Shown here: positions 1 through 37,782 of the stretch, one piece after another
Position numbering within the stretch: position 1 is the first letter of the stretch
How the letters are laid out: every line of letters starts with the position of its first letter
DNA from: a virus
Strand: one strand, 5' to 3'
IMG/VR virus record: IMGVR_UViG_3300023500_000013
Location: 1-37,782 of that record
Length of the DNA stretch: 37,782 bases
Translations under genes and position numbers: made by a program
The notes under the pieces: generated by a model
Seen by the model: only the letters and a program-made list of their open reading frames with translations
Told to the model about the DNA's origin: nothing
Database searches by the model: none

Positions 1-85
1 GCCCCAGGGAGGGCCCCTTATTTTTATTTTTTATTTTTATAAAAAAAAAATGGCCTCTAAGCCATGGTGTGCATGGCCTGGATCG
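1..85. repeat. Left end, imperfect inverted terminal repeat
   Basis: Read inward, this end has CCCCAGGG at 2-9, a T-rich/A-rich tract at 19-50 and CATGGCCTG at 72-80. Read inward on the other strand, the right end has CCCCAAGG, a similar T/A tract and CATGGCCTG at inward positions 77-85. The same three blocks therefore occur in the same order at nearly the same distance from both ends. If the ends are joined, CCTTGGGG-G-CCCCAGGG forms a GC-rich dyad in very AT-rich flanks. This could be a cohesive-end (cosN-like) site, a true inverted terminal repeat, or a hairpin at which an assembly was cut; the sequence alone does not decide. Confidence 0.5.
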
Positions 86-146
86 AAAATAAAAAGCTCT
101 ATTTTCATTTTATTTTTCATTTTTAAAAATAAAAAAATAAATAAAA

Positions 147-240
147 CTAGCTAAAAAGAATTATCTTAGACGCTAATCAGCATACCATAGGCGTTAACCA
201 CACACTTTAGACGCTAGCTGTAAGTCATTGAAAGTTCAAA
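147..240. repeat. Iteron-like repeats beside the primase gene
   Basis: TTAGACGCTA occurs at 166-175 and again at 207-216, exactly 41 bp apart (about four helical turns). A related inverted element TAGGCGTTAA lies between them at 188-197. CTAGCT also recurs (about 147 and 214). The repeats sit next to an AT-rich tract and just beyond the 3' end of the primase-helicase gene. That arrangement resembles a replication origin with initiator iterons, but no initiator is identified. The rest of the 296-bp non-coding end holds the terminal repeat and a possible terminator. Confidence 0.35.
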
Positions 241-248
241 TTAGCAGC

Positions 249-276
249 AAAAAAAGAGTAGTGGAGAATCACTCCA
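249..276 (-). terminator. Possible terminator after primase-helicase gene
   Basis: On the minus strand a short TGGAG/CTCCA stem with a 5-nt loop is followed, after a few bases, by a run of seven T. It lies about 20 bases past the stop codon of the leftward primase gene. The stem has only five base pairs, so the call is tentative. Confidence 0.35.
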
Positions 277-296
277 TCTGTTAGTAAAAAATGTGC

Positions 297-2711
297 TTAA
301 ATACTAAAAACTTCGCAGATGCATGTCTTTTTAGACTTACTACCTGCCACAGCAATAGCTGAGTTGCTTACTTTAAGCCCTTTGTTTTTGATAAAAGTAG
401 CTATTATTCTGTTAATTTTCTCCACGTCTGGTACTATATCCTGTATATCTTTTTTCTTTTTTACCTTATCTGCAAACATTTGATAAGGAACCATACCTTC
501 TGCCAGCCAAGGTCCATATGTTTTGCTCTTTTTAGTATGTACACAATCCGCCCATAGTCGTTCTAAAATCTCATCTAAAGCACTGGCCTCACTACAAACA
601 ACATAAGAATGCAGAGTAAACCACTTGACATCTACAAGATAAGTCATCATATTTAAAACACTGCTTTCGAACGACGTCCCGTCAAGTGTTATTATTTCGC
701 CTTTTTCATTTTTTTGTATTATAAGATGGTCAACAGATTTATTAGTGTATAGCAACCAAAAGTAGTGGTACGCTGTTATCATTGCCACCCATTTTTCGGC
801 TATTTGAGGTATTCTCTTGATGCCTGCAAATAGCTCAGGGGATATCTTATTGTATATTTTTTTTCCTAACACCTCGATATCCCACATATTTATAGGGCTT
901 CCGGGAGTGTTACTTTTTACTTGTATGGGAGCCTTTAACGCATGTATTTGTTTAGCTAAAAATAAGATAAATTTAAAGCCTCTATCATCAAATTTAAATA
1001 CTTTATCATTAATATTACCGGATGGAACATACTTATCATTATCTCTTATGTCAAACGTCTCAAATAATCGACCGTAATAACCTGATTCTACCAAATTTAA
1101 ATTAAAAGCTTTTTTAAAAGGGTCTAACTGAGTCAATCTAAAAAAAGAAAAATTTGGATTTATTATATCCTCCATGTGTTTTTTACTGTCTGATGTAATT
1201 TTAGCGGCTGGTATTAACTGACCATTAAAACAGGCAATTTCGGCGTCTATGATGGCTTTGCCTGAATACTGATTGTTGGTATCTGCCAAAGTTCTGTAAA
1301 ATCCGGTGGATTCTGCGTTCATCACGACTCCTCCTAACGGCTTTTTATCAGTTTCGTTAAGAAAAGTGCTGTGAAAAGTTTGCAGTAAATTTGTACCACT
1401 GGTAAAAGTAGATGTAATGGGACATAAAAGCTTGCTAAGTATAGCAGACGGAGTGCTAGTATCTAGTAAGTTAACTGTTTTAAATTGTTTGTAATAGCGA
1501 TGAGTGGCTTCGATCGAGTTATCATCTTTACCTCCACCTGACAATGATCCGTTTGCATAACTGCAATTAACGCTACGGTCTCTGATTGTTCTTATCTTGG
1601 CTTGTAAAAGTGTTTCATGCAATGCCATAAACGCGGGTCCAAACATAGCTGGGACAGGATCATAAATACACTCTTTAAAATTCTTTAGTAATAAAGGCAT
1701 AGGATCGGGCAAATCGGATATAATTGACTCATCAAATGTAGGCGGCGCTTTTTTATTTTCGTCGGTGCTGTGTATTAACGCTGACAAATTAGGTGTGGCT
1801 GGTTGAGGGTTATTAACACTGTCTGCCGACATGTTAAGCGATTTATAATTACTATCCACCGCATTTAATACTTTTGCTTGGTCGCTCGTAAATATTAGTT
1901 TAGCAGTGTTTAAATCTTTATCTGGATAACAAAACGATGCCGCTATTTCAAAGGCGTCGATCGGTCTACCGGATAGCTCACCATCAGACGCATGGTGAGA
2001 ATAGCACACTTGCCAAGGGTTGAGATAACTTTGCTGAGTGGTAAGTCCATATGCCCCTGAGTCCGAGTGAGGACTTTGCCATTTATGTCCTTTATTTTTA
2101 TATCCGCAATCTTTTAGTATTTTTTCTAAGGGATATTTAACATTATATAGATGTATAACTGATATTTTACCGTTGCTGTAAAGTGGTACTTTGCCGAGGT
2201 TACCGGTGGCCTTTATCTCTTTGGACTTGTGAGCAAGACACTGCATCCAGTAAGCTGCTATTTCGGGTGGTAATACTTTAATTTCAGCCGAGCTTCCGGC
2301 GACGTGTTTGTATTTACCACCGTCTGGATGCTCCGAATTACACCATACATCATATCTATTTCCACATCTTAACTCTAATATTGGTTTTTTTGTGCTTACT
2401 GGTAAAGATATGTATTCTAAGTCTATGTCCGATGGGAGATAGCAAATTACTTTTAATCTGTTTGCTTTGGGGCTTACTATTTGATATTGATCTTTGATCA
2501 AATCAATTAAATCTATTTGAGACAATCTAAATAATGATATACATTTTTTTAAATCATCAAAATCTAAGGCTACTGTGCTTGATAAGGAGTGTACTAACGC
2601 ACAACCTGTGTTACCTCTTAATTTTAGTGCTTCCTCTTTTGTAAATTTTTGGTTTGGCCAGTTATCTACCATAGCCTTTTTGCCTTGTACAGGCGTAAAA
2701 AATAAATCCAT
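297..2711 (-). CDS. Primase-polymerase with P-loop (DUF3987-like) helicase domain
   Basis: This 804-residue protein probably primes and unwinds DNA at the phage origin. The N-terminal part looks like an archaeo-eukaryotic primase (Prim-Pol) domain: a DxD pair at D50/D52 in ALDFDD and a conserved EHPDGGKY block with H128. A Cys/His-rich linker follows (about 200-245). The C-terminal half resembles DUF3987-type P-loop proteins, with a Walker A-like GSLSGGGKDD at 388-397. It is the only replication gene read leftward, and it is adjacent to the iteron-like end. Its start is ATG at 2711 with a weak AGAGA upstream; its promoter lies in the divergent region at 2815-2844. Domain assignment is by motif only, and helicase activity is inferred from the family. 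Confidence 0.72.
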   Translation of the reverse strand: MDLFFTPVQGKKAMVDNWPNQKFTKEEALKLRGNTGCALVHSLSSTVALDFDDLKKCISLFRLSQIDLIDLIKDQYQIVSPKANRLKVICYLPSDIDLEYISLPVSTKKPILELRCGNRYDVWCNSEHPDGGKYKHVAGSSAEIKVLPPEIAAYWMQCLAHKSKEIKATGNLGKVPLYSNGKISVIHLYNVKYPLEKILKDCGYKNKGHKWQSPHSDSGAYGLTTQQSYLNPWQVCYSHHASDGELSGRPIDAFEIAASFCYPDKDLNTAKLIFTSDQAKVLNAVDSNYKSLNMSADSVNNPQPATPNLSALIHSTDENKKAPPTFDESIISDLPDPMPLLLKNFKECIYDPVPAMFGPAFMALHETLLQAKIRTIRDRSVNCSYANGSLSGGGKDDNSIEATHRYYKQFKTVNLLDTSTPSAILSKLLCPITSTFTSGTNLLQTFHSTFLNETDKKPLGGVVMNAESTGFYRTLADTNNQYSGKAIIDAEIACFNGQLIPAAKITSDSKKHMEDIINPNFSFFRLTQLDPFKKAFNLNLVESGYYGRLFETFDIRDNDKYVPSGNINDKVFKFDDRGFKFILFLAKQIHALKAPIQVKSNTPGSPINMWDIEVLGKKIYNKISPELFAGIKRIPQIAEKWVAMITAYHYFWLLYTNKSVDHLIIQKNEKGEIITLDGTSFESSVLNMMTYLVDVKWFTLHSYVVCSEASALDEILERLWADCVHTKKSKTYGPWLAEGMVPYQMFADKVKKKKDIQDIVPDVEKINRIIATFIKNKGLKVSNSAIAVAGSKSKKTCICEVFSI

Positions 2712-2753
2712 ACTAGTCTCTTGTTATTGTCTTATTGTAAGGATTTGTTGAAA

Positions 2754-2773
2754 GAGGGCAACTTAATGCCCTC
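2754..2773 (-). promoter_or_regulatory. Hairpin in leader of primase-helicase mRNA
   Basis: GAGGGCA at 2754-2760 and TGCCCTC at 2767-2773 form a perfect 7-bp stem with a 6-nt loop. It is transcribed in the 5' leader of the leftward primase gene, about 45 bases before the start codon. No T-run follows, so it is more likely an mRNA structure than a terminator. Confidence 0.5.
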
Positions 2774-2814
2774 ATACAACAAGAGTCATTTAACCGTCAT
2801 CAAATGAGTTAATT

Positions 2815-2844
2815 ATTATACCTTATATGATAGCTAAAAGTAAA
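2815..2844 (-). promoter_or_regulatory. Leftward promoter for primase-helicase
   Basis: On the minus strand a perfect TATAAT (2815-2820) follows TTTACT (2839-2844; four of six sigma-70 -35 bases) with an 18-bp spacer. The upstream edge touches the first operator palindrome (2843-2864), so the promoter is likely controlled together with the rightward one. Confidence 0.55.
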
Positions 2845-2888
2845 CTATGTTATATAATATAGTTTTATGTTATATAACATAGTTTTAT
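2843..2888. promoter_or_regulatory. Tandem palindromic operators, divergent control region
   Basis: Two 20-bp-period direct repeats each contain a palindrome built on TATGTTATATAACATA. The second core (2866-2881) is a perfect 16-bp palindrome. The first (2843-2864, AACTATGTTATATAATATAGTT) is a 22-bp palindrome with one mismatched pair. They lie between two oppositely directed TATAAT boxes (2815-2820 minus, 2891-2896 plus) and overlap the rightward -35 position. A dimeric regulator binding side by side is the natural reading. No regulator is proven; the 179-residue product starting at 3269 is one candidate. Confidence 0.65.
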
Positions 2889-2896
2889 GGTATAAT
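2868..2896 (+). promoter_or_regulatory. Rightward early promoter
   Basis: TATAAT at 2891-2896 lies 24 bases before the start codon at 2921, with AAGG at 2910-2913 as ribosome-binding site. The -35 position (TGTTAT, 17-bp spacer) is far from consensus and falls inside the second palindrome, which would suit activation or repression by the palindrome-binding protein. Confidence 0.5.
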
Positions 2897-2920
2897 GATT
2901 TTTTTTTTTAAGGCATTAAA

Positions 2921-3184
2921 ATGACTAACTCAATTACAATAGATGATATTTTGTCAGCAAGACTTAAAACATATGGCTCTTTTGACGACCACTCGTCTAT
3001 ATCGCAAGGTATAAAACAGGTTATGTTTAATACTGACAAATGGCAAGACTTACCGGATGATCAAAAAGAGGCACTTGAAATGATAGCTCATAAAATAGCC
3101 AGAATTTTAAACGGTGATAGTAATTACAAGGACTCATGGACAGATATTATAGGTTACACCACATTGATCGAAAAAAAACTTTAA
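2921..3184 (+). CDS. Small early protein, DUF6378-like
   Basis: This 87-residue protein is the first gene of the rightward block. The C-terminal part has the pattern EALEMIAHKIARIL, a GD-turn, then DSWTDIIGY, which is typical of a widespread short phage family that I recall as DUF6378. Its function is unknown. The helical, acidic pattern resembles pieces of all-alpha NTP pyrophosphohydrolases, but the full catalytic motif is not visible. The start has AAGG seven bases upstream. It is expressed from the palindrome-controlled promoter, and a second promoter begins right at its stop codon, so it may form a short transcript of its own. Confidence 0.6.
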   Translation: MTNSITIDDILSARLKTYGSFDDHSSISQGIKQVMFNTDKWQDLPDDQKEALEMIAHKIARILNGDSNYKDSWTDIIGYTTLIEKKL

Positions 3185-3234
3185 AATAACTGTACTTTAT
3201 TTTTTTAATAGTTTATAATTACTCCCGTACTTTA
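3184..3234 (+). promoter_or_regulatory. Repeated phage promoter, copy 1
   Basis: A 41-bp block (3184-3224) recurs at 12735-12775 with one mismatch. It contains TGTACT (3191-3196), a 17-bp spacer and TATAAT (3214-3219). The heptamer TACTTTA occurs twice, at 3193-3199 and 3228-3234, 35 bp apart, flanking the core promoter and so possible operator half-sites. It drives the gene at 3269. Confidence 0.65.
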
Positions 3235-3268
3235 AATTTTTTAAATTTTTTTTAACGAGGAAACAAAA

Positions 3269-3808
3269 ATGGAACAAAAACAAAAAGAAATTAACGATTT
3301 TTTGGAAGCTTGTCTCGCCGAAAATAAAAAAGAAGACGCAATTTTTACTGAACTCGCTGAAAAAACAGGTCAAGGTATTATCTCTGCGATCAGAACTTAT
3401 AAGCACTTTTTAAAATTAACGGGTCGTGTCATATCACCCGAACAACGTAAAGAAAAAATCCGTGAGTTAGTTATCAGAGCCGCTGTTGAAGTAGGCGAAG
3501 GTGATGAAGCTTACAAAGTCATCACCGACTTAAAAAGTTTAGTCGAATCAATCAAAACCGAAGTTGAATTATCAGAGCATTCGGCTCTTGCTAATGTTAA
3601 TAAAATCGCGGAAGCGTTATCTATTAAGTTGCCTGAAAAAAGTAAGTCTATAGGGTTGGTTAATAAATGGTTAATTGACAATCGTGATGCAACTCGTGAT
3701 GAATTTAGCGACTGGATGAAAGAGCAAGGTAAATCAGCTGGTAATACCGCATCCTACTGGAGTAAACTTTTATTTGCGCGAACTTGTTTCATTGCCTGGA
3801 ATAAATAA
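3269..3808 (+). CDS. Possible DNA-binding regulator, unknown family
   Basis: I do not recognise a named family for this 179-residue protein. Two segments look alike and could each be helix-turn-helix-like: residues about 28-50 (ELAEKTGQGIISAIRTYKHF) and about 145-170 (EFSDWMKEQGKSAGNTASYW). The middle is a charged helical region. It is an isolated transcription unit: its own repeated promoter, a good GAGG site eight bases before the ATG, and a terminator-like hairpin directly after the stop. Codon choice looks richer in C/G-ending and CGT codons than its neighbours, consistent with strong expression. A regulator or abundant DNA-binding protein are both possible; this is inference. Confidence 0.45.
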   Translation: MEQKQKEINDFLEACLAENKKEDAIFTELAEKTGQGIISAIRTYKHFLKLTGRVISPEQRKEKIRELVIRAAVEVGEGDEAYKVITDLKSLVESIKTEVELSEHSALANVNKIAEALSIKLPEKSKSIGLVNKWLIDNRDATRDEFSDWMKEQGKSAGNTASYWSKLLFARTCFIAWNK

Positions 3809-3814
3809 ATAAAA

Positions 3815-3852
3815 AGGAGCATAGAAAAAAGGGTTTTTTACCCTTTTTTTTA
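3815..3852 (+). terminator. Terminator-like hairpin, possibly also a start-site bridge
   Basis: Bases 3822-3833 pair with 3841-3852 (core AAAAAAGGG / CCCTTTTTT), followed by no further bases before TAG; the 3' arm itself is the T-run. It has the shape of an intrinsic terminator for the gene ending at 3808. A strong AGGAG (3815-3819) sits just before it and the ATG of the next gene (3861) just after. When the stem is folded, only about 10 unpaired bases separate AGGAG from that ATG. Confidence 0.7.
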
Positions 3853-3860
3853 GTTAACTT

Positions 3861-4229
3861 ATGGATTATTTTATAAATTATATCAAAAAGATGTACGATT
3901 ATTACGGACTAACTCTTGATATTAAGTTTTCAAACGCAGAAAAAAAATTTAGAATATGTGCATTAAGAGAGGAAATCGGCGAATATGAGGATGCCGACAC
4001 TCCTGAAAAAGAACTTGATGCCTTGCTGGATTTGCTTATTTTTTTACTTGGTACTTTTTATCGTCAAGGATATGCTAAATATATTTTAAACGGGTTTATT
4101 GTAATTATGGACGCAAACATGAAAAAACAAGTAGGCCTAAATAAAAAAAGAAATAATTTAAAATTTGATTTGATAAAACCTGAGGGATGGCTATCACCTG
4201 ACTTGACAAAAGTGCTTAAAAATGAATAA
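3861..4229 (+). CDS. All-alpha NTP pyrophosphohydrolase (MazG/PRA-PH-like)
   Basis: This 122-residue enzyme probably hydrolyses a (d)NTP to the monophosphate and pyrophosphate. The metal-binding pattern is visible at about 36-61: REEIGEYED, then ELDALLDLLIF, giving the ExxE...ExxD layout of the MazG/PRA-PH superfamily. The C-terminus (DANMKKQ, then KPEGWLSPDL) matches the short phage subgroup. Its stop overlaps the next gene by 8 bp, making a tight three-gene cassette with the thymidylate synthase-family enzyme and dCMP deaminase. In that context the likely substrates are dCTP or dUTP, feeding monophosphates to the neighbours. It has no ordinary ribosome-binding site; a hairpin separates AGGAG from the ATG. 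Confidence 0.75.
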   Translation: MDYFINYIKKMYDYYGLTLDIKFSNAEKKFRICALREEIGEYEDADTPEKELDALLDLLIFLLGTFYRQGYAKYILNGFIVIMDANMKKQVGLNKKRNNLKFDLIKPEGWLSPDLTKVLKNE

Positions 4230-5013
4230 TTTATCAAGATTTGAATACGACTATAAAAAGTTAGTTAAACGAGTACTGACGCAAGGCGAAAACACGCAAA
4301 CGAGAAATGTAGGTACACGTAGCTTATTTGGTGTACAATTAAAAATAGATTTATTGCGGTTAAACCACTTTCCGTTACTGACAGGCCGGCAAATTTACTA
4401 TAAAGGTGTAGCAGGTGAGATGGCAGCATTTTTAAAAGGTCCTAAATCAATCAGCGATTTTAAAAAACAAGGATGTAATTATTGGGACCAATGGTCTGAT
4501 GATAATGGTAAAATTAAAGTAGACTACGGCAATAAATGGATAAATTTTAACGGTGTCGATCAAATTAACAATTTAATCAGCAACTTAATTAAAGACCCTT
4601 TAGATCGTAGACTTTTGGTATCAGGTTTGGATCCAAGTAGCAAAAATTTAAGTTTACCTTGTTGTCATTATGCCTATCAATTTAGATTGGTTGACGGTAA
4701 AATTGATATAGTATGGGTACAGAGATCGTTAGATGTCATGATTGGATTACCGTCTGATATTATATTAGCGGCATTATTTTTGATTTTAGTATGTAATACA
4801 ACATGTTATGAGCCTGGATCAATTATAATGCAGTTTGGTGACACTCATATTTATGATAACCATGTTGACCAGGCTTATGATTATTTAAAAACTGCTACTC
4901 ATGAGCCGCCCACCTATAAATTAAGATCAATTATTAATAATTTTAATGGGGGAGACTTAAAAATACTAAACTATGTGCATGAGCCTAGTATTAATTTTAA
5001 GTTAAATGTGTAA
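4222..5013 (+). CDS. Thymidylate synthase-family enzyme, probable dCMP methylase/hydroxymethylase
   Basis: This 263-residue ThyA-fold enzyme transfers a one-carbon unit from methylene-tetrahydrofolate to carbon 5 of a pyrimidine nucleotide. Visible landmarks are DRR at 128-130, catalytic C148-H149, QRSLD at 167-171 and GDTHIYDNH at 206-214. The residue aligned with E. coli Asn177, which selects dUMP, is Asp179 (GLPSD). The Cys-to-Asp spacing (31) is the same as in E. coli ThyA (146 to 177) and T4 dCMP hydroxymethylase (148 to 179). Asp here is the dCMP-specific choice known from the T4 enzyme and from the Asn-to-Asp mutant of thymidylate synthase. The usual PCH is CCH. It overlaps both neighbours by 8 bp. 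A thymidylate synthase with relaxed specificity remains possible. Confidence 0.8.
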   Translation: MNNLSRFEYDYKKLVKRVLTQGENTQTRNVGTRSLFGVQLKIDLLRLNHFPLLTGRQIYYKGVAGEMAAFLKGPKSISDFKKQGCNYWDQWSDDNGKIKVDYGNKWINFNGVDQINNLISNLIKDPLDRRLLVSGLDPSSKNLSLPCCHYAYQFRLVDGKIDIVWVQRSLDVMIGLPSDIILAALFLILVCNTTCYEPGSIIMQFGDTHIYDNHVDQAYDYLKTATHEPPTYKLRSIINNFNGGDLKILNYVHEPSINFKLNV

Positions 5014-5428
5014 TCGTCTGTCCATACATCAGTACATGCTAGCTATTACAAAAGTTGTAGCAGTTAGATCTACTTGTTTAAAAAAAAAAGTTGGGTGCGT
5101 AATAACTAACACCAACGACCGAATTATAGCCGCAGGTTATAACGGTCGTAGTGCTGGACTAAAACATTGCGAAAAAATATGTGATAGTTGTACTAATAAT
5201 ATATTGCATTCGGTTCACGCCGAGGCCAACGCGATTAGCAATTGTGAGTCTAAACAGTCAATTGTAAATATGTATTGTACTATTACACCTTGCACAAACT
5301 GCGCTAAACAAATTATAAAAACAAACTGCAAAAATTTTTATTTTGCTGATTTTTATAAATCTGATGCTGGCATCCAACTGCTTCAGTCGCATAAAATAAA
5401 AGTATACAAAATAAATTGTACACTGTAG
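5006..5428 (+). CDS. Deoxycytidylate deaminase (dCMP deaminase family)
   Basis: This 140-residue zinc enzyme converts dCMP to dUMP. The cytidine/deoxycytidylate deaminase signature is complete: HAE at 71-73 (His ligand and catalytic Glu) and PCTNC at 95-99 (two Cys ligands). The N-terminal KKKVGCVI and GYNGR blocks and an additional Cys cluster (C55, C59, C62) are as in T4-type dCMP deaminases, where a second zinc is bound. The start overlaps the preceding gene by 8 bp. With the pyrophosphohydrolase and the ThyA-fold enzyme it forms a nucleotide-pool cassette. If the ThyA-like enzyme uses dCMP, the deaminase would compete for it or supply dUMP to the host thymidylate synthase. Confidence 0.88.
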   Translation: MCNRLSIHQYMLAITKVVAVRSTCLKKKVGCVITNTNDRIIAAGYNGRSAGLKHCEKICDSCTNNILHSVHAEANAISNCESKQSIVNMYCTITPCTNCAKQIIKTNCKNFYFADFYKSDAGIQLLQSHKIKVYKINCTL

Positions 5429-5445
5429 CTTTTTTAATATATAAT
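5417..5445 (+). promoter_or_regulatory. Promoter of the TGTAC/TATAAT family
   Basis: TGTACA (5417-5422), a 17-bp spacer and TATAAT (5440-5445) match the layout of the repeated promoters at 3191 and 12742, although the surrounding sequence differs. Transcription would start near 5452 and give a leader of about 160 bases before the AAA+ gene. Confidence 0.5.
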
Positions 5446-5485
5446 ATTAACTAATAATCCCACTTGGTTGGTGAGATAGGTTGAC

Positions 5486-5569
5486 GCTCCTGAAACCTCA
5501 TATTTAAAACGGAGCATCTTGGACACCCTCCTACTGACTATTGCATTGCGCTTTTAGGAGGGTGATCCA
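5486..5569 (+). promoter_or_regulatory. Structured mRNA leader with 16S-tail-like hairpin
   Basis: Stem 1 pairs GCTCC (5486-5490) with GGAGC (5511-5515). Stem 2 pairs 5520-5533 with 5555-5569, 14 bp with one bulged A (5565). The right arm AGGAGGGTGATCCA is the complement of the conserved 16S rRNA 3' tail apart from one extra G. The left arm TTGGACACCCTCCTA resembles the tail itself. No start codon lies at normal spacing from this Shine-Dalgarno-like sequence; the next ATG is 5612. It may control translation of the AAA+ gene or be a small RNA. No T-run follows, so it is not an obvious terminator. Confidence 0.55.
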
Positions 5570-5611
5570 CTTTAAAAAAAACTTAAACATAAACTTGAAT
5601 TTGGTGATTAC

Positions 5612-6466
5612 ATGAAACTTAAAGAGCAAGCACAACTAACTACTGACTTATCTAAGATATTAAAAATATTTAAAAATAGCGGTGGTGCAATTCGGCCTCA
5701 TTTTATTCTGACGGGTCCCAGTGGCAGCGGTAAAAGTTACCTTATCAACACGTTAGCCGACGAACATAATCTTGATTATTTAGAAATAAATGCCGCGCAA
5801 TTGACAAAAGAAGGTACGTCTGGCAATAGCCTATCTAAAGCGTTAAGTCCTCTAACAAACTCTCAGCAGTCTTTGGTTATTTGTTTTGTGGACGAATTTG
5901 ATAAGTTATTTATCTCTGGTAATTCTAATTCTTCGCTCGCCCATGACACTACGATTGGTGTACAAAACGAGTTTCTCACGGTGCTAGAATCAGACACTGC
6001 CGCTGTATTTGCAGACTACGGCAAATACGCCAATATATCGGTTAAGACAGTTCTTTTTATTTTTGCAGGGGCTTTTAATGGCGAGGAAGATATTAACTTG
6101 GATAGACTTAGAGAGCTTGGTGTTAAGACTGAGTTTTTGGGTAGAGTCGGCCTTGTATTTAATGCCAAGCCGTTAAGTTTAAATTCGCTCTATGAAATTT
6201 TAGAAAAGTCCGAAATGTTATCAATATACCTGCAATTATTTCCCGGCACGACGAAAGAGAAAGTAGTACATCTAATACGCAAATTTTTAGCGGCCACGTA
6301 CGATAATAATACTATCGGGATTAGATTAATAAATACACTAATCCACCAATATTTTATCAAAGGTGGCGATCTTGGGTCTCCGAAGTCTTGCCCGATGGCT
6401 TTTCAAAAATCTTTAAAATTAAATACCGATGTCAATGAAAATTCGGTAGCGGCTTGGAAGTCTTAA
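5612..6466 (+). CDS. ClpX-like AAA+ ATPase
   Basis: This 284-residue AAA+ ATPase has Walker A GPSGSGKS at 35-42 and Walker B ICFVDEFD at 90-97. Further on, a block GVKTEFLGRVGLVF resembles the arginine-finger region of ClpX/HslU, and a GIRLIN segment resembles sensor 2. No ClpX zinc domain or ClpP loop is apparent. It could remodel a nucleoprotein complex during replication or unfold a host protein. The start (ATG 5612) has GGTG five bases upstream and is preceded by a long structured leader with its own promoter. It stands at the head of the replication/recombination block. The ATPase call is firm; the biological role is unknown. Confidence 0.75.
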   Translation: MKLKEQAQLTTDLSKILKIFKNSGGAIRPHFILTGPSGSGKSYLINTLADEHNLDYLEINAAQLTKEGTSGNSLSKALSPLTNSQQSLVICFVDEFDKLFISGNSNSSLAHDTTIGVQNEFLTVLESDTAAVFADYGKYANISVKTVLFIFAGAFNGEEDINLDRLRELGVKTEFLGRVGLVFNAKPLSLNSLYEILEKSEMLSIYLQLFPGTTKEKVVHLIRKFLAATYDNNTIGIRLINTLIHQYFIKGGDLGSPKSCPMAFQKSLKLNTDVNENSVAAWKS

Positions 6467-6513
6467 TAAAAATTCTACACAAAATTATTTAACTTAAACA
6501 AGGAATATAAAAA

Positions 6514-6888
6514 ATGACTCAAGAATTAATCAATGAATGGTATAACTTACAATATAATTTAAAAAAAATGAAGGCTAAGGAGATGTACCTTAGAAAATTA
6601 ATTGTAGCGGATATTAATATCAGTGGTACTGAAAATTCGAAAATATTAAATGTGGGTGACCTCGAACTAAAAGCTACTAAAAAAATTACTTATAGTATTG
6701 ACAAAGATAAGCTTAGTTGTGAGTTTGACGCAATGATGACAATAGAAAAAGACGCAATCAAGTGGACTCCGTCAATAATCATCTCAAAATATAATAAATT
6801 ATCTCCAAACTGCATTTTAAAACAGCGGATTGTAACTATTAAACCAGGCGCCCCTACTCTTTCAGTGGTCAGCACAACGGAGACTTAA
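6514..6888 (+). CDS. Conserved phage protein upstream of Sak4-like gene
   Basis: This 124-residue protein has an N-terminal helical segment (about 1-35) and a beta-rich remainder ending VTIKPGAPTLSV. The pattern (helical start, EGT-like turn, short strands, closing KPGxPxL) is one I associate with small phage proteins found next to Sak4-type ATPases and DUF669 SSBs. Its function is not known to me. AAGGA eight bases upstream supports the start. The stop is two bases before the next start codon, so it is co-translated with the RecA-like gene. Confidence 0.6.
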   Translation: MTQELINEWYNLQYNLKKMKAKEMYLRKLIVADINISGTENSKILNVGDLELKATKKITYSIDKDKLSCEFDAMMTIEKDAIKWTPSIIISKYNKLSPNCILKQRIVTIKPGAPTLSVVSTTET

Positions 6889-6889
6889 A

Positions 6890-7705
6890 ATGGCTCTAAA
6901 ATTTACAACAACATCGGAAGTTGCAGGATGCGTAAAAGCATTAGTATATGGTGACGCTGGCGCAGGTAAAACGGTACTTTGCGGCACATTATCTGATAAC
7001 GTTATAATCAGCGCTGAAAATGGATTATTGTCATTAGCAGATAAAAACATCCCAGTAATCGAAATAGCATCTGCCGATGATTGTTTTGATGCTCTCGCTT
7101 TTGTACAAAATAGCAACGAAGCTAAACAATTTAAAACCGTTAGTTTAGACTCTGTATCAGATATCGCAGAAGTAATGTTAGCAGATTATAAAAAACAGTA
7201 TAAAGACCCTCGGCAGGCGTACGGTATGCTTGCAGATAATATGGGCAATCTAATCAGATCATTTAGAGATTTGTTTAACAAAAATGTGTACGTCACCGCT
7301 AAGATGGCATCATGCCTGGATGAATACTCCGGACTGATTAAATACCATCCAAGCATGCCTGGAAAAAGTTTAACTAACGCCTTGCCATTTTTTTTTGATG
7401 AGGTATTAGCCTTACGTACATATGCGGATGAAAATGGTGAGAATTGGAGATACTTACAAACTGCTATAGATGTGCAATACACAGCTAAAGACAGAAGCGG
7501 CAAGCTCGCATCAAAAGAAAAGCCACACCTTGGCGAATTATTTAATAAAATATTAAATACTGCTAAAAAAGATAATGGTGATATCGCCGAGAAGTCGGCT
7601 GAAATAGAAGAAGTACAGGTAGCTGTAACACCTGTTGGTACTAATAATAAATCCAAGCAAGTTGCAGAACAAAAAACCGAAATTAAAATTGAAAAAGGAA
7701 TATAA
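6890..7705 (+). CDS. Sak4-type RecA-like ATPase (AAA_24)
   Basis: This 271-residue protein is a single-domain RecA-fold ATPase of the phage Sak4 kind, which anneals or exchanges DNA strands together with the phage SSB. Walker A is GDAGAGKT at 21-28. Other family features are ISAENGLLSL, the Walker B-like KTVSLDSVSD and a YGMLADNM block. The C-terminal 40 residues are low-complexity and charged (many E, K, Q). It lies two bases after the preceding gene and four before the DUF669 SSB gene, the usual Sak4/SSB pairing. Expected role: single-strand annealing recombination and replication restart. Confidence 0.8.
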   Translation: MALKFTTTSEVAGCVKALVYGDAGAGKTVLCGTLSDNVIISAENGLLSLADKNIPVIEIASADDCFDALAFVQNSNEAKQFKTVSLDSVSDIAEVMLADYKKQYKDPRQAYGMLADNMGNLIRSFRDLFNKNVYVTAKMASCLDEYSGLIKYHPSMPGKSLTNALPFFFDEVLALRTYADENGENWRYLQTAIDVQYTAKDRSGKLASKEKPHLGELFNKILNTAKKDNGDIAEKSAEIEEVQVAVTPVGTNNKSKQVAEQKTEIKIEKGI

Positions 7706-7708
7706 AAA

Positions 7709-8200
7709 ATGGCACAACTAAACAAGCAATTTAATCCTAACGAGCATCAGAGTATGATGGACTTTTCTGCGCTACCGGCTGGAGAATATATTGCTCGCAT
7801 TACAGCATCTCAAATGAAGCAAACTAAGAATAAACAAGGTCAGTATCTCGAGCTAGAGTACACAGTTAGTACGTCAGGATTTGTTGATCGTAAATTATGG
7901 ACTAGATTAAATTTAGTCAATGACAATCCCAAAGCTGTTGAAATCGCCGAACGCGAATTAAAAAGTATTTGTGACGCTATAGGCGTAGGTGCGATAAATG
8001 ACTCCAACATGTTACATGGTAAACCCATGATCGTAAAAGTCAAAGTTGATCCTGCAACGCCCCAATACAGTGAGGGTAATTCTATCGTGGCTTACAAAAA
8101 AGTTGGCGACATGGGTGAGCCATCCAAAGCAGAAAATGCCTCTAGTGGTGAGCGTCAACCAAATGCTGCTACGGATAATGATAAGCCTGCCTGGGTATAA
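7709..8200 (+). CDS. DUF669 single-stranded DNA-binding protein
   Basis: This 163-residue protein matches the DUF669 family by its opening (FNPNEH, then SALPAGEYIARI), its central KQGQYLELEYTV and its KLWTRLNL block. These are phage SSBs with an OB-fold. The C-terminal tail is hydrophilic and ends DNDKPAWV, a partly acidic, tryptophan-containing tip like those SSBs use to recruit partners. It follows the RecA-like gene by three bases with an AAGGAAT ribosome-binding site. It probably coats single strands for the polymerase, the Sak4-like protein and the nuclease. Confidence 0.8.
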   Translation: MAQLNKQFNPNEHQSMMDFSALPAGEYIARITASQMKQTKNKQGQYLELEYTVSTSGFVDRKLWTRLNLVNDNPKAVEIAERELKSICDAIGVGAINDSNMLHGKPMIVKVKVDPATPQYSEGNSIVAYKKVGDMGEPSKAENASSGERQPNAATDNDKPAWV

Positions 8201-8230
8201 CATAAAAAACTAACAAGTCGAGGACTCATG

Positions 8231-8277
8231 TTACCTGATAAGTTTGCTAATTTAATTTAAACAAACATTTCAGGTAA
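8231..8277 (+). promoter_or_regulatory. Two-part hairpin between SSB and nuclease genes
   Basis: TTACCTGA (8231-8238) pairs with TCAGGTAA (8270-8277), and inside it GTTTG (8242-8246) pairs with CAAAC (8262-8266), separated by a small internal loop. The apical loop is an AT-only-like 15 bases. No T-run follows. It may be an attenuator, an RNase site or a protein-binding site in the 131-bp gap before the nuclease gene, whose own ribosome-binding site is CGGAG. Confidence 0.5.
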
Positions 8278-8331
8278 TGCTGTTTCAAAAAACTTAGGAA
8301 CTTAAAGTAATTTTAAACAACGGAGCATAAC

Positions 8332-9186
8332 ATGGCAATAATACCACCCCCTAGTAACCCTGTAAAATCCGCAATAGAAAATAAAACTTATCCACAAGAA
8401 AAACGCGAGTATCTAGGTATGTCAGGTATAGGACGTAATTGTGCAAGACAGCAATGGTACGGTTGGAGGTGGGTTAAAGATTTACAGGTCGGGGCAAGGG
8501 TTAACCGCATTTTTAAAAGAGGTGACCTGGAGGAACCCAGAATAATAGCAGACTTGAGGGCTGTAGGTATACTATTTTCAGATGATCAACTAGAAATTAG
8601 TGACGTGACTGGACACAGTAAAGGACATATTGACGGCACTGTAATTAATGTGCCCGGCTGCGAAAAAACTAAACATCTAGTGGAATTTAAAACGATGAAA
8701 AATTCAAAATTTAACGAAATTAAAAAAAAATCACTTTTGCTAGGATTTAACAACGCTCTAAAAATAATTAACTCAGCTTATTGGTGTCAAATACAAGCAT
8801 ACATGGGCTATCTTGGTCTCACACGGTGTTTGTATGTAATAGCAAATAAAGACAATGAGGACCGTCTATACGAGCGAGTAAAGTTTGTACCTGAGCAGTT
8901 TTTGCTTATCAAGTCCAGAATAATGGATATACTGTCAAGGGATTGTCCACCCGACCGAATATCTGAGCGAGAGGATTGGTACGAATGTAAATGGTGTGAT
9001 TTTAAGTCAGTATGCTTTAACCATGAGCTACCATTAAAAAATTGCCGAACTTGTAAGTTTGTTAATTTAATTTATAATGGTGGCTGGCAATGCGGTTTTA
9101 ATAAAAACAAAAACAATAACTTATCTAAAGACGACCAATTAAAAGGATGCGAACAACACTGCTATATCCAAGGATTACAAAAATAA
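8332..9186 (+). CDS. PD-(D/E)XK nuclease, Cas4/RecB-like
   Basis: This 284-residue nuclease has the PD-(D/E)XK core GHIDG (H99, D101) followed by LVEFK (E118, K120). It carries C37 and a C-terminal cluster CKWC...C...C...C with more Cys up to the end, as in iron-sulfur Cas4-type exonucleases. The likely role is resecting DNA ends for the Sak4-like recombinase and SSB. The start has CGGAGC nine bases upstream. It lies after a structured 131-bp gap and 18 bases before the SF2 helicase, echoing the nuclease-helicase pairing of AddB/RecB systems. The extra C-terminal Cys-rich 40 residues may form a separate zinc or iron-sulfur site. Confidence 0.78.
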   Translation: MAIIPPPSNPVKSAIENKTYPQEKREYLGMSGIGRNCARQQWYGWRWVKDLQVGARVNRIFKRGDLEEPRIIADLRAVGILFSDDQLEISDVTGHSKGHIDGTVINVPGCEKTKHLVEFKTMKNSKFNEIKKKSLLLGFNNALKIINSAYWCQIQAYMGYLGLTRCLYVIANKDNEDRLYERVKFVPEQFLLIKSRIMDILSRDCPPDRISEREDWYECKWCDFKSVCFNHELPLKNCRTCKFVNLIYNGGWQCGFNKNKNNNLSKDDQLKGCEQHCYIQGLQK

Positions 9187-9204
9187 ATTGTACAAATAAA
9201 TATT

Positions 9205-10770
9205 ATGATTGCTAGATGGTACCAAAAAGAGGCCGAAGAGAAAACATTCGATTTTTTAGCTGACCACCCTGGTAAAAATCCACTTATCGTATGCCCTACT
9301 GGATCCGGTAAATCATTTATACTGAGCTCTATTACAAAGCGGCTTGTTGATAGAGGTGACAAAGTTTTAATCATATCACATGTTGAGCAGATAATTGAGC
9401 AAGATTATAGTGCTCTCTTAAGAGTATTGCCAGAGGAGTTAGTAGGTGTATACTCTGCAAGTATGGGCCGCAAAGAAATAAAGCGTGTAACAGTAGCGTC
9501 AATACAATCAATTTATCGCAAAGCAAACTTATTTGGGTTATATGATTATATCATCGTAGATGAGGCTCACACTATACCTTTGGAGGGCTCCGGAATGTAT
9601 CGCACATTAATACAAGGGGTAGGTAAAGTCACAGTTATAGGGCTCACTGCTACACCTTTTAGGTTGGGTGTAGGCAATCTCATAGACTGTGATGATGCTC
9701 TCTTTGACAACATTATTATAGATATACCCGTCGAAAAACTTATTAGAGAGGGGTATTTATCCAGTCTACTCACAAACGCTACAAAAAATGCAATAGACGT
9801 ATCAGGTGTCGGTACAGTAGCAGGAGATTATGCCAAAGTTGCGTTGTCTAAAAAAGTAGACACCAATGCCATAACTTTAAAAATCGTCGAAGAACTATTA
9901 TCGTATAAAGATAAACGTGAGCATTGGTTACTATTTTCAATCGACATCAAGCATGCCGAACATATAAATAAGTTGCTTGTAGATAATGGTATTAAAAGTG
10001 ACGTAATACATAGTAAGCAAAGTAAACAAAAAAAAACAGAGTCAATTAAAAGATTTAAGTCAGGTGACTTGCAATGCCTTGTAAGTGTTGCGACACTTAC
10101 CACCGGCTTTGATTGTCCCAGCATAGATTTAATTGGTTTAGTACGACCTACTCAATCACCTGTACTACATATACAGATGATAGGCCGAGGGCTACGAATA
10201 GCTCAAGGCAAACAAAACTGCTTAGTATTAGATTTTGCTGGTAATATCATGCGTCTAGGACCTATCAATGATGTGCACATAAAAATCAAAGGAAAAAATA
10301 AAAATAAAGGGCAACCTGTTATAAAAGAGTGTGTTAAGTGCAATAGTCATGTTCCGGCAGGGGCTAAAACATGTTATTTTTGCGGATATATTTTTCCACC
10401 TCCTGCAAGCATGCTCGAATATAAAGCTAGCAATTTAGATATAATAAAAAATAAATCCGAACATACAGAAAATGGATGGTACCCTGTAACACACATTAGT
10501 TATATGTCTTATATGAGTTTTAAAAAAAGACGATCAATGAAAGTAGTTTACACTTTGGGCAACCACAAACAAGTTGCAGAATACATAAATCCTTTTGAAA
10601 ATACCAGATCAAGTTATAATAACATGCAATGGTGGAATTACCGTACAACGCTAAATCTGCCCTCTACAATAGCAGGTATGGTATCATTAAGTAATAAATT
10701 AAAACAACCTCGCATGTTGGAAGTAATTTTTCAAAAAAAATACTCAAAAATTAAAACATTCTCTTTTTAA
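9205..10770 (+). CDS. Superfamily 2 DNA helicase with C-terminal zinc ribbon
   Basis: This 521-residue helicase has motif I PTGSGKS at 31-37, motif II DEAH at 119-122, motif III LTATPFR and motif VI QMIGRGLR. This is the type I restriction/RecG/UvsW-like SF2 layout. After the two RecA lobes comes a four-Cys zinc ribbon (CVKC and CYFC) and a basic C-terminus. It may remodel forks or Holliday junctions as T4 UvsW does, or act with the nuclease just upstream. The start ATG at 9205 lacks a clear ribosome-binding site; coupling to the upstream gene 18 bases away is plausible. Confidence 0.85.
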   Translation: MIARWYQKEAEEKTFDFLADHPGKNPLIVCPTGSGKSFILSSITKRLVDRGDKVLIISHVEQIIEQDYSALLRVLPEELVGVYSASMGRKEIKRVTVASIQSIYRKANLFGLYDYIIVDEAHTIPLEGSGMYRTLIQGVGKVTVIGLTATPFRLGVGNLIDCDDALFDNIIIDIPVEKLIREGYLSSLLTNATKNAIDVSGVGTVAGDYAKVALSKKVDTNAITLKIVEELLSYKDKREHWLLFSIDIKHAEHINKLLVDNGIKSDVIHSKQSKQKKTESIKRFKSGDLQCLVSVATLTTGFDCPSIDLIGLVRPTQSPVLHIQMIGRGLRIAQGKQNCLVLDFAGNIMRLGPINDVHIKIKGKNKNKGQPVIKECVKCNSHVPAGAKTCYFCGYIFPPPASMLEYKASNLDIIKNKSEHTENGWYPVTHISYMSYMSFKKRRSMKVVYTLGNHKQVAEYINPFENTRSSYNNMQWWNYRTTLNLPSTIAGMVSLSNKLKQPRMLEVIFQKKYSKIKTFSF

Positions 10771-10780
10771 TTAGTATAAT
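10751..10780 (+). promoter_or_regulatory. Possible promoter for DNA polymerase gene
   Basis: TATAAT at 10775-10780 with a weak TTAAAA at 10751-10756 (18-bp spacer). The polymerase ATG is only 21 bases past the -10 box and lacks a Shine-Dalgarno sequence, so the leader would be very short. Confidence 0.35.
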
Positions 10781-10801
10781 AACTAAAATTATCAAAAATT
10801 T

Positions 10802-12736
10802 ATGATTATTTATGATTTAGAAACATTTCCGAACATTTTTACAGCCACTTATCTTGATGTAGAGGCGCGTGAAATGAAAGTAATTGAAATAAGTACCAGA
10901 ATTAACGAAATAAATAAATTAATTGACTGGCTTGGTATGTTGTATACAGATAACAAAACAATGGTTGGATTTAATAACCTCGGTTTTGATTATCCGATTA
11001 TACATCACATCATGAATAATTACGATAACTTAACTGTTGATGACATATACAGCGTGGCACAAGGATTAATAAATACACCTTGGGATTTAAGGCATACAAA
11101 CATGGTACGAAAACCACTAATCAAACAACTAGACCTGATGAAGGTACACCATTTTGACAATGTCACACGTTCAACATCTTTAAAAATGTTGGAAATAAAT
11201 ATGCAAATGTCAAATGTTGAAGACTTACCTTTTAAACCAGGTACAGTGCTAACAGATGCGCAAATGGACACACTCATTGAATATAATAAGCATGATGTAT
11301 TATCTACTTTTAATTTTTACAAAAAATCAAAAGAACAAATCCAGTTAAGGTATGATTTATCAGAGATATATGGCGTCGATATGTTAAATCATTCTGATGC
11401 TAAAATTGGTTCGCAGATATTTATAAAATCGTTAGAAGAAGTAGGGGTGAGATGTTTTGAGTATATTAACGGCAAACGACAAGCCATACAAACTGTAAGA
11501 AAGGATGTATCTTTAGTGGATTGTATAGTACCTTACATCAAATTTGAAAATTATGAGTTTAAAAGGATTTTAAAAATATTTGAAAATAAAATAATTAGCG
11601 ATACCAAATGTGTATTTAAAGATTTAAAATGTATTGTTAACAAGGTTGAATATATATTTGGTGTTGGAGGTTTACACGCGTCAGTAAATAATAAATCTAT
11701 ATTAACTACCAATAAACGGTCAATAGTGGATGTGGATGTAAAAAGTTATTACCCTAATCTGGCTATAAAAAATCAAATGTATCCTGCTCATTTAAGCGAG
11801 CAGTTTTGTCAAATATATGAAAAGTTATACATTGAAAGAAATAAACACCCTAAATCATCTGGGCTGAACGCTGCTTTAAAGATTGCATTAAATGGTATTT
11901 TTGGCAATAGTGGTAATAAGTATTCTCCTTTTTACGACATAAAATACTTATTAACTATAACAACAATTGGTCAATTATCATTATTGATGCTTGTAGATAT
12001 GTTGTTAAAAATACCAACTATTGAGATTATACAGTGTAATACAGATGGTATAACTTATCATGTTGACAACGAATTTATTGATCTTTGTCAGCAAGAGTGC
12101 GATAAATGGCAAAATATCACCAAACTAGAATTAGAAACAGTTAATTATTCCAGGGTTTGGGTAAGGGACGTTAATAATTATATTGCTGAGTATGATGACG
12201 GAAGTTTGAAAAGAAAAGGGGTTTTTTGTTATGGGGATGAAATCGGGTGGAGCCAAAATCACTCGATGCAGGTTGTAGCCAAGGCCTTGACAGCTTACTT
12301 TGTGAGAGGCCAGTCCGTTCGGTCATTTGTGGAATCTCATGATGATTTATATGATTTTATGATCGCGCTGAAGGTGCCTAAAACAGCAAGATTAATGTGG
12401 TCAGGTGTCCGCTTGCCCTCCACCTTACGGTATATTGTATCAGATGATGGATGTCAGCTGACCAAGATAATGCCAGCAAAGGGCAAAATAGGCGACTATA
12501 AGCGAGCAAATAGTTTGGATAATGATTACTATGACTACATAAAAAAACAAGTAGGATCTAAATGGGACGCAAGGATTAATACTAAAAATAGGTCGAAGTA
12601 CGAGAATAGGACAATGTCAATTAATGCTGGATATGATATTATACCTTGTATGCACATTGATGATTTAGATGGTGCCGATATTAACTACCAATTTTACATA
12701 GACCAAGCAAATAAAATAATTGATAAATTTAATTAA
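10802..12736 (+). CDS. Family B-type DNA polymerase with 3'-5' exonuclease
   Basis: This 644-residue replicative polymerase carries exonuclease motifs DLE (5-7, Exo I), NNLGFD (58-63, Exo II) and YNKHD (161-165, Exo III). Polymerase motifs follow: A as DVKSYYPNL (312-320), B as KIALNGIFG (360-368) and C as NTDG (413-416). In motif C the first Asp of the usual DTD is Asn, while the essential second Asp is kept. It is shorter than T4-type enzymes and has no obvious thumb extension or terminal-protein region that I can recognise. A short-leader promoter lies just upstream, and a repeated promoter starts at its stop codon. Confidence 0.85.
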   Translation: MIIYDLETFPNIFTATYLDVEAREMKVIEISTRINEINKLIDWLGMLYTDNKTMVGFNNLGFDYPIIHHIMNNYDNLTVDDIYSVAQGLINTPWDLRHTNMVRKPLIKQLDLMKVHHFDNVTRSTSLKMLEINMQMSNVEDLPFKPGTVLTDAQMDTLIEYNKHDVLSTFNFYKKSKEQIQLRYDLSEIYGVDMLNHSDAKIGSQIFIKSLEEVGVRCFEYINGKRQAIQTVRKDVSLVDCIVPYIKFENYEFKRILKIFENKIISDTKCVFKDLKCIVNKVEYIFGVGGLHASVNNKSILTTNKRSIVDVDVKSYYPNLAIKNQMYPAHLSEQFCQIYEKLYIERNKHPKSSGLNAALKIALNGIFGNSGNKYSPFYDIKYLLTITTIGQLSLLMLVDMLLKIPTIEIIQCNTDGITYHVDNEFIDLCQQECDKWQNITKLELETVNYSRVWVRDVNNYIAEYDDGSLKRKGVFCYGDEIGWSQNHSMQVVAKALTAYFVRGQSVRSFVESHDDLYDFMIALKVPKTARLMWSGVRLPSTLRYIVSDDGCQLTKIMPAKGKIGDYKRANSLDNDYYDYIKKQVGSKWDARINTKNRSKYENRTMSINAGYDIIPCMHIDDLDGADINYQFYIDQANKIIDKFN

Positions 12737-12784
12737 ATAACTGTACTTTATTTATTTAATAGTTTATAATTACTCATACTTTAA
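12735..12784 (+). promoter_or_regulatory. Repeated phage promoter, copy 2
   Basis: The 41 bp at 12735-12775 match 3184-3224 with one difference (A for T at 12754). TGTACT (12742-12747), a 17-bp spacer and TATAAT (12765-12770) form the core. TACTTTA again occurs on both sides of the core, with 2 bp less spacing than in copy 1. It drives the small gene at 12811 and the ligase block. Confidence 0.65.
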
Positions 12785-12810
12785 AAAAGACGCAAAAACA
12801 GGATAAGAAA

Positions 12811-13104
12811 ATGACTGTGAAACAATCAATAGAATTGGATGTGTTTGAAAGATCTATGGATTTATTACATAACGCTCCAAGACTGATATGGGAAATGGAC
12901 GAAATTACATACTTTAGATGTAGACAACTCAGGGATGGGCAAGGCAAGCACTTATGCATCAAGGATATAGAGTTTCCAGATGCGCCTGGAACATTATTTG
13001 GGTATGACATACATATATGTAGAGGTAAAAGTACGATACATCGTCTGTTATATTTATTTGAGGACGGGACATCTGTTATTATAGATGAGGCTAAAAAAAG
13101 ATGA
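12811..13104 (+). CDS. Small hypothetical protein after repeated promoter
   Basis: I recognise no family in this 97-residue protein. It is mixed helix and strand, with a compact RDGQGKHLCI turn and a basic C-terminus, and no membrane segment or zinc motif. It is the first gene after the second copy of the repeated promoter and has AGGA seven bases before its ATG. Its stop overlaps the next start as ATGA, so the two are translationally coupled. Its shared control with the putative regulator at 3269 suggests similar timing. Confidence 0.6.
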   Translation: MTVKQSIELDVFERSMDLLHNAPRLIWEMDEITYFRCRQLRDGQGKHLCIKDIEFPDAPGTLFGYDIHICRGKSTIHRLLYLFEDGTSVIIDEAKKR

Positions 13105-13301
13105 CTAAAAATCAATTTAAGGACTATTTGATAAAGCAAGGGTATAAACAAGTAGCGTTTTATCCAAACAGGCTTACTTTTGATAAAGAGATACGATGCA
13201 GTTTAGGGGCAAAATCATTCAAGCTAGAACTGTTAGTTCGCGGTGAATGGAAATTAGTATATTCTAACAAATATAATAAAGCTAAAAATTACAGTTTTTG
13301 A
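13101..13301 (+). CDS. Small basic hypothetical protein
   Basis: This 66-residue basic protein starts in an ATGA overlap with the preceding gene. The first half (NQFKDYLIKQGYKQVAFYPN) looks like a small alpha-beta fold; the end is rich in Lys, Asn and Tyr. No family is recognised. It lies between a hypothetical protein and DNA ligase, within the operon driven by the repeated promoter, so a DNA-related accessory role is possible but not shown. Confidence 0.5.
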   Translation: MTKNQFKDYLIKQGYKQVAFYPNRLTFDKEIRCSLGAKSFKLELLVRGEWKLVYSNKYNKAKNYSF

Positions 13302-13356
13302 TAATGAGTTTAGACTTATGGACTTAAAATAAGTAATCTACAAACAGGCATTAAAA

Positions 13357-14397
13357 ATGACAAATCTATATGCAAGAGATGCAAAAAATAATATTAGGGT
13401 GTGGGGTATTGAGCCTTATGGTACTTATGGTTTAGTCACAAGTAGTGGTATTTTAGGTGGAGCTATTACAAACAAGACAGTTAAAGTAACACCTAAAGCT
13501 AACAGAACACAACGTGAACAAGTACGGCTAGAAATAGAGTCCAGAATAAAAATAAAAATAGATGCTGGTTTTGTCAAATCTATCGAAGAGGCTAAAACAA
13601 ATGAAAGGACTAATGCTTTAGGTTTTAAAAGACCAATGTTGGCCATGGCTAAAGTTTTTGACTTTGACTCTGTTAATAGTCATGTACAGATTAAGTATGA
13701 CGGGCTTAGATGCTTGATAACAAATATAGATGGTAAGCTATACGCTTATTCAAAAACTGGTAAAATGTTTGATTGTATCGACCATATACTTGATGGTATA
13801 AACATACCCGAGGGGGTGACAATTGACGGCGAATTATACAGCCATAAGACACCGTTACAGACTATAAATAGCTGGGTAAAAAGAAAACAAAAAGATACAA
13901 AAAAGCTGGACTACAGGTGCTATGATATTGTAAATGATCACTGTTTTGAGGATCGAATAATTCAATTGCAAAAATATAACCTAGGAAAATTTGCAAGAGT
14001 AGTTAAGACCTGGAGGATGGCAGAAATTGATATTACTAGACTATTTAACGAGGTCAGAGAAGATGGTTATGAGGGACTAATTATTAGACAGCCTAATTTT
14101 GGCTACCAGAGCGGCAAAAGAAATAAAGCTATGATTAAAGTCAAGCAGTTTTTAGATGGTGAATTTATCATTTGTGGTATAAATGCAACAAAGGAGGGGT
14201 TTGCGAGGTTACTTTTAAAAACTGCTACAGGGAGATCATTTGTAGTTCTGGCGCCAGGAACCCATGCTGAAAAAAGGGAAATATTAAACAATGCGAAAGA
14301 TTATATTGGGACATTTATAAATATAACATATGCCCATACGTCAATAGATGGTATACCTCAACAACCGATAGCGAGGTATTTTCGTGATTTTGAATAA
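13357..14397 (+). CDS. ATP-dependent DNA ligase
   Basis: This 346-residue ligase seals nicks by an AMP-lysine intermediate. The nucleophile motif I is KYDGLR, with K113. Motifs IV and V are seen as EGLIIR and IKVKQF, and DGELY marks motif III. The N-terminal 85 residues precede the adenylation domain; NIRVWGIEPYG looks like a WGR-type region known from some phage ligases. The C-terminal part (FARLLLKTATGRSFVVLAP onward) is a short OB-fold. It serves replication alongside the phage polymerase. The GTG start of the next gene lies 14 bp inside its 3' end. Confidence 0.88.
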   Translation: MTNLYARDAKNNIRVWGIEPYGTYGLVTSSGILGGAITNKTVKVTPKANRTQREQVRLEIESRIKIKIDAGFVKSIEEAKTNERTNALGFKRPMLAMAKVFDFDSVNSHVQIKYDGLRCLITNIDGKLYAYSKTGKMFDCIDHILDGINIPEGVTIDGELYSHKTPLQTINSWVKRKQKDTKKLDYRCYDIVNDHCFEDRIIQLQKYNLGKFARVVKTWRMAEIDITRLFNEVREDGYEGLIIRQPNFGYQSGKRNKAMIKVKQFLDGEFIICGINATKEGFARLLLKTATGRSFVVLAPGTHAEKREILNNAKDYIGTFINITYAHTSIDGIPQQPIARYFRDFE

Positions 14398-14584
14398 TAT
14401 AAATAAAGATAATTGTCCTATATGTGGGTGCAAAGATGTAGAGATATTTGACCATGCCGAAGTAATAATACCAGATAAGTACACTGAGTACAATTGTAAA
14501 GACTGCGGATGGCTTGTCGGAGTGATTGATAATTCTCCCTACGTGAGTTGCTATGATTTTAAAGATTTCGTGATAGAAATATAA
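14384..14584 (+). CDS. Small zinc-ribbon-like protein
   Basis: This 66-residue protein starts with GTG inside the ligase gene, with GAGG about eight bases upstream (gcgaggt). CPICGC near residue 11 and CKDCGW near residue 38 give a CxxC...CxxC pattern typical of a zinc ribbon. Such small phage proteins are common and mostly uncharacterised. The overlap with ligase and AAGGAAA right after its stop indicate that it is part of a chain of small co-translated genes. Confidence 0.6.
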   Translation: MILNNINKDNCPICGCKDVEIFDHAEVIIPDKYTEYNCKDCGWLVGVIDNSPYVSCYDFKDFVIEI

Positions 14585-14598
14585 CAAGGAAATACCGG

Positions 14599-14733
14599 AT
14601 GCAAATCGAAATAAAATCCAATAGTACAAAAAAGTCCAACGAAGAACAGATGTCAGACATGCTACACACATTGGAGAAAATCGACGAGGAAACTCAGTTA
14701 CAAGCAGGATTAGAATATGAGGCTATGACATGA
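14599..14733 (+). CDS. 44-residue acidic small protein
   Basis: An open frame from ATG 14599 encodes 44 residues rich in Glu, Gln and Met (MQIEIKSNSTKKSNEEQMSD at the start). It has a good ribosome-binding site, AAGGAAAT, eight bases upstream, and ends in an ATGA overlap with the next gene at 14730. These two signals make it a credible gene despite its size. It is predicted to be a soluble single helix; no family is recognised. Confidence 0.55.
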   Translation: MQIEIKSNSTKKSNEEQMSDMLHTLEKIDEETQLQAGLEYEAMT

Positions 14734-14918
14734 TAATTATCTTTGCAATTTTTATATGTATTTTTATACTAAATTTACTAATCATACGACTGACTGATGT
14801 TTTTGATATCGAAAACGACATTATAAATTCAATTTTATCGTTAGTATTTATTTTGTCAACATTAATAATTGTAGTTAGCTTTACACTGCTATCAGCAAGT
14901 ATACTCGTTTGTGATTAA
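14730..14918 (+). CDS. Small two-segment membrane protein
   Basis: This 62-residue protein is almost wholly hydrophobic. Two membrane segments (about 2-20 and 33-58) are joined by an acidic loop (DVFDIENDI). The start overlaps the previous gene as ATGA. It is the last rightward gene and its stop overlaps the stop of the leftward gene by 4 bp. Size and topology resemble small holins, antiholins or other inner-membrane phage proteins, but it is in the early block and far from the amidase. Its function is unknown. Confidence 0.55.
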   Translation: MIIIFAIFICIFILNLLIIRLTDVFDIENDIINSILSLVFILSTLIIVVSFTLLSASILVCD

Positions 14919-15127
14919 ATAGCTTTGACGCTGCCAGGAAAGGGAGCGCTAGATATATTAGTTAATAAATCTGACGAGAAGTTAGCATAAATATTACCCC
15001 CTGTACCATCATAAACTATATGATTACCAAATATATCGGTCACATTTCTAACGGATCTAAAGTTATTTACGGGTGCTGCGTGTTGTATATATTTATCACT
15101 TGACAAATTTATTGATGTGGTATCCAT
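14915..15127 (-). CDS. Last late gene, hypothetical tail-associated protein
   Basis: This 70-residue protein is the final gene of the leftward late operon, beginning one base after the stop of the 636-residue tail-tip gene. It is rich in Asn, Ser and Asp with short beta-type segments (GNHIVYDGTGGNIYANF) and no membrane segment. That composition resembles fragments of tail-tip or fibre proteins. Its stop overlaps the stop of the rightward membrane-protein gene. No terminator was seen between the two blocks. Confidence 0.5.
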   Translation of the reverse strand: MDTTSINLSSDKYIQHAAPVNNFRSVRNVTDIFGNHIVYDGTGGNIYANFSSDLLTNISSAPFPGSVKAI

Positions 15128-15128
15128 T

Positions 15129-17039
15129 TTATAATGTTATTCTTGAGGTGCCGATTACTAATTCGGTCACATTACTCTTATATATAATATACGATGGCAC
15201 CGAAAGATCTAATATTTTTATACGGTCTATCGTAATCAGATCGCCGACGGTAGAGGTAGTAACTAGATTACCCGGATTACCAAACTCCGCATGTGTTGTT
15301 ACATTTGACTGGACTGATTCCACGGACCCGTTTATGCTAAATAGTTCGATTCTGCTCGTTGTCGAATCAGTGATCCTGGCCACCCCGAAAGGAAACACCC
15401 CTGGAGGTGTATTTGCACCCTCAAAGTGAGCGGTACCGTTTGAGCCTACTATTAGATTAATCAATTTGGCAAATACCGGTGTATTGCCTGAGTAGCCGAC
15501 AGAAAAAACTAAGCCAGATTCGTCGAGAAATGAACCATTTGAGGAGCTTGTAACTATAGACTCTGATTCTCCGGGCGTCGGAACACCGTTATCACTGGCG
15601 TATAAAACATATGCCGTGGAACTAGATGAATTAGATGTTGATTGTACTTCATTTCTGGATATTGAGACTATAGAAATGGTCGATAGCTGAAAATCTATAG
15701 TTAAAGTAGTTATGTCCGCCACATTCCCGGGGAAGGCGGCGGCTTCCGCAGTGGATAGCGATAAAACCATAAACTCGGTACCATCATAGTTTATTGGTAT
15801 ACTAGTACTATACAAAGTATCATAAGTCATTATTACACCGGATGACAAGACCGTGCTAGTTGTCAAATTGTAAAACTCCCCTGTAATTTTAAGTACTAAG
15901 TCTGATATCCTAGTCGTTAAAATTAGTAATATATCTTCGCCGGCTAAAGTTTTAAAACAGCAACCAATTATTTTATTGGCAGCCGAATATATCAAAACTC
16001 CATCTTTATAAATATTTTGATTGCCATCGTACGTTATGTAATTAATTCCATCAGTCCATGATCTAGTGCCAGCTAAAAAATCAGAAACCCCTGTTTCCAG
16101 CGAAACTAGTCCCCCACTATTAGTTGGTATAAACCTAGTTCCAGTCGTGTCCGTGTATATTATACCTCTGTTTTCGCACAGTCTTGGATTATCTATAAAT
16201 CCTACAATTAACGGTGTTTGATTATTTCGGTTGAACTCAACCAGTACTTTATCACCTACGATAAAAACTTTAGCATCACAATTCATATACTTTATAGGCA
16301 CGTCTTTAAAAGAGTTAAATCTATTCAAAGGGTACTGCTTACCATTAAATGATAATGCTGTTTTATTTTTTACAAACGTTATATTAGCTTTATTGTTATC
16401 GTAGTCTATAAAGGTTATATTTGCTTCTCTATACTCGGGACGGTTGTATTGATGAGCAGTTGTTGCAGCAAACATATAACCAAACGACCATATGTCATGC
16501 GCCATGTCAATAGCAGGAGTTAAGATCCTAGCATCTGGTAGAGGGATAGGTGCAATTATTATTGGCTGATTATTTGGAGGATTATGCTCATCTGATAACT
16601 CTATGGTGTCTACGTTTCCAGTCAATGTTTCATCATATTCCGAACACCACGCGTCCTGATCTGGATTATTAATATATTTAGCCTCAGCCAAAACCAGTAT
16701 TTCGAGCTCTGTTTTTAAAGACAATAATTCTGAATTACCGGCAGCTATGATAAATTCTAACTTATTGATATCTTTTATTTGCTTATTTATTTCATTTTGA
16801 GCAGTGTTTAATAAGTTATCATCTCCTGACACTATCGCATTGTTACGTGTGGTTACGTTGGTTGACAGATCTGAGTTAAGCTGAGCAAGACTAGATTTTA
16901 AGGTCATCAGTTCCTCTGCCACCTGTTTAATTCTGTCTTCGACAAACTTTTTTCTACTCTTTAAACCGCTATTTTTATATAGTACTTTTACACTGTACAG
17001 ACCATTACCTTTATTGGTTTTTATTATTGCCTTACCCAT
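15129..17039 (-). CDS. Tail-tip protein with coiled-coil N-terminus
   Basis: This 636-residue structural protein has a likely coiled coil at about 28-115 (heptad-like Leu/Glu/Lys), then a domain containing KVFIVGDKVLVEFNRNNQTP and VGFIDNP. That VGDxVLVxF...VIGF-type module recurs in distal tail proteins of siphophages. The rest is Ser/Thr/Gly-rich beta structure, as expected for a baseplate hub or fibre protein. I chose ATG 17039 over an upstream TTG (17045): it gives an 8-bp ATGGGTAA overlap with the previous gene. It probably forms part of the tail tip that contacts the host. Confidence 0.6.
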   Translation of the reverse strand: MGKAIIKTNKGNGLYSVKVLYKNSGLKSRKKFVEDRIKQVAEELMTLKSSLAQLNSDLSTNVTTRNNAIVSGDDNLLNTAQNEINKQIKDINKLEFIIAAGNSELLSLKTELEILVLAEAKYINNPDQDAWCSEYDETLTGNVDTIELSDEHNPPNNQPIIIAPIPLPDARILTPAIDMAHDIWSFGYMFAATTAHQYNRPEYREANITFIDYDNNKANITFVKNKTALSFNGKQYPLNRFNSFKDVPIKYMNCDAKVFIVGDKVLVEFNRNNQTPLIVGFIDNPRLCENRGIIYTDTTGTRFIPTNSGGLVSLETGVSDFLAGTRSWTDGINYITYDGNQNIYKDGVLIYSAANKIIGCCFKTLAGEDILLILTTRISDLVLKITGEFYNLTTSTVLSSGVIMTYDTLYSTSIPINYDGTEFMVLSLSTAEAAAFPGNVADITTLTIDFQLSTISIVSISRNEVQSTSNSSSSTAYVLYASDNGVPTPGESESIVTSSSNGSFLDESGLVFSVGYSGNTPVFAKLINLIVGSNGTAHFEGANTPPGVFPFGVARITDSTTSRIELFSINGSVESVQSNVTTHAEFGNPGNLVTTSTVGDLITIDRIKILDLSVPSYIIYKSNVTELVIGTSRITL

Positions 17040-18369
17040 TGGCAATTTCCATCGAAAATATATTGTCTCTTACGGTAGTGACTATGGATGATGCTGTAAC
17101 TAACCTCCCATCTGCAAGCCTGATTGAATCACCTAACTTAAATTCGGTTATCGGTTTAATTCTGAGCCTTATATTACCAGATCCGTCTATTGTCATCAGT
17201 ATTATAGGTATATTTTTATACTCCTTAGGATTGCTAGTTATACTAGTAGTTTCGCTACTGGTAATCGTGATGCTAAAACTTTTTGACCCTTGTGAGGACT
17301 GGACACTTGTGATAGCCTGTCCAGAGTTAATAGTTATAACTTCAGATCCGTCTGTTAAAACATCCACTGATTTTACCATTAGCAGCCCGTTAGGCCGCTT
17401 AAGAATTTCTGCCGAGTATAATTGCCCGTCAGGTACGGTTATTTGTGTCGTATTATTACTTTGTGTTTCTAACCTCAAGGACAAAAAACTTATCGGTAAG
17501 TTTATGTCACTGGTTGAATCTTTCGATCCGGTTATAATTACCGAATATTTGGTCTTTGCAACAACAACTTGTGCCGCTGGTAAAAACCCAAAAGAAGGAA
17601 CAAGACCAGATAAAAATATATTCAATTTTTCTATCTGGGTAGGCGGAGTGAGACCTACTACACCAATTGGTAATATACTGGGTACAGTAACTGGGATCGG
17701 TACAGTTATATCAATTATATTATCCTGGTTGGAGGTCTGGGACAATATTAATGTACTAGACGTAACCGCATCCAAACCATCAAAAACAACGATATAATAA
17801 TCTATTATAGGGGCAGGAAATCCTGATGTACCAGCATAGCCGACTACAGTCAGTTTTCCAAGTTCCAAACGCAATGACACAATCCCTACAGTTCCGACGA
17901 CATTTTGTCTTTCGCTGATCAACTGCATTATAGTGACCCCGTTTGCGGTCCTAATCTTGCTGGATGGTGTCAACTCAGTGTCTGTCCCTCTGAAATGCCA
18001 AGTTAACATAACATCGGGTAGGTCTGTAAACCCGACCATAGGTGTCACATTAGGTATGGTCACAAATGCTATTGTAGACCCTGGAGCGACAGTGGGTATA
18101 CCATTTTTATAGATCCACATAGCACCTTCGGATGATATGCTTATATCATCTGTTGCTTGTTCGTCCCATAATTTCGTGCCATAATTAAATGTTCTTACGA
18201 AATTATTTTGATTTACAGCTTCGTCTGAGCCTGTGCTGGAAACGCCTATTTCAGCAGCCCAGGTAGAATATATATCTTGGGCATATATAAGTGGGGATAC
18301 GTCAGGCGAAGGGGAGATTAGATAATTTATATCACCTAACGAGACAGATGATAAGTCTATTATAGGCAT
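17032..18369 (-). CDS. Tail-tip structural protein
   Basis: This 445-residue protein is rich in Thr, Ser, Val, Ile and Gly and predicted to be largely beta-strand. No catalytic motif is seen. It lies downstream of the tape-measure gene, where distal tail and tail-tip proteins are encoded, and overlaps the following gene by 8 bp. An N-terminal WSDxG-like adhesin core cannot be assigned. Annotation is by position and composition. Confidence 0.55.
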   Translation of the reverse strand: MPIIDLSSVSLGDINYLISPSPDVSPLIYAQDIYSTWAAEIGVSSTGSDEAVNQNNFVRTFNYGTKLWDEQATDDISISSEGAMWIYKNGIPTVAPGSTIAFVTIPNVTPMVGFTDLPDVMLTWHFRGTDTELTPSSKIRTANGVTIMQLISERQNVVGTVGIVSLRLELGKLTVVGYAGTSGFPAPIIDYYIVVFDGLDAVTSSTLILSQTSNQDNIIDITVPIPVTVPSILPIGVVGLTPPTQIEKLNIFLSGLVPSFGFLPAAQVVVAKTKYSVIITGSKDSTSDINLPISFLSLRLETQSNNTTQITVPDGQLYSAEILKRPNGLLMVKSVDVLTDGSEVITINSGQAITSVQSSQGSKSFSITITSSETTSITSNPKEYKNIPIILMTIDGSGNIRLRIKPITEFKLGDSIRLADGRLVTASSIVTTVRDNIFSMEIANG

Positions 18370-18377
18370 TATAGTAC

Positions 18378-18845
18378 CTAGGTTGTTTTAAACCACCCGC
18401 CAGAAGGGGGTGAGATGAAAAAATCTGTACCTGCAGATACCTTTGAGGCGGTGCTGTTTATATCGTCTAAATCAACGATAAATAGCAGTTTTGTTGTCCC
18501 ATCATTTAAAAATACATTAGCAGAGGCAGTCTGTACACATAATAAAAATTTAGCTGTTATTGTGGTTATAAGACCAAAGTCAGCTTTTAAACTGTTATAA
18601 AAAGTTGTTCCCGGTGTGGTTACTGCATCCAAAGTCGGTGTCTGTACAGGCACCGGTGATCCATCACCGACTGTTATGACTCCAAGTAAATTAGATGCTG
18701 TCGTATGAGTTGCATCAAATACGTAAGTGTTATCGCACAATATAAACATACAACTTCCTGCGAGTACGTCATCCCACTGTCGACCAGAATTTGAAAACAG
18801 TATTGATTCAAGCTGATTAAATTTTGTTACTGGACCTATTGACAT
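18378..18845 (-). CDS. Tail protein
   Basis: This 155-residue, mostly beta protein (for example DNTYVFDATHTTASNLLGVI) lies in the tail-tip gene cluster. Ribosome-binding site AGGA is seven bases before its ATG. No recognised family. It is one gene after the tape measure plus a 113-residue protein, so a minor tail role is likely by synteny with other siphophages. Confidence 0.5.
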   Translation of the reverse strand: MSIGPVTKFNQLESILFSNSGRQWDDVLAGSCMFILCDNTYVFDATHTTASNLLGVITVGDGSPVPVQTPTLDAVTTPGTTFYNSLKADFGLITTITAKFLLCVQTASANVFLNDGTTKLLFIVDLDDINSTASKVSAGTDFFISPPSGGWFKTT

Positions 18846-18860
18846 TAGCTTATCCTATTT

Positions 18861-19202
18861 TTATGATACTAACGATTCCGCTAAGAATGTTATTTCTATC
18901 GGCGTGGTTATTAAATCGAGTTGCGAGATAACACCGACAAATGCCCCTTGCTTTGATGATAAAATAACCTTACTATGATTTTTTATTAAGTTTTCCAATA
19001 CTGGTATACTACCTCTATCGTTTGTTTTTATAACCCACGACCCATCAGATGGAGAATAACCAAAATCTGAGACTACATTATTTCCGTCCAGCGTTGCAGT
19101 TTTAGTAGTCCGCCTTGTCAGAGGAGGGGTACTGGATGACTGGATTTTTTGTAAAGTGGTGTGTCCATTTAAATCAAATAGTTGCGATGATAATCCTATC
19201 AT
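18861..19202 (-). CDS. Minor tail protein
   Basis: This 113-residue protein follows the tape measure gene with an ATGA overlap (start at 19202, tape measure stop at 19199), showing translational coupling. Sequence features are a DFGYSPSDGSW region and a beta-rich C-terminus (HSKVILSSKQGAFVGVIS). The size and position match proteins that sit at the distal end of the tape measure in other siphophages. Function is by position only. Confidence 0.5.
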   Translation of the reverse strand: MIGLSSQLFDLNGHTTLQKIQSSSTPPLTRRTTKTATLDGNNVVSDFGYSPSDGSWVIKTNDRGSIPVLENLIKNHSKVILSSKQGAFVGVISQLDLITTPIEITFLAESLVS

Positions 19203-21946
19203 GTCAAAATCTCCAACCCTTCGTTTATAGCTTGTACTCTTATATTATTTATTAATGATTTTAGCACTTGTTGTAATTCAGGAGCTAGATTATCAGCTAA
19301 TACATTTATAGTACTGCCACCGTTTTGTAATATTTTCGTCCTTGCATTTAAATTATCCGTCTGGGCTTTTGTGAGTATTTTTTGTAATTGTAATTGCTCA
19401 GCCGCTTGTTTTTCTGCTTTTCTTATGCCTGATTCCAGGGTGAATTTATCAAATCCACTCAGATTAGGATCCGATAATTGCGAAAACAGACTAGAAGTTA
19501 AATCATTTGCGGACTGGATACTTGAGGCGATCGTGTCGAAAGCAGCTGTAACTTTTTTCGCATCTGCCTCTATCTCTGCAACTTTTATTTCTGCGGTAAA
19601 TTCAAACGCTGCGATACGTTCATTGGATGCAAGTTGTGCAAGAGTTTCCTCAAATTTAGCAGTATTATTTATGGCTAACTCTTGTTCTTTGGTTAACTGA
19701 CTGGTCTTTTCTTTCGTCGTTTCCAAAGCTTTTGAAACTTTTTTAAGACCGTTGCCAACTTGCGTGTATGTTGGCACTCCCTTTTCAAGGTCAAGTGTAT
19801 ATCCCCTCGCTGTATCTCTTGCTCTATCTTGACTATCCGCTGTCTCGTCTATAGCTTTTTTTATTTTACTTATCGCCCCTGTTACAGGATCCACCGCAAA
19901 ACCTAGTTTTTTCATGCCTTCGGAAAAACTATTTGTCTGGTCAGTTGCAGTTATTGATTTAGCTGCAACTTCGGCAACGATAGCGTCATAATCCTTTAGA
20001 CTGCGAACAGCACCATCCACTACTTTAACGGATTTACCGGCTGAATCAGCAGTACTGCTTATAGTTACCCCTATATCCTTAATTGCACCGCCTGTCGTTG
20101 CATTATCACCTGAGTGCAAAAGATCAAATATTGCACCGCCTAACGTTTGGCCTTCGACCCCCGTAAATTTTTGCACCAATGAATCTACACCATCCTTGGC
20201 ACCAATTAAATCACCAAGAGCAAACCCAGCCGCGCCAGCCGCGCCCAGTAGTCCTCCTTTTCCTAGTAACGATATAAATTTACTTATACTAGTGCTGCCA
20301 AGTGCCGACGATATAGCAGTGGCTTCTAACTCCTTAGAAATACCGCCTAAAACACCTACGACTAACGATCCAGCTATGACATTTATCGCACTTGCAAAAG
20401 TTTCAAGAGCAGCCGTGCCTGCAAGCAAAAATCCTTTAAATTTTTCAAACACCTGAGAAATACCACCTATGTTTCCAGCCGTTTCTTTTTCCTTGTCACT
20501 TAGTTTGTTAAATGCGTTGACAGCATTAAATATTTGATCTATAACAGGATTCCACGCCTGTACAACCCCTGTTATAAACCTTGTTAAACTACTCAGGCTA
20601 TCAATAACAAATTGGATGGAATCGGTTAATTGGCCACTATCAGTTAAATCTATACCTCCAGTTATTTTAGATATTTCGCCAAATAATTTTTGAAAAGAAC
20701 TTATTACTCCGCTATAATCCACGTCGTTTAGGGCTTTCGGCAACGCCGCGGCTATACCGTCTAGTAATGTACTAGCTTCCGATCCAAAACTCTCGATGGC
20801 AGAAATAACAGAGTTCAACCCTCCCTTAGAAACATCCATCCCCAAGATGCTAAAAATATTTGATAATGCTTTAGTGATGCCACCATACTCATCAAGTAAA
20901 TCTTCGCCGGCACTAATTAAAGCAGCTCGAACATTATTAGCTAAATTTTGATTAAGGTTTGTAAAATTATCAACTAATTTTGAGTATGCTGTTTCTACTT
21001 TTCCAGAACTATCCGCCAATTTCAAAAGGCTGTTGTTGAAAGCACCTGTCGAATCCTTGCCTAAAATTAAAGCGGCACTCACTGCTTCAACTGAGCCGAA
21101 TAGTTTATCTGTCCCTGCTTGTGTGCCTCCTGTAACCTCAGTTATTTTTTTTAGTACTGCTTGTAATCCATCCGCCTTTATAGTTGTGCCACCTAAAGCT
21201 ACGGCTAGTTTTTTAGACGGCGAAGACAACTCTCTAAAGAGTGCTTTTAGCTGGGTCATAACCTCAGCAGTTTTTATACCACTAACTGTTAATGCAGACA
21301 CGGCCGCTAGTGATTCTTCCAGCGACACGTTGGATGCGGACGCGGTTGCTGCTAAATTACCAAAATTATTTCCTAGCTCGGTCAGGTTGGTATCACCTAG
21401 TTGAGCCGCAACAAACAATGCGTTAGAAACTCTTTCGGCTTCAGACGCCTCGAAACCATAAGCATTGAGAGTCCTAGTTAAGGCTGCGGTTGCTGTTGAT
21501 AAATCAGCAGATCCAGCGACGGCTAACTTTTGTGATATTGCAAGTGTGTCTGTAACTTCTGTCCACTTAGTCCCTGTGGATATAGCAGTAAATGTAGCTT
21601 TGTTTATATCATTAATCGAAAAAACACTGTCTTTGGCAAAAGATAAAATGTCATTACCTAGTTTTTTAGACTGATCTGACGTTGCATTAAATAATGCTCC
21701 AATCTCCCCTATCGACGTCTGAAATTGTCCAGCCTCGTTGATTGAAAATCCAACTAGTGCCGCACCTGAAGCTACGATACCAATTTCAAGAGAAACTAGA
21801 GAGTCCGTCAAATCGGCTAAAGGTTTAGTTACGCCGGATATATTGGTTATGGCTCCCGATACATTTTTAGACACACTTGATATCGCCGAACCTGTGTTGT
21901 CCGTCGCACCAAATATTATTTCTATCGTTTTTTCAATGTTAGCCAT
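19199..21946 (-). CDS. Tail tape measure protein
   Basis: This 915-residue protein sets tail length. It opens with a beta/Gly region, then long helical stretches with repeated Ala/Leu/Lys. The N-terminal part resembles the phage-tail tape-measure (TP901-1-like) domain, with segments such as ISTGTKWTEVTDTLAISQKL. A short hydrophobic Gly/Ala stretch (LLGKGGLLGAAGAAGFALG) near 560-585 is typical for the membrane-active part. By the usual 0.15 nm per residue the tail would be roughly 137 nm. It starts eight bases after the GT stop codon and directly follows the tail chaperone genes, the usual siphovirus order. Confidence 0.88.
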   Translation of the reverse strand: MANIEKTIEIIFGATDNTGSAISSVSKNVSGAITNISGVTKPLADLTDSLVSLEIGIVASGAALVGFSINEAGQFQTSIGEIGALFNATSDQSKKLGNDILSFAKDSVFSINDINKATFTAISTGTKWTEVTDTLAISQKLAVAGSADLSTATAALTRTLNAYGFEASEAERVSNALFVAAQLGDTNLTELGNNFGNLAATASASNVSLEESLAAVSALTVSGIKTAEVMTQLKALFRELSSPSKKLAVALGGTTIKADGLQAVLKKITEVTGGTQAGTDKLFGSVEAVSAALILGKDSTGAFNNSLLKLADSSGKVETAYSKLVDNFTNLNQNLANNVRAALISAGEDLLDEYGGITKALSNIFSILGMDVSKGGLNSVISAIESFGSEASTLLDGIAAALPKALNDVDYSGVISSFQKLFGEISKITGGIDLTDSGQLTDSIQFVIDSLSSLTRFITGVVQAWNPVIDQIFNAVNAFNKLSDKEKETAGNIGGISQVFEKFKGFLLAGTAALETFASAINVIAGSLVVGVLGGISKELEATAISSALGSTSISKFISLLGKGGLLGAAGAAGFALGDLIGAKDGVDSLVQKFTGVEGQTLGGAIFDLLHSGDNATTGGAIKDIGVTISSTADSAGKSVKVVDGAVRSLKDYDAIVAEVAAKSITATDQTNSFSEGMKKLGFAVDPVTGAISKIKKAIDETADSQDRARDTARGYTLDLEKGVPTYTQVGNGLKKVSKALETTKEKTSQLTKEQELAINNTAKFEETLAQLASNERIAAFEFTAEIKVAEIEADAKKVTAAFDTIASSIQSANDLTSSLFSQLSDPNLSGFDKFTLESGIRKAEKQAAEQLQLQKILTKAQTDNLNARTKILQNGGSTINVLADNLAPELQQVLKSLINNIRVQAINEGLEILT

Positions 21947-21953
21947 GTTTTTA

Positions 21954-22630
21954 TTACTCAGTGCTCAGTTTTTTAGTCTTGTAATATAGTTCCCACAACG
22001 CGACTTCTTCAGGGGACACGCCCGGTTGCGGAAACTCAATAGGTACAGCCTCAGACAAAAACCTCCCACCTCCGCGACCATCCAATAAAGTCATCACATT
22101 GCGAAAATTTATATCTTGCCAGAGGCGGTCTACTTTTTTAAATCCATCCCTAAGCCGGTAAGCTTATTGATTGTATTTGTCAGCACGTAAAACTCAACCG
22201 GAAAATTTTCAGCCAATTTTATAGCTACATCATGAGACATAACTGGATCAACAGACCCATAGACAAGTTGTTCCAACCTTTTGGCTATGTCAAGCGGAGT
22301 GTCCGTACCTATGCCTATCGCGTCCTTTATATCGTCAACATTACTTTTAGTTGATATAGCTTCGACCAGTGTAGATAATGTTCTATTTTTTTCAGTTACC
22401 GACATGACATTTGCCACTTCAGAGCCTGTCAACCCTCTGACACGCCAGTGGCAAACAGAAGGTTCTATACCTGCTTTGATGAGGACATTTCGCTCCTGAT
22501 TACTAGCAGAAAACCATTTTTTATCTGTCTCAGATAAATCAAACCACTTATGCAAAGAGTTAACTTCGACATCTTCAACTCTCTGTATAAATTGTTGTTT
22601 GATAAACTTTGTTTTGTTAAATCTCCCCAT
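21954..22630 (-). CDS. Tail assembly chaperone GT, -1 frameshift product
   Basis: Ribosomes that slip one base back on the heptamer A-AAA-AAG (plus-strand CTTTTTT, 22133-22139) bypass the stop codon of the G gene and add 59 residues, giving a 225-residue product. The added region is fully open to its stop at 21954 and reads VDRLWQDINFRNV at its start and VALWELYYKTKKLSTE at its end. This Trp/Tyr-rich pattern is plausible for a T domain. The G/GT pair before the tape measure is a conserved siphovirus arrangement. GT is expected to bind the tape measure during tail assembly. Confidence 0.85.
22130..22630 (-). CDS. Tail assembly chaperone G
   Basis: This 166-residue zero-frame product precedes the slippery site and ends TAG at 22130-22132, right after Lys-Lys. 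It is helical and charged, with the stretch RNVLIKAGIEPSVCHWRVRG, consistent with phage tail-chaperone proteins. The start overlaps the major tail protein stop by one base (TAATG). G is made in excess and GT in a small fraction, as in lambda; this ratio is inferred from the family. Confidence 0.8.
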   Translation of the reverse strand: MGRFNKTKFIKQQFIQRVEDVEVNSLHKWFDLSETDKKWFSASNQERNVLIKAGIEPSVCHWRVRGLTGSEVANVMSVTEKNRTLSTLVEAISTKSNVDDIKDAIGIGTDTPLDIAKRLEQLVYGSVDPVMSHDVAIKLAENFPVEFYVLTNTINKLTGLGMDLKK

Positions 22631-23613
22631 TAAGATGCACGCTCAATAGATTCTGCATCCGCCGAGATGGTACAAGAAACTTTAACATTGTCCGACGCAT
22701 TAAATGTTCTAGCCAACCCTAATTTACCTTGTGATAAAATATGAGGTGCTTTAGTTCGATCCTGAGAATACCTGAAAAATAGGGTTTTATTTTTAAGTCC
22801 TACTAAGGTGTCTGTAATACCATCTTTTAAAATTGCGGTAAATGATCCCTGGCCGAGTGTCGTCGCAGATGTTCCTACCGTGGCTCCGTAAACCTGCTCA
22901 GATGTCACGGAATGCGAATTTTCAGCAGGAACGAAATCATTAGCAAAATTTTGTTCGGCGAAAATAGGATCAGCGTATGATGCGTAAACAGCTTTAGCCA
23001 CTGAACCGCTATGTGACAAGGGTAAAGGAGTATTGAATGCAACTGTAGCGTTAAAATTATCCACCGCGAACACAGGAAAATCAGCTTTTTCTAAGTGCGT
23101 ACCAACAGTTTGAAAAATCTCTGTCATTGTAAATACACCTGCAACATTTGTTGTCGTTCTCACCTGCGCAATTTCAACACTGCTTACTGGTATAAATGCA
23201 GGTCCTCCGGCAGCTCCGCGGGTCTCAGATAGTGTTGAATTAATACTATCCACTCCCTTAATAACAGTCACAATGCCTGAATTATTGATAGTGATAGAAC
23301 TTATCGATGCAACATCCGTCGATGCTCTTGTAACCGCAACATCTACACCAGCTGTGACAGATGTTACCACACCATTAAGATTTAACGTTAGCGCAGCTAA
23401 ATCTACAACATTATTAGATCCAGATACAGCGACCGACGCAACACCACCTGTCAACAAGCCGTTTGGTCTGATTACAGGGGCGTTAATACCATCCTCCGAA
23501 AATAAGACCGCGTTGCTTGTAAACGTTTTTGCATCGCCCGAATCTGTCAACGTTTGTATTGGGTAAGGTGTGACACCTGTTTCGATTTCTAACTTACTAT
23601 TTTCATTTGACAT
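22630..23613 (-). CDS. Major tail protein
   Basis: This 327-residue protein is predicted to form the tail tube. It is rich in Val, Ser, Thr and Asn with many short beta-strands, and no catalytic motif is seen. The location directly before the G/GT chaperone pair and after the tail-terminator-like gene is where lambda gpV-type proteins are encoded. Ribosome-binding site AGAGGAA lies eight bases before its ATG. It is larger than gpV, so a C-terminal extra domain (for example an Ig-like one) is possible but not recognised. Confidence 0.75.
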   Translation of the reverse strand: MSNENSKLEIETGVTPYPIQTLTDSGDAKTFTSNAVLFSEDGINAPVIRPNGLLTGGVASVAVSGSNNVVDLAALTLNLNGVVTSVTAGVDVAVTRASTDVASISSITINNSGIVTVIKGVDSINSTLSETRGAAGGPAFIPVSSVEIAQVRTTTNVAGVFTMTEIFQTVGTHLEKADFPVFAVDNFNATVAFNTPLPLSHSGSVAKAVYASYADPIFAEQNFANDFVPAENSHSVTSEQVYGATVGTSATTLGQGSFTAILKDGITDTLVGLKNKTLFFRYSQDRTKAPHILSQGKLGLARTFNASDNVKVSCTISADAESIERAS

Positions 23614-23631
23614 ATTTATTTCCTCTTTTTT

Positions 23632-24126
23632 TTAGTACTTGGTTATTGCTGAGAATGTCCCAACAGTTATATTATATGATGCAGTTATCTCCACCAATAC
23701 ACCTACCCAGGATTGCTGTCCCTCCACTATCATCGGTGTTATTGAGTCAATAGATAATTGTTCTATCAATCCTCCTAGGGCAGTGGATAACTGGTCTGTT
23801 ACATTTGGACTGGCTACACTCCTAAATAGCGCGGTGATAATGTCGTTTCCAAGTGTCACAGCCAAATCAGTGAATGGGACATCTCTGGTAACTGAATATC
23901 CTTCTATCGTTATATTAAGCTCTCTATTTTCCATCCCATTTTGTTTGCCAGATAAGGTGTCGGTCGTCGGCCAATAATTAACCGCAGGTAAATCACCAAA
24001 CTTAAAGGGAGTTAGCTTGGCGCGGAGAATTGATGTTTTTTCGACGTCGAACCTATATCCATTTAAAATTTTTAGTCCTGCAAGACGTAGACCAATCTCA
24101 TCTAATATTAATAATTGTGCATCCAT
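23632..24126 (-). CDS. Tail terminator-like protein
   Basis: This 164-residue protein lies between the tail-completion and major tail genes, where lambda gpU-type tail terminator proteins are encoded. It has mixed alpha/beta content with PAVNYWP and ENRELNITIEGYS segments. Its start overlaps the preceding stop (TAATG). It would cap the tail tube and join it to the head. The assignment rests mainly on gene order. Confidence 0.55.
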   Translation of the reverse strand: MDAQLLILDEIGLRLAGLKILNGYRFDVEKTSILRAKLTPFKFGDLPAVNYWPTTDTLSGKQNGMENRELNITIEGYSVTRDVPFTDLAVTLGNDIITALFRSVASPNVTDQLSTALGGLIEQLSIDSITPMIVEGQQSWVGVLVEITASYNITVGTFSAITKY

Positions 24127-24707
24127 TATAATCCCTCAAATAAAATACTATTTAGGTTAGATAGTAACGTTGGTACTTCATCCTCTGCAGATTTGATCAT
24201 ATTTAATCTAGGTTTTATCGTGACTTGTTTAACCAAAACAAACATTGGTATATTTTCGCCACTCATCACAATATAATTTCCCTTTTTACTTTTTATGATA
24301 TATCCACCCGCCGAGAACACAGATCTAGCATTTTGTCTAAGTACCCCCGCAGCAGTTTTATTTGCAGACAGTGGGATATTTAGATATGGTCCACCTGGTA
24401 CACCTACATATTTATTTTTAGCCCGTACAACTCCACCTTTTTCTTGTATGGGAGCGTAAATTACATTTGTTGATACACTTCCGGCCAACGTTTGTATTCG
24501 ATCCCCTTTGACAACGGGTATCAGGCTTCGCCTTAGCCTCCCTGATCTATTTTTTAGCCCTCCTGAGTAACTACTCACTTTAGCATGCACAGAAAAAGTT
24601 GAGATAGCTATTGTTTTTCTAGCGGATAAAAACAATTCCTCCGGAAGTTCCTTGAGAAGATTTAAGACTTCTTCATTTCCTACCACCGTCGTTGTTATCT
24701 CAGTCAT
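24126..24707 (-). CDS. Tail completion/neck protein, HK97 gp10-like
   Basis: This 193-residue protein has the HK97 gp10-like pattern: helical start, then RSGRLRRSLI, VIYAPIQEKGG and a central Gly-rich region. Such proteins join tail to head at the neck. It lies in the connector module between the gp6-like and terminator-like genes, two bases after the upstream stop. The call is by motif and synteny. Confidence 0.68.
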   Translation of the reverse strand: MTEITTTVVGNEEVLNLLKELPEELFLSARKTIAISTFSVHAKVSSYSGGLKNRSGRLRRSLIPVVKGDRIQTLAGSVSTNVIYAPIQEKGGVVRAKNKYVGVPGGPYLNIPLSANKTAAGVLRQNARSVFSAGGYIIKSKKGNYIVMSGENIPMFVLVKQVTIKPRLNMIKSAEDEVPTLLSNLNSILFEGL

Positions 24708-24709
24708 GG

Positions 24710-25237
24710 TTAAAATACAGGATATGGGTGGATATGTCTGTCCAGCAGTGTTTTTACTTCTCTTAAAAGCCCTAGCTCAGGTTTGACTGTTGTACCACCG
24801 TCGGTACTCACGGTCTGAATACCGATAGAATCCTTGTTTTGAAATTCGTAAACTGTCTGTAATAATGCCGCCCTTTTTATCATTGCATTTACTGTTTCTA
24901 GGCCACCTGTATAACTAATAGATAATTCCGCGTCGTCAACATACTCATCAAGTTGGACACCGTACTGCTTTATTTTATAATCGGTCGTATCAATCCCGTC
25001 TATTAAAATACTACTTATTTTTTTAATCGGGATAGCATCTAACATAATCATTTTTGTCTTACAAGACACAAAAACTGTCTTAGAGTAATTATCCTCAGTT
25101 AGTATGCGTCTCGTGTAACTCTCAATAGCTGACACGACTGATTCTTGGATAAGTGTTAACTCAGGATAATTTAATTCGCCTTTGCTTAACCCAAGATATA
25201 ATTTTAAGTCATCAAAAGAAACAAGTTCAATAGCCAT
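24710..25237 (-). CDS. Head-tail connector, gp6-like
   Basis: This 175-residue protein resembles phage gp6-like head-tail connectors: opening FDDLKLYLGL, the ESYTRRIL helix, then strands with ISYTGG and a C-terminal helical region. It completes the portal end after packaging. Unusually it lies more than 5 kb downstream of the major capsid gene, with fibre and lysis genes between. It follows the amidase stop by one base. Confidence 0.7.
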   Translation of the reverse strand: MAIELVSFDDLKLYLGLSKGELNYPELTLIQESVVSAIESYTRRILTEDNYSKTVFVSCKTKMIMLDAIPIKKISSILIDGIDTTDYKIKQYGVQLDEYVDDAELSISYTGGLETVNAMIKRAALLQTVYEFQNKDSIGIQTVSTDGGTTVKPELGLLREVKTLLDRHIHPYPVF

Positions 25238-25238
25238 T

Positions 25239-25898
25239 TTAACTCCTTAAATAATCTGATATACCTTGCGCTATCATCTGACATGCGTCCGTCATACGAT
25301 TGTTTATATTATTCAATTGGGATATAAAATCAGGTTCTAATATTAGTGCCGGACATCGAGTATACTCTAAAAAATAATCTTTTCTTTCGTCGCCGTCTCT
25401 GTCACCCGGGTAATCCTCAAAGCCGGGTCTGTCCATTTTGTACCATCCTTGTTTTATGCCTCGATCTCTTACTCTCATAGTTGGAGCATAGACCGTATGT
25501 ACTGATCCAGCGAACATTTCGCCTTTTGTGGATCCAGGACAATATAACGTTTCAACGCCACTTATATTGGGATTATAAGCACCGTTAAAATGTATTTCTA
25601 AGCACGCGTCAGCATCCACCGAATTTATAAATCTAACCTTATCCTCTAGTAGCCCAACAGGTGACACAGCACAATCTATACCCAATAATTCAAGCTGATT
25701 TTTTAACTCAAAAGTCCAAGGTTTCGAAACTTCATGTTCGTAAACCCCATTATAACCAGCACCTGGACTTTTAGGATAATGAGCAATACTCAGTACGACA
25801 AATTTTCTTCTAATTTTTTTAACATGTTCCACTTCTTGTGTTTGTGTTTGTGTTTCGTCGTCTTTAAATATATTAAATAAGTTTAAAAACCAATTCAT
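25239..25898 (-). CDS. N-acetylmuramoyl-L-alanine amidase (endolysin), Amidase_3-like
   Basis: This 219-residue enzyme probably cleaves the amide bond between muramic acid and stem peptide. The zinc-ligand pattern is seen as SIAHYPKSPG (first His), LEIHFNG (central His) and a C-terminal ALILEPDF (catalytic Glu). The start at ATG 25898 is preferred over one 19 codons upstream because GGAGGAT lies five bases before it. A short hydrophobic MNWFLNLFNIF starts the protein, too short for a clear signal peptide. It is with a lipoprotein and a possible holin, forming the lysis cassette. Confidence 0.8.
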   Translation of the reverse strand: MNWFLNLFNIFKDDETQTQTQEVEHVKKIRRKFVVLSIAHYPKSPGAGYNGVYEHEVSKPWTFELKNQLELLGIDCAVSPVGLLEDKVRFINSVDADACLEIHFNGAYNPNISGVETLYCPGSTKGEMFAGSVHTVYAPTMRVRDRGIKQGWYKMDRPGFEDYPGDRDGDERKDYFLEYTRCPALILEPDFISQLNNINNRMTDACQMIAQGISDYLRS

Positions 25899-25945
25899 AG
25901 CTATCCTCCAAAACATATAAGCCAAACATTCAGCCTTCGGTGTGC

Positions 25946-25967
25946 TTATCATCAAGGTTGATGATAA
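25946..25967 (-). promoter_or_regulatory. Perfect 22-bp hairpin between lysis genes
   Basis: TTATCATCAA (25946-25955) and TTGATGATAA (25958-25967) form a 10-bp inverted repeat with only GG between, in the 82-bp gap between lipoprotein and amidase genes. No T-run follows on the transcribed strand. It may be an RNA-processing site or modulate amidase expression. Confidence 0.55.
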
Positions 25968-25980
25968 TCAACTCTAACAT

Positions 25981-26184
25981 CTAATCAGTTATACCGACGC
26001 AAATCCCCTCATCTGGATACCCTGGGAGTTTTGCCTGTATCGCTTTTATCGCTATCTTTTTTGTAATAGAGTCACTAGTTTTAGAGCAATATTTTGCACG
26101 GTCGTTGTGTATAGTATCTACTTGGGCTCCGCAACCGAACAGGGCAATCAGTACATTTACAAATATAAAACATCTAAAAAACAT
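25981..26184 (-). CDS. Small lipoprotein, Rz1-like candidate
   Basis: This 67-residue protein has a hydrophobic N-terminal segment followed by the lipobox LFGC (Cys at about 18), so the mature protein would be about 50 residues anchored in a membrane. It has a strong ribosome-binding site AAAGGAG. Position between the possible holin and the amidase suggests a spanin-type lysis role as Rz1, but the mature part lacks the usual Pro-rich character and no Rz partner is seen. Host-range or superinfection roles are alternatives. Confidence 0.6.
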   Translation of the reverse strand: MFFRCFIFVNVLIALFGCGAQVDTIHNDRAKYCSKTSDSITKKIAIKAIQAKLPGYPDEGICVGITD

Positions 26185-26187
26185 AAT

Positions 26188-26568
26188 TTAATCTCCTTTG
26201 TACGTTAAAACACCCATCAAGGTGGTAGTGACCGCTGTTAGCGTAAACCATATTAGTTTAACACTATTTTTATCAACTTTATCTTCTAAGCTCTTTTTAA
26301 TTGACACAATTTCGTTATCTACTCGCCGTTTGACTGACGAAAATTCTTTGTTATCAACAAGTTTATCAAAAACAGTATCATATATTTCAGCTTTTAATTT
26401 TAACATCTTTAATTCAGTCGCCGCGTGTAACTCAGTGACATGATTGTTATTAGCGTGTATCTCGTCTTTTATTTCTCTTAGTAGGGACAGAGTCATTTTA
26501 AAATTTGAATCTTCACGCTGACTTAATTTTTCAAGTTCTCTTTTTGTTATGTCGTTGGAATCGTGCAT
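26188..26568 (-). CDS. Possible holin-like membrane-anchored coiled-coil protein
   Basis: This 126-residue protein has a long charged helical N-terminus (about 1-100, coiled-coil-like) and a single C-terminal membrane segment (about LIWFTLTAVTTTLMGVLTY). That is the layout of XhlA-type and related lysis proteins. I prefer ATG 26568, five bases after AAGGA and overlapping the upstream stop as TGATG, over the GTG one codon earlier. It begins the lysis cassette. Family membership is not certain. Confidence 0.5.
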   Translation of the reverse strand: MHDSNDITKRELEKLSQREDSNFKMTLSLLREIKDEIHANNNHVTELHAATELKMLKLKAEIYDTVFDKLVDNKEFSSVKRRVDNEIVSIKKSLEDKVDKNSVKLIWFTLTAVTTTLMGVLTYKGD

Positions 26569-27389
26569 CACAGTCCTTTTATTATATCAATGATTTCCGA
26601 CACTGTTATTAAATCAAAAACAACATCAGGGACTAAAACAAGAACGTCCCTGACGCGAATAAAACTAACATCTTGGATAATAAGTGTGCTTGACAATATA
26701 CTCCTTTCAGCGATAAAAAAAGTTGTGTCATTTAATTTAGCCAGTATAACTGATCCGTTTATTTTTCTGAATGCAGAGGTAGTTATCCTACTGCCTAAAG
26801 GGACTAAACTAACGATCCCTCTATGTACTACAGACCCCAACGATACATATTCATCAACCCCCTGAATAGCCGACAAGTTCGAAGTGGCTCCTATTTCAAA
26901 CAGAATAAAAATATTACTTGGAGTAGGTAATACAGCAACAATACCGGGTACAGTCCTTAACGCTGCTATGACTGTAGCATTTTGCTGCCCAAACCCATGT
27001 AAACTAAGAATTGTCTTTTTTAATTGTATTGTAATATCACTTAGCTGAGCCAATGATATAATTGATACATTGCTTGTTAAAAAAGAAAAGGCCAGCTTAC
27101 TATCTATCTGAGCAGTGTTTGTAACCCCTTTAATTTCTCTCACCGCATCCAAAGAGGACAAAGAGATGCTCTGAAACAATGTGTTTATAGATACGGCTTT
27201 TTTAGTAGATACAACTATACTTACATTATTACCTTGTACACTATTCGATTGTGAGGCCGCAGAACGATTACCTAAAGAGGATAAAGAGCTGCTCTGAAAC
27301 AAAAATAAAGATGATGTTGATGGTGACACGGTATTAGCGGGTTTACCAAAAACTGCATCACCAAAGACCGCATCGCCAAATACAGCCAT
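26568..27389 (-). CDS. Structural protein with internal repeats, unknown
   Basis: This 273-residue protein begins with three tandem AVFGD-like units. LFQSxSLSSL occurs twice, matched by a 29-bp DNA repeat. The body is rich in Ser, Val, Ile, Leu and Thr, suggesting beta-strands. No family is recognised. It sits between a fibre-assembly-like gene and the lysis genes, so a virion surface or fibre role is likely by context. Its start is supported by AAGG about eight bases upstream. Confidence 0.5.
   Translation of the reverse strand: MAVFGDAVFGDAVFGKPANTVSPSTSSLFLFQSSSLSSLGNRSAASQSNSVQGNNVSIVVSTKKAVSINTLFQSISLSSLDAVREIKGVTNTAQIDSKLAFSFLTSNVSIISLAQLSDITIQLKKTILSLHGFGQQNATVIAALRTVPGIVAVLPTPSNIFILFEIGATSNLSAIQGVDEYVSLGSVVHRGIVSLVPLGSRITTSAFRKINGSVILAKLNDTTFFIAERSILSSTLIIQDVSFIRVRDVLVLVPDVVFDLITVSEIIDIIKGL
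27151..27302. repeat. Two copies of a 29-bp repeat inside a structural gene
   Basis: The copies at 27151-27179 and 27274-27302 match at 27 of 29 bases (core GCTCTGAAACAA). They encode the repeated LFQSxSLSSL segment of the 273-residue protein and point to internal duplication. Confidence 0.7.
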
Positions 27390-27429
27390 TACTCTACCTT
27401 AATATTAGTAGCTTTAATAACTATTATTT

Positions 27430-27987
27430 TCACACCGGCCAACCTATATTTATATCGAACGTATCAGGATCTGACGTTGCTAAACTAACTTTTAATGATG
27501 ACCCATTTGCCCTGATAGATTTAATAAAAGTAAAAGCGTCTTGTGTTGCTGTTTTTTCAGCGAGTTCGGCTGACGTTAGAACTCCTGCTAATAAACCCAT
27601 TTTCTCTGTCATTTCGGCACTTGTAAGAGTGCCGCCAGAGATTAATATTTCTTGCAACACGGCCAACCTTTTACTGCCCACAGATTCTAGTTCCATGAGT
27701 TCGGTGACCCTGGCTTGAGCATTTTGCTGTTTAACTGACAGCTCAATAGAGTGTGGAGGTTTGCCAAATAGTCCTGCTATTTTAGTTGCCGCTAAATCAT
27801 CAATATCTTGCTCTAGTTTTTGTCGTTTAGCTGGGATAATTACAGCGTCTAGCTCTGCTTGTGTAGGTTGTGGTCTTGGATCATGCCAGCTAACTATTTG
27901 ATAAGTACCATTTATTAAATGGACTTCTGCCCCGTAGATTAAATCTAAATCTGGGTATATGTATAACAATAATGTAGAGAGAGTCAT
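27430..27987 (-). CDS. Tail-fibre-assembly-like protein
   Basis: This 185-residue protein has an N-terminal region (YPDLDLIYGAEV, IVSWHDPRPQPTQAEL) typical of phage fibre chaperones and XkdW/DUF4376-like proteins, followed by a helical middle (AKRQKLEQDIDDLAATKI). The start ATG 27987 is preceded by AAGGTG and follows the fibre gene stop at once; an upstream GTG is less likely. It is next to the fibre-like gene and probably helps fold or attach it. Confidence 0.6.
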   Translation of the reverse strand: MTLSTLLLYIYPDLDLIYGAEVHLINGTYQIVSWHDPRPQPTQAELDAVIIPAKRQKLEQDIDDLAATKIAGLFGKPPHSIELSVKQQNAQARVTELMELESVGSKRLAVLQEILISGGTLTSAEMTEKMGLLAGVLTSAELAEKTATQDAFTFIKSIRANGSSLKVSLATSDPDTFDINIGWPV

Positions 27988-27989
27988 AA

Positions 27990-28769
27990 TCACCTTATAA
28001 ATTTGGCCGAAAATCTATGGTCTTTTGGGTTACCCACTGTAGCTGTCCCAAAAAATGAATTAGTGGCGGCACCAGCCCCGTAACCTTTTAAAACAAGTGA
28101 ATCTCCTTGAATTAGAGATATTTCAGTACTGCCGTAAGAAATATTAGATGATCTTGCGTTACCTGTAAGATGCAGATCCACGTGGTCAGTAACATTTATA
28201 TATAATCTTGTAATAAGTACTGTAGCTGTTGCAATATTAAAAAAAGAAATAGCCGCTCCTATCTCCCATAACCCTGTTTTAGGTACGGTAAAAGTACCCG
28301 TAAGTAAATCAAAATGGTTGCCTTCGTTATGGTTAGCAATCTGCCAATTAATTACAGGCACAAATGTAGCTGGAGGCAGTAATATATTAGATCCAGTAGA
28401 TCCGTAAACGCTAAAACCTAAATTAATCTGATTATTAGATTCATTAGCGGATTCGGCCGACCATTCGACTTGTAAAACAACATTGCCAACAGCGGCACTA
28501 AAATCAACAGCTGCATCAGAGTTACTAGAGCTGTGTATAGTTGTTCGGGCTACTGTTTTTGCAGTGGCATCAAATGCTCCTTCACCTTGCTCCCACAGCC
28601 CAGCACCATCTGACACACTGTACGGGACAATATCCCCGCCTGTATACGCACTATCCACATTTCTGAAACCATCAGCACCAATGGCAGCAACGTTCAAAGC
28701 GAAAGATGTTGCGGCGTTGGGCTTGTTGGTTAACGTTTCTCGGACAAACGATTTATGACTTGCTGTCAT
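27990..28769 (-). CDS. Fibre-like protein with C1q/TNF-like C-terminal domain
   Basis: This 259-residue protein opens with a pattern common in short phage fibre and decoration proteins: VRET, then GLWEQGEGAFD and SSSNSDAAVDFSA. The C-terminal half (FTVPKTGLWEIGAAISFFN, then ISLIQGDSLVLKGYG) resembles C1q/TNF-like jelly-roll domains, which trimerise. It may be a receptor-binding fibre or a head-surface fibre. It is read just before its likely chaperone and lies downstream of the capsid genes rather than the tail-tip genes. Confidence 0.62.
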   Translation of the reverse strand: MTASHKSFVRETLTNKPNAATSFALNVAAIGADGFRNVDSAYTGGDIVPYSVSDGAGLWEQGEGAFDATAKTVARTTIHSSSNSDAAVDFSAAVGNVVLQVEWSAESANESNNQINLGFSVYGSTGSNILLPPATFVPVINWQIANHNEGNHFDLLTGTFTVPKTGLWEIGAAISFFNIATATVLITRLYINVTDHVDLHLTGNARSSNISYGSTEISLIQGDSLVLKGYGAGAATNSFFGTATVGNPKDHRFSAKFIR

Positions 28770-28773
28770 CTTA

Positions 28774-29157
28774 CTAAGCCGATGCGGTGTATGTCATTAA
28801 TGTAGTCTTAATGGGTTCGGTCGCGACAATAACAACACTCGTTAGTTCAGCATCGCCGCCTCCGCCTATAGTTGTCACACTCCCTCTAAATAGTTCGGTA
28901 TTGTCCCTGTCTCTAACAATAACTATAGCGACAGTACCACCAGCGGAGCTCGGGTCGTCGGTTATTGTATTTGCCGTTGCAACCCCATTTACAGATGAGC
29001 CAAATGCTGGATTAGCAAAGGCACCAACTGACACCTCCACTCCACCTGCGGTTGCATAAACTAAATCACCATTTGCATCGGCTACACCTAGGTCTATTTG
29101 GTCTACCACTCCATCTGATATGCTATTTCTGACTGCGGTTGTGTGTGTTAGTGCCAT
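28774..29157 (-). CDS. Virion-associated protein, unknown function
   Basis: This 127-residue protein has a Thr/Val/Ala/Gly-rich beta pattern, with ALTHTTAVRNSISD and PAFGSSVNGVATAN. I recall a family of small phage proteins with the same opening located near capsid and fibre genes. No enzymatic motif is seen. It starts right after the preceding stop (TAG then ATG), and lies within the fibre-like cluster. A surface or fibre-attachment role is likely from context. Confidence 0.55.
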   Translation of the reverse strand: MALTHTTAVRNSISDGVVDQIDLGVADANGDLVYATAGGVEVSVGAFANPAFGSSVNGVATANTITDDPSSAGGTVAIVIVRDRDNTELFRGSVTTIGGGGDAELTSVVIVATEPIKTTLMTYTASA

Positions 29158-29484
29158 CTATCTAACCCCCAAATTATTTGAATTATCAATATTTAAAACT
29201 GAAATTAGGCTGCCTGGAATGTAATCAGCTTTTCCGGACGCAACCCACAAGTCTACGACAGGCTTAAAATCATCATTTATGTGATAACTTGTTGATCCTT
29301 TTTCTATTTTTTCGCCAAAAAATTCTAGATCCGCGTTAGCCTTAAATAGTTTTGCTGTTGTCCACTTAGCAACCATATCTTGTAATTTAGTATTGCCATC
29401 TCGTACCGTATATGACAGTCCAGCCACATATTGGGATCCGGAAAATTCCTTACTTTTAAAATTTATTAACGCTTTAAATCTCAT
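29158..29484 (-). CDS. Small hypothetical virion-region protein
   Basis: This 108-residue protein has a mixed alpha/beta pattern (VRDGNTKLQDMVAKW, IPGSLISVLN). Ribosome-binding site AGAGGTAA supports its start. No family recognised. It belongs to the group of small genes between the major capsid gene and the fibre-like gene. Confidence 0.5.
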   Translation of the reverse strand: MRFKALINFKSKEFSGSQYVAGLSYTVRDGNTKLQDMVAKWTTAKLFKANADLEFFGEKIEKGSTSYHINDDFKPVVDLWVASGKADYIPGSLISVLNIDNSNNLGVR

Positions 29485-29496
29485 TTTTTATTACCT

Positions 29497-29868
29497 CTAT
29501 ACATCAATTATTGTGACATCCTGAAAAACCTGGACTTTATCGTTAAAATTTTTGATAGACGGAGCAAGTGTTAGAACATCCGGTGGGGATGTCCCAGGCA
29601 CAACTCGTTGGACATCCCAAACATATTTTCCCGGCGGTATTAGCTTAGTAACATCAGACTCAAGTTGCACAAATGCAATCCCATTAAGTACATCATCCAA
29701 TGACTGAGTACCTGCAACGCTGGAGGCTTGTGCGACTATAACCGGATCACCATATTCGGATCTTAATGTTAACCAAAATTTATATCCGGTTATATCTACA
29801 CCAGCACCATAGTCTATCTTAACCCTTTTAGTATCACCTTGTCTAAAATCTGCTAATTCTTTTGCCAT
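29497..29868 (-). CDS. Small structural protein, BppU-like N-terminal pattern
   Basis: This 123-residue protein starts FRQGDTKRVKIDYG and continues with DITGYKFWLTLRSEYG and PPGKYVWDVQ, a pattern shared with the beta-sandwich domain of phage baseplate/upper fibre proteins (BppU N-terminal-like). It could connect fibres to the virion. The upstream ribosome-binding site is weak. No direct evidence for location in the virion. Confidence 0.55.
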   Translation of the reverse strand: MAKELADFRQGDTKRVKIDYGAGVDITGYKFWLTLRSEYGDPVIVAQASSVAGTQSLDDVLNGIAFVQLESDVTKLIPPGKYVWDVQRVVPGTSPPDVLTLAPSIKNFNDKVQVFQDVTIIDV

Positions 29869-29916
29869 AGTGTAACAAACGACGTATAGATATGCCGTTT
29901 ATATCCTTTTAATTAT

Positions 29917-30123
<207 letters not shown>

Positions 30124-30153
30124 AATTCGCTCTTAGTAAAATTAATGCAACGA

Positions 30154-30543
30154 TTAAGCAGCGACATGTCTCAACGGACCTAAAACCCCTACCACGGACA
30201 GAACAGATGCGGCTACTCCTACAGTCGTGACGACCCGTGAATACCTACCCCGTGGATTGGGGATATGCAATTTAGCATTGCCTGCGGCAACAATTTGTAC
30301 AATGCTACTGTCATTGCCAGCTTCGTCAAGGGCAGGATAATCCGTCCATGTTATTGTATCATCCGAATATTGTGTTCTTGCGGCAATTGTTGCAGATGTG
30401 CCTACCGTACCTACCGAAATAATAAACGACACTGAACTTGCTTTTGCATGATCTACAGATAATCCATTCACAGACCCAATTGCTTGTGAGGCCGCCGCAT
30501 GTGACTCAATCAAATCATAATTACTTTTTACATCTTTTCTCAT
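30154..30543 (-). CDS. Probable head decoration/structural protein
   Basis: This 129-residue protein lies directly downstream of the capsid terminator. It has a Ser/Val/Thr/Gly-rich beta pattern with SDDTITWTDYPAL and RGRYSRVVTTVGVAAS, shared with a widespread family of phage head-region proteins. GGAG eight bases upstream supports the start. A decoration or head-completion role is inferred from synteny. Confidence 0.6.
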   Translation of the reverse strand: MRKDVKSNYDLIESHAAASQAIGSVNGLSVDHAKASSVSFIISVGTVGTSATIAARTQYSDDTITWTDYPALDEAGNDSSIVQIVAAGNAKLHIPNPRGRYSRVVTTVGVAASVLSVVGVLGPLRHVAA

Positions 30544-30573
30544 CTTATAACTCCGAAAAATAAACCAAATTCT

Positions 30574-30603
30574 TAAAAAAAGTGCAAGGGTGTTATCCCT
30601 TGC
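30574..30603 (-). terminator. Intrinsic terminator after major capsid gene
   Basis: On the transcribed strand GCAAGGG and CCCTTGC form a 7-bp stem (30597-30603 with 30584-30590) with a 6-nt loop, followed by ACTTTTTTT (A-run 30575-30581 on the plus strand). It lies 22 bases past the capsid stop codon and would reduce expression of downstream late genes relative to capsid. Confidence 0.85.
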
Positions 30604-30624
30604 TTTAGTCAGCTGCTTAGATTA

Positions 30625-31833
30625 TTAAATAGAAACTTTCATCAATACAAATGCCTCAGGGAGCGTAACTTGACCGCCGACACGTTTTTTAATCAAAAAA
30701 CCGGTTTGGTCGTACTCTGCATATTTTTCAACCAATCGCTGTACAGTGATACCAGCTCTGTCCCGGATTTTGTACCCTTTACGAAAATCACCTAAAATGA
30801 TCGGAAATGAATTAGCGGCAACGTCTGGTAATCCTTCTGGATTGACAAGAGGCCGACCAAGCAGTGTTGATGGATTACCGGGCTGAACAGGTGGCTGCCA
30901 TAAATATTGACCTTGACTATCTTTAAATTGGCGCACAACTCCTTCGGTCGTGCTATTCATCGCCCACGTCGAATTCCGACGGTAGATTTTTTTGATACTT
31001 TGTAACATATCTATGAGAGCATCAACGCCATTGTTAGACCCATCTGACAATGCACCTGCAACACCAGATGCCTTAAAATTAGCTTGTACACGCTCATCAG
31101 ATATAATTCCTTGCGGCATTTTATCACCAGCAGCAGACGCAAAAGCATCATCTTCTGTCTCAGCGATAGCCATAGAAAACATATCGCGTAGCTCAGCCCA
31201 TATATCAGCGGCGGAATCGTCCAAGGTATTGTTGGCGATTAAAGTTAGAGCTTTAAGATCAAAAATTTCGAGACGTTCGCCGCCCGCCTGCAAATCTTGT
31301 GGTAAAATTGCAAGATTGCGAGTACCCCATGATACAACAGGTTTGGATATCGCAGCCATCTGGACAACATCACGCCCTGTAGTCGCTACATTACAAATAG
31401 CACGTAGTTCAGCCTCATTGTAGGCTTGTGTAATAATTTCAGTCTCAAATGTTGATGGTACTAAAAATCCGCCATCTTTATCCGATGAACTTGACAAAGC
31501 ACGGATTTCTTTTTCGTCCATTGACGCGCGTCCGGTTTCGCCAAAGCCATAACGGATAAATTTATCAAATGCAGATTTGCGAGTTTGCATTTCTTCGGTT
31601 TCGACTTGTGTCGACCCCGAACCAGCAGATGGCCTTTGACCAGCAATAACTAAAGCGTCATACTTACCACGCAATTCGGTCAAATCCGTATTAATTTTTT
31701 CAATGGTGTCTAAAGTCATTTTATCGGCAGAGCCTGTTTTTCTGACTTCTTCGATTTTTACATCGACAGTTTTTGTTAATTCTTCGTGCGCCGACCGCAT
31801 CTCATTAAACAATTTTTTTAATTCTTCATTCAT
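30625..31833 (-). CDS. Major capsid protein (HK97 fold)
   Basis: This 402-residue protein has an N-terminal helical, charged scaffold-like delta region (about 1-90), then an HK97-type coat domain: RALSSSSDKDGGFLVPSTF opens it, with VQRLVEKYAEYDQTGF and LPEAFVLMKV near the end. It follows the prohead protease with a TAATG overlap and is followed by a strong terminator. The delta region would be removed by the protease after prohead assembly, by analogy with HK97. GGAGAG upstream supports the start. Confidence 0.9.
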   Translation of the reverse strand: MNEELKKLFNEMRSAHEELTKTVDVKIEEVRKTGSADKMTLDTIEKINTDLTELRGKYDALVIAGQRPSAGSGSTQVETEEMQTRKSAFDKFIRYGFGETGRASMDEKEIRALSSSSDKDGGFLVPSTFETEIITQAYNEAELRAICNVATTGRDVVQMAAISKPVVSWGTRNLAILPQDLQAGGERLEIFDLKALTLIANNTLDDSAADIWAELRDMFSMAIAETEDDAFASAAGDKMPQGIISDERVQANFKASGVAGALSDGSNNGVDALIDMLQSIKKIYRRNSTWAMNSTTEGVVRQFKDSQGQYLWQPPVQPGNPSTLLGRPLVNPEGLPDVAANSFPIILGDFRKGYKIRDRAGITVQRLVEKYAEYDQTGFLIKKRVGGQVTLPEAFVLMKVSI

Positions 31834-32888
31834 TATTTCTCTCCAACATTGCTAAAAAAATCTGTTAAACCTCTAATTTCAGATTCCAGCGTTGGCTCAG
31901 ACTGTGATTCAATCACGGGTTCAAGTAAGGCTCTTATCCTCGTTTTTTCTGAGGTCGTCAATGACCCCCTTAATTCGCAACAAAGTGTTTCGACGGCTTT
32001 ATTGCGTTGATCTCTATGCGCGAGCTGAACATCATTAGATAATGTAGTAAGCTTGCTACGGTTATCTATTAACTCACCTTGTTTGAGTTTTTGTAGTTCG
32101 TCCACTGTAAATTCGCTGTCGCCAGCAATAGCCGAAATACTTTTTTTTGTTTCTGATAAATGTTTTGAAAACGCATTTGAAAGGTCGTTGTCAAAAGGGG
32201 AGGACCTAAATTCAGACCCTTGACTCCAGTATCTTGCAATCCAACGTTGAGCATAATCTAAATAAGCGGCGTGAAAATCGGCTAATCCAGAGTCTAACTT
32301 AGGTATCACATTATCAGACGTTGTATCGGAGGCAAACCAAATATCAGATAATGTCGACTGTAGAGCTCTTTTTAACAGCCAATCATCGTCGTACAGTCTT
32401 GCATCGCTCAGGCTCTCTGTAAAATCTTGTGATCTAACGTTGGTAATTAAAGCTTCGCTGTTGGCTGGAAATGTGACTGGTCCATACTCATACAGCTTAA
32501 CCTCTCGTATCTCAGTAATTCCGTCGATAAACCCTTGTTTGATAGTCCGAAATCCAAAAGACAAACCTTCCAGCGTGCCGTCCACCATAAATTCGTAAGC
32601 TTCTTTCGCCTTGCTCACTGACAGATTTAATTTACCTTTAGCAAAAACGCCGTGATCGTCCTCTCTGAGCTCAACATTGGCTCCTACTAAATGTTTATGG
32701 TCAAAAAATACTTTTACTTTAGATGCTCTTTCTTGGATCGTTTTTTTAAATGACCCTCTAGCAAATCTTGTATTATAATCATCTACAGTATCCCATACCG
32801 TCAAATAACCCTCAAACGTGCCATCTTCGGCGACTGATCTAAGTTCGCCGATGGACCGTATTTCTTTTTTTTGGTCAGATTCTCTCAT
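31833..32888 (-). CDS. Prohead protease (HK97 family) with long C-terminal extension
   Basis: This 351-residue protein has a protease domain in its first 180 residues: catalytic His in FFDHKHLVG (H64 or H66) and Ser in LEGLSFGF (S110), as in HK97-like prohead proteases. The C-terminal ~170 residues (from FTESL onward) are helical and charged and may act as internal scaffold. Such extended proteases are known. The gene overlaps the capsid gene by one base and appears to have its own promoter at 32930-32958. Confidence 0.82.
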   Translation of the reverse strand: MRESDQKKEIRSIGELRSVAEDGTFEGYLTVWDTVDDYNTRFARGSFKKTIQERASKVKVFFDHKHLVGANVELREDDHGVFAKGKLNLSVSKAKEAYEFMVDGTLEGLSFGFRTIKQGFIDGITEIREVKLYEYGPVTFPANSEALITNVRSQDFTESLSDARLYDDDWLLKRALQSTLSDIWFASDTTSDNVIPKLDSGLADFHAAYLDYAQRWIARYWSQGSEFRSSPFDNDLSNAFSKHLSETKKSISAIAGDSEFTVDELQKLKQGELIDNRSKLTTLSNDVQLAHRDQRNKAVETLCCELRGSLTTSEKTRIRALLEPVIESQSEPTLESEIRGLTDFFSNVGEK

Positions 32889-32929
32889 TCCACCACCACA
32901 TTACCATGTAAGTCATTAATTTTTATATA

Positions 32930-32958
32930 ACTATACCACGACGTCCTTGTAAAGTAAA
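32930..32958 (-). promoter_or_regulatory. Internal promoter for protease-capsid genes
   Basis: On the minus strand TTTACT (32953-32958), a 17-bp spacer and TATAGT (32930-32935) lie 42 bases before the protease start. The -35 is the same TTTACT as the primase promoter. It is in the 193-bp gap after the portal gene. The -35 box lies in one arm of an inverted repeat (32949-32958 with 32997-33006). Confidence 0.45.
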
Positions 32959-33006
32959 GGGAGATATGGTAGGTTAAGCAAATTATTTAATTTAATTTTA
33001 CTTTAC
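32949..33006. repeat. 10-bp inverted repeat in portal-protease gap
   Basis: GTAAAGTAAA (32949-32958) and TTTACTTTAC (32997-33006) are perfect inverted copies 38 bp apart. Both contain the TACTTTA heptamer seen twice at each repeated early promoter, so they may be sites for the same protein or a transcript hairpin. Confidence 0.55.
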
Positions 33007-33081
33007 CTTATAAATCAATAGCTTACAACAACTAATAAGCTTGTATAGGAGTTTAAAATAACAACATTTTATTTTTACTAA

Positions 33082-35019
33082 CTAAACACTAAAGGTCATT
33101 GAACAGCGACAATTAATCCTGTCCGATGCAGACGCGTCCTGATCCAATGGAAATCGAGGGCTAGAGTTAACAAATTTAGTACTAAACCGATCATTTATCC
33201 CAACAATTTCGCCATCTCTTTGTTGATGTTCTTCTCTCACTTCAAAATCAGCATCTCGCCAGATTTTTTTAGTTGCTCCTGCCGCTATAGCACCTGATAA
33301 TTGTCCTATGCTCTGAGCTGTACCCGCAACAGTACGGGCTATACGCAACGCCCTTTCGGGCGAAAATGTACCGCCGTCTAGTATCGCTTGTTGCACGTCC
33401 GTAATAGATTTACCTTCTGCCTCGCCATCTACGACGGCATCCAAAATTAAAGCTATGGTAGACTTATTAATAAGGGATAGCTCCGTCAAAATAACTCTTT
33501 CGGCTTGCAAAAACGCATCTATGTTAGCATCAACTATAGGGTCTATAGCTCTAGTGTCAAAATTTATGTCTAAACCACGTTTGTCAACTATAACAGATCC
33601 TGCAAAAGTAATAGCAGTTTTTTTGTAAAAGGTTGTCAGAGCTGCCTCCATTGCCGCAGAATTTGCTGCAAGAGCTCCACTAGTATCCGAGGACTCATCA
33701 AGAGCCTTAAATACTGCTACTCGTTGTTCATCAAGTGCTTTTTTAAACATCTTAGAGGCTGTGGTAGCTTTTTTATCTTTGAGATTTATCAAGTCTTGCA
33801 CGTTGCGTTTATCTAACTTTTTTAGCATCAAGTCTGAGACCCCTCTATTTTGCAGAGGAGTCTGAATTTGTTGAGACTTAATTGATTTATCCCAGCCGTC
33901 ATACTCAGGCACACCCAACGTAAACATTTCGTTTAGCTGTTTTATGGGCACTCCCATATCTGAATAAATTTTAGCTACTTCGGCTTTTTCCTTGAGATCT
34001 TTTCTCAACGCTGGAACATCTTTTAGATTGTATGTGATTGATAGTCCATCACTTAACTGACTAGCCAACGCTTTGTTAAGTGTATTTTTCATGTCCTCTA
34101 AAATAGGTATAAGAGTGGTCTCCCAAAATACAACGCGAGCAGTATTAAAATTATTGTATGTGGTAGCTTCTTGTACTCCGGCCAGTTGAGGAGGTACACC
34201 AAATATAATAAATATTTCTTCCCTGTTAAATTTGCGTGAGTTGAGAAAATCCATCTCAACTGGAGATAAACTTAATTGTTGATATTTTGCATTACTCCCT
34301 ATAATACCTATTTCCCTTTTGCCGCTAAAAAGTTCTTTTATTTTTTGTTTATACACGTCAAAAACGCCTTCTTGTAAGGCTTCAGCAAACGTGAATACCC
34401 CGTCCAATACACCTCTATTTTGCATGGCTGATTTATTCCAATTTAGTTGGTCTGTATCAATATCTACTGCTTTTGCAGCCACTTGCAAAGGACCTATACC
34501 TATTATAGGGTCAGACGGATCCAAAAATTTAAAAGGTATAATGTTATCTACCGTAAATTCGGGCGAAACCTTACGCACACCATTAGTATCTATAATTTCA
34601 TAACTGTCAATAAGTTTATCCATTTCTTTACTGGCTACTGGAAATATTCTGTCTGGCGATATAGGCCAGAGCTCTTTAGTCACACCGTCAACAAAAATCT
34701 GTTTAACGTATGCCATGCCTGATAATTGTTGCCACGCTGCTATAAGCTCAAAAAAGTCTTGTCTACTAAAAAAAGGGTTTGGATTTTGAAGCAACAAAGC
34801 AAGAGGATGCCCATCAACAACCTCACCATCTTTATCTACTACAATCCATGGTACTGTTGACAGGTTTTTTGATATAAGAGACACAGCCTTATACACCCAG
34901 CCTGAAACTTTGTACCCATTTTTAACAGCGTTGAAAACAGTCCAATCTGACCATTTAGCAAAAGGTGTTCTCAGTGTGTTTATGACGGATCTTGCCATAT
35001 TCCTTCTTTCATGTTTCAT
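33082..35019 (-). CDS. Portal protein fused to MuF-like head morphogenesis domain
   Basis: This 645-residue protein has a portal domain in the first ~410 residues (WVYKAVSLISKNL, DPIIGIGPLQVA, then FGVPPQLAGV), HK97 type. A C-terminal domain has the SPP1 gp7/Mu gpF pattern: RTVAGTAQSIGQ, then ADFEVREEHQQRDGE and RINCRCSM with two conserved Cys. The portal is the DNA channel; the MuF domain is injected or structural in other phages. Portal-MuF fusions are known in a minority of phages. ATG 35019 has GGGGA six bases upstream; an in-frame GTG lies at 35031. Confidence 0.85.
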   Translation of the reverse strand: MKHERRNMARSVINTLRTPFAKWSDWTVFNAVKNGYKVSGWVYKAVSLISKNLSTVPWIVVDKDGEVVDGHPLALLLQNPNPFFSRQDFFELIAAWQQLSGMAYVKQIFVDGVTKELWPISPDRIFPVASKEMDKLIDSYEIIDTNGVRKVSPEFTVDNIIPFKFLDPSDPIIGIGPLQVAAKAVDIDTDQLNWNKSAMQNRGVLDGVFTFAEALQEGVFDVYKQKIKELFSGKREIGIIGSNAKYQQLSLSPVEMDFLNSRKFNREEIFIIFGVPPQLAGVQEATTYNNFNTARVVFWETTLIPILEDMKNTLNKALASQLSDGLSITYNLKDVPALRKDLKEKAEVAKIYSDMGVPIKQLNEMFTLGVPEYDGWDKSIKSQQIQTPLQNRGVSDLMLKKLDKRNVQDLINLKDKKATTASKMFKKALDEQRVAVFKALDESSDTSGALAANSAAMEAALTTFYKKTAITFAGSVIVDKRGLDINFDTRAIDPIVDANIDAFLQAERVILTELSLINKSTIALILDAVVDGEAEGKSITDVQQAILDGGTFSPERALRIARTVAGTAQSIGQLSGAIAAGATKKIWRDADFEVREEHQQRDGEIVGINDRFSTKFVNSSPRFPLDQDASASDRINCRCSMTFSV

Positions 35020-35069
35020 ATATTTCCCCACTTGTTTAATAAATAGACCACAATTAGTAAATACATAAT

Positions 35070-36272
35070 TTATCCTATAAATATTTCAGTTGGTTTTTTA
35101 ACCCAGTTCAAAAATTGACTTGTGCTATCACATTGGTCATCATTTTTGCAATTCGGAAAACTAGTTATCTCGGTCTCATACACTGGTAGCCACGGAGCTG
35201 AATCTGGCAAGTACACTCGTCCTGCCTCAATACTAAGTGATGCTGTGCTCATCCTAGTTACTTTGTCAATCACAGGAGTTATAGGTATTATATTATACTT
35301 AAAATCTCTATCAACGGTTAAATCTTGTATGAGTGCCATACCGCTAGACTTATCCTCAACCAATACAACATCAGGATTCCATTTTAGACAATAGCTTTTA
35401 GTAGATCTCTTTAAATCGGGATACTTTAACCACTCCCTTAATATATCAACCAAATAAAAAACATTATTATAGACATACCATACAGACATAACTGTCGGAT
35501 CATTAATTTGCTTATCTTTACTAGCGGTGTCTAAACTAATAACTATTTTACTAGGATATTCAGGCACGGCTTTATAGCGCTGAAACCAGGATAAGTTAAC
35601 GATACTCCCAGAATCCAGCATCATTTTTCCGTATATTTCTTGCTGCCGTTCGTTAGCCGGTATTTGCATTTCCAGCTCTTTTATCTGCTCCTTTTTTAAA
35701 AATATATTATCATAAGTCGAAAAAGTTTTAGTATAATAACCAGGCTCTCCGTCTATTGCTTTTTTGTACAAGTCATAAAATAATCGTCCTGTAGATCTTA
35801 GCAGTTTTGGTGTACCCGCAGCAATTAGTTGGCTGTCAGGATTATCCAACATCATAGGTAACACTGAGTTATAGTACAAATACTCATCATTTAAAATTAT
35901 TCCTGCCTCGTTTAGAAATATTCTATTGTAACCAAAACCTTCCCAATTCTCGGGATTGTCAGCACTGCGAAAATCGGTGTATCCATGCCCTACCTTCAAT
36001 AATTTTTTTTGTACATGCCAAGTAAACGGTATTTTATAAGCTCTTAAAAAAGGTTTAAAATATCTTTCAACATATCTGTCGATGTTAGAGTTAATTGTAT
36101 CTCCCCATAGACAGGTATCGCCATCCAGCATCCATTTTATATGAGCAATCGCTGCTCCGTGGGTAGCTCCGAGTCTCCTCCCTTTCGGAAAAAATCTAAA
36201 TCTACCAAATTTTTCAGACCTAAAAAAAATATGTTCTTGAGCCGGAGTTAAAGTAAGTATTTTATTTATCAC
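35070..36272 (-). CDS. Large terminase subunit
   Basis: This 400-residue packaging motor has an ATPase domain with a Walker A-like GRRLGATHG (31-39, without a GKS/GKT ending) and Walker B IFLNEAG (118-124, E122). It also has the typical AAGTP motif III. The nuclease part shows Asp in SLDTAS (about 246), LVEDKSSG and DDQCDSTSQF near the end, as in RNase H-like terminase nucleases. The start is GTG at 36272; the ribosome-binding site is weak. It is four genes after the right end, near which packaging may begin. Confidence 0.9.
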   Translation of the reverse strand: MINKILTLTPAQEHIFFRSEKFGRFRFFPKGRRLGATHGAAIAHIKWMLDGDTCLWGDTINSNIDRYVERYFKPFLRAYKIPFTWHVQKKLLKVGHGYTDFRSADNPENWEGFGYNRIFLNEAGIILNDEYLYYNSVLPMMLDNPDSQLIAAGTPKLLRSTGRLFYDLYKKAIDGEPGYYTKTFSTYDNIFLKKEQIKELEMQIPANERQQEIYGKMMLDSGSIVNLSWFQRYKAVPEYPSKIVISLDTASKDKQINDPTVMSVWYVYNNVFYLVDILREWLKYPDLKRSTKSYCLKWNPDVVLVEDKSSGMALIQDLTVDRDFKYNIIPITPVIDKVTRMSTASLSIEAGRVYLPDSAPWLPVYETEITSFPNCKNDDQCDSTSQFLNWVKKPTEIFIG

Positions 36273-36366
36273 TTTCTACAACCAACATCTGTATCCTTTT
36301 TTTAGCAGTGTCGTGAGTTACGTACACACTTACCTCATTATTAGTATAAGTTAACTGTAGATCCAT
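36262..36366 (-). CDS. Possible 34-residue protein before terminase
   Basis: An open frame encodes 34 residues (MDLQLTYTNNEVSVYVTHDT then basic) and overlaps the terminase start by 11 bp, which would couple the two. It has no clear ribosome-binding site and no recognised family, so it is only a possible small gene filling the gap between the 61-residue gene and terminase. Confidence 0.3.
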   Translation of the reverse strand: MDLQLTYTNNEVSVYVTHDTAKKRIQMLVVESDK

Positions 36367-36373
36367 ATTTGTG

Positions 36374-36559
36374 TTACAAGTTGTCGTTGTTATTGTTATT
36401 TCTCAGCATCCTGTAAGAATCCCAGTTTTCTGGACACCTTATCAACTTTTGCTGTATAAAAGCACGAGCTTTTTCTCTTCCTTGCTGTGTAAAAGGAAAA
36501 TCTAATTTTCGCGTTGCTATAATATTACCCTTATAAGTAAACTCTATAATCATTGGCAT
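36374..36559 (-). CDS. Small hypothetical protein with Asn-rich tail
   Basis: This 61-residue protein has a strand (IIEFTYKGNIIATRKLDF) followed by a helix (GREKARAFIQQKL) and a tail of five Asn then DNL. The AAC/AAT repeats in the tail are low-complexity. It has no good ribosome-binding site. No family is recognised. It is between the resolvase-like gene and terminase. Confidence 0.5.
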   Translation of the reverse strand: MPMIIEFTYKGNIIATRKLDFPFTQQGREKARAFIQQKLIRCPENWDSYRMLRNNNNNDNL

Positions 36560-36706
36560 ATTTATAATTTTATATAGCTATATTAATATATTGTAATATA
36601 CTAAAGGTCTCCATATTCGTCGTTTAATGACCGAAATTTAGTAATCTTATAGTTTGGTGTACTAACTTAATTAAACATTGTTAAACGAGACCGTACACAC
36701 GTAGGT

Positions 36707-37069
36707 TTAGATTATTTGATTCATTCTTGCATAATCTTGGATCCACTGTATAAACTTTTCTTTGTTTAGCTCAATTTTATCCAAACCAACAATAAATTGC
36801 CAAGATTGTCGATTTTGTCGATAAGCAAGTACAGGTATATTATCACATTCAGCCGCCTGTTGTAGTGTTTGTCTCCACCATGCAGGTAAGCATAGCTTTT
36901 CTTGCCTTTTAACTTCAATGCTCAAACCATCAATGCCATCTAGATCATGCCCTCCACTTCTGGTTTGGTCTAAATTTCTTAACATTTTAACTCCTGTCGC
37001 ATAGTAAATTATATCCGCTAATTCGCGTTCGGCATTTGCCCCTTTATTTCTGCTTGACCTGCCTGCCAT
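36707..37069 (-). CDS. PD-(D/E)XK nuclease, Holliday-junction-resolvase-like
   Basis: This 120-residue protein begins RNKGANAERELADII, with GGHDLDGIDGLSIEVKRQE in the middle: Glu about 14, Asp in GHDLDGID and ExK (EVK) give the PD-(D/E)XK nuclease core as in Hjc-type resolvases. A WWRQTLQQAAE helix follows. It may resolve branched DNA before packaging. AGGAT lies about seven bases before the start. It is placed just before terminase, a common spot for such nucleases. Confidence 0.72.
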   Translation of the reverse strand: MAGRSSRNKGANAERELADIIYYATGVKMLRNLDQTRSGGHDLDGIDGLSIEVKRQEKLCLPAWWRQTLQQAAECDNIPVLAYRQNRQSWQFIVGLDKIELNKEKFIQWIQDYARMNQII

Positions 37070-37118
37070 TTTATATCCTGTAAGTTATTGATTTTAATCT
37101 CGATACGATTTAAACCAT

Positions 37119-37230
37119 TTTAAGTTAGTTTTTAAGCCCGAAACTTACTAACTAGTATAAGTACATAGGTATTACCCTTTTTGACCGGTGACGGACACAT
37201 TAGAGGCCTTTAACCAGCATTTAAAGGCTT
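37119..37230 (-). promoter_or_regulatory. Hairpins in the 189-bp gap before resolvase gene
   Basis: GCCTTTAA (37206-37213) pairs with TTAAAGGC (37221-37228). AGTTAGT (37123-37129) pairs with ACTAACT (37147-37153), with an inner AAG/CTT. No T-run follows either on the transcribed strand. They may be RNA-processing sites, or part of a packaging recognition site, in an otherwise empty gap. Confidence 0.4.
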
Positions 37231-37258
37231 ATTATTAACTAACAAGCTTTTAAATCTT

Positions 37259-37624
37259 TTAAAGGTCGTTTTCAGGCTTGCCCTGTGCTATTTCTATTAT
37301 TATTTTTTTTGTGTCATTAGACTCATCACCTGTGTCCCCATTAATTAACGCTAACAGAGACACCATTTCTTTTGCATCTTTTATGTTCATGTCTCCTTTT
37401 GAGATTGCGTTTAATATGTCAGCAGTGTTTTTTACCTGGATTTTTTGTATGTCAGTATCTGCCTTAATTAAATCCAACATTGTGTTAATTATTTTAGGAT
37501 GACTCTGTACATTAATTTCTGAGGGATCTAATGAGATATTATCACCTACAGCTAATGCAAGCTCATACTCTAAAACTTTTTGGCCTTGTTTAATAAAATC
37601 TTGCTTTATTGATTTAATATTCAT
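37259..37624 (-). CDS. First late gene, possible small terminase subunit
   Basis: This 121-residue protein is helical. It has a C-terminal segment ILNAISKGDMNIKDAKEMVSLL, a pattern seen in small phage proteins near the packaging genes. Its place at the end of the molecule, ahead of terminase, fits a small terminase, but no DNA-binding domain is recognised. I prefer ATG 37624 to a TTG eight codons upstream. The promoter -10 box ends only six bases before that ATG, suggesting a leaderless message. Confidence 0.4.
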   Translation of the reverse strand: MNIKSIKQDFIKQGQKVLEYELALAVGDNISLDPSEINVQSHPKIINTMLDLIKADTDIQKIQVKNTADILNAISKGDMNIKDAKEMVSLLALINGDTGDESNDTKKIIIEIAQGKPENDL

Positions 37625-37630
37625 AATTTT

Positions 37631-37657
37631 ATTATACACTATTTTCAAAAGAGTAAA
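37631..37657 (-). promoter_or_regulatory. Late promoter at the right end
   Basis: TATAAT (37631-37636, minus strand) lies six bases before the start codon of the first late gene. TTTACT lies 15 bp upstream, a short spacer. The start codon has no Shine-Dalgarno sequence. Transcription would begin at or next to the ATG. Confidence 0.45.
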
Positions 37658-37697
37658 TGATTAAAAATAAGTTAAAATAATACTTTTATTTTTATCT

Positions 37698-37782
37698 CAG
37701 GCCATGGTGTCCTTGTCTTCTATCTCTTGTATTAATATATAAAAATAAAAAAATAAAAAAATAATAAAGAGAAACCTTGGGG
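37698..37782. repeat. Right end, imperfect inverted terminal repeat
   Basis: Read inward on the minus strand this end begins CCCCAAGG, continues with a T/A-rich tract and reaches CATGGCCTG, matching the three blocks of the left end. GCCATGGTGT (37701-37710) also matches 61-70 directly because CCATGG is itself palindromic. See the left-end entry for interpretation. Confidence 0.5.

Follow-up and report, generated by a model that had tools for sequence, protein, structure and literature searches.

A phage clade of ThyA-fold enzymes with a predicted dCMP-type active site

The window, by which we mean the whole 37,782-nt stretch of viral DNA that was analysed, encodes a relative of thymidylate synthase (ThyA) whose active site appears to suit cytosine instead of uracil, and on the evidence of its residues dCMP is very probably the substrate. 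Its family is confined to phages and has been overlooked; we call it the CCH clade, as the usual PCH motif around the catalytic Cys is replaced by CCH. This reading draws on features found in the sequences themselves: an Asp at the base-selecting position, an intact catalytic set, a well-supported clade, a conserved gene cassette and weak avoidance of C/G-containing palindromes. We infer that the cytosine of the virion DNA is probably modified and, with somewhat less assurance, that the product of the enzyme is 5-methyl-dCMP rather than 5-hydroxymethyl-dCMP. The complete scheme, in which a dCMP 5-methylase provides a modified dCMP that replaces cytosine in virion DNA and blocks restriction, would stand at about an even chance.

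The synthase homologue and its active site

The features of the window relevant to this analysis are the following.

2921..3184, plus strand: DUF6378 protein, a recurrent neighbour of CCH-clade synthases (PF19905, E 1e-6)
3861..4229, plus strand: DR2231/MazG-like dNTP pyrophosphohydrolase with intact EExxE...DxxxD motif (phrog_671; profile matches 3nl9 and DR2231)
4222..5013, plus strand: ThyA-fold enzyme of the CCH clade, predicted dCMP C5-methylase or hydroxymethylase (Pfam, AlphaFold2, residues)
4522..4524, plus strand: codon of Asp101, which is fixed throughout the clade, aligns with E. coli V93 and matches T4 gp42 Ser94 in space (alignment; PMC6400193)
4660..4665, plus strand: codons TGT TGT of the clade-specific Cys147 (P145 in E. 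coli) and the catalytic Cys148 (E. coli C146), from the alignment
4756..4758, plus strand: codon GAT of Asp179, the base-selecting residue (E. coli N177, T4 gp42 D179), from the alignment
5006..5428, plus strand: dCMP deaminase with intact HAE and PCxxC motifs (PF00383, E 1.7e-17; 2hvv, T4 1vq2)
13357..14397, plus strand: ATP-dependent DNA ligase in the same-strand replication module (PF01068, E 1.4e-13)

The open reading frame at 4222-5013 encodes a full-length ThyA-fold protein of 263 aa, which matched the Pfam Thymidylat_synt family (PF00303) with an E-value of 3.4e-62 and passed the NCBIfam thymidylate synthase model TIGR03284, and its closest solved structures were all thymidylate synthases. 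The best fold matches of its AlphaFold2 model (mean pLDDT 90.8, pTM 0.90) were ThyA chains (Z 34, rmsd 1.4 Å over 254 residues), and the fold alignment took in the C-terminal tail, which is of ThyA length. An earlier note on this DNA had proposed a dCMP-specific Asp in this protein, to be checked by structure prediction and alignment to ThyA and T4 gp42; both were carried out, and returned a ThyA fold with Asp, not Asn, at the selecting position.

When the protein was aligned with E. coli ThyA, whose sequence was verified with 1aob, and with T4 gp42 (taken from AF158101), Asp179 fell opposite E. coli N177 and T4 D179, and Cys148 opposite E. coli C146 and T4 C148, with the same spacing of 31 residues in all three enzymes, exactly as the note had stated; its CCH motif was also correct, with E. 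coli P145 corresponding to Cys147. The positions E58, W80, Y94, R126/R127, R166, S167, D169, H207 and Y209 (E. coli numbering) are intact, and in the numbering of the window enzyme D179, C148, E66, Y102, R168, H209 and Y211 are all in place. The protein thus combines the fold and catalytic set of the ThyA superfamily (Cys146, Glu58, Tyr94, Arg166, Asp169, His207 and Tyr209) with the Asp at 177 that marks dCMP-type homologues, in place of the Asn177 of canonical dUMP synthases. Mutation of this Asn to Asp turns ThyA into a dCMP methylase (PMC8670742).

The clade, its cassette and its genomic footprint

Scans of a phage collection and of IMG/VR, the latter represented by the best 80 of 219 stretches encoding a relative, gave a CCH clade of 105 ORFs with 78 distinct core sequences. 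Arg48, Asp93, Cys145 and His147 (E. coli numbering) were found in 105/105 ORFs and Asp177 in 104/105, and hence three clade-wide active-site changes (K48R, V93D and P145C) accompany the Asp. At positions 48, 93, 145, 147 and 177, 80 canonical phage synthases carried K (80), V or I (75), P (76), H (80) and N (79), and with a single Asp among these 80 the presence of Asp in the clade is not due to chance. The frequency of Cys145 is partly selected for, since the search patterns contained the CCH or GCNYW motifs; Asp177, Asp93 and Arg48 lay outside these patterns. In the tree the clade had a support of 99/99 and was placed apart from the canonical enzymes, from the Xp12-related enzymes (AXL1, DoCa10, RDJL phi1 and AXL3) and from T4 gp42. 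Independent origins of Asp177 are not claimed, as the tree does not settle whether the Asp-bearing lineages are one group.

In 84,980 cellular genomes the enzyme occurred on four contigs only, all metagenome-assembled and 26-44 kb in length, and its gene is thus a viral one, not that of a housekeeping synthase. Among cultured phages it is carried by the Edwardsiella phages KF-1, IW-1, ETP-1 and ZHX, Vibrio phage VPMS1, Pseudoalteromonas phage PH1, Dickeya phage Amaethon and Pelagibacter phage Kolga. The sole clade member with Asn at 177 (L041:9992-10807) has no recognisable cassette of pyrophosphohydrolase and deaminase genes, as would suit a return to dUMP, and is a single but fitting exception. 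Conversely, the td of the T4-like Escherichia phage UPEC07 (L112:295-1152), located beside a dihydrofolate reductase (DHFR) gene and otherwise canonical, has Asp at 177 (GLPFDIGSY), while T4's own td (1tis) has Asn. The UPEC07 Asp may represent a change that the enzyme tolerates, or else a natural switch to the dCMP type in a separate lineage, and its presence in an otherwise ordinary synthase means that Asp alone is not proof.

The tight cassette described in the note was confirmed, with the genes at 3861-4229, 4222-5013 and 5006-5428 overlapping by 8 bases at both the start and the end of the synthase gene. The upstream protein is all-alpha and its profile matches were the NTP pyrophosphohydrolase 3nl9 and the MazG-like DR2231, with Pfam PRA-PH found below the cut-off only; the downstream protein matched both PF00383 and PF14437, and its solved relatives are the dCMP deaminases 2hvv and T4 1vq2. 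On dereplicated contigs a pyrophosphohydrolase was located within 3 kb of the synthase in 45/59 CCH loci and 3/71 canonical loci, a comparison in which detection is favoured at CCH loci because most of the queries were drawn from loci of the CCH clade and its relatives, while a deaminase was located within 3 kb in 32/59 and 1/71 loci, respectively. At 28 loci DUF6378 was encoded no more than 4 kb from the synthase. In Edwardsiella phage KF-1 the deaminase (ORF-27, L018:17611-18219) also contains, as a fusion, a dGTP_diPhyd_N domain (PF18909, E 4.6e-34). DUF6378 occupies a place similar to this domain in other cassettes, in VPMS1 (L019:14726-15253) as the C-terminal end of a larger protein, and may therefore be another helper related to dNTP hydrolases.

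Elsewhere the window encodes a Prim-Pol primase at its left end, read from the other strand (297-2711, minus strand), a compact DNA polymerase (10802-12736, plus strand; phrog_1252), a structural-module protein with a C1q-like domain slightly under the Pfam cut-off (27990-28769, minus strand; E 1.8e-4) and a PDDEXK_15 putative phage endonuclease adjoining the terminase (36707-37069, minus strand; E 1.1e-11). In its structural genes, among them an HK97-type protease, capsid and tape measure, the window resembles siphoviruses, whereas KF-1 and Amaethon, which share the cassette, are podoviruses.

Modified cytosine is expected to leave only weak selection against restriction sites, and we compared observed with expected counts of 6-bp palindromes (order-3 Markov expectation) between 59 dereplicated CCH contigs, 68 random viral contigs and 71 contigs with a canonical synthase. 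For C/G-containing palindromes the median observed/expected ratio was 0.934 in the CCH clade, versus 0.774 in random contigs (p 4e-9) and 0.788 in canonical-synthase contigs (p 7.5e-8), and the difference persisted after GC matching (p 4.5e-7 and 4e-6, respectively), although the related phages in these groups are not independent. The CCH contigs resembled the two control groups in both A/T-only palindromes (p 0.78 and 0.12), which are hardly avoided in any group, and non-palindromic 6-mers (p 0.21 and 0.79). Ratios of 0.88-0.91 were obtained for phages whose DNA is known or likely to be modified (parts of T4, AXL3 and DoCa10), and the window itself, at 0.854, is under the clade median. T7 and ICP3 were at 0.55, and a comparison with these two alone was dropped as unfair, since T7-like phages are extreme. 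The weak avoidance of C/G-containing palindromes fits cytosine-protected DNA, as indirect evidence from a statistic that is blind to cytosine versus guanine modification, and could alternatively reflect hosts with few restriction systems. The publications on CCH-clade phages (KF-1, VPMS1, PH1 and Amaethon), mostly at the level of abstracts, gave no digestion or nucleoside data, and restriction is not mentioned in PMC8472413.

Proposed pathway and alternative readings

In the pathway that we propose, Asp179 would bind dCMP instead of dUMP, Cys148 would attack C6, and the one-carbon unit of methylene-tetrahydrofolate would be passed to C5, where hydride transfer would most likely reduce the methylene group, giving 5-methyl-dCMP and dihydrofolate. 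The MazG-like pyrophosphohydrolase would convert dCTP (and dUTP) to the monophosphates, thus supplying dCMP and removing unmodified dCTP, and the dCMP deaminase would supply dUMP or convert 5-methyl-dCMP to dTMP. A host kinase would phosphorylate the modified dCMP, and cytosine in the virion DNA would then be replaced and restriction blocked. Among the points against this scheme, no nucleotide kinase was recognised in the window.

The choice between methylation and hydroxymethylation depends on comparison with enzymes of both kinds. Hydroxymethylation by T4 gp42 requires Asp145, which precedes the Cys by three residues, as well as Ser94 and Tyr96 (Park et al., PMC6400193); the D145N enzyme is dead, the tail and Trp83 of ThyA are lacking, and the water-coordinating Ser94 was equated with E. 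coli V93 (PMC6400193). At these signature sites the window enzyme has Leu145, Val100 and Trp91 with a full tail, versus D145, V85 and no tail in T4, and so lacks both the Asp or Glu at position -3 from the catalytic Cys and the Ser or Thr at position -2 from the catalytic Tyr that mark the T4 type (PMC6400193). The position of T4 Asp145 is Leu in 105/105 clade ORFs, and the window enzyme retains the tail along with the E. coli residues L143, W83 and D169.

In Xp12 5-methylcytosine replaces cytosine, and AXL1 is a relative of this phage (PMC7653180); Xp12 is represented in our comparisons by its relatives AXL1 and DoCa10, on the strength of PMC9206674. The synthases of AXL1 and DoCa10 have Asp177 with Val at 143, Xp12-related enzymes having Val or Ile at the Asp145 position, and in the window enzyme Asp177 is likewise accompanied by residues of reductive methylation, namely a hydrophobic residue at 143, Asp169 and the tail. 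Asp177 is also carried by the synthases of the Stenotrophomonas phages AXL1 and AXL3, whose DNA is cut almost solely by enzymes with A/T-only sites (PMC9206674, PMC7504290). A carbamoyltransferase (PF02543), which would imply 5-hydroxymethylcytosine, was absent from 50 CCH-clade records. DHFR (PF00186) had no match in 45/49 records searched, the window included, and matched in 4/49 (three over the cut-off), and with DHFR in so few records the expected cofactor recycling gives no help. Bacillus phage Grass was set aside as a dUMP hydroxymethylase calibrator, its product not being established.

As the T4 signature is absent and the hydride-transfer residues are kept, 5-methyl is the favoured product. 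The clade is outside the T4 hydroxymethylase family by the residues that define it, and in the tree it is on another branch than the Xp12-related enzymes, but it probably works like the latter. The T4 parallel drawn in the earlier note therefore holds for Asp179 and the cassette activities and fails for the Asp145 signature. Its suggestion of a dCMP-type enzyme and possible cytosine modification finds good support in the clade-wide Asp, the conserved cassette and the relaxed palindrome avoidance, with 5-methylcytosine now favoured over 5-hydroxymethylcytosine.

Hydroxymethylation is kept as a serious rival, since Asp101 places a carboxylate where T4 holds a water. In this alternative Asp101 would do the job of T4 Asp145 and the virion DNA would contain 5-hydroxymethylcytosine, and we regard it as a minority possibility. 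In its favour, Asp179 is common to T4 gp42 and MilA (PMC5175136), the cassette activities match those of T4, Asp101 and Cys147 are invariant in 105 ORFs where canonical enzymes have a hydrophobic residue and Pro, and 45/49 records have no DHFR of their own. Against it are the Leu at the Asp145 site throughout the clade, the retention of Trp83 and the tail, which seal the ThyA active site, and the lack of a 5-hydroxymethylcytosine-requiring carbamoyltransferase in all 50 relatives and of any recognised glycosyltransferase among the window proteins scanned. Slightly less probable again is that the Arg48/Asp93/Cys145/Asp177 site performs the last step in its own manner, with Asp101 or the Cys147-Cys148 pair yielding 5-hydroxymethyl-dCMP by a route different from that of T4, or another C5 substituent; cytosine would then be replaced in a broad range of phages in which the enzyme bears only a thymidylate synthase annotation.

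The remaining two readings leave phage DNA without a modified base or the substrate unchanged, and both appear improbable. A dCMP methylase could serve dTMP synthesis, with 5-methyl-dCMP converted by the deaminase and the phage DNA unmodified; the deaminase gene overlaps that of the synthase and recurs beside it, and cells infected by Xp12 are known to have a 5-methyl-dCTP deaminase activity. However, a deaminase within 3 kb in only 32/59 dereplicated loci argues against this, and the relaxed palindrome avoidance and the pyrophosphohydrolase would be left unexplained. Least probable is that an ordinary synthase has kept dUMP as its methylation substrate in spite of the Asp, with the cassette supplying no more than dUMP and dTMP. 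The ThyA-like fold, the catalytic residues, most of which are kept, His147, the TIGR03284 match and the one ordinary-looking td with Asp would all agree with this, but published Asn-to-Asp mutants prefer dCMP (PMC8670742), the Asp is conserved along with three other active-site changes, and canonical phage synthases do not have the cassette.

Hundreds of phage contigs carry the enzyme, mostly annotated as thymidylate synthase, including those of Edwardsiella, Vibrio, Pseudoalteromonas, Dickeya and Pelagibacter phages. If modified dCMP is made, the cytosines of these carriers are probably replaced, which bears on evasion of host defence, on cloning and on bisulfite or enzymatic sequencing. The clade would then add a small enzyme from nature for producing modified dCMP, as well as a naturally occurring Asn-to-Asp switch on which methylation can be dissected from hydroxymethylation, and existing isolates are amenable to routine methods.

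Relation to known systems

In the MetaGPA study (eLife 2021, PMC8670742), phage DNA with modified cytosine was selected and the thymidylate synthase domain was most strongly associated with it, with positions 177 (Asn to Asp) and 147 as top residues; on modified contigs the synthase co-occurred with PRA-PH, dCMP deaminase and MafB19 domains, and DNA ligase domains were likewise enriched (PMC8670742). It is thus already published that Asp177, together with this set of genes, marks phages with modified cytosine, and the clade and its genomic footprint are the new part. The window shares Asp177, a PRA-PH-like protein, a deaminase and a DNA ligase with the MetaGPA set, but unlike that set, which is altered at 147, the CCH clade retains His147, and its 50 records are without carbamoyltransferase. 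Because His147 is kept, the clade is not the type that the MetaGPA data mainly describe, and its presence among the modified contigs cannot be claimed.

Canonical ThyA and its Asn-to-Asp mutants have the fold, length, tail, Leu143, Trp83, His147 and Asp169 in common with the CCH enzyme, which differs from canonical ThyA in its natural Asp177, the fixed Arg48, Asp93 and Cys145, its restriction to phages and its set cassette. MilA, a CMP hydroxymethylase, also has Asp at the base-selecting position (PMC5175136), but its ribose pair Lys133/Ala176 is replaced by Arg and Ser of the deoxyribose type in the window enzyme (R129/R130 and S169, E. coli R126/R127 and S167). T4 gp42 shares the Asp179/Cys148 spacing and acts beside dCTPase and dCMP deaminase activities, as in the CCH cassette, whereas the CCH enzyme is nearer to ThyA in sequence and fold, with Trp83, Leu143, His147 and the tail kept and Asp145 and Ser94 absent. 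The Xp12 relatives AXL1 and DoCa10 likewise have an Asp177-type homologue, hydrophobic at E. coli position 143, next to a dCMP deaminase and an NTP pyrophosphohydrolase, and DHFR adjoins the synthase gene in AXL1 and RDJL phi1. The CCH clade is on a separate branch from these relatives (AXL1, DLP4 and DoCa10), which have Ala at 93 and lack the CCH motif, and position 147 sets the groups apart, being Thr in T4, Pro or Thr in the Xp12 relatives and His in the CCH clade.
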